From an uncultured Bradyrhizobium sp. (GTDB lineage Bacteria; Pseudomonadota; Alphaproteobacteria; Rhizobiales; Xanthobacteraceae): a stretch of DNA of 64,000 nt. Shown in pieces: positions 1 through 64,000 of this stretch (position 1 is the first letter of the stretch; each line of letters begins with the position of its first letter). Where the stretch lies: assembly GCF_947648125.1 (NCBI RefSeq), contig NZ_CANSMR010000024.1, positions 1 through 64,000 of the forward strand, given 5' to 3'. The notes under the pieces were generated by a model. That model ran no database searches. It was not told where the DNA came from and was given only the letters and a program-made list of their open reading frames with translations. Both the position numbers and the translations under genes were made by a program.

Positions 1-54
1 GAACGGCAGCTTCCCAAGCTGCATACGAGGGTTCGATTCCCTTCGCCCGCTCCA
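1..54 (+). tRNA. tRNA-Gly (CCC), 3' part only
   Basis: The window opens inside a tRNA. The anticodon arm is visible as GCAGC / 7-nt loop TTCCCAA / GCTGC, which puts CCC at the anticodon and so reads glycine GGG codons. It is followed by a T arm with GGGTTCGATTCCC and a 3' acceptor strand ending in an encoded CCA at 52-54. The 5' acceptor strand and D arm lie before base 1, so the gene is incomplete only because of the window edge. Confidence 0.9.
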
Positions 55-128
55 GCCCCAAAGCTAAATTCACGGGACGGTCTTGTCGGCGAGACAATGT
101 ATTTCGCGGCAATAGCAGGAGACTAGAC

Positions 129-380
129 GTGAGGTTGCTTGGAGCGCTGCTGCTCGCGCTGGGCGCGCTTTGCACGACGAAGCCGACATCGGCACAAATG
201 TATGATCCTCGCTATCCGGTCTGCATGCGTGTTTACGGGGAACTGGTCGGCGATCGAATGGATTGTATCTTCATGTCGATGAAGGAGTGCCAGGCCAGCG
301 CTGCGGGGAATCCGGCAACCTGCCTGGTGAATCCTTTTTATGCACCAAGACCGGTGCATCGCGGCGGGCCTGAACGATGA
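129..380 (+). CDS. DUF3551-type small secreted protein
   Basis: This 83-residue protein starts at a GTG preceded by AGGAGA. Residues 1-22 form a Sec signal peptide (MRLLGALLLALGALC, cleavage likely after TSA). The mature part has four cysteines (C32, C46, C54, C65) in a C-x13-C-x7-C-x10-C pattern with a PVCMRVYG core. That is the look of the DUF3551 family, small periplasmic proteins that are highly multiplied in Bradyrhizobium. Two disulfides in the periplasm are likely. Function is unknown for the family. It sits alone between the tRNA and a short membrane protein gene on the same strand. Confidence 0.75.
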   Translation: MRLLGALLLALGALCTTKPTSAQMYDPRYPVCMRVYGELVGDRMDCIFMSMKECQASAAGNPATCLVNPFYAPRPVHRGGPER

Positions 381-422
381 CCTTTCCGCTCGTATCCGCG
401 AGCGTTCATTTGAGATCGATGT

Positions 423-593
423 ATGGAATGGTGGTACTACGTGCTGTTTGCGATTGTTGTGATCGGATGCGTATTTGTCATTCGCGCCCGTCGCGGCGGG
501 AATTCGAGCGAGGATGAGGAATTGAACCGGCGGATCGACGAGCGTGTCGAGCGCCTCGATCTCACGCGTCGCAATCGCGATCGGGATTCCTGA
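423..593 (+). CDS. 56-residue single-pass membrane protein
   Basis: A short reading frame begins at ATG 423 and ends at TGA 591-593. The product starts MEWWYYVLFAIVVIGCVFVI, one clear transmembrane helix, followed by a basic stop-transfer RARRGG and a highly charged cytoplasmic tail rich in Glu, Asp and Arg (residues 28-56). The sharp split between a hydrophobic N-terminus and a charged tail is what a real small membrane protein looks like and is unlikely in a chance frame at this GC content. I do not recognise a family. It lies 42 bp after the DUF3551 gene on the same strand and may be cotranscribed with it. Confidence 0.5.
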   Translation: MEWWYYVLFAIVVIGCVFVIRARRGGNSSEDEELNRRIDERVERLDLTRRNRDRDS

Positions 594-806
594 CCTGGGC
601 AATCCACAAACCGGCCCCGCGGGATGATCCCGGAATACTACGGCGGTCTGTTCACGCAACGTGCGCGCCTAACGCACTGTACTCGACCTGTTCTTCTCAC
701 AACACGTAGTTATGTTTCCGTAGTTCTCCGCGTTTGAGAACGGAGTTCCGCTGGAACGCGAGAGCGGCCGCCAAGTGGCCGAGGTTGCATCATCCTTCGG
801 TGGTGA

Positions 807-1826
807 TCAGCGCCATCCCATGGCGGGCGCGACGTGAGTCAAAATGCTCTCGATCACATGCGCGTTGTAGGCGACGCCAAGCTGATTGGGCACGGTCAGC
901 AGCAGGGTGTCGGCCTCCGCGATCGCCTCGTCCGTCTTGAGCTGCTCGATCAGCTTGTCCGGCTCGGCGGCGTAGCCGCGGCCGAAGATCGCGCGCGTCC
1001 GCTCGTCGATGAAGCCGATCTGGTCTTCCTCCTGCCCGTTGCCGAAATAGGCGCGGTCGCGGTCGTCGACCAGCGCGAAGATGCTGCGGCTGACCGAGAC
1101 GCGCGGCTCGCGGGAGTGACCGGCCTCCTTCCAGGCGGCGCGGTAGGCCCGGATCTGCGCGGCCTGTTGGATATGGAAGGCCTCTCCGGTCTCGTCGCTC
1201 TTCAGTGTCGAGCTCTGCAGGTTCATCCCGAGCTTCGCTGCCCAGACCGCGGTGGCGTTCGAACCGGCGCCCCACCAGATGCGCTCGCGCAAGCCTTCCG
1301 AGAGCGGTTCGAGCCGCAGCAGGCCGGGAGGGTTGGGAAACATCGGCCGCGGATTCGGTTGCGCAAAACCTTGTCCGCGCAGCATGTCGAGGAAGATCTC
1401 GGCATGACGGCGGCCCATGTCGGCGTCGGTCTCGCCTTCGCCCGGCTGATAGCCGAAATAGCGCCAGCCATCGATCACCTGTTCGGGCGAGCCGCGGCTG
1501 ATGCCGAGTTGCAGGCGTCCCCTTGCGATCAGGTCGGCCGCGCCGGCGTCCTCGATCATGTAGAGCGGATTTTCGTAGCGCATGTCGATCACGGCGGTGC
1601 CGATTTCGATCCGGCTGGTCTTGGCGCCGACCGCCGCCAGCAGCGGGAAGGGCGAGGCCAGCTGGCGGGCGAAGTGATGGACGCGAAAATACGCGCCGTC
1701 CGCGCCGAGCTCTTCGGCGGCGACCGCAAGGTCGATCGATTGCAGCAGCACATCCGCGGCCGAGCGGGCCTGGGATTGCGGGGAGGGCGTCCAGTGCCCG
1801 AACGAGAGGAATCCGATTTTTTTCAT
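807..1826 (-). CDS. LLM-class flavin-dependent oxidoreductase (luciferase-like)
   Basis: A 339-residue protein beginning MKKIGFLSFGHW, typical of the N-terminal beta strand of the luciferase-like monooxygenase fold. Further family signs are FRVHHFARQLASPFPLLAAVGAKT, RIEIGTAVIDMRYENPLYMIEDAGAAD, and the R-G-R-L-Q-L-G-I-S-R-G block where FMN phosphate normally binds. These are bacterial TIM-barrel enzymes using FMNH2 or F420; the substrate cannot be read from sequence. The frame stays open for 47 codons upstream of the chosen ATG, but the first strand matches the family start. It is transcribed divergently from the old yellow enzyme gene, with about 245 bp between them. Confidence 0.85.
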   Translation of the reverse strand: MKKIGFLSFGHWTPSPQSQARSAADVLLQSIDLAVAAEELGADGAYFRVHHFARQLASPFPLLAAVGAKTSRIEIGTAVIDMRYENPLYMIEDAGAADLIARGRLQLGISRGSPEQVIDGWRYFGYQPGEGETDADMGRRHAEIFLDMLRGQGFAQPNPRPMFPNPPGLLRLEPLSEGLRERIWWGAGSNATAVWAAKLGMNLQSSTLKSDETGEAFHIQQAAQIRAYRAAWKEAGHSREPRVSVSRSIFALVDDRDRAYFGNGQEEDQIGFIDERTRAIFGRGYAAEPDKLIEQLKTDEAIAEADTLLLTVPNQLGVAYNAHVIESILTHVAPAMGWR

Positions 1827-2072
1827 GTCGGCAATGTAGGCATGTCCGGCACGAATTGCGATCGCTGGCGTGACCCGGCGATGACGGAAAATGTTTACCA
1901 ACCGGGAAAAATTTCTGCGGCACGTGTTGCGGGTTTCGCGGATCGCGCCGCTGCGGACGCGCTGCATGCGCGCTGGTCTTGCCGCCTGCGCTGCGGCGCG
2001 GCTTGCGATCAGCTCGCGCGCCGCCTAGTTTTCCGCCGCCATTTTCCCGCCACCACGTTCCCGCAGGACCCG

Positions 2073-3239
2073 ATGTCGCAGCCGTTTCTGTTTCAGCCGA
2101 TCACGCTCCGCGGCGTGACCTCCCGAAACCGCATCCTGATTTCGCCGATGTGCCAGTATTCGGCGACCGACGGCCTCGCCAATGACTGGCACCTCGTGCA
2201 TCTCGGCAAGTTCGCCCAGGGCGGCGCCGGGCTCGTGATGGTCGAGGCCGCGGCGGTCACTGCCGAGGGCCGGATCACCCATGGCGATGTCGGCATCTGG
2301 AGCGACGAGCAGATCGCGCCGCTCGAGCGCATCGCCGCCTTCCTGAAGGACAACGGCGCGGTGCCCTCGATCCAGCTCGCGCATGCCGGCCGCAAGGCCA
2401 GCATGCAGCGCCCTTGGTACGGCAATGCCGCACTCGACGAGGCCGACCGCGCCCGCGGCGATCTGCCGTGGCGGACTGTTGCTCCGAGTGCGATCCCGAT
2501 GGAGGAAGGCTGGCTGATGCCGCACGCGCTCGACGTGGCCGAGCTCGCCGTGCTGCGCGAGCATTGGCGCCGCGCCACCTTGCGCGCGGTAGAGGCCGGC
2601 TTCGAATTCGTCGAGGTGCATTGCGCGCATGGCTATCTGCTGCACGAATTCCTCTCGCCATTGTCGAACCGCCGCAGCGACGCCTATAGCGGCGACCGCT
2701 CCGGGCGGATGCGCTATCCGCTCGAGATCATCGAGACCGTGCGCGCCGCCTGGCCCGCCGAGCGGCCACTGGCGGTGCGCATCTCCTCGGTCGACGGTGT
2801 CGAAGGCGGCCTGACGCTCGAGGATCAGGTCGCATTCGCGCGCGAAGCCAAGGCGCGCGGCGCCGATCTGATCGACTGCTCGTCGGGCGGCCTGCTTGGC
2901 TCGGCAACCGCGGCGTGGATTCCGCGCGGCTATGGCTTCCAGGTCCCGTATGCGCAGGAAATCCGTCGCGCCGCCGAGGTCGCCACCATCGCGGTCGGCC
3001 TCATCCTGCATCCGCAGCAGGCGGAAAATGTTCTGGCCAACGGCCAGGCCGATCTGATCGCGATCGGCCGCGAGGCGCTGTTCGATCCGAACTGGCCGCT
3101 GCATGCCGAGCTTGCACTTGGCGGCGAAAGCGGCGAGGTGTTCGCGTCCTGGCCGAAGCAGTATGGTTGGTGGCTGGAGCGGCGCGAGCCGGGCCTGCGC
3201 AGACTCGAAGGCCCGCCGCTGCCGTTCCGCAAGGTGTGA
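2073..3239 (+). CDS. NADH:flavin oxidoreductase, old yellow enzyme family (YqjM-like)
   Basis: A 388-residue TIM-barrel flavoenzyme. It carries the YqjM-subclass signature SPMCQYSATDG with Cys27 and Tyr29 near the flavin, then QLAHAGRKA (the His/Arg pair at the FMN), and VHCAHGYLLHEFLSPLSNRR (the substrate/active-site loop). The C-terminus has the FMN phosphate strand ending LIAIGREALFDPNWP. The expected reaction is NAD(P)H-dependent reduction of activated alkenes; the physiological substrate is unknown. The start at ATG 2073 is chosen because the family begins a few residues before the first strand; the frame is open far upstream but that part overlaps the divergent oxidoreductase gene. The DHDPS-family gene follows 38 bp later and is probably cotranscribed. 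Confidence 0.9.
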   Translation: MSQPFLFQPITLRGVTSRNRILISPMCQYSATDGLANDWHLVHLGKFAQGGAGLVMVEAAAVTAEGRITHGDVGIWSDEQIAPLERIAAFLKDNGAVPSIQLAHAGRKASMQRPWYGNAALDEADRARGDLPWRTVAPSAIPMEEGWLMPHALDVAELAVLREHWRRATLRAVEAGFEFVEVHCAHGYLLHEFLSPLSNRRSDAYSGDRSGRMRYPLEIIETVRAAWPAERPLAVRISSVDGVEGGLTLEDQVAFAREAKARGADLIDCSSGGLLGSATAAWIPRGYGFQVPYAQEIRRAAEVATIAVGLILHPQQAENVLANGQADLIAIGREALFDPNWPLHAELALGGESGEVFASWPKQYGWWLERREPGLRRLEGPPLPFRKV

Positions 3240-3277
3240 CAGACAAAGCTGCGACAGATCATCAGGGAGGATTTGAC

Positions 3278-4207
3278 ATGACGATTTCGGCACAGCGTCC
3301 CTATCGCGGCGTCTTCCCGGTGGCGCCGACCATCTTCGACGCCGGCGGCAACCTCGACCTCGACGGACAGCGGCGCTGCATCGATTTCATGATCGATGCC
3401 GGCTCGCACGGCATCTGCATCCTCGCCAACTTCTCCGAGCAGTTCGTGCTGACCGATGCCGAGCGCGAGACCGTGATGCATGCCGTGCTCGAGCACGTCG
3501 CGGGCCGCATTCCCGTGATCGTCACCACGACGCATTTCTCCTCGGCGGTGTGTGCCGCGCGCAGCCGCGAGGCGGAGGCCGCGGGCGCTGCGATGGTGAT
3601 GATCATGCCGCCCTATCACGGCGCGACCTTCCGCGTTCCCGAGCCGGGCATCTACGAGTTCTATCGGGTGGTGTCGGACGCCATCAACATCCCGATCATG
3701 ATCCAGGATGCGCCGGTCGCGGGCACGCCGCTCTCGGTGGACTTCCTGGCGCGGATGGCGAAGGAGCTCGCCAATGTCAGGTATTTCAAGATCGAGGTGC
3801 CGATGGCCGCGGGCAAGCTGCGCGGTCTGATCGAGAAGGGCGGCAGCGTGATCGAGGGACCGTGGGACGGTGAGGAGGCGATCACGCTGATGGCCGATCT
3901 CGATGCCGGCGCCACCGGTGCGATGACCGGCGGCGGCTATCCCGACGGCATCCGCCAGATCATGGATCCGTTCTTCGCCGGCCGCCGCGACGAGGCCGTG
4001 CAGGCCTATGCGCGCTGGCTGCCGCTGATCAATTACGAGAACCGCCAATGCGGGCTGCAGGCCTGCAAGGTGCTGATGCGCGAGGGCGGCGTCATCAAGT
4101 CGGATGCGGTGCGGCACCCGTTGCAACCGCTGCATCCGGCGACGCGCGCCGGGCTGATCGAGATCGCGCGCACGCTCGATCCGGTCGTGCTGCGCTGGGG
4201 GCGCTGA
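3278..4207 (+). CDS. DHDPS/N-acetylneuraminate lyase-family aldolase
   Basis: A 309-residue class I aldolase of the DapA/NanA superfamily. The start is ATG 3278 with a strong GGGAGG 8 bp upstream. The Schiff-base lysine is K171 in VRYFKIEVP; the aromatic strand MPPYHGATFR and the GIYEFYR block are where the catalytic tyrosines sit. The usual GTTGE pyruvate-binding loop is replaced by ILANFSEQF, so this is not the lysine-pathway DapA and more probably a sugar-acid or keto-acid aldolase/dehydratase. It follows the old yellow enzyme gene at 38 bp, so the two probably serve one catabolic route. A GC-rich inverted repeat overlaps the stop codon and could act in termination. Confidence 0.85.
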   Translation: MTISAQRPYRGVFPVAPTIFDAGGNLDLDGQRRCIDFMIDAGSHGICILANFSEQFVLTDAERETVMHAVLEHVAGRIPVIVTTTHFSSAVCAARSREAEAAGAAMVMIMPPYHGATFRVPEPGIYEFYRVVSDAINIPIMIQDAPVAGTPLSVDFLARMAKELANVRYFKIEVPMAAGKLRGLIEKGGSVIEGPWDGEEAITLMADLDAGATGAMTGGGYPDGIRQIMDPFFAGRRDEAVQAYARWLPLINYENRQCGLQACKVLMREGGVIKSDAVRHPLQPLHPATRAGLIEIARTLDPVVLRWGR

Positions 4208-4348
4208 GCGCGCCCCCCCGGATCATCGCGCCCATCTGCATTCACATAACCGTCAACAAGGCCATCTACCGTTCGCGCCCGGTATCGGAAGCGGGGAACG
4301 TTCTCCGCATGCACTCTGGATTGGTCGGAGCGGTCGGGCGGCAGCGGG

Positions 4349-5452
4349 ATGATCGAAACCTTCCGGGTTGGTCGTTTTGCAATGCGCTACGGCCATTTCG
4401 TTCCGCGGCTCTACAATTATTGCCGGTCGCTCGGCTTTGAGCGGCAGCATATGCTGCCGTCGCGCGCCTTCTGCTCCGACGAGAGCCAGGGCTATCCGGT
4501 TATGCTGCTGGCCCAGCATTTCGGAACCTTTCCGTTCGACCATGGGCGGGTCGGCGGCAAGGTCGCGATCAACCGCCACGGGCCGTTTGCCCATCATGGC
4601 GAGGACCTGGTGCTGATCCAGGCCAGCCATGTCGGCTACAATCCCGATGATGGCCGCTTCGGGGTCTATCAGCGCCACCGCACCGAAGGTTGCAGGTTTG
4701 GGGATGGCTGCGGCAAGCTCTGCGGCGTCCTGCGCTGGTATGAGGACGAATACGCGCTTGCCTGCCGGCAGGTGCAATGCGGCCGGCTCGATGGCGAGCC
4801 GGTGTTCCGGATCGACAATCAATATCTCGACGACAGCCGCAGCGAAGGTCTCTTTCTATGGCTCGACCGCATGGTCGAGACGCCGCGCCAGCCGCTGAGC
4901 GTGCTGAGCACGTCGAAGGTCTTTCGCGCAGGCCGGGCGATCCGCGAACGGCTCGGCGAAGCCTGCTTTGGCGAGACACCGGCACCGATCGGCACGGCGC
5001 TGTCGCCCGATCTGTTTCACTTCCGCCGTGCGCTGGCCGAAGGTCCCGAGGGCCATGACATTCTCGAGGCAGCGCTCGCTCCTGTCATGCCGGCGCTGGT
5101 GACGTCGCCGCATCCTGCATTGGATGCCGCCCGCTTCGTCACCCAGGCCGAGTTCGACCGCACCTATCGGAGCATTTTGCGTGAACCGGCGTTCCAGACC
5201 AAGAACGTGCTGTTCGTCTCCGGCCTGAACATCGACGTGTCGCCGCGCGAGGGATTCCCGTTTCCGTTCACCAAATTCGTTCCCTGGGCCGCCTATGCCC
5301 GCCTGCGCGACGGTCGCTCGTTCCTGCTGGAGCAGGAGGAGTTCGCCGAGACGCTGCGCCGGATGCCGGGCGAAAATCCGGATTGCCTGTCCTTCGACAG
5401 GACAATCGAGCAGATGACCACCGCGCCGGAAATCCGGCTTCCGATCGGTTGA
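4349..5452 (+). CDS. LCIB-type (beta/theta) carbonic anhydrase-like protein
   Basis: The N-terminal 130 residues match the pattern of the LCIB_C_CA family, the zinc carbonic anhydrase fold described from algal LCIB proteins. C42 sits in AFCSDES, followed by a Gly-rich loop (FPFDHGRVGGK). H94 is in IQASHVGYNPDDGRFG, and C121/C125 are in GDGCGKLCG. A Cys ... His ... Cys set with this spacing and the HVG-x-x-x-D-G turn is what LCIB enzymes use for Zn. The remaining about 240 residues are an additional domain I do not recognise, ending in an FPFTKFVPWAAY block. The family would catalyse CO2/bicarbonate interconversion, though some algal members are inactive alone. Start ATG 4349 is used; no strong Shine-Dalgarno is seen. 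A 64-residue gene follows 5 bp later. Confidence 0.6.
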   Translation: MIETFRVGRFAMRYGHFVPRLYNYCRSLGFERQHMLPSRAFCSDESQGYPVMLLAQHFGTFPFDHGRVGGKVAINRHGPFAHHGEDLVLIQASHVGYNPDDGRFGVYQRHRTEGCRFGDGCGKLCGVLRWYEDEYALACRQVQCGRLDGEPVFRIDNQYLDDSRSEGLFLWLDRMVETPRQPLSVLSTSKVFRAGRAIRERLGEACFGETPAPIGTALSPDLFHFRRALAEGPEGHDILEAALAPVMPALVTSPHPALDAARFVTQAEFDRTYRSILREPAFQTKNVLFVSGLNIDVSPREGFPFPFTKFVPWAAYARLRDGRSFLLEQEEFAETLRRMPGENPDCLSFDRTIEQMTTAPEIRLPIG

Positions 5453-5457
5453 TACCT

Positions 5458-5652
5458 ATGACGACGCTTCCCGCCCTGCGCACGCACGCGCCTCCCGAAC
5501 CGCGTCTCCAGCGCCTGGAATTCGCGGATCGCGAGCGCGGCTTGACCCGCCGCCACTTCATCCTCGGCTGCCTCAGCCTGGCCGCAAGCCAAATGGTGCG
5601 CCTGCTCGACAGGCTGCAGCAGTTGCCGCTGCTGCGAATTCGCTTTCCCTGA
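5458..5652 (+). CDS. 64-residue protein with twin-arginine-like motif
   Basis: A short frame from ATG 5458, five bases after the stop of the LCIB-like gene. Residues 31-45 read TRRHFILGCLSLAAS, which resembles a Tat signal (S/T-R-R-x-F-L) followed by a mildly hydrophobic stretch. Only about 20 residues follow (QMVRLLDRLQQLPLLRIRFP), a short amphipathic tail. The tight spacing suggests translational coupling to the carbonic anhydrase-like gene. It may be a membrane-associated microprotein, or a chance frame; I recognise no family. Confidence 0.4.
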   Translation: MTTLPALRTHAPPEPRLQRLEFADRERGLTRRHFILGCLSLAASQMVRLLDRLQQLPLLRIRFP

Positions 5653-5667
5653 GCGCGAACGAACGCG

Positions 5668-6915
5668 CTACAGCCAGCGCGAGACGGAGAAGATCAGCAG
5701 GCCGACCAGCCCTCCGACGACAGTTCCGTTGATCCGGATGAATTGCAGGTCGCGTCCGACCTGCAATTCGATCCGCATGATCAGCGTTTCGGTGTCCCAG
5801 TTCTCGACCACCTTGCGGATGAAGGCCGCGATCTCCTGGCGTCGCGATGCAACGGCCCGCAACGCGGCGACGCGAAGCCAGCGGTTGATGCGGTCGCGCA
5901 TGTCGGCATCGTCGCGAATCCGCGCGGCAACCGAGATCAGGGCGGTTTCGATGGCGTCCGCGATCGCGGCCGAGGTCGCCGCGGAGTTCAGCCGCGCCTC
6001 GATGGCCTGCCACATCGCGTCGATCTGACGGATCACGGCGGGGTTGTCGAGCATCTGCTGCTTCAGCTCCTCGCCCTTGGCGAGGTAGTCGGGATCGGTG
6101 GCGAGCCGGTCGATCAGGCGCTCGATTTCGGCCTTGAGCTCGATACGCCAGGGGTGGTTCGGCTCGCGCATCTCGTCGAGCGTCTGGCCGATGCCGGAGA
6201 TGACGCGGTCGGCCACCATGCCGTCGACCCATTTCGGAACGAACCGGTAGGAGCGCTGCGAGACCTTCTTGCGGATGGTTTCCTTGTTGTTGGCGAGCGC
6301 CGTGCTCGCTGATGTGATCAAGCGCTCGACGAGGGCCTGCGCGTCACCATGCGCCCACAACAGCGCCAGCACCCGCGAGGCGAGCGGAGCCACCGGAACC
6401 GCCGCGATCCCCTGCCGGGTGCGGCGCGTCAGAAAGGCGTTGAGGTCGGCGCTCGGCGTGGCTTGCAGGGCCTGATGGGCCGCCGAGACCGTGCGTTGCG
6501 CGGCGCTGCGGGCGTGCGACGGCCGCTCGATCCATTGCGCAGCCCAGCCGGCGATATCGACGTCGCGGATGCGATCGCCGATCACGCGAGGCGACAGGAA
6601 GTTGTTGGCGATGAAGCGGCCCAGCGCGGCCGCAATGCGCTGCTTGCTGTGTGGAACGATCGCGGTGTGCGGAATCGGGATGCCGAGCGGATGACGAAAC
6701 AGGGCGACGACCGCGAACCAGTCGGCGCAGGCGCCGATCATGCCGGCTTCGGCGAAGGCGCGCGGATAGGCCAGCCACGGCCAGTGCGGTTGCGCCATCG
6801 AGGTCGCCAGAAAAACCAGCAGCATGAACACGAGCAGGGCCGTGGCGAGCGCGCGCATGCGGCGAAGGTCACGCAGCCTGGTGTCCTCAGGCGGAAGCAC
6901 GGCGCCGATGTCCAA
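5668..6915 (-). CDS. DUF445 family membrane protein (YjiN/YheB-like)
   Basis: A 415-residue inner-membrane protein of the DUF445 family. The N-terminus has one helix (ALATALLVFMLLVFLATSM) and a short hydrophobic loop with the family hallmark GMIGACADWFAVVALFRHPLGIPIPHTAIVP. This is followed by NFLSPRVIGDRI, a long alpha-helical cytoplasmic region, and a second helix at the very C-terminus (GTVVGGLVGLLIFSVSRWL). The function is unknown. It is the last gene of the five-gene minus-strand run with the P-type ATPase, 15 bp after the EcsC gene. Confidence 0.85.
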   Translation of the reverse strand: MDIGAVLPPEDTRLRDLRRMRALATALLVFMLLVFLATSMAQPHWPWLAYPRAFAEAGMIGACADWFAVVALFRHPLGIPIPHTAIVPHSKQRIAAALGRFIANNFLSPRVIGDRIRDVDIAGWAAQWIERPSHARSAAQRTVSAAHQALQATPSADLNAFLTRRTRQGIAAVPVAPLASRVLALLWAHGDAQALVERLITSASTALANNKETIRKKVSQRSYRFVPKWVDGMVADRVISGIGQTLDEMREPNHPWRIELKAEIERLIDRLATDPDYLAKGEELKQQMLDNPAVIRQIDAMWQAIEARLNSAATSAAIADAIETALISVAARIRDDADMRDRINRWLRVAALRAVASRRQEIAAFIRKVVENWDTETLIMRIELQVGRDLQFIRINGTVVGGLVGLLIFSVSRWL

Positions 6916-6930
6916 TTGCTGCCAAACGCC

Positions 6931-7770
6931 TCATGCCGTCGCAACGCCGCGGCGCGGCGCGAGCCTCGCCGCGATCGCCGCGTAATGTTGCCGAACGCCG
7001 GCGCTGCCATGGTCCCGTTCCAGCCGGCGCACGGTGAAGTGCCCTTTCGCGATCTTCTGGAAATGGTCCATGAAGATGACGTTGACGGTCGCGCCGAACG
7101 CTGCGCCGATGATCGGTACTGCGCCGGCCGCGGCCTTGTCCGAGACCACCAGCCCGAACCGGGAGACGATCTCGCTGACCAGATTGGAGATCACCGGGGC
7201 GGAGGCATCCACCGCGCCGCGCTCCAGGATATAGGCGGCCGCGTCGCTGGTGTATTTGCTGATCAGCGCGCGGGCGGCGTAGTAGCCGATGTCGACACTC
7301 TCGTCGGTTCGCTTGGTGCCGTAGGCGAAGACTTCGAGACAGGCGAGTCTTGCCTCGATCTGGGAGAGATCCTCACCCTGGTGCCGTGCGATCTCGGCAA
7401 TCGCGCGCAGCATCAAGGTCGTTGTCAAAGGAAGCTCGACCGCGAGCGCACCGAAGCCGAACAGGCCGCTTACGCCTCCGGTCACCCCGGCGAGGAACGA
7501 CGAGAAGGTCACCGCCGGTGAGGGCGGCGGCTTCTCGTCGAGCGTGTCGACGGCAACTTCCAGCCCCTTCATGACCGCCGTGCGCACCAGCCCGCTGAGC
7601 TGGCGGTTGGCGGCTTTCGGCAGCAGATTGAGGACGCGATTGACCGGAACGCCGGCATAGTCGGCGATCCTTGCCGCGAAGTTGGAGCTCTCCAGCGTCT
7701 TGACTGCGGCTTGTAGCGCGGCGTGATCGCCGGGAGGAAGTGCAAGGAGCTGGGTGAGATCCTGGCTCAT
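6931..7770 (-). CDS. EcsC family protein
   Basis: A 279-residue protein of the EcsC family. The recognisable core is the Gly-rich amphipathic segment ALVEL-like (LAGVTGGVSGLFGFGALAVELPLTTTLMLRAIAEIA), then the acidic helix GEDLSQIEARLACLEVFAYG and the C-terminal PIIGAAFGATVNVIFMDHFQKIAKGHF. The first 70 residues are helical and predicted cytoplasmic. The biochemical role of EcsC proteins is not established. Its start overlaps the stop of the P-type ATPase gene by 4 bp (ATGA), so the two are translationally coupled. Confidence 0.8.
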   Translation of the reverse strand: MSQDLTQLLALPPGDHAALQAAVKTLESSNFAARIADYAGVPVNRVLNLLPKAANRQLSGLVRTAVMKGLEVAVDTLDEKPPPSPAVTFSSFLAGVTGGVSGLFGFGALAVELPLTTTLMLRAIAEIARHQGEDLSQIEARLACLEVFAYGTKRTDESVDIGYYAARALISKYTSDAAAYILERGAVDASAPVISNLVSEIVSRFGLVVSDKAAAGAVPIIGAAFGATVNVIFMDHFQKIAKGHFTVRRLERDHGSAGVRQHYAAIAARLAPRRGVATA

Positions 7771-9884
7771 TGATAGCGCAGTATTGGCCGTATGCCGTTG
7801 AAGCTCGCGAGGATCGCCGAGCCATTGCTGATGAGCGCGGTCACCTCGGGCGTGATCAGGCCGCCTGGCAAGGCAAGGCCAAGCGCCAGCGTGTTGAGCG
7901 CGGCGACGATGGCGTAGTTCTGCTTGATGAGGCTGACGGCGCCTTGCGAGATCTCGACCGCCTTGACGAGCTTCCAGAGCGAATCTTCCATCAGGATGAC
8001 ATCGGCGGATTCGTGCGTGACCTCGGCACCATGCTTCATCGCGATGCCGACGTCGGCGAAGCTGAGCGCGGGAGAATCGTTGATGCCGTCGCCGACCATG
8101 GCGACCCTGCGTCCCTGGCGTTGCAGCTCCTGGATGACGCTGGCCTTGTCGGCCGGCAGCATGTCCGCGAAGTGCTCGGTGAGCCCGAGATTTTCGCAGA
8201 CGGCGCGTGCCACCACCGCGTTGTCGCCGGTCAGCATGATGCTGTTCTTGACACCCAGCGCATGCAGCCGCTGGATCACCGAACGGCTCTCCTCGCGGAT
8301 CTCGTCGGAGTAGGGCACGAGGCCCGCGAGCTTGCCGTCCACGGCGATATAGAGGCTCGAATAGCCGCGCTCGTCGAGCGCCGCGCGATCGAGCGCCGAG
8401 GCGTCGACGGCGATCTCGCTCTGGCGCATGAAGCGCTGGTTGCCGACATGGACGTAGTAGCCGTTGACCTGGCCCTCGACGCCGAGGCCGAGGCGGTAGG
8501 TGGTCTCGTTGCAGGGCGGGATGTTCACGGCGAGCTGCCGGGCCCGTGTGCGCAGCGCTTCCGCGACCGGATGTTGCAGCTTGGTCTCGGCGGCGGCGGC
8601 GAGCCCGAGCAGATGGTTGGGCGTGATGGAGTTCTGGTAGGAGATCACGTCGATGACGGCGGGCGTGCCGTGGGTGAGCGTGCCGGTCTTGTCGAACACC
8701 ATGGTGTCGATCCCGGCGAGCTTCTCCATGTGGCCGCCGCTCTTGATGATCATGCCGGTGCGGGCGGCCAGTGTCATCGACGACAGCACCGACGTGGGGG
8801 CCGCGACGCGGATGCCGGTGCCGTAATCGATGATCACCAGCGAGAGGAAGCGATTGAAGTCGCCCGAGACCATGGCGGTGCCGGTGGCGAGCGCCAAGGT
8901 CGGGGTCACGAGCCGATCCGCGAAGCGTTCGGCGTGATTCTGCATCCGGGTGTCGCCGATCGGCGCGGCTTCGATCAGCCGCACGATCTGGCCGGCCGTG
9001 GTCGCGGTTCCGACGCGCAACGCGCGCAACGTGATCTGGCCCTCGCGGATCACGGTGGCGGCGAAGGCGGCTTCGCCCTTGCCGCGATGCACCGGCAGGC
9101 CCTCACCGGTGATCGTCTTCTGGTCGATGGTGGCGGAGCCGTCGATGATCTCGCCGTCGACCGGGATCATCTCGCCAGGATATACCACGACGATGTCGCC
9201 GTTCTGCAGCTCGGCCGCGGGGATCGACACCACCTCGCCGTCGCGCAGCAGCCAGGCCGTCTTCGACTGGAATTCGAGCAGCTCGTTGATCGCCCGCCGC
9301 GAGCCCGCAGCGGTCAGGTCGCGGATCCAGTCACCGAGCTTGATCAGCCAGGTGACGATGCAGCCGGCCAGCGGGTTGCCCTGGAGCACCGAGGATGTGA
9401 TCGCGAGCGTATCGAGCACGTCAATGTTGAGCCGGCTCTCGTTCGCCCAAACCTTCCAGGCGCGCTTGGCAATCGGGATCGCATTCCAGAGCATCAGCGG
9501 CATGTTGATCGCCGTGACTACCGGATTGGCGCTGAAGGCCATGAACAGGGACAGCGTCGGCAGCGCCAGCGGCGAACGCTTGGAGACTTCCGGTACGCTC
9601 GCGCGTGGCGAAGCGACGTCCTGCGCGGCGCTGGCGCACAGCGCCTTGACGTCGGCAAGGCTCATGCTCTTGAAGCCGTTCAGCAGCGCGAGCAGCCGTT
9701 GCTCGTGAGCCGGATCGTATTCCAGCACGAGGCTCGCGCAGTCGTAGTTGATGCGTGCAGTCCTGATGCCGTCCTGTGCCCGCAGCCATCCAAGGCAGAT
9801 CTCGCCCAGCTTGCGGTTTTGCCCGAGCGCGGGAATGCTCAGACGAATGCGCCCTGGCATGGAGTGGCAGAAGCGGAAGTCCAT
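7767..9884 (-). CDS. P1B-type (heavy-metal-family) P-type ATPase without CPC motif
   Basis: A 705-residue P-type ATPase. An N-terminal HMA-like domain (residues 1-80) carries FCHSMPGRIRL in place of a CxxC site. The actuator has TITGEGLP, phosphorylation is at D398 in DKTGTLT, the P1B-specific HP dipeptide is in KLQHPVAEAL, and the hinge is GDGINDSPAL. The transmembrane metal-binding position, normally C-P-C or S-P-C, reads D353-Y-G-T-G-I-R, so no cysteine is present there. This places it in the P1B family by architecture, but the transported ion cannot be inferred and may not be a soft metal. It is preceded 26 bp upstream by an HMA-like protein gene and overlaps the EcsC gene by 4 bp. Confidence 0.85.
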   Translation of the reverse strand: MDFRFCHSMPGRIRLSIPALGQNRKLGEICLGWLRAQDGIRTARINYDCASLVLEYDPAHEQRLLALLNGFKSMSLADVKALCASAAQDVASPRASVPEVSKRSPLALPTLSLFMAFSANPVVTAINMPLMLWNAIPIAKRAWKVWANESRLNIDVLDTLAITSSVLQGNPLAGCIVTWLIKLGDWIRDLTAAGSRRAINELLEFQSKTAWLLRDGEVVSIPAAELQNGDIVVVYPGEMIPVDGEIIDGSATIDQKTITGEGLPVHRGKGEAAFAATVIREGQITLRALRVGTATTAGQIVRLIEAAPIGDTRMQNHAERFADRLVTPTLALATGTAMVSGDFNRFLSLVIIDYGTGIRVAAPTSVLSSMTLAARTGMIIKSGGHMEKLAGIDTMVFDKTGTLTHGTPAVIDVISYQNSITPNHLLGLAAAAETKLQHPVAEALRTRARQLAVNIPPCNETTYRLGLGVEGQVNGYYVHVGNQRFMRQSEIAVDASALDRAALDERGYSSLYIAVDGKLAGLVPYSDEIREESRSVIQRLHALGVKNSIMLTGDNAVVARAVCENLGLTEHFADMLPADKASVIQELQRQGRRVAMVGDGINDSPALSFADVGIAMKHGAEVTHESADVILMEDSLWKLVKAVEISQGAVSLIKQNYAIVAALNTLALGLALPGGLITPEVTALISNGSAILASFNGIRPILRYQ

Positions 9885-9910
9885 GAATTTGCGCTCTCGC
9901 CCCTGGCGGG

Positions 9911-10468
9911 TCAGGCCGGCGCGCCTGCCGGCTCCGCCTGCTCCGCGGCAGCCATGTTGGCCTGAATCATGTGGTTGAGGGCAAAGATCGCCAGCGTGAC
10001 CCAGACCGGCGTCGCCGCATTGGCGCCGACCTCGAAGATGGTGAAGCCGGCGATGCCCGCGGCGAGCAGAATCTTCAGATCGACCACGTTTCCGGTGGCG
10101 ATCTTGATCCCGTTGTCGAAATCCTTGAAGAAATCGACAACGACCCTGGCCGTATGCGAGTGCTCGGCGAGGTACTCGGCTTCCTGCTCGATCTTGGTTG
10201 CCAGCGCCTCGATCTCATTGGCCGGCGGCTTGTAGTGACCGCCGGTGTGGTGCTCCAACTTGCCATGAAATTCGTCATGCCGGTCGGTGTCGTAGTGCAG
10301 CACGATGCTGCCGGTCGCCGGGTTGACGATGACTTCCTCGATGCCGGGAATGACGCTGAAGGTCTGCTTGATCTGTTCGAGAAGCTCGGGGTTCTCCTTG
10401 GCCGACGGCACCTTCATGCGGATCCGGCCCGGAACCTGATGCGCAATCTGCAGCTTCATCTTGGTCAT
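9911..10468 (-). CDS. HMA_2-like membrane protein, ATPase partner
   Basis: A 185-residue protein. Residues 1-70 form an HMA-like ferredoxin fold with AHQVPGRIRMKVP, the same H-x-x-P-G-R-I-R motif that opens the adjacent ATPase, again with no CxxC. A His-rich linker follows (HDEFHGKLEHHTGGHY). The C-terminal half has two hydrophobic helices (KILLAAGIAGFTIFEVGA and VWVTLAIFALNHMIQ). The start at ATG 10468 is supported by GAGAGGA just upstream; the longer frame is not needed. Gene order suggests it binds or regulates the ATPase. The His-rich linker could hold metal ions, which is an inference. Confidence 0.7.
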   Translation of the reverse strand: MTKMKLQIAHQVPGRIRMKVPSAKENPELLEQIKQTFSVIPGIEEVIVNPATGSIVLHYDTDRHDEFHGKLEHHTGGHYKPPANEIEALATKIEQEAEYLAEHSHTARVVVDFFKDFDNGIKIATGNVVDLKILLAAGIAGFTIFEVGANAATPVWVTLAIFALNHMIQANMAAAEQAEPAGAPA

Positions 10469-10609
10469 CGCATTCCTCTCACAGCGTTCCAACGCCGGCG
10501 CGGGGACGCGAATGATGCCGTCGTTCGAACACGCTTGCGCGCCGTGCCGGCGTCGCAAGGTCGATCATCGGCGCGCTTCGCCGCTTTACATTGGCCGGTC
10601 TGGGCCCGT

Positions 10610-11005
10610 TCAGGCCGCAGACGAAGTCCGGCCCTCAGCCGCCGCCTTGCCTTCCTGCGCCTGATTCTCGGCCTTCACTTCCGCAACGATGTCGTTCACC
10701 TGCTCGTGGGCTTCGGCAAACATCTCGCGCGACTTCTGTGCGAACTTGTAGGTGCCGCGAACGGTGGATTTGAACAGCGGATTGAGAGCGCCGGCGAGCT
10801 TCGGCAGGTACTTCGGCGCCGCGACGGCGGCAACGCCAAGCGCAAGTCCCGGGAGCAGGGCAGCCTCGAACACGGCAGCACCAACAGCCACCACCGCGAC
10901 GACCGCGACCGTCTTGTTGATGCCGCCGCCTTCCTCGGAATCCTGTTCGGGGGCTTCATGGTGGAAGGCAGTATCGTGACTGCTACCGTTGGTATTCGGG
11001 TTCAT
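10610..11005 (-). CDS. DUF5132 family membrane protein
   Basis: A 131-residue protein with a polar N-terminus, a hydrophobic hairpin (KTVAVVAVVAVGAAVFEAALL, then PGLALGVAAVAAPKYLPKL), and a long amphipathic Glu/Ala/Lys-rich helix (FAQKSREMFAEAHEQV onward). This matches the DUF5132 family, which I know mainly as a companion of heavy-metal-type ATPases. ATG 11005 is chosen over the earlier in-frame start because AAGGGA lies just upstream. It is the first gene of the five-gene minus-strand run and is separated from the HMA-like gene by 141 bp. A scaffold or assembly role for the ATPase is plausible but unproven. Confidence 0.65.
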   Translation of the reverse strand: MNPNTNGSSHDTAFHHEAPEQDSEEGGGINKTVAVVAVVAVGAAVFEAALLPGLALGVAAVAAPKYLPKLAGALNPLFKSTVRGTYKFAQKSREMFAEAHEQVNDIVAEVKAENQAQEGKAAAEGRTSSAA

Positions 11006-11252
11006 CTGAAATCCCTTGTGACCGCTCAACTGACTGCAGTTTCATCAATAACGGCGGATTGAAATGGATTCGTGACAGTTTGATTACAGCCGTCCGACCG
11101 GTTGCGGCGGCACGGTGTCGCAACGCAACGGGACGTGTATTCGGCCATCAAGGCCGCGTCCGCGTGGGGCGGCAAGCCCCGGCGGACGTCTTTCATGTCT
11201 CGATGTGTCTGTACTCAAATGGATCTGGCGCAAGGGCGGACGGCGTAGCGTC

Positions 11253-12422
11253 TTACCGGTCCCAAGTTACCGGCAAATCGAGTAGGCCGCGGAACGCCCA
11301 GCCGCCGATCCGGGGCGGTTTGTCCGCGATCAGGCGCAGATTCGTCAGCCTGCTGAAGATCGCGGGCAGCGCGACATCGGCGACCATGGCGCGCGAGGCC
11401 CAGGCGCCGGCGCAGAAATGCGGACCGGCGCCGAACGCGATGCTCTTGCTGGCGTCGCGGCGCACATCGAATGCATCAGGCTTGGCGAAATGCTTTTCGT
11501 CGCGGTTCGCCGAGCCGAACATCAGGAACACGCGCTCGTTGGTCTCGAACGCCACATCGCGGATCGTCCAGGGCTTTGCGATCCGCCGCGGCGACATCCC
11601 GATCGGCGAGATCCAGCGCGCATATTCCTCGAACACCTGTAGCCACGGGATCGCGCCGCCTATCGCCAGCGCCAGCTGATCCGGGTGGGTCAGCAGCGCC
11701 CACACCGTGCCGGCGATCGCGTCGCGCGGCTCGTTCTGGCCCCCCGAGATCGCGAGCTTGATGTTGGCACGCACGCTCTCCATCGGCATGTCGGTTTGCA
11801 GCAGCACGCCGAGCAGGCTGAGGTCGGGCGTCTTGCGCAACACTGGCACCATGTCGTCGATCGCGGCGTCGATGCCCGAGGTCGCCGCATGGCAGCGCGC
11901 CTCGATCGCGGGATCGCCGGTGTAGTTGGCGATGCCGTCGATCATGCCCTGCGACCACGCATTCATGTCCTGGAAGCGCATGTTGGTGAGGCCGGTGATC
12001 GATTTCAGGCATTCGGCCGAGAATGGCAGCGCGAAGGCCTGCACGAAATCCACCGTGCCATCCGGCGTCAATTCGTCGAGGATGTGCGTCGCGTGTGCTG
12101 CGAATTGTGCGGTCCAGTGCGATCTGACGGTCTTCGGCGAGACCGCCGGGAAGATCGCCTTGCGCTCGTTCATGTGCGCATCGCCGTCCTTGCGCATCAT
12201 GTTGTGGCCCATGAGCTTGTTCATCAGCCCTTCGGGCTGGTGCGACGAGAACACGTCGATCTGCTTCTCGGAGACGAAGATGTCGTCGCGGTTGCACAGC
12301 AGCGTGCTGCCGAGCTGCGGCACGAAGGCGATCGGCGCTCCCCTGCGCATGCGCGCCAGCGTCGGATAGGGATCCTGCCAGAAGGCGGGGACGTCGATGT
12401 CGAAATGGGGAGCAGTGCTCAC
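11253..12422 (-). CDS. Cytochrome P450
   Basis: A 389-residue soluble bacterial P450. The heme-thiolate motif is FGAGPHFCAG with Cys337, and the K-helix ExxR is in FEEYARW. The I-helix segment reads AISGGQNEPRDAI, so the usual (A/G)GxDT is replaced by GGQNEP and the conserved acid-threonine pair is absent. This variation occurs in some bacterial P450 families and may change oxygen activation or peroxide use. There is no ferredoxin or reductase gene nearby. It is transcribed in the same direction as the LuxR-type regulator and NTF2-like genes upstream. A 22-bp dyad lies 57-78 bp before its start. Confidence 0.92.
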   Translation of the reverse strand: MSTAPHFDIDVPAFWQDPYPTLARMRRGAPIAFVPQLGSTLLCNRDDIFVSEKQIDVFSSHQPEGLMNKLMGHNMMRKDGDAHMNERKAIFPAVSPKTVRSHWTAQFAAHATHILDELTPDGTVDFVQAFALPFSAECLKSITGLTNMRFQDMNAWSQGMIDGIANYTGDPAIEARCHAATSGIDAAIDDMVPVLRKTPDLSLLGVLLQTDMPMESVRANIKLAISGGQNEPRDAIAGTVWALLTHPDQLALAIGGAIPWLQVFEEYARWISPIGMSPRRIAKPWTIRDVAFETNERVFLMFGSANRDEKHFAKPDAFDVRRDASKSIAFGAGPHFCAGAWASRAMVADVALPAIFSRLTNLRLIADKPPRIGGWAFRGLLDLPVTWDR

Positions 12423-12478
12423 GACGTGATCTCGGGTTGGCCTCAGGAAGCAAGCATAGGCCGCCAGACGCGACCGGT

Positions 12479-12500
12479 CTGTCCCTACCGTTGGGGACAG
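12479..12500. promoter_or_regulatory. 22-bp dyad upstream of P450 gene (possible operator)
   Basis: The sequence CTGTCCC-N8-GGGACAG is a perfect 7-bp inverted repeat. It lies between the end of the LuxR-type regulator gene and the P450 start. No T tract follows on either strand, so it is a poor intrinsic terminator, while its size and position fit an operator for a dimeric regulator. The neighbouring LuxR-type protein is the obvious candidate, but this is inference from position. Confidence 0.35.
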
Positions 12501-12523
12501 AGGGAGGTTGCCGCTTGGGCCCT

Positions 12524-13321
12524 TCAGTTCAGCTGGCGTGCCGATGCCATCAGGCGGAGTGCGATCGCGAACAGCTCGTTCTGCGAGGAGATGCCGAGCT
12601 TGTCGTAGGCGCGCTTGCGATAGGTAAGGGCAGAGTGCAGGCCGATGCCGAGCTCGGCGGCGATCGCTTCCGAGCTGAGGCCCGAAAGGATGCCCAGGCA
12701 GACCTCTTTTTCACGGCCGGTCAGCCTGGCGAGCGGTTCGGCGGTCGCAAACAGGGTTTTCAGCCGGGCGATCGGATCGGCGTCCGCTGCCGGGTCGCGC
12801 TGGAAGTGCCGCGCCACCGCTGCGGTCAACGCTGGCGCGACCGCGGCCAGGCGCGCGATCTGCTCGCGGCTGAAGCGGCCTTGCTCGGTGATCTGGTAGA
12901 AATTGACGTAGAAGCAGGTGTCGCCCGTCCAGATCGCAGAGGCGAACTTGTCGACGATGTCGGAATCATCGAAGAAAATCTTGCGGTAGCCGTCGCTGTA
13001 CATCCGGCGGGCAAAGGTCGGCAGCACGATCGGCACGGCCTGCGCCTGCCCCTCGAACACCGCATCGCGGTTCGGGTCAGCCTGATGGAAATGTTCGGAA
13101 TAGGCGATCCCGAGGTCGCGCCCGGTCGGGATATTGCCGACGTCGAGCAGGCACGCGGCGGACCGCGGGCCTGTGAACGAGAACACCATGCAGTGACCGA
13201 CACCGGCGACGCGGCGCAGCGCGCCGATCAGGGCCTGCGGAAAGCTGTCGCGGCCGATCGCCAGCAGCGCCGGCGTGATGTCGCTGACGACAGAAGTCTT
13301 GAAGGCGTAATCTGCCTTCAT
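12524..13321 (-). CDS. LuxR-type HTH transcriptional regulator
   Basis: A 265-residue regulator. Residues 200-262 form a GerE/LuxR helix-turn-helix (LTGREKEVCLGILSGLSSEAIAAELGI, then TYRKRAYDKLGISSQNEL). The N-terminal 180 residues look like a GAF- or PAS-like sensor, not a canonical autoinducer-binding or receiver domain, so no quorum-sensing role is claimed. ATG 13321 is chosen over an earlier ATG because AGGGAGGA lies at the right distance. It is 60 bp after the NTF2-like gene and about 100 bp before the P450 gene, all on the minus strand, and may control the P450. Confidence 0.85.
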   Translation of the reverse strand: MKADYAFKTSVVSDITPALLAIGRDSFPQALIGALRRVAGVGHCMVFSFTGPRSAACLLDVGNIPTGRDLGIAYSEHFHQADPNRDAVFEGQAQAVPIVLPTFARRMYSDGYRKIFFDDSDIVDKFASAIWTGDTCFYVNFYQITEQGRFSREQIARLAAVAPALTAAVARHFQRDPAADADPIARLKTLFATAEPLARLTGREKEVCLGILSGLSSEAIAAELGIGLHSALTYRKRAYDKLGISSQNELFAIALRLMASARQLN

Positions 13322-13381
13322 GGCGTCCTCCCTGTGTTTCGGGAAGATTAGCAGCGACATTACCGGTGTGGAAGCGCTGCC

Positions 13382-13744
13382 TCAGGCGCCCGGCACCTGG
13401 TCGAGGAAGCCGGTGATGCTCCTGATCCGGCCGTCCTTCAGCATGGCGAAGTCGGTGCCCTTGATCGGGCTGTCGACGCCGTCGGGCCCGAGGCCCCAGG
13501 AGAAGCGGACATGGTCGCCGAAGCCGTTCGGCTCGCCGATCAGCTTGAAGGTGAAATCCGGAAACTTCTGCTGCACGCCCGCGATCAGCGCGTCGACGCC
13601 CTCATGGCCGTCGCCGCTCATCATCGGGTCGACATAACGCGCGTCGGCGGTCCAGTTCTCGCTCAGCATCTCACGCCGCCGGCTTGGCGTCCGCTCGTTC
13701 CAGAGCTCGATATAGCGGCGGGCGACGGTGGTGTGGTCGGTCAT
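13382..13744 (-). CDS. NTF2-like / SnoaL-like domain protein
   Basis: A 120-residue protein with the cone-like NTF2 fold pattern: N-terminal VARRYIELWNE, then NWTADARYVDPMMSGDGHEGVDALIAGVQQKFPDFTFKLIGEP, and the strand pair HVRFSWGLGPDG. These small proteins act as isomerases, cyclases, dehydratases or ligand binders, and the exact reaction cannot be assigned. It is the first gene in the run with the LuxR-type regulator and the P450, which suggests a small-molecule catabolic or modification role. Confidence 0.8.
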   Translation of the reverse strand: MTDHTTVARRYIELWNERTPSRRREMLSENWTADARYVDPMMSGDGHEGVDALIAGVQQKFPDFTFKLIGEPNGFGDHVRFSWGLGPDGVDSPIKGTDFAMLKDGRIRSITGFLDQVPGA

Positions 13745-13850
13745 GGTGCTCTCCTTCTGATGGGCCGGACTGTGCGGCTGTCCGGACTATCGAAGGTTCG
13801 CGTCGGCGGATCGATTACCTCGCAGGTCATCGTGTAACTCATCACGCAAG

Positions 13851-14171
13851 CTATGGCGCGACGGTCAGCACCGCCTTCATGTTGGGGTGGAAGCGGCAGT
13901 AATAGTCGACAGTCCCGGCCTTGGTCAGAACCGACCTGGCCGTCTTCTTCGGTGCAATCGTCACGTCGAAGTCGCCGTTGTTCGCCGTGGCGGTGTGCGC
14001 CAATACATCCTTGTTGACCCATTCGATGGTGTCGCCGACCTTGGCCGATACCGCGGCCGGCGAGATCACCAAATTCTCCATCACGATCTGGATGGTGGCT
14101 GCATGCGCCGGAACAGCCATCGCGCCGAGCGCGAACAATGCCAGCGTTGCGAGATAGCGTCCGGGCGACAT
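13851..14171 (-). CDS. Periplasmic cupredoxin (amicyanin/pseudoazurin-like)
   Basis: A 106-residue type 1 copper protein. Residues 1-24 are a Sec signal (LATLALFALGAMAVPAHA). The copper ligands are all visible: H59 in VLAHTATA, then C92, H95 and M98 in YYCRFHPNMKA, the Cys-x2-His-x2-Met loop of amicyanin-type proteins. It would carry electrons in the periplasm. It lies 11 bp after the DUF4142 gene and is probably cotranscribed with it from the ECF-type promoter at 14764-14792. Such small cupredoxins without an amine dehydrogenase nearby may serve stress or respiratory electron transfer. Confidence 0.85.
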   Translation of the reverse strand: MSPGRYLATLALFALGAMAVPAHAATIQIVMENLVISPAAVSAKVGDTIEWVNKDVLAHTATANNGDFDVTIAPKKTARSVLTKAGTVDYYCRFHPNMKAVLTVAP

Positions 14172-14182
14172 CGCGCGTCTCC

Positions 14183-14704
14183 TTACTTCATGCCCGCCGC
14201 AACATGTTCGGCATGCTGCTCGTGGCCCTGGAAGATCTTCAGGCCGGTCTGCAGCAGGCTCTTCAGCTCGGGATTGCTGGCCGAGGGGATCAGCTGCGTC
14301 TCCAGCGCGGTGTTGACGGTCTTGTGGTAGGCGACCTCGTTGTCGATATAGGCCTTGTCGTAGGCTGAGCCCTTCAGCTTGCCGAGCTCGGCGAGCTTGT
14401 CGGCCGCCTGTTTCGACAGCGCCTTGCTGGTGTCGTTGTCCTCCGGCGTCACCTTCAGCTTCTTGACGAGGTCGAGCGCCTGCTTGTTCACAGCTTCATG
14501 GTCGCGTGCCATGTCCTTGGCGAACGCCTTGACGTCCTTGTTGGATGCTTTGGTCTCCGCCTGCTTGGCGGCGTTGATGTCGATCACACCTGCCGTGTAG
14601 GCGATGTGCGCGATCTGCGGATCGGTCAGCTTTGCGCCCTGGGCCAGCGCAGCGCCGGTGAGAACGCTGAGCGCGGCGACCGCGATGCTCAATCGAACGA
14701 ACAT
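14183..14704 (-). CDS. DUF4142 periplasmic protein
   Basis: A 173-residue secreted protein. The signal peptide is residues 1-21 (MFVRLSIAVAALSVLTGAALAQ). The mature region is an all-helical DUF4142 domain: AYTAGVIDINAAKQAETKASNKDVKAFAKDMARDHEAVNKQA, YDKAYIDNEVAYHKTVN and a C-terminal FQGHEQHAEHVAAGMK rich in His. The fold is ferritin-like and members are often under stress sigma factors. The shorter start at ATG 14704 gives a proper signal peptide. It has its own promoter matching that of the upstream ECF sigma gene and is followed at 11 bp by the cupredoxin. Confidence 0.85.
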   Translation of the reverse strand: MFVRLSIAVAALSVLTGAALAQGAKLTDPQIAHIAYTAGVIDINAAKQAETKASNKDVKAFAKDMARDHEAVNKQALDLVKKLKVTPEDNDTSKALSKQAADKLAELGKLKGSAYDKAYIDNEVAYHKTVNTALETQLIPSASNPELKSLLQTGLKIFQGHEQHAEHVAAGMK

Positions 14705-14763
14705 GGTTTGACACTCCTGTTGAGCCGGGCGTTGCGCACGGCACGTCGTTGCTTGCACAGGAG

Positions 14764-14792
14764 TTGGATGGTGCTGATAGCCAGAGGTTCCC
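14764..14792 (-). promoter_or_regulatory. ECF-type promoter of DUF4142-cupredoxin operon
   Basis: Read on the minus strand, GGGAACCT (14792-14785) is followed after exactly 14 bases by CATCCAA (14770-14764). The same two blocks with the same spacing occur in front of the ECF sigma gene (15553-15525). The -35 block starts just after the sigma gene's stop codon. Transcription would start near 14757, giving a leader of about 50 bases. The GGAAC core is typical of ECF -35 elements. Confidence 0.65.
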
Positions 14793-14798
14793 AAAAAT

Positions 14799-15488
14799 CT
14801 ATGCTGTGACGCCGAGCCGTTTCAGGACCGCCTCGGTCAATCGCTCGCAGCGTTTGCCCGCAAAGGGAAAGGCCTCCATCACGATCGGGCCGATCTTCCG
14901 CTCGACATTGTCGCGCAGCATGGTCCGGGCGCGGTGCAGACGGGTCTTCACGGTCTCCGGCTTGAGGCCGAGGATATCAGCGGTCTCCTCGACATTCATG
15001 CCCTCGATCACACGGGTGATGAAGACGAGGCGGAATGCCTCGGGCAGCTCGTCGATCGCATGCTCGACGACATGCTGGATTTCGCGCTGGGCCATGGATT
15101 TTTCCGGATCGTCCGCTGACGACAGCGGGAACGGGATGATTTGGGCTTCGACGGCGCCTTTCGGCAGCTCGGACCACTCCACGCTTGCGCGTTTGCTGCG
15201 CAGGCGGCCGAGCGCCTCGTTCATCGCGATCCGCGACAGCCAGGTCGAGAGGCTGGAGTCGCCGCGGAACTGGTCCAGATGGGTGAAGGCGCGCACATAG
15301 GCGTCCTGAACCACATCCTCGGCCTCGTTGTCGTTGCGGAGGATGCCGCGCGCCAGCCGGAACAGTCGGCGATTGTTTGCCTGCATGATGGCCCGGATCG
15401 CGGCCTCGTCGCGGGCAAGCGCGCGTTGCACGAGCTCGGCATCGCCTGAGCGGATCGGCGGTGGAGACGTTACATGGGCCTGGCGCAT
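14799..15488 (-). CDS. ECF-family RNA polymerase sigma factor
   Basis: A 229-residue group 4 sigma factor. Region 2 runs through LFRLARGILRNDNEAEDVVQDAYVRAFTHLDQFRGDSSLSTWLSRIAMNEALGRLR, and region 4 is AFRLVFITRVIEGMNVEETADILGLKPETVKTRLHRARTML. A linker of about 40 residues lies between them. No anti-sigma gene is adjacent, which is unusual: control could come from a distant partner or from the C-terminal tail (residues 200-229, containing one Cys). It is preceded by a promoter identical in its two blocks to that of the next operon, pointing to autoregulation. Confidence 0.92.
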   Translation of the reverse strand: MRQAHVTSPPPIRSGDAELVQRALARDEAAIRAIMQANNRRLFRLARGILRNDNEAEDVVQDAYVRAFTHLDQFRGDSSLSTWLSRIAMNEALGRLRSKRASVEWSELPKGAVEAQIIPFPLSSADDPEKSMAQREIQHVVEHAIDELPEAFRLVFITRVIEGMNVEETADILGLKPETVKTRLHRARTMLRDNVERKIGPIVMEAFPFAGKRCERLTEAVLKRLGVTA

Positions 15489-15524
15489 GGTGGGCTCGCC
15501 CTCACTGTTGGCGGTATATCACCA

Positions 15525-15553
15525 TTGGATGCCAACCGGCCGGACAGGTTCCC
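15525..15553 (-). promoter_or_regulatory. ECF-type promoter of the sigma factor gene (autoregulation)
   Basis: On the minus strand GGGAACCT (15553-15546) is separated by 14 bases from CATCCAA (15531-15525). It matches the promoter of the downstream DUF4142 operon in both blocks and spacing, while the spacers themselves are unrelated. Transcription would start about 30 bases before the sigma gene ATG. Autoregulation by the encoded sigma factor is the simplest reading. Confidence 0.65.
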
Positions 15554-15591
15554 GAGAAAAGGGTGATCGGCCAAAGAGACCCGGTCAGCGG

Positions 15592-16500
15592 CTACGGCCT
15601 GATATAGGCCTCCGGATCACCGCGCGCGTGCGCCTCCATCGCATCGAGGAAGCAGCGCACCTTGGCCGGGACAAATTGCCGCGCCGGCAGCAGCGCGTGC
15701 ACGTTGAGCGGCTCGCAGGCATGGTCCGGTAGCAGCCGCCGCAACTCGCCGGCCGCGACCGCGGCGCGGGTGTAGCTCGCCGTCACCCGCAGCACGCCAT
15801 GGCCGGCGAGTGCCGCTTGCAGGCGGACATGGGCATTCGAGCTGGTGAGCCGCGCGCGGTCCACCGCGAGATGCTCGACTACACCGCCGGGTGCGGTGAT
15901 CGCCCATGGCGGATCGCTGGGGCCGGTCAACAGCGGCAGCTTTCTCAATTCGTCCAGCGTGCGCGGCTCGCCGAGCTTCTCCAGCAGCGCCGGTGCCGCG
16001 AACAGGCCGCGCTCGAGGGTGAAGACGCGGCGGATCACGATGCCGGCCGACGGCAGCGGCGCCTCCAGCATTGCGAACACGATGTCGTAGTTCTCGGCGA
16101 TTGGGTTGACGATGTCGTGCTCGACGTCGATCCGGATCGCGAGCTCCGGAAAGCGGCTCATCACGGCGCAGGCGACCGGCCCCGCGTGGTGCGCGCCGAA
16201 TTCGTATGGCGCCTTGATGCGCAGGGTGCCGGCGACCGCGCTCGACATCGCCAGCGCTTCGCTGTGGGTGTCGTGCAGCGCGGCGAACAGCGGGCGCACC
16301 TTGCGATAGATGGTCTCGCCGGGATCGGTCAGCCGCAGGTGCCGCGTGGTCCGCTCGATCAGCCGCAGCCCGAGATTGGCCTCGAGACGCTGCACCGCAG
16401 CACTGAGGCTCGATTTGGGATGTCCGAGCACGCGCGCGGCCGCGGTGAAGCCGCCATGCTCGACAACCTCGCAAAACAGCTCCCAGTCGCGCCACTCCAT
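15592..16500 (-). CDS. LysR-family transcriptional regulator
   Basis: A 302-residue LysR regulator. The winged HTH is at residues 1-60 (MEWRDWELFCEVVEHGGFTAAARVLGHPKSSLSAAVQRLEANLGLRLIERTTRHLRLTDPG, given here only by its blocks), followed by a substrate-binding domain from residue 85. ATG 16500 is preferred to the in-frame GTG at 16518 because a GGATGG sits at a suitable distance. It diverges from the Rieske oxygenase gene with a 106-bp shared promoter region, the classic arrangement of a LysR protein and its target. The inducer is likely the oxygenase substrate or product. Confidence 0.9.
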   Translation of the reverse strand: MEWRDWELFCEVVEHGGFTAAARVLGHPKSSLSAAVQRLEANLGLRLIERTTRHLRLTDPGETIYRKVRPLFAALHDTHSEALAMSSAVAGTLRIKAPYEFGAHHAGPVACAVMSRFPELAIRIDVEHDIVNPIAENYDIVFAMLEAPLPSAGIVIRRVFTLERGLFAAPALLEKLGEPRTLDELRKLPLLTGPSDPPWAITAPGGVVEHLAVDRARLTSSNAHVRLQAALAGHGVLRVTASYTRAAVAAGELRRLLPDHACEPLNVHALLPARQFVPAKVRCFLDAMEAHARGDPEAYIRP

Positions 16501-16540
16501 GGCCGATTGTCCATCCACCGGTACAGTGTGTCCAGCCGAA

Positions 16541-16554
16541 TCGGATTATCCCGA
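16541..16554. promoter_or_regulatory. Candidate LysR operator between divergent genes
   Basis: TCGG-N6-CCGA lies midway between the LysR gene and the Rieske oxygenase gene and is directly followed by a second partial dyad CCCG-N5-CGGG that shares bases with it. LysR proteins bind dyads of about this size, usually T-N11-A, so the fit is approximate. Position is the main argument. Confidence 0.3.
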
Positions 16555-16606
16555 TGACCGGGATCACCTAACCTGATGGCAAGCAACATTGCATCGGGAG
16601 GGTGAC

Positions 16607-17671
16607 ATGGCTGATGACGGAATTTTCCTGCGCAACGCCTGGTACGTGGCGGCGCTGAATCACGAGCTGATCGACGGCAAGAAGCTGGCGCGCACCATCC
16701 TGGAGCGGCCGATCGTGATCTATCGCGGCGCCAGCGGGAAGGTGGTCGCGCTCGACGACCGTTGCTGCCATCGCGCCGCGCCGCTCTCGATGGGGCGCGT
16801 CGAGGGTGACGACATCAGGTGCATGTATCACGGCATGAAGTTCGCGGCCGACGGCAAGTGCATCCAGATCCCCGGCCAGGACGCGATCCCCGCCAAGCTC
16901 GGCGTGCGCAGCTATCCCGTGGTCGAGCGCTACAACATGATCTTCATCTGGACCGGCGATGCCGAGAAGGCCGATCCGAAGCTGATCCTCGACTATCCGC
17001 CGCTCGAGGATCCCAAGTGGCGCGGCCTGCCCGGCTACATGCATTACAAGGCCAACTGGCTGCTGATCGTCGACAATCTCAGCGATTTCGCGCATCTCGC
17101 CTTCGTGCACACCAACACGCTCGGCGGCTCGGAGGAATATGCCTACAAGACCAAGCCGGTGGCGATCGAGAAGCTGGACGACGGCTTCCGCGTCGAGCGT
17201 TGGCACATGGGCGCCGATGCGCCGCCCTACCACAAGAAGGTGATTTCCAACCGCGACGACAAGGTCGATCGTCGCAATATCGGCCGCATGATCGTGCCGG
17301 GCATCTTCACGCTCGACACCACGTTCGCGCCCGCGGGGCAGGGCGTGGAGAAAGGCGTCCAGGTTCCGGGCACGCGGCAATACCGCAACGCGCAGTTCAT
17401 GACGCCGGAGACGCGTTCCTCGACGCACTTCTTCTGGAACTACCTGCACGATTTCGACACCGACAATCCGAACATTTCGCTGTCGCTGCGGCATTCCCTC
17501 GAGGAGGCCTTCAACGAGGACAAGGATTTCATTGAAGCGCAGCAGAAGGTGCTCGACGTCGATCCGGACTATCAGCTGCTTGCGATCGGCGCCGATGCGC
17601 CGCTGACCTATTTCCGCTGGCTGTTTGCACGCCGGCTCGATGCGGAGAAAGGCGCTGCGCGCGCCGCATAG
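16607..17671 (+). CDS. Rieske non-heme iron oxygenase, alpha subunit (VanA-like)
   Basis: A 354-residue oxygenase. The Rieske [2Fe-2S] ligands are C-C-H and C-M-Y-H in DRCCHRAAPLSMG and RCMYHGMKF. The mononuclear iron site is in NLSDFAHLAFVHTN with two histidines. The length and motif layout match single-component-alpha enzymes such as vanillate O-demethylase VanA and related O/N-demethylases. The start ATG 16607 has GGGAGGG upstream. A reductase partner (VanB type) is not encoded in this window, so electrons must come from elsewhere. The divergent LysR gene probably regulates it. The exact substrate, likely a methoxylated or similar aromatic, cannot be told from sequence. Confidence 0.88.
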   Translation: MADDGIFLRNAWYVAALNHELIDGKKLARTILERPIVIYRGASGKVVALDDRCCHRAAPLSMGRVEGDDIRCMYHGMKFAADGKCIQIPGQDAIPAKLGVRSYPVVERYNMIFIWTGDAEKADPKLILDYPPLEDPKWRGLPGYMHYKANWLLIVDNLSDFAHLAFVHTNTLGGSEEYAYKTKPVAIEKLDDGFRVERWHMGADAPPYHKKVISNRDDKVDRRNIGRMIVPGIFTLDTTFAPAGQGVEKGVQVPGTRQYRNAQFMTPETRSSTHFFWNYLHDFDTDNPNISLSLRHSLEEAFNEDKDFIEAQQKVLDVDPDYQLLAIGADAPLTYFRWLFARRLDAEKGAARAA

Positions 17672-17795
17672 CCGCTGAAGCGATGGTGTCCTCGCCTGGC
17701 TGCAAGCCGTGCCGGGATCGCGAAATCGTGACGTCCCGGCGTGGCTGCCGTCCCGGCGGGTTGTCGTAGAGTGACCAATGTGAATTCGTCGGTTC

Positions 17796-17809
17796 TTGAT
17801 CAGGGTCAA
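17796..17809 (+). promoter_or_regulatory. FixK/FNR box upstream of PhaC-like gene
   Basis: TTGATCAGGGTCAA fits the FixK/FNR consensus TTGA-N6-TCAA exactly in both half-sites. It is centred 56 bp before the ATG at 17859, so a class II promoter with a start about 41 bp downstream of the centre would give a short leader. In rhizobia such boxes are bound by FixK2 or FnrN under low oxygen. Confidence 0.6.
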
Positions 17810-17858
17810 GGTTTCGATCCGTGCCGGTCGGACTATTTCGGTGGCGATCAATCGGTGA

Positions 17859-19016
17859 ATGAGCTTGCACGAAAAGACGGACCCATCGGAACGAAGTGCG
17901 AGCGCCAGCTGGGTGCAGTACGCTTGGCTATGGCCGTTTGAAGCCACGCGATTGGCGCTCGATATCTACTCGCAGTGGTACCCCGGTCGCGCGCCCGAAC
18001 CGACAGATGCGGCGGACGAAGTGGCGGCGCTGCCCTGGACGACGGCCAATTCGGTGGCGCTGCAACTGCCGTCGATGCGTCTGCTGGACTTCTCGAGAGC
18101 TGGCGAAGGCCAGCCGCTGCTGGTCTGCGCACCCTATGCGCTGCACCGCGCGAAGATAGCGGATCTTGCGCCCGGCCACAGCCTGATGGAGGCGTTACAC
18201 GGCGCGGGTATTGCACGTCTCTATCTCACGGATTGGCTCTCGGCGGCACCGGAGATGCGATATTTCTCGATCGACACCTATCTGTCCGATCTCAACGTGG
18301 CCGTCGACACGATTGGGCCGCCCGTCGACCTTGCAGGTCTCTGTCAGGGCGGCTGGCTGTCGCTGCTCTATGCCGCGCGCTTTCCCGGCAAGGTGCGGCG
18401 GCTCGTGCTAGCCGGCAGCCCGGTCGATGTCTCTGTGCCGTCAGAGCTTTCCAGGATGGTCGCCTCGCTTCCGCAGCAAGGTTTTGAGGCACTGGTGCGC
18501 CAGGGGAACGGAATCGTCAGTGGCAGGCAGATGCTGCAGGTCTGGAGTGTCCCGCTCAGTACGCTTGACGTGGAAGCGGCGCTGCAGCAGCGGCTCGACG
18601 ACAAGTCGGAGGATGCACGGGCGCTGTTCGATTGCTTCACACGCTGGAACCGAGAGACGCTTGATTTACCGGGCACCTACTATCTCGAGGTGACCGACTG
18701 GATCTTTCGCCAGAACCGGATCGCGGCCGGAAACTTCGTCGCGCTTGGCTGCAAGATCGATCTTGCTGCGGTGAAGCTGCCCGTTTTCCTGCTCGCAGCC
18801 GAGAACGACATTGTTGTTCCGCCCGACCAGGCATTTGCGACGTTGCAACTGTTGGGCACGCCGCCCGCGTGGCTGCAATGCGACACCGAGCCCTGTGGTC
18901 ACCTCGGACTGTTCATGGGCTGCAGGGCTCTGGCCGGTTCATGGCGCCGGATTGCCCGCTGGCTTCAGTCCGATCTCGGTGAGGCTGCGGGCGAGCGATC
19001 GCGGATCAGCGCGTGA
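17859..19016 (+). CDS. PHA synthase-like alpha/beta hydrolase (Cys nucleophile)
   Basis: A 385-residue protein of the PhaC type. The lipase-like box has cysteine, not serine, in AGLCQGGW (C162), and the other triad members fit D317 (ENDIVVPP) and H348 (CGHLGLFMG). The block TYYLEVTDWIFRQNRIAAG followed by GCKIDLAAVKLPVFLLAA is characteristic of the poly(3-hydroxyalkanoate) synthase family. The length is near class III PhaC (about 355), but the PhaE partner is not nearby, so it may be a specialised paralogue or a depolymerase-like relative. A FixK/FNR box lies 49 bp upstream, so expression under low oxygen is expected. It converges on the RidA gene. Confidence 0.75.
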   Translation: MSLHEKTDPSERSASASWVQYAWLWPFEATRLALDIYSQWYPGRAPEPTDAADEVAALPWTTANSVALQLPSMRLLDFSRAGEGQPLLVCAPYALHRAKIADLAPGHSLMEALHGAGIARLYLTDWLSAAPEMRYFSIDTYLSDLNVAVDTIGPPVDLAGLCQGGWLSLLYAARFPGKVRRLVLAGSPVDVSVPSELSRMVASLPQQGFEALVRQGNGIVSGRQMLQVWSVPLSTLDVEAALQQRLDDKSEDARALFDCFTRWNRETLDLPGTYYLEVTDWIFRQNRIAAGNFVALGCKIDLAAVKLPVFLLAAENDIVVPPDQAFATLQLLGTPPAWLQCDTEPCGHLGLFMGCRALAGSWRRIARWLQSDLGEAAGERSRISA

Positions 19017-19029
19017 GGTGCCAAATGAA

Positions 19030-19063
19030 ATGCCCCGAACTGCAGTTTTGCAATCCGGGGCAT
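19030..19063. terminator. Hairpin between convergent PhaC-like and RidA genes
   Basis: ATGCCCCG (19030-19037) and CGGGGCAT (19056-19063) are perfect 8-bp complementary arms with an 18-base loop, placed between the two convergent stop codons. No clear T tract follows, so it would be a weak intrinsic terminator working in both directions, or simply a stem protecting 3' ends. Confidence 0.4.
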
Positions 19064-19093
19064 CGGACTCCATTGCGATGATCCGCGTCGCGT

Positions 19094-19444
19094 TTACTTC
19101 GCCGCGACGACCATGATCTCGACATTGTACTGCGGCGCCGCGAGCTTGGCCTCGACGGTGGCGCGGGCCGGGGTGTTACCCTCCGAGACCCAGCCGTCCC
19201 ACACCGCGTTCATCTCCGGGAACGTCTTCATGTCGGTGATGTAGATGGTCGCGCTGAGCAGCTTCGACTTGTCGGTGCCGGCCTTGGCGAGGTGGCCGTC
19301 GATGATCGACAGGATGTCCTTGGTCTGGTCGGTGACGCTGCCGCCCGCGGCCTTGCCGGCGACGACGCCGGCGAGATAGACGGTGTTGCCGTGCACGACG
19401 GCCTGGCTCATGCGCGGGCCGGTTTCGAAACGCTGAATGCTCAT
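19094..19444 (-). CDS. RidA family protein (YjgF/YER057c/UK114)
   Basis: A 116-residue Rid-family protein. It starts MSIQRFETGPRMSQAVVHGNTVYLAG and contains QTKDILSIIDGHLAKAGTDKSKLLSATIYITDMKTFPEMNAVWDGWV, here abbreviated. The segment TPARATVEAKLA carries the arginine that positions the substrate carboxylate in active imine deaminases. The family trimer hydrolyses reactive enamine/imine intermediates from PLP enzymes. ATG 19444 is used because GTGGAGA lies just upstream. The neighbouring genes give no specific substrate. Confidence 0.9.
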   Translation of the reverse strand: MSIQRFETGPRMSQAVVHGNTVYLAGVVAGKAAGGSVTDQTKDILSIIDGHLAKAGTDKSKLLSATIYITDMKTFPEMNAVWDGWVSEGNTPARATVEAKLAAPQYNVEIMVVAAK

Positions 19445-19642
19445 TTGGGTCTCCACTTGAATGGCGGGCACTGTCTAGCGCGTCAAAGCGAGCGCCGCCA
19501 CTGCGCATTTTGCAGCGCACGTCTCACGGAAATCGATCGAAATTGCACCGAGGTCGCCTCGGCGCAATCGCATTGTCAAAAACCCTGTCCGAATGACGCG
19601 AATTGTGCCACGGCTCCAATCGCTGGAGCTGCGGCTTCCCGA

Positions 19643-21094
19643 TCAGGCTGTCAAATTCCGCGCATCGGCCCAGCGTGCGAACAGCGCCACCTGTTCGGCC
19701 GGCCAGGCGCCGTCGCACGGCATGGTGCCGGCCTCGAGACGGGCCAGGATCTGCCGGCAGTGTTTGGCGACATCCGCCTCCTTCCAGAGATCGAAGGCGA
19801 ACAGCATCGAGTTGCGGTCCATCGGCCGGAACAGCGGCCGGATGTGCTGCTCGAATAGCACGGCATCGTCGAGACCGGGCAGCGCGACGCTCGCTTCGTT
19901 CACGGTCTGCGTCGCGCCTGCGATTGCGGGCGGCCGCGCGGCGGGCGTTGCGTTGCAGACCCACCACCAGCGCGGCACCGGCATGTTCGGCGGCGGCTTT
20001 GCGCCGGTGCCGGAATTCTCCACCGCGATCCGCGAGCCCCATTCGATATAGGCGACGAACGCGGCGCGGAATTCCGGATCGGACGGCAGCCCGGCATCGT
20101 CGGCGCTCTGCACCATGTAGGTGGCCCACAGCGCGCGCTGCTCCGGCCTGATCTCCTTGCCGATGTGCTGCGACACCATCCGCCGATAGCCGCCATAGCG
20201 CTCGGTGTAGAAGCGCGGTCCGCCGAACACCTCGCTGAGCCAGGCCGCCACCCGTTCGGGATGGTCCGGCGACATCTCGGCGAACAGCGGGGAGAGCAGC
20301 GGATCTTCCGGCACGTAGCGGCTGTAGAAGATGCGTGTCATGTCGAGGAGCGCCGGATAGCCGCCGGCCCATTCGAACAGCGTCGGCTCGCGCAGCGGAT
20401 CCGGAACGGGATCGTGAAACGCGACATTCCAGTGCATGCCGCTGCAGAACGGCTTGTTCAGCGACGAGCCGCAGCGGCACAAGCTGACATGCTCCTTTGA
20501 CGCACCTGCATTTTGCGCGATCGGCGCGCCGTCCTCGTCGACCAGTTCGACGTGGCCGGTGATGCGATAGGGGCCGTCCTTCGACACTTCGATCTGCGGC
20601 GGCCGGTCGACGTCGGACAGGCTGGCGTCCCGCGCGGGGCCGATGCCGATGCCGAGCGCCCCCGATGGGCATCGGCGCACCGCATTGATGAGGTCGTCGA
20701 GGCGCGCGCCGCTCGGCGCGACGAAAGGCTCCTCGCCGAGACGGAACACGGAGTTGAGCCGGTCGGTGCAGAAGCCGGAATGCGCGCAGGTGCCGCGATT
20801 GTCGAACACATGCGCCTGCTGTCCGGCATAGACGTCGAGCTTGTCGGGCACGCGCCGCGGATCCCCGGCGTCGGTGAAGCCGCGCGCGATGTGGCTGTCG
20901 TCGCAGAACGGCTTGGTCTGCGATTGTCCGCAGCGGCAGAGCTGCACCGGCGCCTCGGCGGCAACAGGCACGCCGAGATGATCGACGATCGGAATGCCGG
21001 GCTCGGGTTCGTAGGGCCCGTTGCGCCTGACGATGATGCGCTTGCGCGGATGTTGCTGGTCGCTCGGTCCTTGGGCGGAACTGTCCTCTGTCAT
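19643..21094 (-). CDS. CDGSH / 4Fe-4S / CDGSH / group II truncated haemoglobin fusion
   Basis: A 483-residue multi-domain redox protein. CDGSH 1 has C53, C55, C64 and H68 (LCRCGQSQTKPFCDDSH). A ferredoxin-like mono-cluster domain has C103 and C109 (GTCAHSGFC) and C142 in RRCPSGAL. CDGSH 2 has C206, C208, C217 and H221. Residues 240-340 are a truncated haemoglobin of group II: FYSRY with Y257 at B10, proximal H310 in MVSQHIGKEIRPEQ and the group II tryptophan W323 (ALWATYM). The last about 100 residues, with FDLWKEADVAKHC and MPCDGAWPAEQV, are a domain I do not recognise. Electron transfer from Fe-S centres to a heme that binds O2 or NO is plausible. An HxlR regulator is divergent 105 bp away. 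ATG 21094 is preferred to TTG 21103. Confidence 0.88.
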   Translation of the reverse strand: MTEDSSAQGPSDQQHPRKRIIVRRNGPYEPEPGIPIVDHLGVPVAAEAPVQLCRCGQSQTKPFCDDSHIARGFTDAGDPRRVPDKLDVYAGQQAHVFDNRGTCAHSGFCTDRLNSVFRLGEEPFVAPSGARLDDLINAVRRCPSGALGIGIGPARDASLSDVDRPPQIEVSKDGPYRITGHVELVDEDGAPIAQNAGASKEHVSLCRCGSSLNKPFCSGMHWNVAFHDPVPDPLREPTLFEWAGGYPALLDMTRIFYSRYVPEDPLLSPLFAEMSPDHPERVAAWLSEVFGGPRFYTERYGGYRRMVSQHIGKEIRPEQRALWATYMVQSADDAGLPSDPEFRAAFVAYIEWGSRIAVENSGTGAKPPPNMPVPRWWWVCNATPAARPPAIAGATQTVNEASVALPGLDDAVLFEQHIRPLFRPMDRNSMLFAFDLWKEADVAKHCRQILARLEAGTMPCDGAWPAEQVALFARWADARNLTA

Positions 21095-21199
21095 GCCTTG
21101 CAATGATCCCTGAACTCGCCCAACCCGCGCAAAGCGTGCTTAGATGGATCGACGGCGGCGCTCAACGAACCAGATGGAAAGTGCCGCGGGAGGGTTGCG

Positions 21200-21547
21200 A
21201 TGATCCGCAAGACCAAGCGCAAATATGGTTGCCCGGTCGAGTTCTCGATCGATCAGCTCAGCGGCAAATGGAAGACCGTGATCCTGAGCCGGCTGAAGGT
21301 GCGGCCGATGCGCTATGGCGAGCTGCGCCACGATATCCCGCAGCTCAGCGACAAGGTCTTGACCGAGCGTCTGCGTGATCTCTGCAATTCAGGCTTCGTC
21401 AAGCAGGAGCGCGGCGGCGGCTCCTCGCGCTATTGCCTGACCAAACGCGGCGAGATGCTGAAGCCGATGCTGCAGGCACTCTATGACTGGGGCGAGGCCA
21501 ACGCCGACGCCTTCGGCGTCCGGTTTCTCAGTGCGGAGGCGGACTAG
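21200..21547 (+). CDS. HxlR-family transcriptional regulator
   Basis: A 115-residue winged-helix regulator of the HxlR family. It has the conserved cysteine near the N-terminus in YGCPVEFSIDQLSGKWKTVILSRL, the HTH helices MRYGELRHDIPQLSDKVLTERLRDL and the wing RGGGSSRYCLTKRG. HxlR proteins often sense electrophiles or oxidants through that first cysteine. GGGAGGG precedes the ATG. Divergence from the CDGSH-haemoglobin gene suggests that gene is its target and that the pair responds to reactive oxygen, nitrogen or electrophile stress. Confidence 0.9.
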   Translation: MIRKTKRKYGCPVEFSIDQLSGKWKTVILSRLKVRPMRYGELRHDIPQLSDKVLTERLRDLCNSGFVKQERGGGSSRYCLTKRGEMLKPMLQALYDWGEANADAFGVRFLSAEAD

Positions 21548-21872
21548 GTAGAGCCTCGCGAGGAAAAATTGACCTGACCGATACGTTCTCGGCAGGCGAG
21601 CTTCTGCGAACCCGCACCTCTTGCGTAGGACTCAACCGCAAGTCATTCCCATATCCTCGCGCTTCATCACGGCGCCCATCTATGAGCAATCGCAGTTCCA
21701 AAAGAATTTCGTCCTGAACCGTCACCCTATCACCACAGTGGTTAAGAGCGCTGTGGTTCGAGCACGACGAATTATTATGGAGAGCCGTCTGTAATCGCGC
21801 AGCTTTCTCAAGCGTCGCGACATCTGTTCGATTAACGCCACTTTCAATGGCGTCCCGACTGCTGCCCCACAT
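21528..21872 (-). CDS. Hypothetical 114-residue frame, doubtful
   Basis: The stretch 21548-22069 between the HxlR gene and tamA is lower in GC than its surroundings and holds one longer frame on the minus strand. The product (starting MWGSSRDAIESG) has a helical middle, VATLEKAARLQTALH and VQDEILLELRLLIDGRRDEA, with a basic Pro-rich end. Its C-terminus overlaps the HxlR 3' end by 20 bp. I recognise no family, and it could be a relic. The rest of the gap shows a 7-bp stem (ACCACAG/CTGTGGT at 21732-21757) and nothing else I can name. Confidence 0.2.
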   Translation of the reverse strand: MWGSSRDAIESGVNRTDVATLEKAARLQTALHNNSSCSNHSALNHCGDRVTVQDEILLELRLLIDGRRDEARGYGNDLRLSPTQEVRVRRSSPAENVSVRSIFPREALPSPPPH

Positions 21873-22069
21873 TATCCATCATGATCTCTATCACTTGTGC
21901 GTGTGGCGCCTGTTGAAATAAAGAGGCAGGAGAATCGTCAAACCTGAGCACCACAGGCCTCGGGTCTAAGTCAGTCGACGCGTTCGGGAGCGGAACCATC
22001 CGAGAGACAGTGGTGCCACCTTGCCGCCCCCCTGCACCGGGGCGGGCAAGCCAGGTGAATTATTCTTCC

Positions 22070-24043
22070 ATGGGACGGAAGATTCTGCGCACGGGTTGCG
22101 CAGTCGTTGCGGCAGTCAGTTGGTTGCTGTGCGAGTCGGCTCACGCCTTCGACTTCTTCGGCCTGCTCGGTTCCGACGATCCGCCACCGGTTGGCGCCAC
22201 GACGTTGTCATACCGCCTCACGATCGAAACCAAGACAACCGAAGGCAAAAATGATAGCGACGCCGAGCAAGCATTGCGCGACGCTTCCGGGACATATCGT
22301 CTCCGGCAAGAACCGCCGCCGGATGGAGAAGGTCTTGCGCGCCGACTTCAGGCCGACGTCAATCCGCTCCTGGATGCACTTTGGGGACTGGGCCATTACA
22401 ACGCAGAGATCGATATCACGATAGACGGAGTTCCCGTCTCATTCGACGAGGCCGGATTGGCCCTCGCCGCGCAGCGTGCAGACAAGTTTCGCAACCGCTC
22501 GATCATTCCGATTGCGATCATCGCTCGGCTCGGCCCGACGTTCAAATTGCGGACTGTCGATGTCGATTATCCTCGCGACCAAGCGCCACAGGGACTGCCA
22601 ATTCGCGCCTTTGCTCTGAAGCCAGGCGATCCGGCTGCGTCCGCCAACCTGCGCGCCGCGCAGCTGAAACTCGTCGACTGGTTCCGCAGTCATGGACATC
22701 CGTTGGCGAAAATCGCGGACGTCAAGGCAACAGTGGATCACGCGGCGGGCGCGATGGATTTCCGCCTGCGGGTCGAACCAGGCCCGAAGGCCGGTATCGG
22801 CGCCGTCACGATCTCGGGCGACGGGGCCGTCGACCCGCGGGTGGTGGCGACCCATGTTTATCTGAAGGAAGGCGAGCCCTATTCTCCCGAGCGGCTGGCG
22901 CTGACCAAGACCTCGATCGCAAAAATTCCGGCGATCGGCGGCATTCGCATTCGTGAGGCCGACAAGCTGGACGCCAACGGCAACCTGCCGGTCTTCATCG
23001 ATGTGACGGATCGACCCAGGCACGCGGTGGGCCTGTCGGCAAAATATTCTACCGTCGATGGTCCCGGCATTTCGGGCTACTACGAGGACCGGAACATATT
23101 CGGCGGCGGCGAGCGTCTGCGGCTTGAAGCGTCCGCCTCCCTGTTGCAACGGATCGATGGAACGTCCTCCAGCGGGTTCAATAATCTCCACGCGTCAGAT
23201 TTTGGTGCGCGATTCACCGGAACCTTCATCAAGCCGGGCTTGTTCGGCACCCCGAACGACCTCTTGATCGAAGCCACCGCCTTCCGCGAGCGCGTCGGCA
23301 ACAATGTGCTAGGCGGCTATACCGACGACACGGTGCGCGGCACGCTCGGCGTGGTCCATCGTTTTTCGGAGACCGCTTCGCTGCAGGGCGGCATTCAGGT
23401 CGAGCAGTCGAGATCGCAGGACGTGCTGGGGCGGGTCGATGCGACACTCGTCGGCTTCACCGCGACCGGCCGCTACGACACTACGGACAATCCGCTCGAT
23501 CCCACGCGCGGTGTGCGCCTTGCTGCGACCGTCAATGCCTATTCGAAGCTGATGGGCTCCACGATCGACCTCTTCGAGGGCCGCGTCTCAGGTTCGGCCT
23601 ATTATGCGCTCGACGAGCAGGCCGACTACGTGCTGGCGGGCCGGCTGGCTGCGGGCTCGCTCGCGGGAGCGCCGCTGGCTGACATTCCGGATTCGCACCG
23701 TTTCTTCGCGGGCGGCGGCGGATCCGTGCGTGGCTACGGCTTCAACACCATCTCGCCGATGATGTTCGGTCAGATCACCGGTGGCAGCAGCCTGATCGAA
23801 GGCTCCGCTGAGGTGCGCGTCAGGATCACACCTACCATCGGCCTCGTGCCGTTCGTGGACTTCGGTTCGGTGTCCCGTTCGTCGCTGCCGGGCTTCAGCG
23901 ATTATGTCGGCTACGGGGCCGGGCTTGGCCTGCGTTATCTCACGCCGGTGGGCCCGATCCGGCTCGACGTCGCGACACCGCTGAACCCGCGACCCGGCGA
24001 CAGTCGCTACGCCATCTATGTCAGCATCGGGCAGGCCTTCTGA
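22070..24043 (+). CDS. tamA: TamA-like outer membrane translocation protein (Omp85)
   Basis: A 657-residue Omp85 protein. Residues 1-27 form a signal peptide (GCAVVAAVSWLLCESAHA). POTRA-like domains occupy about 60-330 (for example FKLRTVDVDYPRDQAPQGLP and KAGIGAVTISGDGAVDPRVVATHVYLKEGEPYSPERL, cited in part). A 16-strand barrel follows, with FFAGGGGSVRGYGF (the VRGY/F motif of strand 14 loop L6) and a C-terminal strand ending YAIYVSIGQAF. TamA works with TamB in moving proteins or phospholipids to the outer membrane. The stop codon overlaps the tamB ATG by one base (TGATG), so they are coupled. ATG 22070 gives the best signal peptide. Confidence 0.88.
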   Translation: MGRKILRTGCAVVAAVSWLLCESAHAFDFFGLLGSDDPPPVGATTLSYRLTIETKTTEGKNDSDAEQALRDASGTYRLRQEPPPDGEGLARRLQADVNPLLDALWGLGHYNAEIDITIDGVPVSFDEAGLALAAQRADKFRNRSIIPIAIIARLGPTFKLRTVDVDYPRDQAPQGLPIRAFALKPGDPAASANLRAAQLKLVDWFRSHGHPLAKIADVKATVDHAAGAMDFRLRVEPGPKAGIGAVTISGDGAVDPRVVATHVYLKEGEPYSPERLALTKTSIAKIPAIGGIRIREADKLDANGNLPVFIDVTDRPRHAVGLSAKYSTVDGPGISGYYEDRNIFGGGERLRLEASASLLQRIDGTSSSGFNNLHASDFGARFTGTFIKPGLFGTPNDLLIEATAFRERVGNNVLGGYTDDTVRGTLGVVHRFSETASLQGGIQVEQSRSQDVLGRVDATLVGFTATGRYDTTDNPLDPTRGVRLAATVNAYSKLMGSTIDLFEGRVSGSAYYALDEQADYVLAGRLAAGSLAGAPLADIPDSHRFFAGGGGSVRGYGFNTISPMMFGQITGGSSLIEGSAEVRVRITPTIGLVPFVDFGSVSRSSLPGFSDYVGYGAGLGLRYLTPVGPIRLDVATPLNPRPGDSRYAIYVSIGQAF

Positions 24044-27000
24044 TGCGCGTGCGACGGGCCTTCATTGTCGGTTCTGCCATAGCGGCGCTTGGACTCGTCT
24101 CTGTTGCTGTGCTCGGCGTCGTCTTCCACGGAATGGTAGGCGGAAGCGGCGAAAATCAGCAGGACATGCTCGCCGGCCTCGTCTCGCGAACGCTCTCGAC
24201 GCCCGCGACCCAGGTTCACATCGGCGCCGTCGACGGCGTCCTCTCGTCGGATGCGACGGTGCACGATGTCAGCATCACCGACAGGGACGGAGTTTGGCTG
24301 ACCCTCGACAAGGCCCGTCTCGTCTGGCGGCGCACTGCGCTGCTAATGGGGCGGCTGGAGATCGATCGGCTCGAGATCGGCACGCTCGATATCAAGCGAA
24401 AGCCGCTGCCGTCCGACCAGCCCACCGCGGAGTCCGGCCAGCCGATCCTGCCGGACCTTCCCGTGAAAGTACAGGTGAAGGCTTTCGACCTGCGTGCCCT
24501 GGTGCTGGGCCAGCCCATTCTCGGCGAGGCCCTGAGCGTCAAGGCGACCGGCAATGCCGAGCTGGGCTCACCCTCGGAGGGCCTCGTTTTCAATCTCGAT
24601 GCGATCCGCACTGATTTCCCGGGCCATTTCAAGGCCGCGCTCGCCTTCGTACCGCAGGGCAACGCGTTGACCCTCGATGTCACGCTCGACGAACCCGCCC
24701 GCGGACTGATGTCCAAGATCGGTCATTTGCCGGGCGAGCCGCCCGTGACGTTCGCGCTGGGCGGCAAGGGCACGCTCGACAGCTTCCGCGGCGCGCTGAA
24801 GTTTCAGGCCGGCCCTACCATTGATGCGACCGGTGTGATCACGCTTGACCGCAACGGGGCGGGCCGCGTCCTTGCAACCCGTCTCACGAGTCATCTCGGA
24901 CCGCTGCTGCCGTCAGTTGCCGCGCCCGTCTTCGCCGGCGAGACCAATCTCGACAGCACGACGCATTTCGGCGACGACGGCAGCGTCGCGCTGGACGGGC
25001 TGACGCTCACGAGCCGCCTCGCGCGGCTCGACGTGAAGGGCCTGCTTGGCGCCGACAGAGTGATGGATTTCAGGGCCTCCATCCGCGCCCTGCCCAGCAA
25101 TGGCGACGTCACGGAAACGGATCAGGGGGCGATCCGCAGCCTGGTGTTCGACAGCAGGGTCAACGGACCGATCAAGGCGCCGACGCTCACGGCCAAGCTC
25201 GCAATGTCAGGCGCCCGCCTGCCGGATGGAAATCTCGACGCGCTCGACGCCTCGCTGACGGCAGTCCCGCGCGCCGAGCCCAGCGACCTCGCAACGCATA
25301 TCGTGCTGGATGCAAATTTGCGGGCCTCGGGCATCGCGCCGCGCGATCCCGGTCTCGCGGCAGCAATCGGCAACAGTGCTTCGCTCGTGCTCCACGGCAG
25401 CACCGATCTCGGTGGCCACGCCACCATCGAGCGGCTGGAGATCGGCACGCCGACCGTTCAGGCCACCTATGCCGGCGACGTCAGTCCCGATCGGCTGCAT
25501 GGCCGTGCGACCGGAGCCATGCCTGACCTCGGCCGCTTCAGCGATCTCGCCGGGTTGAAGCTCAAGGGCGCCGTGGCTCTCGGCCTCGATCTCGACGCCG
25601 ATCGCGAGCACGGCCGCGTCGACGCCAAATTGTCCGGCACCGGCGAGGGGATCGCGACCGGGCTTGCGGCGCTGGATGGGCTCACAGGACCGCGCGTCAC
25701 GCTTGCCGCCGATGTCGGCGCAGATAGCGGCAGCGACACCTATACGGTCCGCGACGTTTCGCTCGACGGCGCCCATGTCGCGGTTCGCGCCAAGGGAACG
25801 GTGACCCACGAAACGAGCGATCTGTCGGCGCGTGTCAGTCTGCCCGATCTTGCCGCGGCCGATGCTCGCCTCACCGGTGTGGCAGCCGTCGACGTCGGCC
25901 TCACCGGAGGGCTCGCGCATCCCGGCGTGTCGTTCTCGGCCTCGGTCGATCGCGCCACCGCAATGCGGCGCCCGATTCCGCATCTGGAGCTCGCCGCGAC
26001 CGTCAATGACGTCAAGGGACCGTGTGTCATCGACGCCAGGCTCGATGGCTCGATCGACGGCAAGCAGGCGCGCGGGATCGTGCAAGCGAGCCGTCAATCG
26101 GGCGACACACCTGCTCCCGCTTTCGCCGGATGGGACGCCAACACGGTCGACATCGCGATCGGTTCGGTATCCTTGAAGGGGGCGGGCACGATCGACGCGC
26201 AAAGTCTCGCACGCGGGCAGATCCATTTCGCCGCCGGCTCGCTCGCCGACCTCGCACCGGTCGCCCTGATGGACCTCGTCGGTTCGGCGTCGCTCGATCT
26301 TGCCGCATCGGTCGATGACGGCCAGCAATCCGTCCGTCTCGCCGGCAAGGGCGCGGGGATCCGCGCAGCCGGTGCCGCGATCCGCAGCTTCGATCTGCGC
26401 GCCGATGCGACCGATCTCTACCGCCATCCGCTCCTCAACGCTGACGCCAAGGTCACCGGCGCCGAGATCGCCGGCCAGACTGTCTCGAGCATTGCGCTGA
26501 CCGCGCGTGGGAACGCCGGCACCAGCACCCTTGGCCTGTCGGCCAAGGCGGCCGGCTTCGATCTCGATGCCGCAGGCGTGCTCACCGCCAAAGATCGCAC
26601 GCGGTTCGATCTCAACCGCTTCACCGCGCGACGCGGCGCCAGGGCGATCGCGTTGCAGGGGCCAGCGAGTTTCACGCTCGACGACGGGAGCGTGCTGATC
26701 GAGCATCTGGCTCTCGGCATCGGCAAAGGTCGCTTCACGGTTGACGGCAGTGCCGGCAAGACGCTCAACGTCAAGGCGCTCGCAAGCGCGATCCCGCTCG
26801 GCGAGGCCGATGTCGTGATGCCGGGCCTGGGCCTTGCCGGGACGCTCGACGCCTCGGCGACGATTGCCGGCTCGACGAGCGCTCCGACGGGTCAGTACAA
26901 GGTCACCGTCAAGCAGCTGACCGCGCCGCAGAGCCGCAGCGCGGGCCTGCCTCCGATCGACGTCTCAGCAGATGGGCGCCTCGACGGAAGCCGCGCGAGC

Positions 27001-28389
27001 ATCGCCACCACGATCGCCGCCGGAAAAGCCGGCACGATCTCCGCCTCGGGCACGGTACCGCTCGATGCGGCCGGACCGATCGCGCTGACCGCGAAGGGCC
27101 GTCTCGATGCCGCCGTCGCGAACGCCGCGCTATCGGCGTCCGGCCGCACCGTGTCCGGCAGCGTCGTGCTCGATGCGCGGTTAAGCGGTACACGCGCCAA
27201 GCCCCAGATCGGCGGTGCCGCCAGCTTGAGTGGCGGTACATTCCGCGACAGCCTGCTCGGCACACGCTTCGACAATATCGAGGCGAAAGTCACCGCCGAC
27301 GGAGATCGTATCGTCGTGGAGCGCCTGACCGCCGCGACGCCCAACGGTGGCACATTGTCTGGTACCGGCCAGGTGCGGGTCGCCCCGGATGCAGGTTTCC
27401 CCGGCACGGTCTCGATTCGCGGACAACAGGCGACGCTGGCGGCCAGTGCGCTCGCGACCGCGCAGGCCAATCTTGCGATCGACGTCAGCGGTGCACTGGC
27501 GCGCGATCCCCGGATCAACGGCCGGATCGACCTGACCCACGTCGCCATCGATATTCCCGATCGTCTGCCGTCGACGCTGAAGCCGATCGACGGCATCAAC
27601 CACGTGAATGCGTCGGGCCAGGCCGCTGCACGCCTCGCGGCGGAACGCACGGCCGAAGCCCTTAAGAGCAGCAAGGGGCGCGCGGCGCTGTTCAATGCTG
27701 CGCTCGACGTTACGGTGTCGGCACCGAACCACGTTTTCATTCACGGCCGCGGGGTGACTGCGGAACTCGGCGGCTCCGTGCAAGTGGGCGGCACGACCAA
27801 CGCTCCGGTCCCGAAGGGTGCCTTCTCGCTCTATCAAGGCAAGCTCGTGGCGCTCGGAAAGACGTTGACCTTCACCAAGGGCAATCTCTCCTTCAACGGC
27901 GATCTTGCCCCCGAGCTCGACTTTGCGGCGGAGATCTCGGCCTCCGACATCACCGCGCAGGTCGGCATCTCCGGGCCCGCATCCGCGCCGGTCTTTGCCT
28001 TCACCTCGCAGCCCCAATTGCCGCAGGACGAGATTCTGTCGCGCATCCTGTTCCAGAAGGCGTCGGGCAGCCTGTCGACGTCGCAGGCCCTGCAGCTCGC
28101 GGAGGTGGCGGCACAGTTCGCAAGCGGTGGTGAGGGCACAATGGACCGTATGCGCCGCTCGCTCGGCGTCGACAGCCTTGATGTCGGCGTTGGAGCAGGC
28201 GGAAGTCCGATGGTTGGCGCGTCGCGCGCGATCGGCGACAGGTTGAGCGTCGGGGTACGGACGGGCGCTAGCGCCAGTCAGTCCGGCGTGTCCGCCAATG
28301 TGGACGTCACGCGTCATATCCGCGTGGAATCCGACATCGATGCAACCGGTGCAACGTCGGTCGGGGTCGGCACGCGCTTTGAATGGTGA
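24043..28389 (+). CDS. tamB: TamB-like translocation/assembly protein
   Basis: A 1448-residue protein of the AsmA-like/TamB superfamily. One N-terminal membrane anchor (AFIVGSAIAALGLVSVAVLGVVF) is followed by more than 1000 residues of repetitive beta-strand blocks forming the periplasm-spanning groove. The conserved C-terminal DUF490 domain is clear: GKLVALGKTLTFTKGNLSFNGD, FTSQPQLPQDEILSRILF and a last strand ending VGVGTRFEW. It bridges the inner membrane to TamA and is thought to move phospholipids or assist outer-membrane protein assembly. It overlaps tamA by one base. Confidence 0.9.
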   Translation: MRVRRAFIVGSAIAALGLVSVAVLGVVFHGMVGGSGENQQDMLAGLVSRTLSTPATQVHIGAVDGVLSSDATVHDVSITDRDGVWLTLDKARLVWRRTALLMGRLEIDRLEIGTLDIKRKPLPSDQPTAESGQPILPDLPVKVQVKAFDLRALVLGQPILGEALSVKATGNAELGSPSEGLVFNLDAIRTDFPGHFKAALAFVPQGNALTLDVTLDEPARGLMSKIGHLPGEPPVTFALGGKGTLDSFRGALKFQAGPTIDATGVITLDRNGAGRVLATRLTSHLGPLLPSVAAPVFAGETNLDSTTHFGDDGSVALDGLTLTSRLARLDVKGLLGADRVMDFRASIRALPSNGDVTETDQGAIRSLVFDSRVNGPIKAPTLTAKLAMSGARLPDGNLDALDASLTAVPRAEPSDLATHIVLDANLRASGIAPRDPGLAAAIGNSASLVLHGSTDLGGHATIERLEIGTPTVQATYAGDVSPDRLHGRATGAMPDLGRFSDLAGLKLKGAVALGLDLDADREHGRVDAKLSGTGEGIATGLAALDGLTGPRVTLAADVGADSGSDTYTVRDVSLDGAHVAVRAKGTVTHETSDLSARVSLPDLAAADARLTGVAAVDVGLTGGLAHPGVSFSASVDRATAMRRPIPHLELAATVNDVKGPCVIDARLDGSIDGKQARGIVQASRQSGDTPAPAFAGWDANTVDIAIGSVSLKGAGTIDAQSLARGQIHFAAGSLADLAPVALMDLVGSASLDLAASVDDGQQSVRLAGKGAGIRAAGAAIRSFDLRADATDLYRHPLLNADAKVTGAEIAGQTVSSIALTARGNAGTSTLGLSAKAAGFDLDAAGVLTAKDRTRFDLNRFTARRGARAIALQGPASFTLDDGSVLIEHLALGIGKGRFTVDGSAGKTLNVKALASAIPLGEADVVMPGLGLAGTLDASATIAGSTSAPTGQYKVTVKQLTAPQSRSAGLPPIDVSADGRLDGSRASIATTIAAGKAGTISASGTVPLDAAGPIALTAKGRLDAAVANAALSASGRTVSGSVVLDARLSGTRAKPQIGGAASLSGGTFRDSLLGTRFDNIEAKVTADGDRIVVERLTAATPNGGTLSGTGQVRVAPDAGFPGTVSIRGQQATLAASALATAQANLAIDVSGALARDPRINGRIDLTHVAIDIPDRLPSTLKPIDGINHVNASGQAAARLAAERTAEALKSSKGRAALFNAALDVTVSAPNHVFIHGRGVTAELGGSVQVGGTTNAPVPKGAFSLYQGKLVALGKTLTFTKGNLSFNGDLAPELDFAAEISASDITAQVGISGPASAPVFAFTSQPQLPQDEILSRILFQKASGSLSTSQALQLAEVAAQFASGGEGTMDRMRRSLGVDSLDVGVGAGGSPMVGASRAIGDRLSVGVRTGASASQSGVSANVDVTRHIRVESDIDATGATSVGVGTRFEW

Positions 28390-28663
28390 GTTGAGAACAC
28401 TGGCCGCGAATTGAGGCGCGTTCCTCTCCCGCCTGGGACGTGGAAGCGCCGGTTGCGGAAGCCCGCAAATGCCATATGTCCCAGCCTTGGGCGAGGGACA
28501 CTGTGCAATTTCGGAATATTAGAAGAATACCCCTGAGTTGCCCGATGTGTCAAGTTACCTGGTCGAACGCCGGCCACCGCCGGCTACTTTGCATGGGGTT
28601 GTTTTCGATATTTTGGCAACGTCTCTTGCGACGGTCCCATAACTAGAAAGCGGATTTCCGGCC

Positions 28664-28689
28664 GGAACCATCAGCGATGAAAATGCGTT
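28664..28689 (+). promoter_or_regulatory. EcfG-type general stress promoter
   Basis: GGAAC (28664-28668) and CGTT (28686-28689) are separated by exactly 17 bases, the consensus of EcfG, the general stress response sigma factor of Alphaproteobacteria. The start would lie near 28696, about 33 bases before the secreted protein gene at 28729. It is within a 339-bp stretch after tamB that otherwise holds no gene. Confidence 0.6.
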
Positions 28690-28728
28690 CACGCCGGGTG
28701 TTGGGGGCAATCAACACAAGGAATGCTC

Positions 28729-29079
28729 ATGCGCATCTCTACGGCATCCGTCATCGCTGCGGCGCTCTCGCTTGGAACACCGGCTTGGGCGCAAGTGCAG
28801 GGAACGCAACCGAAGACGCCGCAGGCTCAGTCTGACGAGTCCACCGTCATCCGGAGCATACAGGTCGTGGACATCAAGGAACTGCAGCCCGAGGCCCGGT
28901 CAAAGGTCGAGGCCGTCGTCGCAAAGGCAAGCGAGGACGACCTGAAGAACCTGCGGGGTTCCATCGACGCGTCCAAGGAAGCCGTATCCGCGCTCAAGGC
29001 GAAGGGCATGAGCTCGGCGCAAGTCGTCGCCGTCAATCTCACCAACGGCGTCCTGACGCTTTTCACCAAGACGGCCTGA
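28729..29079 (+). CDS. Small secreted protein, stress-promoter linked
   Basis: A 116-residue protein. Residues 1-21 are a Sec signal peptide (ISTASVIAAALSLGTPAWAQ). The mature part has a Gln/Pro-rich linker, then VIRSIQVVDIKELQPEARSKVEAVV and a helical end with a VVAVNLTNGVLTLFT strand. ATG 28729 is chosen over ATG 28723 because AAGGA then has a spacing of 6. I recognise no named family, though short secreted proteins of this kind are common in Bradyrhizobium. The EcfG-type promoter upstream predicts expression in stationary phase, desiccation or osmotic stress. Confidence 0.7.
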   Translation: MRISTASVIAAALSLGTPAWAQVQGTQPKTPQAQSDESTVIRSIQVVDIKELQPEARSKVEAVVAKASEDDLKNLRGSIDASKEAVSALKAKGMSSAQVVAVNLTNGVLTLFTKTA

Positions 29080-29172
29080 AGAAACTCCGAATTCAACAAC
29101 AGAGACCCGCCGGTTCACGCCCGGCTGGTCTCGAACACGGCATTCTCAGCCGACCTGACGAGTGTCTACGTC

Positions 29173-29413
29173 CTAACCCACCGCCTTCGCCGCCGCCCGT
29201 CCCGCGTTGCGGCCCGAGAACAGGCAGCCGCCAAGGAACGTGCCCTCCAGCGAGCGATAGCCGTGCACGCCGCCACCGCCGAAGCCGGCGGCTTCGCCGG
29301 CCGCATAGAGCCCGCGGATGATCTGGTGATCCCTGCCGAACACGCGCGAATCGAGGTCGGTCTCGAAACCGCCGAGGGTCTTGCGGGTGAGGATGTTGAG
29401 TTTCACCGCAATC
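29173..29413 (-). pseudogene. Duplicated 3' fragment of the flavin dehydrogenase gene
   Basis: This segment encodes the last about 80 residues of the FAD-binding dehydrogenase located at 30167-31825 (KLNILTRKTLGGFETDLDS through AGRAAAKAVG) with only a few changes, for example FGRDHQ versus FGNDHQ. At DNA level it matches 30167-30410 with scattered differences and stops abruptly at 29413. It has no start or flavin-binding domain and so is a gene remnant. Together with the intact 3' end it forms a direct repeat of about 240 bp around the unknown gene at 29476-30156. Confidence 0.85.
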
Positions 29414-29475
29414 GGAAAAGACCGGGGTCGCGCGAGCGACAAGCGTTGCGCACCCTATGATTTGCAGAATCAATC

Positions 29476-30156
29476 TCATGACTTGCTGCGGTTTATCCTG
29501 AGAGCTTCGTCGACAAGCAGCGGCATCAGCCGACCGACTGCGCTCAGGACAGGCGCGGCAAATCGGTCGCGCAGCAGGTCCGAAGCGTGTCCCTCACCGA
29601 AATACAGCCCGTCCGAGACGAGAAAAGTCATGCGGGTGAGATCGCCGGTCGGCGGAGCCTTGCGTACCCTGTCCCATGGACCGTAGCGGTTCACCACGAA
29701 TTGCGATGCGCTCAAAACGTCGTCCACGCCGGCTGACAGCGGGGAAGGGGTACTCTCGAAGATCGCCATCTTTCCAGTATGATTGATGTAGCGCAGGCGG
29801 TGGTCGAGATAGATCGCTAACGTGTCGATTCCTCCATGAAGCGGCATCTCGACGATTGTGCCGAGCAACCGCTTGCGCGGGACCGATGCCTTCATGGCGC
29901 GCAGACGATTGAACGCCAGGACGCGGGTACGACTTTCGACATCAAGGTCGTTGCCGATCCGATCTAGCGTCTCCCGATCGATGTTGTCTGACAGGACTGC
30001 GCCGAGATCACCCTGCTTGGACTGCTGGTTCAGCAGAGAAATATTGTCGCAGAACAGCAGATTGTAGATTTGGTTTGCCGCATCGTCCCGGTACGGTCGA
30101 TAGAAGGGGCCGGGCTCGACGGCACCGCCCTTGCGTCGAAACCAGTTGCCCAACAT
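29476..30156 (-). CDS. Conserved hypothetical protein, 226 residues
   Basis: A soluble, basic-to-neutral protein with no signal peptide or membrane helix. It begins MLGNWFRRKGG and contains PGPFYRPYRDDAANQIYNLLFCDN, a helical VESRTRVLAFNRLRAM block, and strands ending in MTFLVSDGLYFGEG. The even mix of structured blocks suggests an enzyme or binding domain; I think I have seen uncharacterised relatives, but cannot name a family. It is less GC-rich than its flanks and sits exactly between the two copies of the dehydrogenase 3' end, 10 bp from the intact one, as expected for a later arrival. Confidence 0.7.
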   Translation of the reverse strand: MLGNWFRRKGGAVEPGPFYRPYRDDAANQIYNLLFCDNISLLNQQSKQGDLGAVLSDNIDRETLDRIGNDLDVESRTRVLAFNRLRAMKASVPRKRLLGTIVEMPLHGGIDTLAIYLDHRLRYINHTGKMAIFESTPSPLSAGVDDVLSASQFVVNRYGPWDRVRKAPPTGDLTRMTFLVSDGLYFGEGHASDLLRDRFAAPVLSAVGRLMPLLVDEALRINRSKS

Positions 30157-30166
30157 CGCTGCGCTC

Positions 30167-31825
30167 CTAGCCTACCGCCTTCGCGGCCGCGCGCCCTGCG
30201 TTGCGGCCCGAGAACAGGCAGCCGCCAAGGAACGTGCCCTCCAGCGAGCGATAGCCGTGCACGCCGCCACCGCCGAAGCCGGCGGCTTCGCCGGCCGCAT
30301 AGAGCCCGCGGATGATCTGGTGATCGTTGCCGAATACGCGCGAATCGAGGTCGGTCTCGAAGCCGCCGAGCGTCTTGCGGGTGAGGATGTTGAGTTTCAC
30401 CGCGATCAACGGGCCGTGTTCGGGATCGAGGATGCGGTGCGGCTTGGCGGTTCGGATCAGCCTGTCGCCGATGTAGCGCCGCGCATTGTGCAGGTTCATC
30501 ACCTGCGCGTCCTTGACGTAGGGGTTGGTGATCTCGCGGTCGCGCGCCTCGATCTGCGTCTTGATGGCATCGAGCTGCAAGCGGTCATTGCCGACGAGCT
30601 TGTTCATGGCGCCGACGAGGTCGGCGAGATTGTCGCGCACGATGAAGTCGGCGCCGTGCTGCTTGAAGGCCTCCACCGGCGCCGGCGCGCCCTTGTTGGT
30701 GGCGCGCTTGATGGTCATGCGCCAGCTTTTTCCCGTGAGGTCGGGGTTCTGCTCAGAGCCCGACAGCGCGAACTCCTTCTTGATGATGCTCTGGGTCAGG
30801 ATGAACCACGAATAGTCGTAGCCCGTGCCCATGATGTAGTGCAGTTGCCCGAGCGTGTCGGAGCCCGGGAACAGCGGCGCCGGCAGCCGCTTGCCCGTCG
30901 CATCGAACCAGAGTGACGATGGTCCCGGCAGGATCCGGATGCCGTGACGCGGCCAGATCGGGTTCCAGTTCTGGATGCCCTCGACATAGTGCCACATGCG
31001 GTCGCGGTTGATCAGCCGCCCGCCTGCCGCCTCGGTGATGCCGATCATGCGGCCGTCGACATGTTCGGGCACGCCCGAGATCATGAACTTTGGCGGTTCG
31101 CCGAGCCGCTTCGGCCAGTTCTGCCGCACCAGATCATGATTGCCGCCGATGCCACCGGAGGCGACGATCACCGCCTGCGCGCGCAGCGAAAAATCGCCGA
31201 CGACGTTGCGCGAGGAGCTCTTGCCGCGTTCGACGCCAGACGGTTCCAGGATCGCGCCGCTCACGCCATCGACCGTGCCGTTGGTGATGCTGAGCGCATC
31301 GACGCGGTGGCGGAACTTGAACATCAGCTGTCCATTCTTGGCGGCCTCGCGCGCGCGGCGCTCGAACGGCTCGACGATGCCGGGGCCGGTGCCCCAGGTG
31401 ACATGGAAGCGCGGCACCGAATTGCCGTGGCCCATGGCGTCGTAGCCGCCGCGCTCGGCCCAGCCGACCACCGGGAAAATGCGGTGGCCCATCGCGCGCA
31501 GCCAGTCGCGCTTCTCGCCCGCGGCGAACGCGACATAGGCTTCGGCCCATTTGCGCGGCCAATGATCCTCTTCGCGATCGAAACCTGCGGCGCCCATCCA
31601 GTCCTGCAGCGCGAGTTCGGTGGAATCCTTGATGCCGAGCCGGCGCTGTTCCGGCGAATCGACCAGGAACAATCCGCCAAACGACCAGAAGGCCTGGCCG
31701 CCGATGCTCTGTTCCCCTTCCTGGTCGAGCACGATGACGCGCTTGCCCGCGTCGGCGATCTCGGTCGCGGCGACCAGCCCGGCAAGTCCGGCGCCGATCA
31801 CGATCACATCTGCATCGTCAGCCAT
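30167..31825 (-). CDS. FAD-binding dehydrogenase (fumarate reductase/ketosteroid dehydrogenase family)
   Basis: A 552-residue flavoprotein. The dinucleotide motif is at the N-terminus (DVIVIGAGLAGLVAATEIADAG followed by VIVLDQE, cited in blocks). The capping domain has SVPRFHVTWGTGPG, and the C-terminal FAD closure is GLYAAGEAAGFGGGGVHGYRSLEGTFLGG, cited in part. The length and motifs match a family often labelled 'putative FAD-binding dehydrogenase'. It would oxidise a hydrophobic or steroid-like substrate; nothing nearby identifies it. ATG 31825 with GGGGGAAA upstream is chosen; the frame continues 80 codons further without homology. Its last 240 bp are duplicated at 29173-29413. Confidence 0.88.
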   Translation of the reverse strand: MADDADVIVIGAGLAGLVAATEIADAGKRVIVLDQEGEQSIGGQAFWSFGGLFLVDSPEQRRLGIKDSTELALQDWMGAAGFDREEDHWPRKWAEAYVAFAAGEKRDWLRAMGHRIFPVVGWAERGGYDAMGHGNSVPRFHVTWGTGPGIVEPFERRAREAAKNGQLMFKFRHRVDALSITNGTVDGVSGAILEPSGVERGKSSSRNVVGDFSLRAQAVIVASGGIGGNHDLVRQNWPKRLGEPPKFMISGVPEHVDGRMIGITEAAGGRLINRDRMWHYVEGIQNWNPIWPRHGIRILPGPSSLWFDATGKRLPAPLFPGSDTLGQLHYIMGTGYDYSWFILTQSIIKKEFALSGSEQNPDLTGKSWRMTIKRATNKGAPAPVEAFKQHGADFIVRDNLADLVGAMNKLVGNDRLQLDAIKTQIEARDREITNPYVKDAQVMNLHNARRYIGDRLIRTAKPHRILDPEHGPLIAVKLNILTRKTLGGFETDLDSRVFGNDHQIIRGLYAAGEAAGFGGGGVHGYRSLEGTFLGGCLFSGRNAGRAAAKAVG

Positions 31826-32103
31826 TTTGATTTCCCCCGTCCCGCCGCGATTCAAGACCGCGTCGTTGTGCGCGGTCAACGCCAAATGGACCTTGCCTGT
31901 GGCGGCGAGGCACCAAATGGTTACGGCAACTTGTTCCAGTTTGGGACCTTTTCCACACGCCACTGCAGCGTGCGCGCAACACCCAATTTGAATTTGTTTT
32001 GACCGGCTTCGCTCGTCTGGACAAAAATCCGCGGCCGCAACACGCTCACGATTGTCTTGCATCACAGACCAAACAGATTCGGTTTCGACTGGGGCTGGCC
32101 AAA

Positions 32104-32580
32104 ATGAAGTTGATGACGGGGTTGCTCGCTGCGGTTCTCCTGCTGGCGGGAATGGGGGCGTCTCAAGCAGTGGTCAGGATCGCCGACGATCGCGGCGGCA
32201 AGATCGGCGTCTATGTCGACAGGTATCAGGACCTGCGCACATCGGGCGAAACCGTGATCATCGACGGGCTGTGCGCCTCGGCCTGCACCATCGTGCTCGG
32301 CAAGGTCCCGCATGACCGGATTTGTGTGACCTCACACGCCAGTCTCGGCTTCCATGCCGCCTGGGACTACGGCGATAACGGCCGCCCGGTCCCCAATCCC
32401 GAAGCCACCCATATGCTGTACCTGATGTACCCGCCGGCGGTGCGCAAATGGATCATGGACCGCGGTGGCCTGACCCGGCACATGATCTTCCTGCGCGGCA
32501 AGCAGCTGCAGGCGCTGTACAAGCCGTGTTACCTCAACGCCCAGGCCTCGGCGCCCAAGCCCGCGGAGCCGGCGCGCTGA
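32104..32580 (+). CDS. Secreted ClpP/crotonase-like (COG3904-type) protein
   Basis: A 158-residue protein. The signal peptide is residues 1-22 (LLAAVLLLAGMGASQA). The mature part has DRYQDLRTSGETVIIDGLCASACTIVLG, where the C-A-S-A-C turn holds the serine position of ClpP/crotonase-like periplasmic proteins, then VTSHASLGFHAAW, where the histidine would lie. It therefore resembles a short relative of the protein encoded at 59786-60658. Proteolytic activity is unproven. There are extra Cys residues that could form disulfides in the periplasm. It diverges from the dehydrogenase gene. Confidence 0.65.
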   Translation: MKLMTGLLAAVLLLAGMGASQAVVRIADDRGGKIGVYVDRYQDLRTSGETVIIDGLCASACTIVLGKVPHDRICVTSHASLGFHAAWDYGDNGRPVPNPEATHMLYLMYPPAVRKWIMDRGGLTRHMIFLRGKQLQALYKPCYLNAQASAPKPAEPAR

Positions 32581-32728
32581 GCTGCTGATCTCGACGAGCG
32601 TCCTCTCTCGGCATGGCCGGCAAGCCTGGCATGACGAGGTGCGCGCCGGACATCGCCTCGCTATCATTTGACGGTCTGCGATGGCCATTGCGCTTGCTGC
32701 CTGCCGGAACCCGGCTTATCTCAACCGC

Positions 32729-32917
32729 ATGGTTCAGCCGATCTCCACCCGATCCGAGCTCGTGACGGCTCCGCAGGGCCGGGTGGCATCTGCAATCCTG
32801 TGGGGCGCGGCCGGCATCGGCGGAGTGGCCTCGCTCGCCGCCGCCGCGCTCTGGTTCCACTACGGGACCGCGGTGTTTTTCGAAATGATCACGGCCGGCA
32901 TCGCCGCCTGCTTCTGA
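32729..32917 (+). CDS. Small single-pass membrane protein upstream of SCO gene
   Basis: A 62-residue protein from ATG 32729. It has a polar N-terminus (MVQPISTRSELVTAPQGRV) and one long hydrophobic segment (ASAILWGAAGIGGVASLAAAALWF, cited in part), ending in HYGTAVFFEMITAGIAACF with a penultimate cysteine. An earlier in-frame ATG at 32681 would add 16 residues. It ends 18 bp before the SCO gene and is likely in its operon, so a role in copper or cytochrome oxidase assembly is possible but only by association. Confidence 0.6.
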   Translation: MVQPISTRSELVTAPQGRVASAILWGAAGIGGVASLAAAALWFHYGTAVFFEMITAGIAACF

Positions 32918-32935
32918 CAAGGACGCCCTCGCATC

Positions 32936-33526
32936 ATGCCCCGGACCACGCGCCCATTGGTGATCTTCGCCGCCTTCGCCGGCAGTCTGGCGGTCGGCCT
33001 GTTCCTCATGTTGTGGGCGGTCGGCGGCTTGCGCACCGTCGCCGCGCCGGCGGCGATCGGCGGCCCGTTCCAGCTCACCGACCAGTCCGGCCAGACCGTC
33101 ACCGACAAGAACCTCCAGGGCAAGCCGACGCTGATCTTCTTCGGCTTCACCCATTGCCCGGACATCTGCCCGACCTCGCTGTTCGAGATCTCGGAGGTCC
33201 TGAAGGCGATGGGCAAGGACGCTGATCGCGTGAATGCCTATTTCGTCTCGGTCGACCCGGAACGCGACACCGCCACGGCGATGAAGGATTACCTTTCGAG
33301 CTTCGATCCGCACCTCAAGGGCCTGACCGGCGATCCCGCCGCGATCGCCAAGGTGCTGTCGAGCTACCGGGTCTACGCCAAGAAGGTGCCGCTGAAGGAT
33401 GGCGACTACACGATGGATCACACCGCGCTGATCTATTTGATGGACCGCGACGGCCATTTCGTCGCGCCGTTCAATCTGAAACGGACGCCGGAAGAGGCGG
33501 CGATCGATCTCAAACGGTATCTCTGA
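32936..33526 (+). CDS. SCO1/SenC family copper chaperone
   Basis: A 196-residue protein with an N-terminal membrane anchor (LVIFAAFAGSLAVGLFLMLWAV, cited in part) and a periplasmic thioredoxin fold. The copper ligands are C74 and C78 in THCPDICP and H162 in YTMDHTAL. SCO proteins deliver Cu(I) to the CuA site of cytochrome c oxidase or reduce its cysteines. The spacing of 18 bp to the preceding small membrane gene indicates an operon. No oxidase genes are in the window. Confidence 0.92.
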   Translation: MPRTTRPLVIFAAFAGSLAVGLFLMLWAVGGLRTVAAPAAIGGPFQLTDQSGQTVTDKNLQGKPTLIFFGFTHCPDICPTSLFEISEVLKAMGKDADRVNAYFVSVDPERDTATAMKDYLSSFDPHLKGLTGDPAAIAKVLSSYRVYAKKVPLKDGDYTMDHTALIYLMDRDGHFVAPFNLKRTPEEAAIDLKRYL

Positions 33527-33617
33527 TCGCTTTTTCCGGTTCAGAATTAGCCCAATCGGCGCTCGCATCGGGCGCCGGATGGTCTATAAGCCGTTCAATT
33601 CCCTAAAATTGCCGGTT

Positions 33618-34652
33618 ATGCCAGACTTGTCCGCCCAGCCCTTTGCCGTCCGCTCGCGCCAGCTTCGCCTGGCTGCGGGAATGATGGCGGCCGTCGTGCT
33701 GGCGACGGTGGGGCCTGCGGCGGCGCAGACGCCTCCGGCACCGGCGGCCAAGCCGGCGCCTGCGCCGGCCCAGCCCGCCAGGCCTGCCCCCGCACAAGCG
33801 GCACCAGCGACGCCCCCGGTAGCAACGCCTCCGGCAGCTGCCAACCCGTCGGCTCCGAACCAGTCGCCCAAGGCCGCCGAGGCCGCACCGCAGGCGGTGC
33901 CGGGCTTCTGGGACCCGCGGCGGCGGCCGGATCGGCCCGACCTGTCGCGCCTCACCGTGATCCGTTTCCTGACCGAGACCGACTATCCGCCGTTCAACTT
34001 CACCGGTCCCGACGGCAATCCGGCGGGCTTCAATGTCGACCTGGCGCGCGCGCTCTGCGACGAGATCAAGGTCACCTGCACCATCCAGATGCGCCGCTTC
34101 GAGACCCTGATCGATGCGCTGGCGACCAACCGGGGCGATGCCATCATCGCGTCGATGGCGGTGACGCCGCAGCTGCGCGCCAAGGTCGATTTCACCGATC
34201 CCTATTACCGCGCGCCGGCGCGCTTCGTGTCGCGCCGCGACAATGTGATGCCGGAAATCCGCCCGGAATATCTCGAGGGCAAGAAGGTCGGTGTCATCGC
34301 CGGCACCTCGCACGAGGCCTACCTCAAAGCGATGTTCACCGACGCCGAGATCCATTCCTATCCGGATAACGATGCGCTGCGCGCGGCGCTGCGCCGCGGC
34401 GAGGTCGACTTCATCTTTGGCGACGCGATCTCGCTCGCGTTCTGGATCAACGGCACCGATTCCGCCGAATGCTGCGCCTTCTCCGGCGGCCCCTTTGTCG
34501 AGAGCCGCTATTTCGGCGAGGGTGTCGGCATCGCGGTGCGCAAGGGCAACGATCTGCTCCGGCAGTCGCTGAACTGGGCGCTGTTCCGTATCTGGGAAAA
34601 AGGCCGCTTCACGGACCTGTGGCTGCGCTATTTCTCGATCAGCCCGTTCTGA
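33618..34652 (+). CDS. Periplasmic solute-binding protein (SBP family 3) with Pro/Ala linker
   Basis: A 344-residue protein. A signal peptide (LAAGMMAAVVLATVGPAAAQ) is followed by about 60 residues of almost only Pro and Ala, then FWDPRRRPDRPDLSRL and an amino-acid-type binding domain: IRFLTETDYPPFNFTGPDG, FNVDLARALCDEIKVTC, and a last block with FVESRYFGEGVGIAVRKG. The linker would hold the domain away from the membrane or wall. No ABC permease or ATPase gene is adjacent, so the partner is elsewhere or the protein has a sensory use. ATG 33618 gives the cleanest signal peptide. Confidence 0.85.
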   Translation: MPDLSAQPFAVRSRQLRLAAGMMAAVVLATVGPAAAQTPPAPAAKPAPAPAQPARPAPAQAAPATPPVATPPAAANPSAPNQSPKAAEAAPQAVPGFWDPRRRPDRPDLSRLTVIRFLTETDYPPFNFTGPDGNPAGFNVDLARALCDEIKVTCTIQMRRFETLIDALATNRGDAIIASMAVTPQLRAKVDFTDPYYRAPARFVSRRDNVMPEIRPEYLEGKKVGVIAGTSHEAYLKAMFTDAEIHSYPDNDALRAALRRGEVDFIFGDAISLAFWINGTDSAECCAFSGGPFVESRYFGEGVGIAVRKGNDLLRQSLNWALFRIWEKGRFTDLWLRYFSISPF

Positions 34653-34723
34653 ATTCGTCATTCCGGGTTCGATGCTGCGTATCGCCTCGAAATGACGGCA
34701 AACTTCCCGTCGTTTTGCATTTT

Positions 34724-36413
<1,690 letters not shown>

Positions 36414-36425
36414 TTTGAGGGACGT

Positions 36426-36512
36426 GTAGCCCGGATGGAGCGCAGCGAAATCCGGGAAGCGTTCCCAGCGGCCCCAGGTGCCCCGGATTGCGCTGCGCTC
36501 CATCCGGGCTAC
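36426..36512. repeat. Palindromic intergenic repeat, family A copy 1
   Basis: GTAGCCCGGATGGAGCG at one end and its complement CGCTCCATCCGGGCTAC at the other enclose a short variable centre. The same arms and size recur at 39931-40015. The pair would form a long hairpin between lysK and the class II aldolase gene. Confidence 0.85.
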
Positions 36513-36654
36513 GGCACCACGGCTGCGGCGTAGCGCCGCAAAATGCGGATGGCTGATCCTCGGCAATATCAGCCGAGGCTGGCGCCGGATTGCGCTACAC
36601 TTCGTCCCATAAAATCAGCACGGCCTCCATAGAGAGGCCGGCACAGATGGGAGC

Positions 36655-37446
36655 ATGCGCATGCAGTTCAGGGTTTCGCCGACATCGCTGCAGGACAGTT
36701 CGAGCGCCGAGGAATGGCAGGCGCGGGTCGATCTCGCGGCCGCGCATCGGCTCGCCTACATCCACGGCTTTTCGGAAGGCATCTTCAACCATCTCACCTT
36801 GGTGGTGCCCGGCCGCACCGATCGCTACTACCAGATCCCGTTCGGCATGCACTGGTCGGAAGTCACCGCGTCGTCCTTCATGGAAGTCGGCATCGACGAT
36901 GCCGAGGTGAAGCGCGGCGAAGGTGAGGTCGAGCGCTCCTGCTATTGCATCCATGCGCCGATCCACAAAGCGCTGCCGCAGGCCAAGGCGGTCTTCCACA
37001 CCCATATGCCGTATGCGAGCGCGCTGACGCGGCTCGAGGATCCGCGCATCAAGGAGATCGGGCAGACCGAGGTCGGATTGTCGGAAGCGGTCGCCTATGA
37101 CGATCTCTACACCGGCCCTGCGCTGGATCCCGAGGAAGGTGCGCGGCTCGCCAGGGTGATCGGCAACAAGACCATCCTGTTCATGGCCAACCATGGCATC
37201 TCGACCGTCGGCGAGACCGTCGCCGATGCCTATGACCGGCTCTATTACATCGAGCGCGCCGCGCAGGTGCAGATCTATGCGATGTGGACCCAGCAGCCGC
37301 TCAAGCAATTGCCGCAGCATGTGGTGGAGAAGACCAAGCGCGATTTCCGCGACGATCACCTTTACAACGGCCCATCTCCTTCGCAGCGGCATTTCGATGC
37401 GCTGAAGCGGATGCTGGACCGCAAGGAGCCGGATTACGCGACGTAA
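36655..37446 (+). CDS. Class II aldolase/adducin family protein
   Basis: A 263-residue protein of the FucA/AraD/adducin fold. Zinc-site histidines are visible in VFHTHMPYAS and in FMANHGIST, the usual His-x-His plus distal His set. The N-terminal block HRLAYIHGFSEGIFNHLTLVVPGR has the Gly-rich phosphate loop region in modified form (GIFNHL in place of the GN-S-x-R type). It probably acts as an aldolase or epimerase on a small sugar or hydroxy-acid substrate, but many bacterial members are uncharacterised. GGGAG precedes the ATG; a second in-frame ATG lies two codons later. Confidence 0.85.
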   Translation: MRMQFRVSPTSLQDSSSAEEWQARVDLAAAHRLAYIHGFSEGIFNHLTLVVPGRTDRYYQIPFGMHWSEVTASSFMEVGIDDAEVKRGEGEVERSCYCIHAPIHKALPQAKAVFHTHMPYASALTRLEDPRIKEIGQTEVGLSEAVAYDDLYTGPALDPEEGARLARVIGNKTILFMANHGISTVGETVADAYDRLYYIERAAQVQIYAMWTQQPLKQLPQHVVEKTKRDFRDDHLYNGPSPSQRHFDALKRMLDRKEPDYAT

Positions 37447-37480
37447 GCGCAGGCAGCGAGGCGCGGCCGCAATCTCCGCT

Positions 37481-37601
37481 GTCGTCCCTGCGAAAGCAGG
37501 GACCCATTACCACAGGGTCGTGTTGTCGAAGCGAGCTGTGGCCCCCACTCGCTACAATTCAAACGGCGGTGGTTATGGGTCCCGGCCTTCGCCGGGACGA
37601 C
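37481..37601. repeat. Palindromic intergenic repeat (GTCGTCCC family)
   Basis: The element begins GTCGTCCCTGCGAAAGCAGG and ends with GGCCTTCGCCGGGACGAC, complementary arms around an inner pair GACCCAT/ATGGGTC. It lies between the convergent class II aldolase and S24-type regulator genes and may help end transcription from both sides. Confidence 0.75.
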
Positions 37602-37631
37602 ACTGATTTTGTGGTGACTTAATCACCCCAA

Positions 37632-38285
37632 TCACTGGCTCGCCCACACCACGCGCGCGATCCACGTGACCTCCTCGGCATCGAGCATGCGGTCGGGATG
37701 TTCCGGATTGAGCGATGCGAGTTCCAGCACCTTGCCGGTGCGCCGCTTCAGTTCCTTCACCATCACCTCGCCGCCGGTCGTGCGCACCACGACGCGGTCG
37801 CCGCGACGGATCGCGGTCGCGGGTGACACCACGATGATGTCACCTTCGCGATAGGCCGGCTTCATCGAGTCGCCCTCGATCTCCAGCGCATAGGCGTGCT
37901 CGTCGGTGGTCGCCGGCAGCGCCACTTCATCCCAGCCCTTGCCGGCGGGAAAACCAGAGTCGTCGAAATAGCCGCCGGCACCGGCCTGCGCGAAGCCGAT
38001 CAACGGCACCGACTGGCCGCCGCGCGGACCATCGCCGAGCAACTGCACGAAGGTCTCCATGCTGGCATTGCTCGCCGCCAGCGCCTTGGAGAGCGATTCG
38101 GTCGACGGCCAACGCTCGCGCCCGTCGCCGGTCACGCGCTTGGACTTGTTGAAGGTGGTGGGGTCGAGACCGGACTGCTTGGCAAGGCCGGACGGCGACA
38201 GGCCGGCGCGTTCGGCGAGCCGGTCGAGCGCGGCCCAGACCTGCGCGTGGGTCAGCGGTCGGGCGGCTTTGGGCTGTTTGGCCAT
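37632..38285 (-). CDS. HTH/S24 LexA-like transcriptional regulator
   Basis: A 217-residue regulator with an N-terminal XRE-like HTH (VWAALDRLAERAGLSPSGLAKQSGLD, cited in part) and a C-terminal S24 peptidase domain. The serine is in LEIEGDSMKPAYREGD and the lysine in EVMVKELKRR, so self-cleavage chemistry is intact; AQAGAGGYF before it could be the cleavage region. This layout is that of phage-repressor-like regulators encoded on the chromosome, not of LexA proper. Its targets are unknown. The gene is alone on the minus strand and diverges from DUF952. Confidence 0.85.
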   Translation of the reverse strand: MAKQPKAARPLTHAQVWAALDRLAERAGLSPSGLAKQSGLDPTTFNKSKRVTGDGRERWPSTESLSKALAASNASMETFVQLLGDGPRGGQSVPLIGFAQAGAGGYFDDSGFPAGKGWDEVALPATTDEHAYALEIEGDSMKPAYREGDIIVVSPATAIRRGDRVVVRTTGGEVMVKELKRRTGKVLELASLNPEHPDRMLDAEEVTWIARVVWASQ

Positions 38286-38485
38286 CGAGGATACCCCGGA
38301 TGGTAGGAATTATTACCTGAAACCTGGCGTTTCCGCAAATCTGCCGTCGGATGTGTCCCCCCACCGCTTGAGTTGCGTCGCTGCCGCCGATACGGTCCCT
38401 CGCGCGCCAAATGGCGTCTGGGGCATCTCCCCTCAAATCCGGATAAAACCCCAAGAGACTCAAGGACAAAAGGGAAGGCCGGGCC

Positions 38486-38830
38486 GTGCCCATGATCTAC
38501 AAAATCACTCCCGCTTCGGCCTGGCGCGAGGCCGAGCGGCAGGGCGTCTACCGGGGCAGTGCGGACGACAATCGCGACGGCTTCATCCATTTTTCGACCG
38601 CCGCCCAGGTGGCCGAGACCGCGCGCAAGCACTACCACGGGCAAACCGGCCTGTTCCTGGTCGTGGTCGATGCCGATGCGCTCGGCGACGCCTTGCGCTG
38701 GGAACGCTCGCGCAATGACGAGCTGTTCCCGCATCTCTATGGCGAGCTCGACCTCGGTGCGGTCACCGAAATCCTCAGCCTGCGCGCGCGCTCCGACGGC
38801 GGCCACGATGTTCCGGAGCTCAAGCCGTGA
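38486..38830 (+). CDS. DUF952 domain protein
   Basis: A 114-residue protein with the DUF952 pattern: IYKITPASAWREAERQGVYRGS, DGFIHFSTAAQVAETARKHY, LFLVVVDADALGD and FPHLYGELDL. The fold resembles ADP-ribosyltransferases, and function is unknown. GTG 38486 has AAGG at good distance; ATG 38492 is the alternative start and differs by two residues. Its stop overlaps the pyrD GTG start (GTGA), so the two genes are coupled. Confidence 0.88.
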   Translation: MPMIYKITPASAWREAERQGVYRGSADDNRDGFIHFSTAAQVAETARKHYHGQTGLFLVVVDADALGDALRWERSRNDELFPHLYGELDLGAVTEILSLRARSDGGHDVPELKP

Positions 38831-39924
38831 TCCGCGCCTTCGACGCCGTCTCGCTCCCGCTGCTGCGTTGGTTCGATCCCGAAGATGCCCATCGCATGGC
38901 GATCCAGGGCTTGAAGCTGCTGCCGCCGATCCGGCAGCGGCCGGATGATCCGAAGCTCGCGGTGCGTGCCTTCGGGCTGAACTTTCCGAACCCGATCGGC
39001 ATGGCGGCGGGTTTCGACAAGAGCGCCGAGGTGCCCGATGCGCTGCTGCGGCTTGGTTTTGGCTTTGTCGAGATCGGCTCGGTGACGCCGAAGCCGCAGG
39101 CCGGCAACCCGCGCCCGCGGCTGTTTCGCCTGGAGCGTGACGAGGCCGTCATCAACCGCATGGGCTTCAACAATGACGGCGCGGAAGCCGTGCTGCGGCG
39201 GCTCGCCGCGCGCGCCAGCGGCGGCGGCATCATCGGGGTCAATGTCGGGGCCAACAAGGATTCGACCGACCGCGTTGCCGACTATGTGAAGCTGATCGAG
39301 ACGTTCGCCCCGGTCGCGAGCTATTTCACCGTCAACGTCTCCTCGCCGAATACGCCGGGCCTGCGCAATCTGCAGCAATCGGCAGCGCTCGACGATCTGC
39401 TGGCGCGGGTGATCGATACCCGCGAGCGCGTGCGCAAGAACGCCGGCGATTCGCCGGTGCTGCTGAAGATCGCGCCGGATCTCAGCCTCGCCGAACTCGA
39501 CGACGTCGTGCACATCGCGCGCTCGCGGCGCGTCGACGGCATGATCGTCGCCAACACCACGCTGGCGCGCCCCTCGACCTTGCGCGAGGAGAACCGGGCC
39601 AGGGAGCAGGGCGGTCTGTCGGGCCGTCCGCTGTACCGGCTGTCGACGCGGATGGTCGCCGAAACCTATGTCCGCGTCGAAGGTGCATTTCCGTTGATCG
39701 GCGTCGGCGGCATCGATAGCGGCGGCGCCGCGCTGACCAAGATCCGCGCCGGGGCCAGCCTGATCCAGCTCTATTCCTCGCTGGTCTACAAGGGCATCGG
39801 CCTGGTCGACGACATCAAGCGCGATCTGTCCTCAACCCTGCTGCGCACGGGGCGCGACTCGCTGTCGGAAATCGTCGGCGCCGATGCCGCGACCATCACG
39901 GCCGAGGATTGGCCGGTGAGGTAA
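38827..39924 (+). CDS. pyrD: Dihydroorotate dehydrogenase (quinone), class 2
   Basis: A 365-residue class 2 enzyme that oxidises dihydroorotate to orotate and passes electrons to quinone at the inner membrane (pyrimidine synthesis). It has the N-terminal amphipathic helix for quinone access (LPLLRWFDPEDAHRMAIQGL), GMAAGFDKSAEV, FNNDGAEAVLRRL, and the catalytic serine region NVSSPNTPGLR. The C-terminal FMN-phosphate strand is PLIGVGGIDSGGAALTKIRAG, cited in part. It starts with GTG overlapping the DUF952 stop. Confidence 0.95.
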   Translation: MIRAFDAVSLPLLRWFDPEDAHRMAIQGLKLLPPIRQRPDDPKLAVRAFGLNFPNPIGMAAGFDKSAEVPDALLRLGFGFVEIGSVTPKPQAGNPRPRLFRLERDEAVINRMGFNNDGAEAVLRRLAARASGGGIIGVNVGANKDSTDRVADYVKLIETFAPVASYFTVNVSSPNTPGLRNLQQSAALDDLLARVIDTRERVRKNAGDSPVLLKIAPDLSLAELDDVVHIARSRRVDGMIVANTTLARPSTLREENRAREQGGLSGRPLYRLSTRMVAETYVRVEGAFPLIGVGGIDSGGAALTKIRAGASLIQLYSSLVYKGIGLVDDIKRDLSSTLLRTGRDSLSEIVGADAATITAEDWPVR

Positions 39925-39930
39925 TTGCCC

Positions 39931-40015
39931 GTAGCCCGGATGGAGCGAAGCGCAATCCGGGGCAGTGTTACCGCGGATGGGGTCCCCGGATTTCGCTTCG
40001 CTCCATCCGGGCTAC
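39931..40015. repeat. Palindromic intergenic repeat, family A copy 2
   Basis: GTAGCCCGGATGGAGCG and its complement bound this 85-bp element between the convergent pyrD and MATE genes. It has the same arms as 36426-36512 with a different centre. Confidence 0.85.
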
Positions 40016-40019
40016 AGAG

Positions 40020-41345
40020 CTACGCAGTCTTGAACGACTTCCTCAGCAGCGCCGGATAGCGCAGGCCCTGCAGGCCGCCGCGCGCGACGTAGAAGCCGAG
40101 CAGCGCGATCCACAGGCCGGTGTTGCCGAATCCGCTGAGCGCCCACCAGCTGGCGAGGAAGATCGCGAGCGAGGCCAGCATCAAATTGCGCATCTCGCGT
40201 GCCCAGGTCGCCCCGACATAGATGCCGTCGAAGCCGAAGGCGAACACGCCGGGCAGAGGTGCCAGGATCACGAACACCAGGAACGCGCGCGCATAGCGGC
40301 GCACGTCCTCGCTCGTCGTCATCAGGTTGATCAGCACCGGTCCGAACAGCGCAAACAGCGCTGAGACGACCAGCGCGAAGCCGACACCCCACAGCAGCAC
40401 CAGCCGGGTCGCATCGGCAAAGCCGCGTGCGTCGCGCGCGCCGAAGGCGCGGCCGCAGAGCTGCTGGGCGGCGTTGGCGAGGCCGTCGAGGAAGAAGGCG
40501 CTCACCAGCAGAAAATTGTTCAGTACCGAATTCGCCGCCAGCGTGACGTCGCCTTCGCGCGCGCCCTTGGCGGTGAAGAACAGGAACACGACGATCAACG
40601 CCGCGGTGCGGACCATGATGTCGCGGTTGACGGCCAGCATGCGCATCAGCTTGGCGCGGTCGAACAGCGTGGCCGCAGGAACCGCAAAGCCGCCTCGCGA
40701 GATCCGCCATGCCACGACGATGCCGACAACGAAACCGGCCGTCTCGGCGAGCACGGCGGCGATCGCGGCGCCTGCAATGCCGGTGCCGTAGACCTGCACC
40801 AGCAGCACGGTCGCCGCCATGTTGATCAGATTGATCACGATCTGCAGGACCAGCGCTAGATTGGCGCGCGCCTGGCCGACCAGCCAGCCCAGGATGACAT
40901 AATTGGCGAGCGCCAGCGGCGCCGACCAGATCCGGATCATGAAATAGCTCTTGGCCGCGCGCGTGACGCCTTCGCTGCCGCCCATCAGCTGGAATGTGAT
41001 TGCGGCGAGCGGCACCTGCAGCGCGATCAGCGCAGCGCCGATCAGGCCGGCGACGATGAAGCCGCGCACCAGGATCGCGGCATATTCCTGCGGCTCGCCC
41101 GCGCCCTGCGCCTGCGCGGTGAATGCCAGCGTGCTCATGCGCAGAAAGGCGAACAGCCAGAACAGGCAGTCGAAGATCACCGAGGCCATCGCCACCCCGC
41201 CGAGCAGCGCGGCATCGTCGAGGCGGCCGATCGCGGTGGTCGAGACGATGCCGATCAGCGGCGTGGTCAGGTTGGCGACCATCGCGGGACCGGCGATGGC
41301 GAACACCTGGCGGGTCGTGATCTTCGGGTGAATGGGTGCGTGCAT
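40020..41345 (-). CDS. MATE-family multidrug/toxin efflux transporter
   Basis: A 441-residue 12-helix membrane protein of the MATE (MatE/DinF-like) family. Two MatE repeats are visible, the first starting FAIAGPAMVANLTTPLIGIV and containing AIGRLDDAALLGGVAMA, the second beginning in the TAALIVVFLFFTAKGARE region. DinF-like members export organic cations in exchange for Na+ or H+. The gene converges on pyrD and its last codon is five bases from the palindromic repeat. The MBL hydrolase gene lies 120 bp upstream on the same strand. Confidence 0.9.
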   Translation of the reverse strand: MHAPIHPKITTRQVFAIAGPAMVANLTTPLIGIVSTTAIGRLDDAALLGGVAMASVIFDCLFWLFAFLRMSTLAFTAQAQGAGEPQEYAAILVRGFIVAGLIGAALIALQVPLAAITFQLMGGSEGVTRAAKSYFMIRIWSAPLALANYVILGWLVGQARANLALVLQIVINLINMAATVLLVQVYGTGIAGAAIAAVLAETAGFVVGIVVAWRISRGGFAVPAATLFDRAKLMRMLAVNRDIMVRTAALIVVFLFFTAKGAREGDVTLAANSVLNNFLLVSAFFLDGLANAAQQLCGRAFGARDARGFADATRLVLLWGVGFALVVSALFALFGPVLINLMTTSEDVRRYARAFLVFVILAPLPGVFAFGFDGIYVGATWAREMRNLMLASLAIFLASWWALSGFGNTGLWIALLGFYVARGGLQGLRYPALLRKSFKTA

Positions 41346-41465
41346 GGCTACAGTTGCAAGGAATATGCGCTTCTATCGCGACATCCGTCGCGCGACCATG
41401 CCGGAATTGTACTCAGAGCAATGCGGTGGCGGAGGGGCGGGTTGACCTGCAAGGCAATCGCACGG

Positions 41466-42200
41466 TCAAAACGCCACGATCATGCCGTCGCTGGCTGCCG
41501 TGTAGGGCAGGTTGTCGACGCGGTCGAGCATGTCGTCGCTCATATGGGTCAGCAAAACGCGCCTGGCGTTGATGGCGGGCAAATGCGCTTCCAGCGTTTT
41601 CAGGCTGAGATGGTTCCTGACCATCTTGTCGTAGGTATAGGCCTCAGTGATGAAGAGGTCGGCGCCCTGCGCGGCCGGGATCAGCGCATCGGTCCACTCG
41701 GTGTCGGCGCTGTAGCTGACGACGCGGCCTTCTGCCTCGATGCGATAGGCGAGAAATGGCCCGCCGGATTCGCCATGCACGACAGGATAGGGCGTCACCG
41801 TCACCTCGCCGAAGCTGCGCCGCGCCTGCGGTGCGAGCGTGACGACGGCGAGATCGAAGCGTTGCTTGGTCTGGGAGGAATGCTCGAACATCACCTCCAT
41901 CACCTCAGGCAGCTTCGTTTCGATGCCTTCGGGACCTGCGATCACGAGCGGCCGGATGCGGCGGGAGAATTGCGCATCGAGCAGGAAGAACGGCAGGCCG
42001 GCGAAATGATCGCCGTGGAAATGGGTGATCAGGATCAGGTCGATCGCGTCGCGGTCGATCTCGAGCCGCTTCAGCGCCGGCAGCGAGGACGCGCCGCAAT
42101 CGATCAGGAAGTTGACGCGCGCGCCGCTGACATGGAAGCAGGTGTTGAAGCGGCCCCCGGAGCCGAATGCATCGCCGCAGCCGACAAATCGCAATTGCAT
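41466..42200 (-). CDS. MBL-fold hydrolase, ribonuclease Z-like
   Basis: A 244-residue metallo-beta-lactamase-fold protein. The metal motif is LITHFHGDHFAGLPFF, with later ligand histidines in YPVVHGESGG and LLTHMSDDMLD. The N-terminus MQLRFVGCGDAFGSGGRFNTCF resembles the RNase Z/phosphodiesterase group more than glyoxalases. The exact substrate, whether RNA 3' end, cyclic nucleotide or small ester, cannot be assigned. It follows a small membrane protein gene at 22 bp, likely one operon. Confidence 0.85.
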   Translation of the reverse strand: MQLRFVGCGDAFGSGGRFNTCFHVSGARVNFLIDCGASSLPALKRLEIDRDAIDLILITHFHGDHFAGLPFFLLDAQFSRRIRPLVIAGPEGIETKLPEVMEVMFEHSSQTKQRFDLAVVTLAPQARRSFGEVTVTPYPVVHGESGGPFLAYRIEAEGRVVSYSADTEWTDALIPAAQGADLFITEAYTYDKMVRNHLSLKTLEAHLPAINARRVLLTHMSDDMLDRVDNLPYTAASDGMIVAF

Positions 42201-42222
42201 CGGCTCGGAGCTTTCCTTTGGA

Positions 42223-42531
42223 TCAGCGGCCGCGCGGCGCGCCGAACAGCCGCGACAACAGCCAGATCGGGATCACGATCACGGCGCCGAGCAGGAAGTA
42301 GCGCCACGCCCAGTTGATCGCGTCGAAGCCGAAATCCCAGATGGTCTGGAACAGCCTGCGGACGCTGTTGAGGATGTTCCACGGATCGAGGCCGATCGCG
42401 GCGAGCACGACGCCGACCAGGATCGAGAGCAGGATCAGCCGGAACGCCACCGAGAGCGGCGATCCGCCGAGAAAGCGGTACAGGCCATCGCTCTGGCTGC
42501 CGGCCGGCAAGTCCCGGATGTTGTCTGGCAT
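42223..42531 (-). CDS. Small two-helix membrane protein (DUF6460-like)
   Basis: A 102-residue protein beginning MPDNIRDLPAG with GGAGA in front. It has FLGGSPLSVAFRLILLSILVGVVLAAIGL (first helix, cited in part), an amphipathic NILNSVRRLFQTIWDFGF and a second helix FLLGAVIVIPIWLLSRLFG. I believe this is the family named DUF6460, but that name is from memory. It lies between the ligase gene upstream and the MBL hydrolase downstream on the same strand. Function is unknown. Confidence 0.7.
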   Translation of the reverse strand: MPDNIRDLPAGSQSDGLYRFLGGSPLSVAFRLILLSILVGVVLAAIGLDPWNILNSVRRLFQTIWDFGFDAINWAWRYFLLGAVIVIPIWLLSRLFGAPRGR

Positions 42532-42630
42532 CTTGGTCTCCTGGCGGAATCGCCCGCGCATTATAGGTCACGGCGCAGCACATGGGAAACCCGTGAGCAG
42601 CGATCAATGGCTGCCATGCGGCTTGCGGGT

Positions 42631-44442
42631 TTAACTTCCTGTCATGGAGATTAACATCCGTTCAAGTGTCTCCAGCCGGTCGGCCTCGCGCGGCGGCTTG
42701 TCCCAGCGCAGGCGGCTGATCCGGGGAAAGCGCATCGCGACGCCGGATTTGTGACGCGGCGAGCGCTGCAAGCCCTCGAAGGCGACTTCCAGCACCAGCC
42801 CCTGATCCGGCTCGTGCACGACATGTCGGACGGGACCGAACTTCTCGGTGGTGTTGCGGCGGACGAAGCGATCGATCTGCAGCAGTTCCTCGTCGGTGAA
42901 GCCGAAATAGGCCTTGCCGACCGGCACCAGCTCATCACCGGCATCGCCACGGGTCCAGACCCCGAACGTGTAGTCGGAGTAATAGGACGAGCGCTTGCCG
43001 TGGCCGCGCTGCGCATACATCAGCACGGCGTCGATGATGTGCGGATCGCGCTTCCACTTCCACCACGGGCCCTTCGGTCGCCCGGGCAGATAGGGCGCGT
43101 CGCGCCGCTTCAGCATCACGCCTTCGACCGCGTCGGCATCGTCGCCGGCGCCCGCGCTTTTCGGATCGGCGCGCGCCGCGGCCAGCTCTTCCCAGTTCGC
43201 GAACGGGACCGTCGGCGACAGATCGATGCGCGGATCGTTCAGCCTGGCGACGAAGGCTTCGAGATGCGCGCGGCGTTCGGTGAACGGCAGCTCGCGCAGA
43301 TCGTTCGCGTCGTCGCCGAGCAGGTCGTAGGCGCGTAAGTGGATCGGAAATTCCTTGATCAGCTTCGGCGAAACGACTTTGCGGTTCAGCCGCTGCTGCA
43401 GCACGTTGAAGGTCTGCACGCGACCCTCGCGCAGCACCAGCAATTCGCCGTCGATCGCGCCGGGCAGATGCAGCGACGGCACGAGGTCGGGGAAGCTACC
43501 GGTGATATCCTCGCCGGTGCGTGAATAGAGCCGCGCCTGGATATGGCCGCGCGTATCGCGGCCGGCAACAGCCTGCACGCGGATGCCATCCCACTTCCAT
43601 TCCGCGCTGAAATCGGCGGCGTCGAGATTGGCGAAATCGCTATCCTCGATCGCATGCGCCAGCATCACCGGGCGGAACGGCGTTGGATCGCTGTTGATCG
43701 GCTTGTCGCCGCGGCCTTCGAGCCAGGCGAACAATTCGAGATAAGGCGGCGACAGCCCGGGCCACATCAGCTCGACCTCGTGCGGGTCCTTGTCGCCGAG
43801 CGCCGCCACCGCGGTCTTCGCCAGCCGCGCCGAGATCCCGATCCGCATCGCCCCGGTGACGAGTTTCAGCAGCGCCCAGCGCCCGGTCTCGTCAAGCTCG
43901 TCGAGCCAGCGCGCCAGCTGCGCCGGCAGCTCGGCCTTGCCGAGCGTGCGCAGCGTGGTGACGACATCGGTGAGCGTGGGAGGCGGCGGGTTGTTGTGGC
44001 GGGTACTGGGCGGCGGGCCTTCTTCATCACCTCTCCCGCTTGCGCGGGAGGTCGGATCGTTCGGCTGCGCGTCAGCGCTGTCGGGCGATCCGGGTGGGGG
44101 CTCTTTCCGCTTGTCGACCGTGTGGAGAGACCCCCACCCCGACCCTCCCCCGCAAGCGGGAGAGGGAGAAGATTTCGGCCACATCAGCGCGACGGTCTCG
44201 GAGAGATCGCCGACGTAATCATAGGAGTAGCCGAACAGCACCGGGTCGGTGCGTTCGGTGATCAGGTCGCGGATCAAGCCCGGCTTGGCGTGCTTGAAGG
44301 ACAGCGCGCCGGTGAGCGCCGCCAGTGCGTAGCCGCGGTCGGGATCCTCGGTCTCGCGGAAATAGGCGACCAGCAGCTTGATCTTGTTGTTGCGACCGGG
44401 CTCGTAGGCGAGGCGGTCGAGCAACTCGGCAAAGCGGTTCAT
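42631..44442 (-). CDS. ATP-dependent DNA ligase of the ligase-associated DNA-damage module
   Basis: A 603-residue ATP-dependent ligase. An N-terminal helical DNA-binding domain is followed by the adenylation motif EWKWDGIR (lysine K283), then motifs SRTGEDI and DGELLVLREG, and an OB domain with PYLPGRPKGPWWKWKRDP. It pairs with the adjacent exonuclease gene, overlapping by 4 bp (ATGA). Residues about 92-138 are encoded by a palindromic repeat inserted in frame (44030-44168) and are low-complexity (SPACGGGSGWG through ASGRGDEEG). They sit in the helical domain, before the catalytic core, so the enzyme is probably functional. Confidence 0.9.
   Translation of the reverse strand: MNRFAELLDRLAYEPGRNNKIKLLVAYFRETEDPDRGYALAALTGALSFKHAKPGLIRDLITERTDPVLFGYSYDYVGDLSETVALMWPKSSPSPACGGGSGWGSLHTVDKRKEPPPGSPDSADAQPNDPTSRASGRGDEEGPPPSTRHNNPPPPTLTDVVTTLRTLGKAELPAQLARWLDELDETGRWALLKLVTGAMRIGISARLAKTAVAALGDKDPHEVELMWPGLSPPYLELFAWLEGRGDKPINSDPTPFRPVMLAHAIEDSDFANLDAADFSAEWKWDGIRVQAVAGRDTRGHIQARLYSRTGEDITGSFPDLVPSLHLPGAIDGELLVLREGRVQTFNVLQQRLNRKVVSPKLIKEFPIHLRAYDLLGDDANDLRELPFTERRAHLEAFVARLNDPRIDLSPTVPFANWEELAAARADPKSAGAGDDADAVEGVMLKRRDAPYLPGRPKGPWWKWKRDPHIIDAVLMYAQRGHGKRSSYYSDYTFGVWTRGDAGDELVPVGKAYFGFTDEELLQIDRFVRRNTTEKFGPVRHVVHEPDQGLVLEVAFEGLQRSPRHKSGVAMRFPRISRLRWDKPPREADRLETLERMLISMTGS
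44030..44168. repeat. Palindromic repeat inserted in frame in the ligase gene
   Basis: The outer arms are CCTCTCCCGCTTGCGCGGGA and the near-perfect complement ending GCAAGCGGGAGAGGG. An inner pair GGGTGGGGG/CCCCCACCC is also present. The layout equals that of intergenic elements at 46574-46709 and 52876-53048, but here it lies inside an open coding frame. Confidence 0.8.
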
Positions 44443-45497
44443 GCTTTTGCCTCGCCGCCGGGCTCGGCCTCGCCCGTGATCGCTGCCGTCTCGCCCTCGT
44501 CCTCGTCGCCATAGCCGACCAGATCAAGCGGCCGTGCGGCAAGGCCCTTGCTCTTGCACCAATGCACCAGCGCATCTTCCTGCCCATGGGTGACCCAGAT
44601 CTCGCCCGCACCGGTGGCGGCGATCGTCGCCGTCAGGCCATCCCAGTCGGCATGATCCGAGATCACCAGCGGCAGCTCGATGCCGCCCTGCCGCGCCCGG
44701 GCGCGGACGCGCATCCAGCCCGATGCAAAAGCCGTGACCGGATCGGGAAAGCGCCGCGTCCAGACGTCGGAGGTCGCGCTCGGCGGTGCCAGCGTGATGG
44801 TGCCGGCGAGCTCGGCCTTCTTCATGCCGCGCGCGGGCCGGAGCTCGCCGAGCGGAATGCCGCGCTCCTGATAATAGTAGGTGATCTTCTCCATCGCGCC
44901 GTGCAGATAGATCGGCGCGTCGTAGCCGGCCTCGCGCAGCAGCGCGATCACGCGCTGCGCCTTGCCTAGCGAATAAGCGCCGACCAGATGCGCCCGCTCG
45001 GGAAACAATTTCACGGATGCCAGCAACTTGTTCACCTCACCGGCGGCATCGCCATGGCGGAACACCGGCAGGCCAAAGGTCGCCTCTGATATGAAGACGT
45101 CGCATGGCACGAGCTCGAATGGCGCGCAGGTCGGATCGCGCGCCTCCTTGTAGTCGCCGGAGGCGACGATGCGGGTGTCCTTGCAGGTAACCGATATTTG
45201 GGAGGAGCCCAGGACATGTCCGGCGGGATGAAACGCCACCGTGACGTCGCCGAGCCTGATCTCTTCGCCGTAGGCGACCGCCTGCGTCGATCCGGCGAAG
45301 TTCTCGCCGTAGCGCAGCCGCATCATGTCGAGCGTTTCCCGGGTCGCAAGCACCGCGCCATGGCCCGCCCGCGCATGATCGGAATGGCCATGCGTGATCA
45401 GTGCCCGCTCGACCGGCCTGACAGGATCGATGTGGAAGCCGCCGGGCTTGCAGCAAAGCCCGGCCGGGACGGGCATCAGGATGTCTTGCGGGCGCAT
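44439..45497 (-). CDS. Ligase-associated DNA exonuclease (MBL/beta-CASP fold)
   Basis: A 352-residue metallo-beta-lactamase exonuclease of the type always linked to this ligase. The metal motif is LITHGHSDHARAGHGAVLAT, with later FHPAGHVLGSSQI and a DHADWDGL block in the C-terminal part. It is expected to trim DNA 3' ends before ligation. ATG 45497 is used; an in-frame extension has no homology. The stop overlaps the ligase ATG (ATGA), giving translational coupling. The other two module members, helicase and PdeM, lie 3.9 kb away in the opposite direction. Confidence 0.88.
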   Translation of the reverse strand: MRPQDILMPVPAGLCCKPGGFHIDPVRPVERALITHGHSDHARAGHGAVLATRETLDMMRLRYGENFAGSTQAVAYGEEIRLGDVTVAFHPAGHVLGSSQISVTCKDTRIVASGDYKEARDPTCAPFELVPCDVFISEATFGLPVFRHGDAAGEVNKLLASVKLFPERAHLVGAYSLGKAQRVIALLREAGYDAPIYLHGAMEKITYYYQERGIPLGELRPARGMKKAELAGTITLAPPSATSDVWTRRFPDPVTAFASGWMRVRARARQGGIELPLVISDHADWDGLTATIAATGAGEIWVTHGQEDALVHWCKSKGLAARPLDLVGYGDEDEGETAAITGEAEPGGEAKA

Positions 45498-45643
45498 CGG
45501 TCCTATATAGGCGCTCGATCCGCGATGTTTAGCCGTCATGCGTGGGCTTGACCCGCGCATCCATCTCCGGAAAAAGTCCGTGCTTTAATGGATGGCCGGA
45601 CTTGGCCAGGATCCTTAAGACAAGATCGGTTCCTTAGAAGAAA

Positions 45644-46570
45644 ATGGCCCCCCGCCTGTTTCTGTCCTCCGGCGACCTCGTTGCCGACCGCCGCTACGAG
45701 TTCGCGCGCGACCTGCAATTGAAGGGCGATCTGCCGGCTGCTGCCGAGCTGCTCGAACAGGCGATCGAGCTCGTGCCGAAATTCCCGTCGGCCTGGTACA
45801 CGCTGGGCAAGGTCCGCCTCGAGCTCGGCCAGCGCGAGGCGGCTATCGCAGCCTTCCGCGCCGCGCGCGACGCCGATCCGGAGGACCGCCATGGTGCCGG
45901 CTTGCACCTGATGCAGCTCGGCGTCGAGGCCGTCAGCGCGATGCCGCCAGGCTATGTGCAGACATTGTTCGATCAATATGCGCCGCGCTTCGAGGCGGCG
46001 CTGGTCGGCGATCTCGGCTATCGCGGCCCGGCGCTGCTGTTCAAGGCCGTGCTGTCGGTGCGCGCGTCCGCAAAGAAGCCGGCGTTCTTCAAGCGCGCGA
46101 TCGATCTCGGCTGCGGCACAGGCCTTGCGGCCGCTGCATTCGCGCAGCACGTCGATCGATTCATCGGTATCGACCTGTCGCCGCGCATGATCGACAAGTC
46201 GCGCGCCACCGGGCTCTATGCCGAGCTCGAGGTCGACGACATGCTGAAGGGCATTTCGGGCAAGCCGGACGCCAGCGCCGAATTGATCCTCGCTGCGGAC
46301 GCGATGGTCTATGTCGCCGATCTCGCGCCGGTGCTCGCCGAGGCCGCGCGCGTGCTGGTCGGAGGCGGCGTGCTCGCTTTCACCACGGAGACCCATGACG
46401 GCGAGGGCGTCATCCTCGGCGAGGGGCTGCGCTACGCCCATAGCGCGCCTTACGTGCGCGCTTCCGTCGCCGCCGCAGGGCTGACGCTGGCGCTGCTCGA
46501 CGATCTCTCGGCGCGCAATGAGGACAACATCCCGGCGCCCGGCCTCGTCGCCGTCGCCGTCAAGCCGTAA
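45644..46570 (+). CDS. SAM-dependent methyltransferase with N-terminal TPR
   Basis: A 308-residue protein. Residues 15-80 hold two TPR-like helical hairpins (DRRYEFARDLQLKGDLPAAAELLEQAIEL, PSAWYTLGKVRLELGQREAAIAAF, both shortened). The methyltransferase domain has motif I IDLGCGTGLAAAAF, then FIGIDLSPRMIDKSRATGLY and GGGVLAFTTETHDG. Similar TPR-methyltransferases are common in rhizobia, and their substrates are mostly unknown. It diverges from the exonuclease gene with 146 bp between. Confidence 0.85.
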   Translation: MAPRLFLSSGDLVADRRYEFARDLQLKGDLPAAAELLEQAIELVPKFPSAWYTLGKVRLELGQREAAIAAFRAARDADPEDRHGAGLHLMQLGVEAVSAMPPGYVQTLFDQYAPRFEAALVGDLGYRGPALLFKAVLSVRASAKKPAFFKRAIDLGCGTGLAAAAFAQHVDRFIGIDLSPRMIDKSRATGLYAELEVDDMLKGISGKPDASAELILAADAMVYVADLAPVLAEAARVLVGGGVLAFTTETHDGEGVILGEGLRYAHSAPYVRASVAAAGLTLALLDDLSARNEDNIPAPGLVAVAVKP

Positions 46571-46573
46571 CGC

Positions 46574-46709
46574 ACCCTCTCCCCTTGTGGGAGAGGGTGG
46601 CTTCGATGCTTTGCATCGAAGCCGGGTGAGGGGTTTCTCTCCGCGGATGCATACCCCTCATCCGTCGCGGACTGCGTCCGCGCCACCTTCTCCCACAAGG
46701 GGAGAAGGG
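46574..46709. repeat. Palindromic intergenic repeat (CCCTCTCCCC family)
   Basis: The arms ACCCTCTCCCCTTGTGGGAG and CTCCCACAAGGGGAGAAGGG pair around an internal CTTCGATGC/GCATCGAAG stem. It lies between the methyltransferase and the branched-chain solute-binding gene. It is the same structural class as the in-frame copies at 44030-44168 and 49616-49750. Confidence 0.8.
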
Positions 46710-46852
46710 AAGAGAGAGCCGAGCTCGCTCTCAAACTTGAGTCTACACGCTACGCATTTGCCGTGACGCGGCATTGCGCCGCAAAGCGGTGACTTCGCGC
46801 TTGCCCGGCGCAAGGCGGAATGCGAGAGCTTTTCGCCTCAGGGAGAGAACCA

Positions 46853-48079
46853 ATGAAAAAACATACGCGGCGCGAGTTCGGCGCCACCGCATTGTCCGTG
46901 ATCGCAGCGTCCGTGCTGCCTGCGCCGTTCGTCCGGGCCGCCGACAAGAAGTACGATCCGGGTGCTGGTGACACCGAGATCAAGCTCGGCCAGACCGTGC
47001 CGCATTCCGGCCCCGGCTCGCTCTATGGCGTGCTCGGCCGCGTCGGCGAAGCCTATTTCCAGATGCTGAACGACAAGGGCGGCATCAACGGCCGCAAGGT
47101 GAAATTCCTCACGATGGATGACGCCTACAGCGCGCCGAAATGCGTCGAGGCGACGCGCCGCCTGGTCGAGCAGGAGGAGGTGCTGGCGCTCTATGGCTCG
47201 CTCGGCACCGCGCCGCAGACCGCCGTGCACAAATACCTCAACTCCAAGGGCGTTCCCCAACTGCTGTTGAACACCGGCGCTTCGAAGTGGAACGATCCGA
47301 AGAATTTCAAATGGACCATGGCGGGCCTGCCGCTCTATCCGACCGAGGCGCGCATCCTCGCCAAGCACGTCGTCAGCGTGAAGCCGAACGCCAAGATCGG
47401 CATCCTGTACCAGAACGACGATTTCGGCCGTGACTTCCTCGGGCCGTTCAAGAAGGTGCTGGCCGATGCCGGCGGCAAGGCCCAGGTGATCCTGGAGCAG
47501 ACCTACGATCTCACCGATCCGACGGTCGATTCCCAGCTCATCAATCTCTCGAAGTCGGGCGCCGACGTGTTCTACAACATCACGACAGGCAAGGCGACGT
47601 CGCAGTCGATCCGCAAGGTGGCCGAGCTCGGCTGGAAGCCGCTGCAGCTGTTGTCGGCGGGCTCGACCGGCCGCTCGATCCTGAGCGCTGCGGGCCTCGA
47701 GAACGCCAAGGATATCGTCGCGATCCGCTACAACAAGGAAGTGGGCGTGCCCCGCTACGAGAAGGACGCGGATGTGGTCGCGTTCGAGGAGCTGCGCAAG
47801 AAGTACCTGCCGAACATCGATCCTGATAACACCATCGCCTTCGCCGGCTATGGCCAGGCGGCGACGATGGGCGAAATCCTACGCCGCTGCGGCGACGATC
47901 TGACCCGCGCCAACGTGCTGAAGCACGCCACCACGCTGGCCGGCTTCCACTCGCCCTATTTCCTCGACGGCATCAATTACAGCTATACGCCCGACGACTA
48001 CACGCCGATGAAGACGCTCTATGTCTCGATCTTCAACGGCAAGGACTGGGACCTCTCCGGCGAGCCGATGACGGAGTAG
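46853..48079 (+). CDS. ABC transporter substrate-binding protein (branched-chain amino acid type), Tat-exported
   Basis: A 408-residue periplasmic binding protein of the LivK/Peripla_BP_6 family. The N-terminus MKKHTRREFGATALSVIAAS is a twin-arginine signal (T-R-R-E-F-G). The mature domain has IKLGQTVPHSGPGSLYGVLG, RVGEAYFQMLNDKGGINGRKVKFLTMDDAYSAPKCVE (cited in part) and IGILYQNDDFGRDFLGPFKKVL. Tat export suggests folding before transport. There are no permease or ATPase genes beside it, so it is an orphan binding protein. ATG 46853 has GGGAGAG upstream. Confidence 0.9.
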   Translation: MKKHTRREFGATALSVIAASVLPAPFVRAADKKYDPGAGDTEIKLGQTVPHSGPGSLYGVLGRVGEAYFQMLNDKGGINGRKVKFLTMDDAYSAPKCVEATRRLVEQEEVLALYGSLGTAPQTAVHKYLNSKGVPQLLLNTGASKWNDPKNFKWTMAGLPLYPTEARILAKHVVSVKPNAKIGILYQNDDFGRDFLGPFKKVLADAGGKAQVILEQTYDLTDPTVDSQLINLSKSGADVFYNITTGKATSQSIRKVAELGWKPLQLLSAGSTGRSILSAAGLENAKDIVAIRYNKEVGVPRYEKDADVVAFEELRKKYLPNIDPDNTIAFAGYGQAATMGEILRRCGDDLTRANVLKHATTLAGFHSPYFLDGINYSYTPDDYTPMKTLYVSIFNGKDWDLSGEPMTE

Positions 48080-48258
48080 GAAGCACGATCAAGAACCGAT
48101 CTTCCTCCATCCCTCTCCGCCTGTCGCGGCGAGAGATGGAGGCCGCCTTCAGGCTGCCGCGCTTCAGGCCAATCTCATCGCCGTCCGTCCCAATTCCTGA
48201 TAGGCTGCCGCCATAACTCAGGTCCGAAGCGGCAGGCGTAAGGTCCAGGAGAAAATCG

Positions 48259-49194
48259 ATGAGGGAAGCGGCCAGCCGCACGGCCATGGCGACGTCGCTT
48301 ATGAGGGCGCTGCATTCGCGATCCGACGCGTCTCCTCTTTTAGATGACCCTTGGGGCGATCGCCTTATTCCCAACTCCGAACGCGACAGAATGAGTCAGC
48401 GGATTCTGACTCGCATGAATTCAGAGGCCCGTGCCCGCGCCTTGCTGACGCCGGATTCGATCCTGGATGAATTCCTGCGAACCAATGCCGCCTACCCCGG
48501 AGTAGTGATCCGCTCCCGATACGCCGAGGATGCGCTGAGGCAGGCCGCGGACAGGGGCGTGCGCCAATATGTCCTGATCGGTGCGGGCTTCGACAGCTTC
48601 GCGCTTCGCCGCCCGGCCTTTTCCGATGCTCTCGACATCTTCGAAATCGACCACCCGGCGACGCAGCTGATGAAGATTGAGCGCATCAAGGAATGCGGCG
48701 TCTCGCTTCCGGAGTCGGTGCACTTCATCGCGGCCGACCTCGTGAAGGAGGATCTCGCAACCGCCCTGACCCGCTCCTCGTTCCAGCGGAACGAGGCAGC
48801 ATTTTTCTCGTTGCTTGGTGTCACCGTGTATCTGACGCGGGAAGCCAATTTGGCGACCCTGCGTGCTGTGGTGACCTGCGGCTCCGAGGGAAGCGAGCTT
48901 GTCTTCACTTATGTCGACCAAAGAGAATTTGCCCCGGGTGGATCGCGGTCGCCTCATAATCAAAATGCCCGGGCGGTCGCGACGATGGGCGAACCTTATG
49001 TGTCGGGATTTGATCCCAAGGAGATTGCGAAGGATTTGGCGGACGTCGGCCTCGAGCTGGTCGAAGACTTGGATGGAAACGCAATGTCCGAGCGCTACTC
49101 AGGAACGAGCGCGAATGTCCTGCAACCGCCGGCAAGCCTGCACATAGTGCGGGCGCGCGTGCGGTCGAGACTGGGCTTCGGCGCAGGCGGTTGA
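48259..49194 (+). CDS. Class I SAM-dependent methyltransferase (TIGR00027/PPM-like)
   Basis: A 311-residue methyltransferase of the leucine carboxyl methyltransferase-like group. The N-terminal helix is ASRTAMATSLMRALHSRSDASPLLDDPWGDRLIP, shortened, and the SAM motif is YVLIGAGFDSFALRRP, followed by FEIDHPATQLMKIERIKEC. The family is found in actinobacteria and rhizobia in secondary metabolism; the substrate is not known here. The preceding 179 bp show no gene. Confidence 0.85.
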   Translation: MREAASRTAMATSLMRALHSRSDASPLLDDPWGDRLIPNSERDRMSQRILTRMNSEARARALLTPDSILDEFLRTNAAYPGVVIRSRYAEDALRQAADRGVRQYVLIGAGFDSFALRRPAFSDALDIFEIDHPATQLMKIERIKECGVSLPESVHFIAADLVKEDLATALTRSSFQRNEAAFFSLLGVTVYLTREANLATLRAVVTCGSEGSELVFTYVDQREFAPGGSRSPHNQNARAVATMGEPYVSGFDPKEIAKDLADVGLELVEDLDGNAMSERYSGTSANVLQPPASLHIVRARVRSRLGFGAGG

Positions 49195-49364
49195 GGGGCG
49201 TGAATCTCAGGTTCGGGATCGATTGCGGAGTTTTGGCATCTCCCCGTCACGCCCAGTCAAGGGCAATCTCGGAACTGCCGGTCCGGACGTGATTCAAGCA
49301 CTGCCTCGCATTCCCAGGCTGTCCCACCCTCGACGAAACCGCTTGAACCGCCTACCTCTTGGGC

Positions 49365-52130
49365 GTGTCGACGCTCGATCTCTTTTCCGTGACGCCGTCG
49401 GAAACGGCCGATCTCTTGCCGCGCCGGTTTCGCGACTGGTTCGCCTCACGCGGCTGGTCGCCGCGCGAGCATCAGCTCGCGCTGCTGGCGAAAGCGCGCG
49501 AGGAACGCTCGGCGCTGCTGATCGCGCCTACGGGGGCGGGCAAAACGCTGGCTGGGTTCCTGCCGACGCTGGTGGAGTTGAGTGGGGAGGGATTCACCCG
49601 TGATGATTCCTCTCACCTCCCCCTGAAAGGGGGAGGTCGGCACGCTCGGGGGCGCGCTAGCGCAACCGAGCGGGACGGGTGGGGGTCAGCCGCGGGCACG
49701 GAGCAAGCGGCTGCCCCCCACCCCAACCCTCCCCCTTTTAGGGGGAGGGAGCCCGACCAGTTCGCAAGTGGAGAAGCAAGCGGATTAGAGAAGGCCCGGC
49801 CCACCCTTATCTCCACCGGCCGCGGCGTTCGCCGCTCCAGTGGGCTGCACACGCTCTACATCTCGCCGCTGAAAGCGCTCGCGGTCGACATCGCGCGCAA
49901 CCTGGAGACGCCGGTTGCCGAGATCGGGCTGCCGATCAAGATCGAGACCCGCACCGGCGACACGCCGGTGTCGCGGCGGCAGCGGCAGAGGCGTTATCCG
50001 CCGGATATTCTGCTCACCACGCCGGAACAGCTGGCGCTGCTGCTGGCGTCCGACGATGCGCCGTTCCTGTTCTCTTCGCTGAAGCGCATCGTGCTCGACG
50101 AGCTGCATGCGCTGGTCACCTCCAAGCGCGGCGATCTGCTGTCGCTCGGGCTTGCGCGGCTCTGGACCATTGCGCCGCAGGCGCGCGCCATCGGCCTCTC
50201 GGCGACGGTGGCCGAACCTGAACAGCTGGCGCGTTTCCTGGTGCCGCAGCCGGGCGGCGAGAGCGTGTCTGCCGACGTCGTGATCGCCGGCGGCGCCGCG
50301 CCGCCGGTGGTCGAGATGCTCGACACGCGCGAACGGCTGCCGTGGTCCGGCCACAGTGCGCGTCATGCGCTGCCCGAGGTCTACGAGCTGATCAAGCGCA
50401 ACAAGACCACGCTGGTGTTCGTCAACACCCGCAGCCAGGCCGAGATGCTGTTCCAGGATCTCTGGCGCATGAATGACGACGGGCTCGCGATCGCGCTGCA
50501 TCACGGCTCGCTCGACGTCGCGCAACGCCGCAAGGTCGAGGATGCGATGGCCGCCGGCCGGCTGCGCGGTGTGGTCTGCACCTCCTCGCTCGATCTCGGC
50601 GTCGACTGGGGCGATGTCGACCTCGTCATCAATATCGGCGCGCCGAAAGGCTCGTCGCGGCTGATGCAGCGGATCGGCCGCGCCAACCACCGCTTCGACG
50701 AGGCCTCACGCGCCGTGCTGGTGCCGGCCAACCGCTTCGAGGTGCTGGAATGCCGTGTCGCGATCGACGCCATCGCCGAGAATGCGCAGGACACCCCGCC
50801 GCTGCGCTCGGGCGCGCTCGACGTGCTGGCCCAGCACGTGCTCGGCTGCGCCTGCGGCAAGCCGTTCCTGTCCGACGAACTCTACGGTGAAGTCAGGACC
50901 GCGGCGCCCTATGCGTCGCTGGCGCGAACCGATTTCGACGATGTGGTCGACTTCGTCGCGACCGGCGGTTACGCGCTGAAAACCTATGAGCGTTTCGCGC
51001 GGATCAAGCAGGACAAGCAGGGCCGCTGGCGCGTCACCAATCCCAAGGTGCGGCAGAGCTACCGCCTCAACGTCGGCACCATCGTTGAGGAGACCATGCT
51101 GAAGGTGCGGCTGGTGCGCTCGCGCGCCGGTGGAAGCGGGTCGACCGGCGCGATCGCCCGCGGCGGCCGGATGCTCGGCGAGATCGAGGAGGTCTTCATC
51201 GAGGGCCTCGTGCCCGCCGACACTTTTGTCTTTGGCGGCGAGGTGGTGCGCTACGAGGCCTTGGTCGAAGATCAGGTCTATGTCTCCCGCGCTAATGATA
51301 AGGATGCAAAAGTGCCGTCCTATATGGGCGGCAAGTTTCCGCTGTCGACCTATCTCGCCGAACGCGTCCGCAAGCTGCTCGACAACAGCCGGGCCTGGAA
51401 CGGATTGCCGGATCAGGTGCACGACTGGCTGTCGCTGCAACGAAAATTCTCGCGGGTCCCGGCGGTGCGCGAGCTGCTGGTCGAAACCTTTCCGCGCGGC
51501 GGCAGCCATTATCTGGTCTGCTATCCCTTCGAGGGGCGGCTCGCGCATCAGACGCTCGGCATGCTGCTGACGCGCCGGCTGGAGCGTGCCCGCGCCCGTC
51601 CGCTCGGCTTCGTCGCCAATGAATACGCGCTCGCGGTCTGGGGCGTCGGCGATCTCTCCTTCATGATCCGGCACGGCAAGCTCGATCTCAACGCGCTGTT
51701 CGATCCTGACATGCTCGGCGACGATCTCGAGGCGTGGCTCGCGGAATCCGCGCTGATGAAGCGCACCTTCCGCAACTGCGCCATCATCTCGGGGCTGATC
51801 GCGCGCCGCTTCACCGACGAGGAAAAGTCGCGCCGCCAGGTGCTGTTCTCGACCGATTTGATCTACGACGTGCTGCGCAAGCACCAGGCCGACCATGTGC
51901 TGCTGCGCGCCGCGCGCGGCGATGCCGCCACGGGATTGCTCGATCTCCGCCGCCTCAGCGACATGCTTTCGCGCATCCACGGCCGAATCACCCACAAGGA
52001 CCTCGACCACGTTTCTCCGCTTGCCGTGCCCGCGCTGCTGGAAATCGGCCGCGAGTCAGTTTATGGCGAAGCATCCGACGAGCTTCTGGCCGAGGCGGCC
52101 GAGGAACTCGTGCGGGAGGCGACGACGTAG
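49365..52130 (+). CDS. Ligase-associated DEXH-box helicase (Lhr-type)
   Basis: A 921-residue Lhr-family helicase. Walker A is APTGAGKTLAGFLPTL, the DEXH box is VLDELHALVTSKRGDLLSLG, motif III is GLSATV, and motifs V-VI are TSSLDLGVDWGDVDLVINIG and QRIGRANHR. A long C-terminal Lhr core follows. GTG 49365 is chosen; TTG 49359 is possible. Residues about 85-160 are not part of the helicase fold: a palindromic repeat (49616-49750) sits in frame between motif I and LHTLYISPLKALAVD. PdeM follows 24 bp later. The module partners ligase and exonuclease are divergent. Confidence 0.9.
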   Translation: MSTLDLFSVTPSETADLLPRRFRDWFASRGWSPREHQLALLAKAREERSALLIAPTGAGKTLAGFLPTLVELSGEGFTRDDSSHLPLKGGGRHARGRASATERDGWGSAAGTEQAAAPHPNPPPFRGREPDQFASGEASGLEKARPTLISTGRGVRRSSGLHTLYISPLKALAVDIARNLETPVAEIGLPIKIETRTGDTPVSRRQRQRRYPPDILLTTPEQLALLLASDDAPFLFSSLKRIVLDELHALVTSKRGDLLSLGLARLWTIAPQARAIGLSATVAEPEQLARFLVPQPGGESVSADVVIAGGAAPPVVEMLDTRERLPWSGHSARHALPEVYELIKRNKTTLVFVNTRSQAEMLFQDLWRMNDDGLAIALHHGSLDVAQRRKVEDAMAAGRLRGVVCTSSLDLGVDWGDVDLVINIGAPKGSSRLMQRIGRANHRFDEASRAVLVPANRFEVLECRVAIDAIAENAQDTPPLRSGALDVLAQHVLGCACGKPFLSDELYGEVRTAAPYASLARTDFDDVVDFVATGGYALKTYERFARIKQDKQGRWRVTNPKVRQSYRLNVGTIVEETMLKVRLVRSRAGGSGSTGAIARGGRMLGEIEEVFIEGLVPADTFVFGGEVVRYEALVEDQVYVSRANDKDAKVPSYMGGKFPLSTYLAERVRKLLDNSRAWNGLPDQVHDWLSLQRKFSRVPAVRELLVETFPRGGSHYLVCYPFEGRLAHQTLGMLLTRRLERARARPLGFVANEYALAVWGVGDLSFMIRHGKLDLNALFDPDMLGDDLEAWLAESALMKRTFRNCAIISGLIARRFTDEEKSRRQVLFSTDLIYDVLRKHQADHVLLRAARGDAATGLLDLRRLSDMLSRIHGRITHKDLDHVSPLAVPALLEIGRESVYGEASDELLAEAAEELVREATT
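49616..49750. repeat. Palindromic repeat inserted in frame in the helicase gene
   Basis: The arms are CCTCCCCCTGAAAGGGGGAGG and CCTCCCCCTTTTAGGGGGAGG, with an inner pair GGGTGGGGG/CCCCCACCC. It encodes low-complexity residues (HLPLKGGGR, HPNPPPFRGR) and leaves the reading frame open. Same structural class as 44030-44168 in the ligase gene. Confidence 0.8.
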
Positions 52131-52154
52131 CGCTGATATTTTGGGGAACAGCAC

Positions 52155-52865
52155 GTGACGGCAAGCGCGCTAGCTTTGCGAGACGGTGACGACATGCGCG
52201 TTTCGAGGGTCACGGTGGCGGATGTCGGCTTCGTGGCGGATTTTTCCGGCGCGCTGTTCTGGGAAGAGCAGAGCCTGCTCGTGGTGTCCGACCTGCATCT
52301 GGAAAAGGGCTCGAGTTTCGCTGCCCACGGCGTGCTGCTACCACCCTACGACACGGTGGCGACGTTGAGCCGGCTCGCCGCTGTGATCGCGCGGCACGAT
52401 CCTCGGCAGGTGATCGCGCTCGGCGACAGCTTTCACGATCGCGATGCGCATGCGCGCCTGTCGGAGCCGGATCGCGAGGCGCTCGCGGCCTTGCAGGTGC
52501 GGCGCAACTGGATCTGGATCTCGGGCAATCACGATCCGGCGCTGCCGACCAATCTCGGCGGCGTGGTCGCGACCGAGGTCGCGATCGGCCCGATCGTATT
52601 CCGCCATGAGCCGACTGGTGCTGCCGGCGAGATCGCCGGCCACCTCCACCCCAAGGCACGGGTGCCGACCCGCGGCCGCTCGATCGAGCGGCGTTGTTTC
52701 GCCTCCGACGGCGAGCGTGCGGTGATGCCGGCCTTCGGCGCCTACACCGGCGGCCTGAGCATCCGTGACGCGGCGTTCGCGCGGATCTTCGGATCGCCCG
52801 GCTTCATGGCCCACGTGCTCGGCGACAACCGCGTCCACGCGTTCGTCGCGTCGCGGTGTTATTGA
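52155..52865 (+). CDS. pdeM: Ligase-associated metallophosphoesterase PdeM
   Basis: A calcineurin-like phosphoesterase of 236 residues. The metal motifs are VVSDLHLEKGSS, ALGDSFHDRDA, WISGNHDPAL and GHLHPKARV. It is the fourth member of the ligase/exonuclease/helicase repair module and follows the helicase gene at 24 bp. GTG 52155 has GGGGAA at a plausible distance; ATG 52194, 13 codons later, would also keep the whole domain, so the start is unsure. Confidence 0.88.
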   Translation: MTASALALRDGDDMRVSRVTVADVGFVADFSGALFWEEQSLLVVSDLHLEKGSSFAAHGVLLPPYDTVATLSRLAAVIARHDPRQVIALGDSFHDRDAHARLSEPDREALAALQVRRNWIWISGNHDPALPTNLGGVVATEVAIGPIVFRHEPTGAAGEIAGHLHPKARVPTRGRSIERRCFASDGERAVMPAFGAYTGGLSIRDAAFARIFGSPGFMAHVLGDNRVHAFVASRCY

Positions 52866-52875
52866 CGGTCGCCTT

Positions 52876-53048
52876 CACCCTCCCCTGGAGGGGGAGGGTC
52901 GACTCACATTGAGCGCAGCGAAATGTGAGTCGGGGTGGGGTGAAGGTCTATCCTCATGCGACACTGCCTGTGCGGAGAGATCATCCCACCTCGGTTCGCA
53001 TTCCGCTGCGCTTCATGCGCTCCGATCCTCCCCCTCCAGGGGAGGATG
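52876..53048. repeat. Palindromic intergenic repeat (CACCCTCCCC family)
   Basis: The arms ACCCTCCCCTGGAGGGGGAG and CCTCCCCCTCCAGGGGAGGA enclose inner stems including CGACTCACATT/AATGTGAGTCG. It fills the gap between the convergent pdeM and LysR genes. Confidence 0.8.
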
Positions 53049-53059
53049 GAAGTACGAGC

Positions 53060-53923
53060 CTACGCCGCCTTTGCCTGCACGCTCTCGCAATACTCCGCCA
53101 GCCGATCCGCCAGCCGCAGCGTTGCTGGGCTGGCTCCGGGGGTGGCGACAAGGGCGACGTCGGTCCGCTCGATCGGCGCAAAGCCATCCTTCGCCGTCAG
53201 CACGCGATGCTCGGCCTGGATCGACATTTCCGAAAGAATGCTCAAGCCCAGGCCCGCGGCGACCGCGGCCTGGATGCCGGCGAGGCTGGAGGAGGTGTAG
53301 GCCATGTGCCAGTTGCGGCCGGCGCGCTCCAGCGCATGGATGGCATGGGCGCGATAGAGGCAGCCCGAGCCGAAGCCGATCAGCGGCACCGAGCCGGTCG
53401 TCGTGTCGCGCGGATGGCTCTTGCTGGTGACCCAGTGCACCCGCTCCGGCCACACCGCGATGCCGCCCTTTTCGCTGGCGGCGCGCTTGATCAGCGCGAG
53501 GTCGAGGTCGCCGCGCTCCAGATCGCGGTACAGGAACAGGCTCTGGCCCGAGCGCACGTCGAGCCGCAGAGTCGGATGGCTGCGCGCGAAGGTCGCAAGC
53601 AGTCTCGTCAGCCGGTAGGCGGCAAAATCCTCGGTGATGCCGATCCGGATCGCGCCTTCGCTGCCGGGGCGCGAGAGCACGTCGTGGGCTTCTTCCGCGA
53701 GGGACAATAGCCGCCGCGCATAGGTCAGCAGCCGCTCGCCGGCCTCCGTCGGGGTGACGTCCTTGCCGCTGCGGATCAGGAGAGGCTGGCCGACATCCTC
53801 CTCCAGACGCTTGATCTGCTGGCTCACCGTCGATTGCGTGCGGTGGACGCGCTCTCCGGCGCGGGTGAAGCCGCCGGCATCGACCACCGAGACGAAACTG
53901 CGCAACAGCTCCAGGTCGAGCAT
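53060..53923 (-). CDS. LysR-family transcriptional regulator
   Basis: A 287-residue LysR regulator. The HTH is at residues 1-60 (LELLRSFVSVVDAGGFTRAGERVHRTQSTVSQQIKRLE, shortened) and the effector domain is from about 88 (GAIRIGITEDFAAYRLTRLL). ATG 53923 is preferred to 53935 because GGAGG then lies 5 bp upstream. It diverges from the EamA transporter gene, 98 bp away, and probably controls it. No clear T-N11-A dyad was singled out. Confidence 0.9.
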   Translation of the reverse strand: MLDLELLRSFVSVVDAGGFTRAGERVHRTQSTVSQQIKRLEEDVGQPLLIRSGKDVTPTEAGERLLTYARRLLSLAEEAHDVLSRPGSEGAIRIGITEDFAAYRLTRLLATFARSHPTLRLDVRSGQSLFLYRDLERGDLDLALIKRAASEKGGIAVWPERVHWVTSKSHPRDTTTGSVPLIGFGSGCLYRAHAIHALERAGRNWHMAYTSSSLAGIQAAVAAGLGLSILSEMSIQAEHRVLTAKDGFAPIERTDVALVATPGASPATLRLADRLAEYCESVQAKAA

Positions 53924-54021
53924 CGCAGCCTCCATTCATAAATCCACTGGATACTAGTCTATCATTTAATTTCCAAATGACAAGGCGCGGGCCTAGGTCA
54001 TGGGGCGAAGGAGAAACTGCC

Positions 54022-54963
54022 ATGTCCTCTGCAAGCTCGCCCGCCGCAACCTCGATGTCCGTCCCCGGCACCCGCTTCAATACTCTGCCGCTGCTGATCG
54101 CCCTGTTCTGCCTGCTCTGGAGCTACGCCTTCGTCGCCGGCAAGATCGGTGTCACCGATTGCCCGCCGCTGATCCTGCTCGCCGCGCGATTTTCGATCGC
54201 CGGCGTCCTGATCCTCGGCATTTCCTGGCTGCGCCGGGATCACTGGGATCTCACCTGGCGCGATGCGGCGGTGTTCGCCGTGATCGGCGTCGCCAACAAT
54301 GCGCTCTATCTTGGCCTCGGCTACACCGGCCTGAAGACGGTCTCGGCCGGCCTCGGCGCGCTGATCGTCTCGGCCAATCCGGTGTTCACCGCCATGCTGG
54401 CCGCGCTGTTCCTCGGCGAGAGCATGACCCTGCGCAAGGTGGTTGGTCTCGTGCTCGGCATCGTCGGCGTCGCCTTCATCGTCTGGCATCGCATGAAGGT
54501 CGGTACCGATAGTCCGCACGGCATACTCTTCACATTGGCTTCGCTGGCCTCGATCGTCGCCGGCACCGTCCTGTTCAAGCTGCTGGCGCCGAAGGGCAGC
54601 CTGTGGATCGGCAACGGCATCCAGAACATCGCCGGCGGCCTCGCGGTGATGCCGTTCGCCTTCACGCTCTCCAGCGTCGGCGACATCGTGCCGAGCATGC
54701 GGCTCGCCGGTGCCTTCGCCTTCCTCGTGCTCGGCGGTTCGATTCTCGCTTATCTGCTCTGGTTTCACCTCCTGAAAGTGTGTGGTGCGACCGCCGCAAG
54801 CGCCTATCACTTCCTGATGCCGCCGCTCGGCATGCTGTTCGCCTATCTCGTGCTCGGCGAGCATGTCGAATTTCGTGATCTGCTCGGGATCGTTCCGGTC
54901 GCGCTCGGCATTTACCTGGTGACCCGCCCCGCCGCGGTTTCGCCCAAGAGGAGTGTGACGTGA
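54022..54963 (+). CDS. DMT-superfamily transporter (EamA)
   Basis: A 313-residue 10-helix permease of two EamA repeats. The first starts LLIALFCLLWSYAFVAGKIG and the second near HGILFTLASLASIVAGTVLF, and HFLMPPLGMLFAYLVLGEHV is the typical ninth-helix region. Such proteins export amino acids or metabolites. ATG 54022 has AAGGAGA upstream. The MBL-fold gene follows with a 4-bp overlap (GTGA), forming an operon under the divergent LysR protein. Confidence 0.9.
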   Translation: MSSASSPAATSMSVPGTRFNTLPLLIALFCLLWSYAFVAGKIGVTDCPPLILLAARFSIAGVLILGISWLRRDHWDLTWRDAAVFAVIGVANNALYLGLGYTGLKTVSAGLGALIVSANPVFTAMLAALFLGESMTLRKVVGLVLGIVGVAFIVWHRMKVGTDSPHGILFTLASLASIVAGTVLFKLLAPKGSLWIGNGIQNIAGGLAVMPFAFTLSSVGDIVPSMRLAGAFAFLVLGGSILAYLLWFHLLKVCGATAASAYHFLMPPLGMLFAYLVLGEHVEFRDLLGIVPVALGIYLVTRPAAVSPKRSVT

Positions 54964-55724
54964 GCATCACCATTACCCTGATCGGAGGCCCGACCGCCCT
55001 GATCGAGATCGACGAGTTCCGCCTGCTTACCGATCCGACCTTCGATGCGCCCGGCGACTATCAACTGCCGCAGGTGAAACTGGAGAAGCTGACCGGACCC
55101 GCGCTCAGCGCGCGTGATGTCGGCGAAATCGACGCGGTGCTGCTGAGCCATGACCAGCATTCGGACAATCTCGATCATTCCGGCCGGGATTTCCTCAAAG
55201 GCGCGAAGCGCGTGCTGACGACGGAGGCCGGCGCCAAGCGGCTCGGCGGCAACGCCGAGGGTTTTGCGCCCTGGGCCTCGACCACACTGACGAAGCGCGG
55301 CCGGACGCTCACCGTCACCGCGACGCCGGCACGGCACGGGCCCGCGGGCATCGAGCCATTGTCCGGCGACGTCATCGGGTTCGTTCTGGAGCAGGCCAAG
55401 CCCAACCGTCCGGTCTATGTCAGCGGCGACACCACCTGGTTCGACGGTGTCGCCGAGGTCGCGCGGCGCTTTGCCTGCGGCGTGGTGCTGCCGTTCGCGG
55501 GCGCGGCGCAAACCCGCGGCCCGTTCCATCTCACCATGGACACCAACGACACGATCGAGACCGCGCGCGCCTTTGCGGACGCCGTTATCGTGCCCGTGCA
55601 TACCGACGGCTGGGCGCATTTCCGGCAGAACGCGAGTGACCTGCGCGCAAGCTTCGATACGCTCGGCTTCGGCCGCCGTCTGCGCATCCTCGAGCCCGGC
55701 ATCGCCACGGTCATCGAGTCGTAA
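54960..55724 (+). CDS. MBL-fold hydrolase, UlaG-like
   Basis: A 254-residue protein starting at GTG 54960 with AAGAGGAG upstream and overlapping the EamA stop. The core is ITLIGGPTALIEIDEFRLLTDPTF and the metal motif LLSHDQHSDNLDHSG, the shortened H-x-x-x-H-x-D form seen in UlaG/RomA-like proteins. Later histidines are in ATPARHGPAG and VPVHTDGW. It may open a lactone or phosphate ester exported or imported by the coupled EamA protein; the substrate is unknown. Confidence 0.85.
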   Translation: MSITITLIGGPTALIEIDEFRLLTDPTFDAPGDYQLPQVKLEKLTGPALSARDVGEIDAVLLSHDQHSDNLDHSGRDFLKGAKRVLTTEAGAKRLGGNAEGFAPWASTTLTKRGRTLTVTATPARHGPAGIEPLSGDVIGFVLEQAKPNRPVYVSGDTTWFDGVAEVARRFACGVVLPFAGAAQTRGPFHLTMDTNDTIETARAFADAVIVPVHTDGWAHFRQNASDLRASFDTLGFGRRLRILEPGIATVIES

Positions 55725-55727
55725 TCA

Positions 55728-56210
55728 TCAGAACAGCGAGCTGTCGATCTTTGTCGTCGATTTGACCTTCCGCAGGATGATGGTCGTGCGGTAGCTCGCG
55801 ATATCGGTGTCCGGATGCATCAGGCGGTCGAGGATGAATGATTGATAGCGGGCGAGATCTGAGGACACGACCCGCAGCGCGTAATCCCAATCACCGGCAA
55901 TCATGCAGCATTCGACGACCTCCGGAAGACCGATCACCTTCTTCTCGAAGCGCGCGAAGGATTCCCTGTTCTGCTGTTTGAGGCGGACCTCGACGATCAC
56001 GTCGAAGCCAAGTCCAATTCGTGCAGGGTCCACGAGCGCCACATAAGAATTGATGACGCCGGTCTCTTCCAGGGTCCGGACACGTCGCATGCACGGGGCA
56101 GACGAGAGGCCGATCCGTTCGGCCAGCTCGAGATTGGTGATGCGCCCCTCGACCTGCAGCACGTCGAGGATCTTTCGGTCGATCTCGTCGATCACGATTG
56201 TGGTTCCCAT
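55728..56210 (-). CDS. Lrp/AsnC-family transcriptional regulator
   Basis: A 160-residue regulator with an N-terminal HTH (IDRKILDVLQVEGRITNLELAERIGLSSAPCMRRVRTLEETGVI, cited in part) and a C-terminal RAM domain (VEVRLKQQNRESFARFEKKV, VSSDLARYQSFILDRLMH). Lrp proteins sense amino acids. It diverges from the class III aminotransferase gene 135 bp away, so its ligand is probably that enzyme's substrate or product. Confidence 0.92.
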   Translation of the reverse strand: MGTTIVIDEIDRKILDVLQVEGRITNLELAERIGLSSAPCMRRVRTLEETGVINSYVALVDPARIGLGFDVIVEVRLKQQNRESFARFEKKVIGLPEVVECCMIAGDWDYALRVVSSDLARYQSFILDRLMHPDTDIASYRTTIILRKVKSTTKIDSSLF

Positions 56211-56243
56211 TTCTTTCGCATTTTTCGCTCTTTGCGCAATTGA

Positions 56244-57654
<1,411 letters not shown>

Positions 57655-57656
<2 letters not shown>

Positions 57657-57754
57657 AGCCCCGTTCCGATTGAATCGGAACGGGGCTCTAGATTCTTGTT
57701 TTGACGCGTTTTCTTCACGCGAAACGGTATCCACTTCGCTCGAAAACGCTCTAG
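57655..57754. repeat. Palindromic repeat (AGAGCCCCGTTCCGATT family)
   Basis: GAGCCCCGTTCCGATT and AATCGGAACGGGGCTC make a 16-bp perfect stem with a tiny loop at 57656-57689, followed by a second part with the CGTTTTC/GAAAACG motif and a CTCTAG end. It lies between the convergent aminotransferase and TIGR02186 genes. I recall near-identical elements in other Bradyrhizobium genomes. Confidence 0.8.
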
Positions 57755-57755
57755 A

Positions 57756-58538
57756 TCAATCCTTCCGGAAGACGATCGAAGCCATCCACCCGGTCATCAG
57801 CGCCATGAACGCGGTGACGAGGCCGTAGACCAGGCCGTTCTGGCGCGCGGTGGTGGCGACGAACTGCTCGAAGCCGATCTTGACGATCTCGAACGCGCTA
57901 TCGGTCTTGGTCACCAGCGCGCCGTCGGAAAACAGCTTGATCTCGACATTGTAGGTGCCGATCGGCACCTCCGCCGGCAGCGGAATGCCGGTGCGAAATA
58001 AAGTGGGCGTCAGGAACGTCACTGCCGAGGTCGCCTCGCGGTACAGCCCGTGTTCGGAACGCAGTCGGACGAAGGCGCTGCGGAAAGGATCGTTCGGCAC
58101 CACGTCGGCAAAGTCGGGCCCGACCCGCTGCATCAAGAGCACGTTGTTGAGCCCGAGCTGTTGCCGCCGCTGCACCTCCGGCGAGGCGATCTGCTCGAAC
58201 GGACGATTGGAGAACAGCGCGAGATAGCCCGGCACCTGCAGGAACTGTCGCGAGTCGGTGTTGATCCAGATGCCGAACTTGCGCTCCTTGCGCCGCGTCA
58301 CCATGTCGGCGCGCGGGCCCGACACCGTGACGACGAGATCGTAATTGCCTCGGTTTGCAGGTGTCTTGTCGTCCTTCTCGACCGAGCCGAACAGCACGAG
58401 CTCGCCGCCGGAATAATTCGGCGTCACGGTGACGCGGTGGTTGGAGACCGACACGATCAGCCGCTCGGCGCGCGCGGGTGCGGCCGCCACGCTGGCGGCG
58501 ACGAGACCCATGATCGCAAGCGGCGTGCGCCACCTCAT
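57756..58538 (-). CDS. TIGR02186-family transmembrane protein
   Basis: A 260-residue protein with a signal peptide (LAIMGLVAASVAAAPARA), a periplasmic beta-rich domain beginning ERLIVSVSNHRVTVTPNYSGGELVLFG (cited in part) and one C-terminal membrane helix (GLVYGLVTAFMALMTGWMASIVF, cited in part). I recognise the TIGR02186 pattern, a family found next to TauE/SafE permeases. Its ATG overlaps the TauE stop (ATGA), so the two are coupled and likely function together in sulfur-compound transport. Confidence 0.8.
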   Translation of the reverse strand: MRWRTPLAIMGLVAASVAAAPARAERLIVSVSNHRVTVTPNYSGGELVLFGSVEKDDKTPANRGNYDLVVTVSGPRADMVTRRKERKFGIWINTDSRQFLQVPGYLALFSNRPFEQIASPEVQRRQQLGLNNVLLMQRVGPDFADVVPNDPFRSAFVRLRSEHGLYREATSAVTFLTPTLFRTGIPLPAEVPIGTYNVEIKLFSDGALVTKTDSAFEIVKIGFEQFVATTARQNGLVYGLVTAFMALMTGWMASIVFRKD

Positions 58539-59491
58539 GGCGGGGCTCCGCCGGTTTCGCGGATGCTGAACAGGTCCTGCGGCCGGATCACCAGCTCGAC
58601 CGCAAAGCGGATGCCGACCGCGAGCACGAGCAGGCCGAGCAAGAGGCGCAGATGCTCGCCGCGGATCTTCTGGCCGGCGCGGGCGCCGAACTGCGCGCCG
58701 GTGACGCCGCCGATCATCAGGATCAGCGCCAGCACGGCGTCGACCAGATGGTTGGTCGCCGCGTGCAGCATGGTCGCGAACACCATGGTGACGAGGGTGA
58801 GCACCATCGAGGTGCCGATCACGGTCGAGGTCGGCACCCGCAGCACATAGATCATCAGCGGCACCAGGATGAAGCCGCCGCCGATCCCCATCACCGCGCC
58901 GATGAAGCCGATCACGAGACCGACCACGACGACCGGGATGACCGAGAGATAGATCTTGGAGCGCTTGAAGCGCAGCTTCAGCGGCAGGCCGTGGATCCAG
59001 CCATGGCTGCCGGGCTTGCGCAGCGTGACCGGGCCGCCGCGCCGGGAACGCAGCATCGCGCGCAGGCCTTCCCAGAACATCAGTCCGCCGACCGTGGTCA
59101 GCAGGATGACGTAGGACAGCGCGATCATCAGGTCGAGCTGGCCGAGCGAGCGCAGGAAGGTGAAGGTCCACACCCCGAGCGCGGTGCCGATCGTGCCGCC
59201 GACCAGCAGCACTGCCGCCAGCAGCGGATCGATCGCGCGCCGGCGCCAATACGAGATCGCGCCGGAGAATGAGGAGGCCGCGATGTGGCTCGCAACCGAG
59301 GCAACCGCGACCGCGGGCGCGATGCCAACGAAGATCAGCAGCGGCGTCATCAGGAAGCCACCGCCGATCCCGAACATGCCGGAGACGAATCCAACCGCCG
59401 CGCCCATCGCCAGGATGAGGAAGACATTGACCGGAATGTCGGCGATCGGGAGGTAGAGCTGCACGCGCGTCGCTTCTTGTCGGTTCGCCAC
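58535..59491 (-). CDS. TauE/SafE-family sulfite/anion exporter
   Basis: A 318-residue permease with about eight helices in two repeats. The hallmarks are GFVSGMFGIGGGFLMTPLLIF in the first and GFIGAVMGIGGGFILVPLMIY in the second, each with the Gly-rich pore turn. TauE/SafE proteins export sulfite, sulfoacetate or related anions. It is followed with overlap by the TIGR02186 gene. Upstream is a gap of about 300 bp with only a palindromic repeat. Confidence 0.9.
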   Translation of the reverse strand: MANRQEATRVQLYLPIADIPVNVFLILAMGAAVGFVSGMFGIGGGFLMTPLLIFVGIAPAVAVASVASHIAASSFSGAISYWRRRAIDPLLAAVLLVGGTIGTALGVWTFTFLRSLGQLDLMIALSYVILLTTVGGLMFWEGLRAMLRSRRGGPVTLRKPGSHGWIHGLPLKLRFKRSKIYLSVIPVVVVGLVIGFIGAVMGIGGGFILVPLMIYVLRVPTSTVIGTSMVLTLVTMVFATMLHAATNHLVDAVLALILMIGGVTGAQFGARAGQKIRGEHLRLLLGLLVLAVGIRFAVELVIRPQDLFSIRETGGAPP

Positions 59492-59736
59492 GTGCTGGGG
59501 CGCAAGGCCGCATCACGGCGTGATGTCGTTCTGGTCGGGCATTCTCCGGCTGAACGAATCCGGTCGGCGCGCAAGAAGCAGGCGAACGCGGGTCGATTGC
59601 CACGTTCTTGCATAACCGAAATCGGCGAGGGGAGGGACTAAAGATTCCGCCTCGGGTGGCATTTTTCGCCGCACGTGGCCGCCCTGCTGCGGACGTGGTT
59701 GATAATTCAGATTAATGACGCCGGTGTCAGCCTGTT

Positions 59737-59787
59737 TGAGCATGATCTTTTCGGAAAACCGCTCCGCACTTTTCCGGATCATGCTTT
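59737..59787. repeat. Palindromic repeat (AGCATGATC family)
   Basis: AGCATGATCTTTTCGGAAAA and CTTTTCCGGATCATGCT pair around a short loop of CCGCTCCGCA. The element touches the stop codon of the ClpP-like gene at 59786. The 59492-59736 stretch before it shows nothing I can name. Confidence 0.75.
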
Positions 59788-60658
59788 AGGGCCGATCGAC
59801 CGGCTTGGTGACCAAGTTCAGCGCGAGCGCTTCCTTCGGGCTCAACCAGCGGATATCCGAGGTCTGCGACATCGCTTCCACGATCCCGGAGGAGACGCCC
59901 ATCTTGGTCATGTAGCCGAGCACCATGCCCTGGATGCGTTGTGCCTCGGCGAGCGGATCGCTGACCGGTGTGCTGGTCGTGAAGCGATGCACGCCGAGCC
60001 GCGAGCCCGCAATGCCGTAGCGGGTCTGGCCGCCGGCATAGACCAGCACACAGGCGCTGGCGCAGGCGGCCGGGCGGAGCTTGCCCGATGCGTCTGATGT
60101 GGCGACGGCGGTGACGAGCCCATGGGTGCGGATGACCTCGCCCATGATCGCGGCCTGGTTCAGCGCACCGCCCTGCGACGAGAGCAGCACGGCATCACCA
60201 GGTGCGAGACGCGCCTCGCTCAGCCGGTCGCGGAACCAGCTCGCGCTGGCCGAGCCGATCTTGCCGCTGATCGCAAGCGCACGCCGGCCGTGGCCCGACC
60301 CGTCGATGTCGACATCTGAAATCACCGCCGAATTCATGCTCGCCGCGATATAGGTCTCGCGCCAGAAGTCCCAGGCACCCGGCCTCGACAGGTCGCGGTA
60401 GGCCTGAATGGCGACGCTCGACAGCAGCAGCACGAAGATGATCACGGACCAGAGCGAGAACCGGAAGGTGCGGGGCGGCGATGCTGCGTTCTCTTGCGGG
60501 CGCGGAGGAGAAGGCGGAGCCTTGGGAGGCGCGGCAAACGGCGACGGCCTCTCGCGCGGCGGCGCGACGCGGGGTCCGGTCGGCGACGAACGATGGCCCG
60601 TTCCATCATCCTGACGATCGTCGACAGACAAGCCTGCCCTCCGGAACGCATGCGCCAT
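59786..60658 (-). CDS. Membrane-anchored ClpP-fold (COG3904-type) protein
   Basis: A 290-residue protein. A Pro-rich cytoplasmic N-terminus of about 65 residues is followed by one membrane helix (FSLWSVIIFVLLLSSVAIQA). The periplasmic domain has GKIGSASASWFRDRL, VLLSSQGGALNQAAIMGEVIRTHGL and ACASACVLVYAGG, the Ser-containing turn of ClpP/crotonase-like proteins, then RLGVHRFTT with the histidine. It is a probable serine peptidase-like protein of unknown substrate and a longer relative of the product at 32104-32580. The start is uncertain; only the anchor onward is secure. Confidence 0.7.
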   Translation of the reverse strand: MAHAFRRAGLSVDDRQDDGTGHRSSPTGPRVAPPRERPSPFAAPPKAPPSPPRPQENAASPPRTFRFSLWSVIIFVLLLSSVAIQAYRDLSRPGAWDFWRETYIAASMNSAVISDVDIDGSGHGRRALAISGKIGSASASWFRDRLSEARLAPGDAVLLSSQGGALNQAAIMGEVIRTHGLVTAVATSDASGKLRPAACASACVLVYAGGQTRYGIAGSRLGVHRFTTSTPVSDPLAEAQRIQGMVLGYMTKMGVSSGIVEAMSQTSDIRWLSPKEALALNLVTKPVDRP

Positions 60659-60756
60659 TGGCGCTGGGATATGCGCCTGTCTACACGGCGGAAGGGCGGA
60701 GGGCTAGGACGGCGGCGCCGTCAAGGCGCCGCAGCTGTTTTCAAATAAGTGAGATA

Positions 60757-63700
60757 TCAGTGTGCGGCCAGAGCCGCAGTCCGCTTCGACGGTGGCTTGA
60801 CGGACTTCGCCGCCGCGGGCTGCACGGGCGCGCCGTCCCAGCCGCCGGTCGGGGCCGGCACGTTGACCGCATCGCTCGGCTGCGGCTCGGGGGTAAAGGT
60901 CTGGATCGCAAGCTTCGCTGCAGCCAGCGACTGCGGGTCGAGCCGCTTGGCGATATCGTCGCGCTTGTGGCCGGCGTCGGCGTCGCCCTGCGCGGCGGCG
61001 AGGCTGAACCACTTGAACGACTCGGCGAGGTTCTGTTCGACCCCGATGCCGCGGGCATAGAGGATGCCGAGGTTGACCTGGCTGTCCGCGACGCCGCGAT
61101 CGGCGGCCTTGCGGAACCACTGCGCGGCGCTCTTGTAGTCGGCGCCCTTGCCGCCGCCATCGGCGTCGAGCACGGCGAGGTTATGCATCGCCTTGGCGTT
61201 GCCGCGCTCGGCGGCCTGCACGTAGTAGCGCCGTGCGACATCGAAATCGCGCTTCACGCTGAGGCCCTTCTCGTAGAAGGTGCCGAGCCGGAACATCGCG
61301 GGCACTACGCCGGCTTGTGCCGCGCGGCCATACCATTTGGCGGCTTCGTCGACATTGGCGGGCACGCCCTTGCCTTCGGCGAAGCGGACGCCGACCTCAT
61401 AGGCCGCGGCCGCATCGCCCTTGATCGCAGCCGTGCGCAGCGCCGGACCGCCGATCGCGTCGGGCAGCTTCTCGCCCCCCGGAATCTGGATCGTGGCAAG
61501 CTTGCCGCCGAGCGGCGGCGCGGTCGGAATCGTGCCGGTGATATCACTGGCGGCGGCGAGCGGTGCCGCAGCCGGCTCAGACGCCGCGGCGGGCGCGGGC
61601 GCCGATGGTATCGTCACCTGCGCGCTGTCGAGCGTGTTCGGCGCGGCCGTGTTGTTGGACTGGCGGCCGAGCGGGGTCGGCGAGGTCATCGACGGCCCGG
61701 GCACTGACGGCCCGGGTGCACTGGACGGCGCAGCCGGTGCCGGGGAAACAGAGTTCTCGGCGGGCGGCTGCACGGGCGGCGCGGCTGGCTCGCTGTGCTC
61801 GATCGCCGGCATCTGCGGCGCGGAGCTGGTGTCGAGCAGGTTCATCGCCATCTTGGCGGTCGAGAGCAGGATCACGACCACGCTCGCGCCGACCAGCAGC
61901 GAGCGGATCTTGGAGGTGATGGTCGACGGCTGGGCTTCGGGTGCGCCGGTCGCCGGCGCGCTGCCCTTAACGGCAGCGGCCTTCGCAGCCTTGTCGGCCT
62001 TTTCCTTGGCCTTGGCCGCGGCCTTGCTCGCTGCGCGCGCCGCCTTGTCGTTGACGGGTTGTGCGGCGGCGGCCTGCGCGGCGCGGCGCGCGGCGGCGAT
62101 GAAGCTCGAGGTCGACACCGGCTCCTTCTTGCCGGCAGGCAGGTCGCTGATCGCGCGCTCGGAATCCGCGATCCGCTCGGACGGCGACGCCGCGCGGCCC
62201 GAGGGGCGCGTACCCGGCTCGAGCGGATGATCCGGCGGCAGTTCCGGCGCGATCGCGCGTGCGGAGGCGGCATGCGGCTCGAGGATTTCGCTGATCGCGC
62301 GCGGTGGCAGCGGCGGCGGCGCGGCCTCGACCGGCTGCGCGGCATGGAATTCGCGCGGCGCGGACATGAAGTGCTCCTGCGCCAGCGCAGGATTGGGCAA
62401 TTCGGGCCGGTACGATTCAGGCCTGTACGATTCAGGTTGGGGCTGCGCGATCGGCTGCGGCATCGCCGCGCGCGGCATCTCCATCCGCGGCGCTTCCATC
62501 CGCGGTTCGACCGGCGCGGGGGCCGGCGGCGGCGCGGTGCGCACCGTGCGCAGATCGTTCTCGATCATCGCCAGCCGATCGACGACATGGCCGAGCGTGT
62601 TGTGAACGGTCTCCAGCGAATCCTGGGTGCGGCGATCGGTCTCCGACTGGCTGAAGCGGATGTCGGACAGTTCGCGCTTCACCAGGTCGACGATGCCGCT
62701 GTCCATCATCGGCTGCGGCGAGGCGGTGTTGCGGGTGGCGTCGGCGAGTGAGGCGAGATGGGCGTGCTGGGCCTCGAGGTGCCGCATGATGTCATGCAGC
62801 CCTTCCTCGACCCGGCCGAGATTACCGGAGCGCTGGTCGGCCGACTCCAGGCGCTCGAGCAGATACGAGACGCGCTGCTCGAGATGGGTGAACGCCGACG
62901 AGCTGTCATTGCCGACCTGCAGGCGGTCGATCCGCTCCGACAGCGAGCGCAGGGCGCCCTCGATGGCGTCGGTGTTGTCGTAGCCGGCCGGCCGCTCGCG
63001 GGTCTCCAGCGTCAAGGCCAATGCGGCAATGCGCTGCTCGATCCCGGCGAAGGCATCGACGTGGGACTCGGCCCGCGACATCTGCGACAGCTGGTCGACT
63101 TTGGCGGCCAGCGCATGCACGTCCCCGGAGAGCTGCAGCAGCGCGTCGTTGGAGGCGACATTGGAGACGATGGCGCGCAGCGCCGCGATCGCGCTCTCGA
63201 GCTGATGCACCGTCGACGGATCGTCGTTGGCGCGCAGGATCATGTCGAGCTTGGCGCCGAGATTGCGGATCGCCTCGTCGTAGCCGGTGAGCTGCTCGGC
63301 GGGCGTCAGCGTGCGCAGCGCCTCGCGGATTTCCGACAGCGCGCGTTCGATGCCGGTGATGACCTGGGCTTGGTCGTGGCCTTGGCCGTTGCTGCTGTCC
63401 TGGCGGATCTCGTCGATCCGGTGATGCAGCGAGCGGATCTCGTTTTCGATCGATTCGATCGCCCGCCGCGGCATCGCCTCGGTGATCGCCTGGCGGATTT
63501 CGGCAAGCTCGCCGCGGAAGGCCGCGATCGATTGCTCGATATGATCGGGCCGCTGCAGCGCCTCGATCTGGCTCGTGATCTTGAGCAAATGCCGTTCGAG
63601 CGAGGAGAAGTCGGGCCCGGCCGGCGCAGCCGGCGGGGGCGGCGGCGTGTAGGCGGCCATCGGCGGCGCCGATTGCTGCATCGGCGGCGCGACGCGCGGC

Positions 63701-64000
63701 GCCATCTGGCGTGCTGCTGATCCGTCGAGCTCGTTCTGGCGTGCGGTGATTTCCGCGATCGCGGAATCGAACGACGCCGGGCTCAGCGGCGGCGAGGGGC
63801 GGTAGACCTGGGCTGCGGCGCGCTCGACTGCTTCCGCCTGGCGCAGCCTTTCCTCCAGTTGCCGGTCCTGCATCTGCGGCTCCCGCTGCATCTGCGCTTC
63901 ACGCATCGGCTGGGGTTGCGGCTCGCGCGCCGGCTGCGGTCGCGAAATCTGCGACAGCCGCGCATCGAGGCGCGAAATCGCGTCGTTCAGCTGCCGTGCG
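60757..64000 (-). CDS. PodJ-like coiled-coil/Sel1 protein, 5' end outside window
   Basis: The frame is open past base 64000, so more than 1080 residues are coded. The N-terminal part is coiled coil (repeats such as LEQRVSYLLERLESADQR and SEIREALRTL) and Pro-rich. One membrane helix follows (IRSLLVGASVVVILLSTAKM). The periplasmic part has four or more Sel1/TPR-type repeats (AAYEVGVRFAEGKGVPANVDEAAKWYGRAAQAG and others, shortened). This order matches PodJ, the polar organiser, and related rhizobial localisation factors. The product ends soon after the Sel1 repeats without a clear peptidoglycan-binding domain. Confidence 0.75.
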   Translation of the reverse strand, partial: ARQLNDAISRLDARLSQISRPQPAREPQPQPMREAQMQREPQMQDRQLEERLRQAEAVERAAAQVYRPSPPLSPASFDSAIAEITARQNELDGSAARQMAPRVAPPMQQSAPPMAAYTPPPPPAAPAGPDFSSLERHLLKITSQIEALQRPDHIEQSIAAFRGELAEIRQAITEAMPRRAIESIENEIRSLHHRIDEIRQDSSNGQGHDQAQVITGIERALSEIREALRTLTPAEQLTGYDEAIRNLGAKLDMILRANDDPSTVHQLESAIAALRAIVSNVASNDALLQLSGDVHALAAKVDQLSQMSRAESHVDAFAGIEQRIAALALTLETRERPAGYDNTDAIEGALRSLSERIDRLQVGNDSSSAFTHLEQRVSYLLERLESADQRSGNLGRVEEGLHDIMRHLEAQHAHLASLADATRNTASPQPMMDSGIVDLVKRELSDIRFSQSETDRRTQDSLETVHNTLGHVVDRLAMIENDLRTVRTAPPPAPAPVEPRMEAPRMEMPRAAMPQPIAQPQPESYRPESYRPELPNPALAQEHFMSAPREFHAAQPVEAAPPPLPPRAISEILEPHAASARAIAPELPPDHPLEPGTRPSGRAASPSERIADSERAISDLPAGKKEPVSTSSFIAAARRAAQAAAAQPVNDKAARAASKAAAKAKEKADKAAKAAAVKGSAPATGAPEAQPSTITSKIRSLLVGASVVVILLSTAKMAMNLLDTSSAPQMPAIEHSEPAAPPVQPPAENSVSPAPAAPSSAPGPSVPGPSMTSPTPLGRQSNNTAAPNTLDSAQVTIPSAPAPAAASEPAAAPLAAASDITGTIPTAPPLGGKLATIQIPGGEKLPDAIGGPALRTAAIKGDAAAAYEVGVRFAEGKGVPANVDEAAKWYGRAAQAGVVPAMFRLGTFYEKGLSVKRDFDVARRYYVQAAERGNAKAMHNLAVLDADGGGKGADYKSAAQWFRKAADRGVADSQVNLGILYARGIGVEQNLAESFKWFSLAAAQGDADAGHKRDDIAKRLDPQSLAAAKLAIQTFTPEPQPSDAVNVPAPTGGWDGAPVQPAAAKSVKPPSKRTAALAAH

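Follow-up and report, generated by a model that had tools for sequence, protein, structure and literature searches.

Flavohaemoglobin is a natural haemoglobin joined to a flavin reductase, and it resembles the protein reported here in combining a globin with redox centres, but it does so with FAD/NAD(P)H domains and with a globin of a different family. The actinomycete fusions of an ABM domain to a truncated haemoglobin, of which a Streptomyces case has reportedly been described, belong to the same wider globin branch as our protein, and some of them have a divergent HxlR gene and a similar dyad; however, ABM is their N-terminal partner, and they carry neither Fe-S domains nor the C-terminal domain discussed below. 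For the bacterial CDGSH/Fer4_19 proteins, to our knowledge, no job has been agreed. The accessible part of PMC5859297 describes Class II CDGSH proteins with Fer4_19, which like our protein hold two CDGSH domains and Fer4_19 on one chain, and also reports CDGSH together with ferritin-like domains; the words globin and hemoglobin are absent from the main text, whereas our protein adds a group II truncated haemoglobin (trHbII) and a further domain. The globins HlmG, HolF and Hom2 of the holomycin and thiomarinol clusters share with the fusion globin a tail ending in W-x-W, although HolF, unlike the fusion protein, is a single-domain protein among dithiolopyrrolone genes (PMC3826145, accessible part). 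In the same part of that paper, HlmG, Hom2 and HolF are tabled as 'Globin' while the text calls HolF a flavin-dependent oxygenase, and no settled step is assigned to HlmG or HolF. Finally, AsqI, a haemocyanin-like fungal zinc enzyme and cyclopenase (PDB 5yy2/5yy3; PMC6053404, accessible part), resembles our C-terminal domain over its residues 660-742, but otherwise no part shared with the fusion protein was seen.

Here we describe a fusion gene (19643..21094, minus strand) in a window of 64,000 nucleotides from an uncultured Bradyrhizobium sp., which encodes a single 483-residue chain of the order CDGSH - Fer4_19 - CDGSH - trHbII - C-terminal domain, as read from the open reading frame, Pfam and alignment. 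Searches of open-access papers, with subscription journals mostly outside their reach, returned no apt report of a fusion of CDGSH to a truncated hemoglobin or globin. Likewise, the open-access papers searched contained no report of truncated hemoglobin with antibiotic biosynthesis monooxygenase; among the matches listed for chimeric truncated globins none was apt, and of those on HxlR with globin one proved unrelated in its accessible part.

Architecture and predicted metal sites of the fusion protein

The minus-strand frame is open from an ATG at 21094 to a stop at 19643, and this open 483-residue frame, together with Pfam matches above the curated cut-offs, bears out the list of domains on one chain given in a preliminary description of the locus. 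The family zf-CDGSH (PF09360) matches two stretches (E 5.1e-29, 100.7 bits against a curated cut-off of 29.5), covering the first CDGSH motif at residues 53-68 (20891..20938, minus strand), which reads CDDSH in the translation and has C53, C55, C64 and H68 as ligands, and the second CDGSH domain at residues 173-222 (20429..20578, minus strand), which reads CSGMH and has C206, C208, C217 and H221. Between them, Fer4_19 (PF06902) matches residues 89-148 (20651..20830, minus strand; E 9.4e-15, 54.8 bits, cut-off 24), with C103, H105, C109 and C142. Bac_globin matches residues 238-338 (E 1.0e-9, above the curated cut-off) within the globin and its C-terminal tail, which span residues 235-380 (19955..20392, minus strand) and contain Y257, H310 and W323. 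After a linker follows the C-terminal domain (residues 403-483; 19646..19888, minus strand), which was delimited by profile searches and for which neither Pfam nor NCBIfam gave anything credible; it measures about 70-80 residues rather than the about 100 first proposed. On the fusion chain, Pfam at E up to 1 detects no FAD, flavin, NAD(P)H or reductase domain, and the FAD- and NAD(P)H-binding reductase domain of a flavohaemoglobin is thus absent at that threshold; neither does Pfam detect a sensor-output domain (kinase, cyclase or DNA-binding), and NCBIfam names no family for the protein at E up to 1.

The predicted metal sites were compared in an alignment of 24 rows, taken from the window and from the contig-scan loci described below, of which 22 are full-length (from Bradyrhizobium, a Sphingomonas bin and Actinomycetota, the window included) and two comprise the globin and C-terminal domain only. 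All 11 cluster ligands, with Tyr257, His310 and Trp323, are identical in 22/22 full-length rows, and the numbering of these residues in the preliminary description was right throughout; the three globin residues are also present in all 24 rows. Both CDGSH sets consist of three cysteines and one histidine in every full-length row, and the literal CDGSH string is altered in the window protein: by eye, the first motif reads CDDSH in nine of the 22 rows (the window among them) and CDG.H in 13, and the second reads CSGMH in all 22. The Fer4_19 site has C103, C109 and C142 followed by P143 in 22/22 rows, in the pattern Cys-x5-Cys ... Cys-Pro, and His105 is equally invariant; by eye, L002 and L003, relatives of the ferritin-like kind, have Ala at this position. 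With only three cysteines it is a predicted Fe-S site, to which the sequence assigns neither a cluster type nor a fourth ligand. Outside these sites, C380 is absent from L029 only and C460 from the frame-broken L021 only.

The globin can be placed in group II by its B10 Tyr, F8 His and G8 Trp and by its similarity to PDB 5d1v, 2bmm and 1ngk; its closest solved relatives are 5d1v and 2bmm, both of group II. The whole chain is predicted to bind both Fe-S clusters and haem. In its own genome, a single place matches the whole fusion query at E 0.01.

Distribution, kinship and origin of the parts

The search for the same architecture in other genomes, proposed in the preliminary description, found it in many, including Actinomycetota. 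A scan of genome contigs gave 37 loci, of which tblastn over the loci and reading of the open frames showed 31 to have the whole architecture: 18 from Bradyrhizobium, one from the Sphingomonas bin (L023) and 12 from Actinomycetota (L024-L035). A Bradyrhizobium copy, L021, has a frame break near the end of the fusion gene; L039 shows the whole architecture, but in broken pieces; L037 and L038 have the globin and C-terminal domain only, L040 and L042 are partial, and L041 is an ABM-globin fusion. In the genus survey, matches at E 1e-30 came from 28 of the 265 genomes, of which 26 (our own included) carry the long protein, one of these in frame to residue 418, one has the globin only and one a C-terminal remnant only; these 26 genomes and the 18 Bradyrhizobium loci overlap as strains and are not additive. 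The family sample yielded matches at 1e-10 in 4 of 198 genomes, with the globin part in our own genome only, and low counts of this kind may be underestimates, since in each genome scoring was confined to the best first-look candidates. Among PLSDB plasmids, no record covers 80% of the fusion protein. The distribution of the fusion gene is patchy. Because the same architecture recurs in many genomes and its ligands are invariant, the fusion is not a product of chance or of assembly error, and an artefact of frame or assembly is ruled out. One genus genome without the remainder of the gene retains a remnant (L047, 5378-5593, minus strand) that corresponds to residues 405-476, is 82% identical and has similar neighbours; the idea that this stretch was an independent domain was dropped, as it is a remnant in the same neighbourhood (neighbours compared by eye).

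The globin domain is 51% identical to HolF, encoded on the thiomarinol plasmid pTML1, and 52% identical to a Streptomyces finlayi plasmid globin, both of them single-domain proteins among biosynthetic-looking genes, and the ABM-fused globin of L041 is equally similar (52% identity). The globin tree is labelled by a string rule, contains one gene twice (L025, L078) and includes a second globin from L102, a stray with a very long branch. In this tree, the rows fused to CDGSH and those with globin plus C-terminal domain fall into a single clade (100/99); its sister, at 92/85 and short of the starred level, comprises L095, HolF and the globin from S. finlayi. The globin profile matches 145 of 345 genomes of the actinomycete class at 1e-15, the weakest of these matches probably being ordinary trHbII. 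In the window's order it matches 6 of 199 genomes, namely our own and five that have single-domain frames and no HxlR match. ABM was confirmed by Pfam in four proteins (L041, L085, L098 and L099), and the other ABM calls were made by eye. Our own genome also encodes a short second truncated globin on another contig, C30 (L077, 23.6 bits against a cut-off of 21).

Since the alphaproteobacterial globin rows (96/91) nest inside a 12-row, otherwise actinomycete clade (95/90) of the globin tree, a transfer between phyla is suggested, probably from Actinomycetota. Two loci from the family of the window genome, L002 and L003, encode a ferritin-like domain ahead of CDGSH - Fer4_19 - CDGSH without a globin (by Pfam for L002), and the actinomycete fusion L030 contains a stretch matching the ferritin-like profile (26.2 bits against a cut-off of 22.3). 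From the other 11 actinomycete members we built a profile of their N-terminal extensions and ran it, with the search-space size fixed, against a short list of targets. It matches L030 (3.3e-31), L002 (1.2e-19) and L003 (7.1e-16) in the stretch that separates the ferritin-like domain from the first CDGSH domain; the profile does not match L066, which has the ferritin-like and C-terminal domains and no CDGSH. Because L002, L003 and L030 share these domains and the matching extension, the ancestor was plausibly a ferritin-like/CDGSH protein that later gained the globin and the C-terminal domain, and actinomycetes would then plausibly have lost the ferritin core, and Bradyrhizobium the entire extension, in an order that we infer. 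Genome G486 has the parts as separate genes: a frame matching residues 74-227, a ferritin/C-terminal protein and a weak globin match.

The C-terminal domain also occurs apart from the fusion. With the best 16 candidates per genome scored, a search of 346 genomes from the actinomycete phylum gave profile matches in at least 14, counting the centre genome, and a search of 349 from our own phylum in at least 1, though the plasmid search found it in proteobacteria that the own-phylum genome search missed; that search, made with one stand-alone copy, gave six records. Among 17 open frames read besides the window's, ten are of 77-104 residues, that is, the domain standing alone, and L066 has the ferritin-like domain ahead of it without CDGSH. 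The enlarged profile matches AsqI residues 660-742 (E 9.3e-8), strengthened from 2.5e-4, while a match to adiponectin weakened from 1.5e-6 to 1.7e-4; the adiponectin match at E 1.5e-6 was set aside as the sum of three weak identical repeats, each near E 10. A degenerate cytochrome c, considered for the MPP...W pattern without CxxCH, was also dropped, since no profile backs it. Scanning 22 loci with the profile gave 22 matches in 21 loci, and a tyrosinase lies within a few kb of the domain in three of them, Mesorhizobium L155, Bradyrhizobium septentrionale L156 and Embleya L049 (by annotation in L155 and L156, and by a 75-residue match in L049); the L155 and L156 tyrosinases, used as two queries, found none in the other scanned loci. 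The tie of this domain to O2-binding metalloproteins is so far no more than a lead, and two observations stand against it as a companion of such proteins: in L072 (382-1722, plus strand) it ends a PilT-type-ATPase-like frame (by eye), a candidate fusion or read-through, and several stand-alone copies adjoin a PEP-carboxykinase-like gene (by eye). Two C-terminal-domain proteins occur in L155 (2097-2645 and 4587-5237), in a gene row annotated with multicopper oxidase, tyrosinase and cytochrome P460. On contig C25 of our own genome, a weakly matching second copy of the domain, an MPP variant (L158, 6539-6985, minus strand), overlaps the start of a putative exported protein.

The divergent HxlR gene and the 18-bp dyad

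An HxlR-family regulator with an early cysteine, Cys11, is encoded divergently from the fusion gene (21200..21547, plus strand; PF01638, E 2.6e-20, 72.5 bits, cut-off 20.8), and the spacer holds an imperfect 18-bp dyad, ACTTTCC-N4-GGTTCGT (21165..21182, minus strand), which, judged from its conservation in carriers, is presumed to be the HxlR operator. In all 26 genus genomes that carry the fusion gene, hxlR is adjacent and divergent, and the dyad [AG]CTTTCC-N4-GGT[TG]CGT lies between the two genes (26/26). The Sphingomonas bin L023 has a divergent HxlR as well, with ACTTACC-N4-GGTGCGT in a spacer that is otherwise largely diverged, and in L154 the gap between hxlR and the fusion gene is 296 bases against 102-131 elsewhere, while the distance from dyad to fusion gene is unchanged. 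The additional bases of this spacer (about 190; L021 / L154) occur together with the frame break of the fusion gene near residue 418. The preliminary description raised a divergent HxlR as a possibly constant companion, and this holds for the genus carriers and the Sphingomonas bin, but beside the 12 actinomycete CDGSH fusions of full length, with flanks of up to 5 kb read, none was found (L028 and L034 have almost no upstream DNA). HxlR was likewise found in 0/17 loci from actinomycetes or Chloroflexota that carry CDGSH or globin-C-terminal genes, whole or in pieces, some of which have little upstream DNA, and in 0/16 control loci (L058-L073). A profile match in L032 was dropped as an HxlR, as it has no early Cys and a very long branch.

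Some related globins have a similar arrangement. The 30 best-scoring actinomycete globin loci (L078-L107) include two CDGSH fusions, L078 and L079, and 11 of the 28 others have a divergent HxlR, as does the ABM-globin locus L041. The pattern ACNNNCC-N4-RGTNCGT, drawn up after the sequences had been viewed, so that its counts are descriptive, lies between the genes in 8/11 of these HxlR-linked loci and in L041, with variants in L085, L096 and L102; it was found in 0/17 globin loci without HxlR and elsewhere four times in the 672,558 bases scanned, two of these being one shared site. In L085, L088, L091-L094 and L096, the hxlR-globin spacers contain nearly perfect palindromes of the type GGTACGCAC...GTGCGTACC, which are stronger than the dyad of Bradyrhizobium.

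The window HxlR shares 36-44% identity with the 12 actinomycete HxlRs linked to globins versus 30-37% with nine paralogues of its own genome, and 11 of the 12 outscore the best of those paralogues, with that of L085 just below; the HxlR tree, which samples part of the wider family, leaves its relation to the globin-linked proteins unsettled. The early Cys is present in all 16 globin-linked HxlR rows and also in 8/9 own-genome paralogues. A wider dyad regulon was dropped: the own genome has one exact site and seven others at two mismatches, versus seven in the reversed control. Because the dyad is unique in its own genome, the switch looks local. Simple consensus searches of 19400-21300 gave no sigma-70-like promoter and no other promoter-like or terminator-like site. 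In L037, a MarR-family gene (4315-4887, minus strand) takes the place of HxlR, divergent from the globin-plus-C-terminal-domain gene.

Possible functions of the fusion protein

The domains, the conserved ligands, the gene linkage, the conserved dyad and the kinship of the parts were seen directly, and from them we infer cofactor binding, repression, inducer, electron path and substrate as follows. Because the predicted centres, the globin kin and the HxlR linkage favour such a protein, we tentatively prefer, as a possibility that falls short of an even chance, an HxlR-controlled Fe-S/haem protein that would perform O2 chemistry on a reactive small molecule. HxlR would normally repress the divergent fusion gene and, on sensing a thiol-reactive or oxidising chemical (the inducer class of other HxlR proteins), presumably at Cys11, would leave the dyad, whereupon the fusion protein would be made. 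A general cellular reductase may then pass electrons into the CDGSH/Fer4_19 clusters, which could keep the HlmG-type haem ferrous or supply a second electron, and the haem with O2 (or peroxide, or NO) may oxidise or destroy the small molecule, the C-terminal domain being a putative accessory and not a cofactor site. This reading is consistent with the invariance of cluster and haem ligands (22/22), with HxlR and dyad in 26/26 genus carriers and L023, with their recurrence at actinomycete globin loci and the kept distance of the dyad to the fusion gene in L154, with the scores of the window HxlR against the globin-linked ones, with the 51-52% identity and sister grouping of the globin with HolF and the S. 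finlayi globin, and with the occurrence of related parts with ABM domains, ferritin-like domains and AsqI. Against it, the chain has no flavin/NAD(P)H domain and no reductase was found among the neighbours checked by Pfam, L037 and L038 have the globin and C-terminal domain without the Fe-S part, the actinomycete fusions were read without HxlR, the HxlR tree is unsettled and 8/9 paralogues share the early Cys, the consensus search gave no sigma-70-like promoter, and the sister grouping with HolF is below the starred level with ABM-fused globins equally identical.

The electron wire imagined in the preliminary description stands in part. The Fe-S and globin domains do lie on one chain with conserved ligands, but the wire is not 'self-contained': at E up to 1 the chain shows no flavin, reductase or NAD(P)H domain through which NAD(P)H could feed it, and therefore electrons must come from outside. 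That the wire is necessary is also weakened, because L037 and L038 are without the Fe-S part and their genomes gave no CDGSH match elsewhere at E 1e-5.

The group II globin with its conserved Tyr257, His310 and Trp323, and the three predicted Fe-S sites in cis, would also suit an NO dioxygenase or reductase, as raised in the preliminary description, in which NO is turned over at the trHbII haem and the Fe-S domains, in place of the flavin domain of flavohaemoglobin, return the haem to its reduced state; yet the sister group of the globin is of the HolF kind, the regulator, an HxlR, differs from typical sensors of NO (NsrR, NorR, DNR and the like), the second globin on contig C30 might itself serve NO, and we consider this function unlikely. 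The HolF kinship could instead point to a biosynthetic enzyme that carries out an HlmG/HolF-like oxidation on the way to a small molecule and has its electron donor built in as the Fe-S part, in keeping with the biosynthesis-like neighbours of HolF and of the S. finlayi plasmid globin and with the ABM, VioB-type ferritin-like and AsqI kinship of related parts. It is nevertheless improbable, as no biosynthetic cluster was recognised by eye around the gene in the window and in five other Bradyrhizobium loci (of 18), and HlmG and HolF are themselves without a settled role, their 'globin' entry in the table differing from the flavin-dependent oxygenase of the text (PMC3826145, accessible part). 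A sensor or cluster-trafficking protein, whose clusters and haem would signal O2, NO or redox state, or whose clusters would be handed on, in either case without turnover, accords with the participation of CDGSH clusters in electron and cluster transfer (PMC5859297, accessible part), but is very unlikely, since the chain has no output domain and is presumably regulated by a different protein, an HxlR that has a Cys itself.

A haemoglobin fused to CDGSH and Fer4_19 clusters would represent a novel means of powering O2 chemistry at a haem. A broader and more doubtful proposal would be a new design of wired haemoglobin, in which CDGSH/Fer4_19 clusters replace the flavin as the electron feed of a trHbII haem within one chain, governed by a kind of HxlR operator common to two phyla, while the C-terminal module would be an undescribed accessory domain travelling with O2-binding metalloproteins of different metals (haem globin, ferritin-like fold and haemocyanin/tyrosinase fold). 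The fusion makes a guess at the job of CDGSH/Fer4_19 testable, its partner haem being visible to spectroscopy, the recurring HxlR dyad links this globin branch to a searchable chemical signal, and the unnamed C-terminal domain offers a lead on AsqI-like and ferritin-like proteins.

The neighbours of the gene were viewed in six of the 19 Bradyrhizobium loci (window included), and PADLOC gave no match at 0.01. Downstream of the fusion gene and on the same strand lies a RidA-type gene (19094-19441, minus strand; Ribonuc_L-PSP, 6.3e-26), whose frame has matches in 18 other loci and in L020 stands on the other side of hxlR. RidA removes reactive imines, and a link to the fusion protein is possible. 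Farther out, a Rieske oxygenase with a VanA_C domain (16589-17671, plus strand) is followed by an alpha/beta hydrolase (17859-19016), and beyond hxlR an Omp85/POTRA protein and then a TamB protein form a TamA/TamB-like pair (22010-28389, plus strand).
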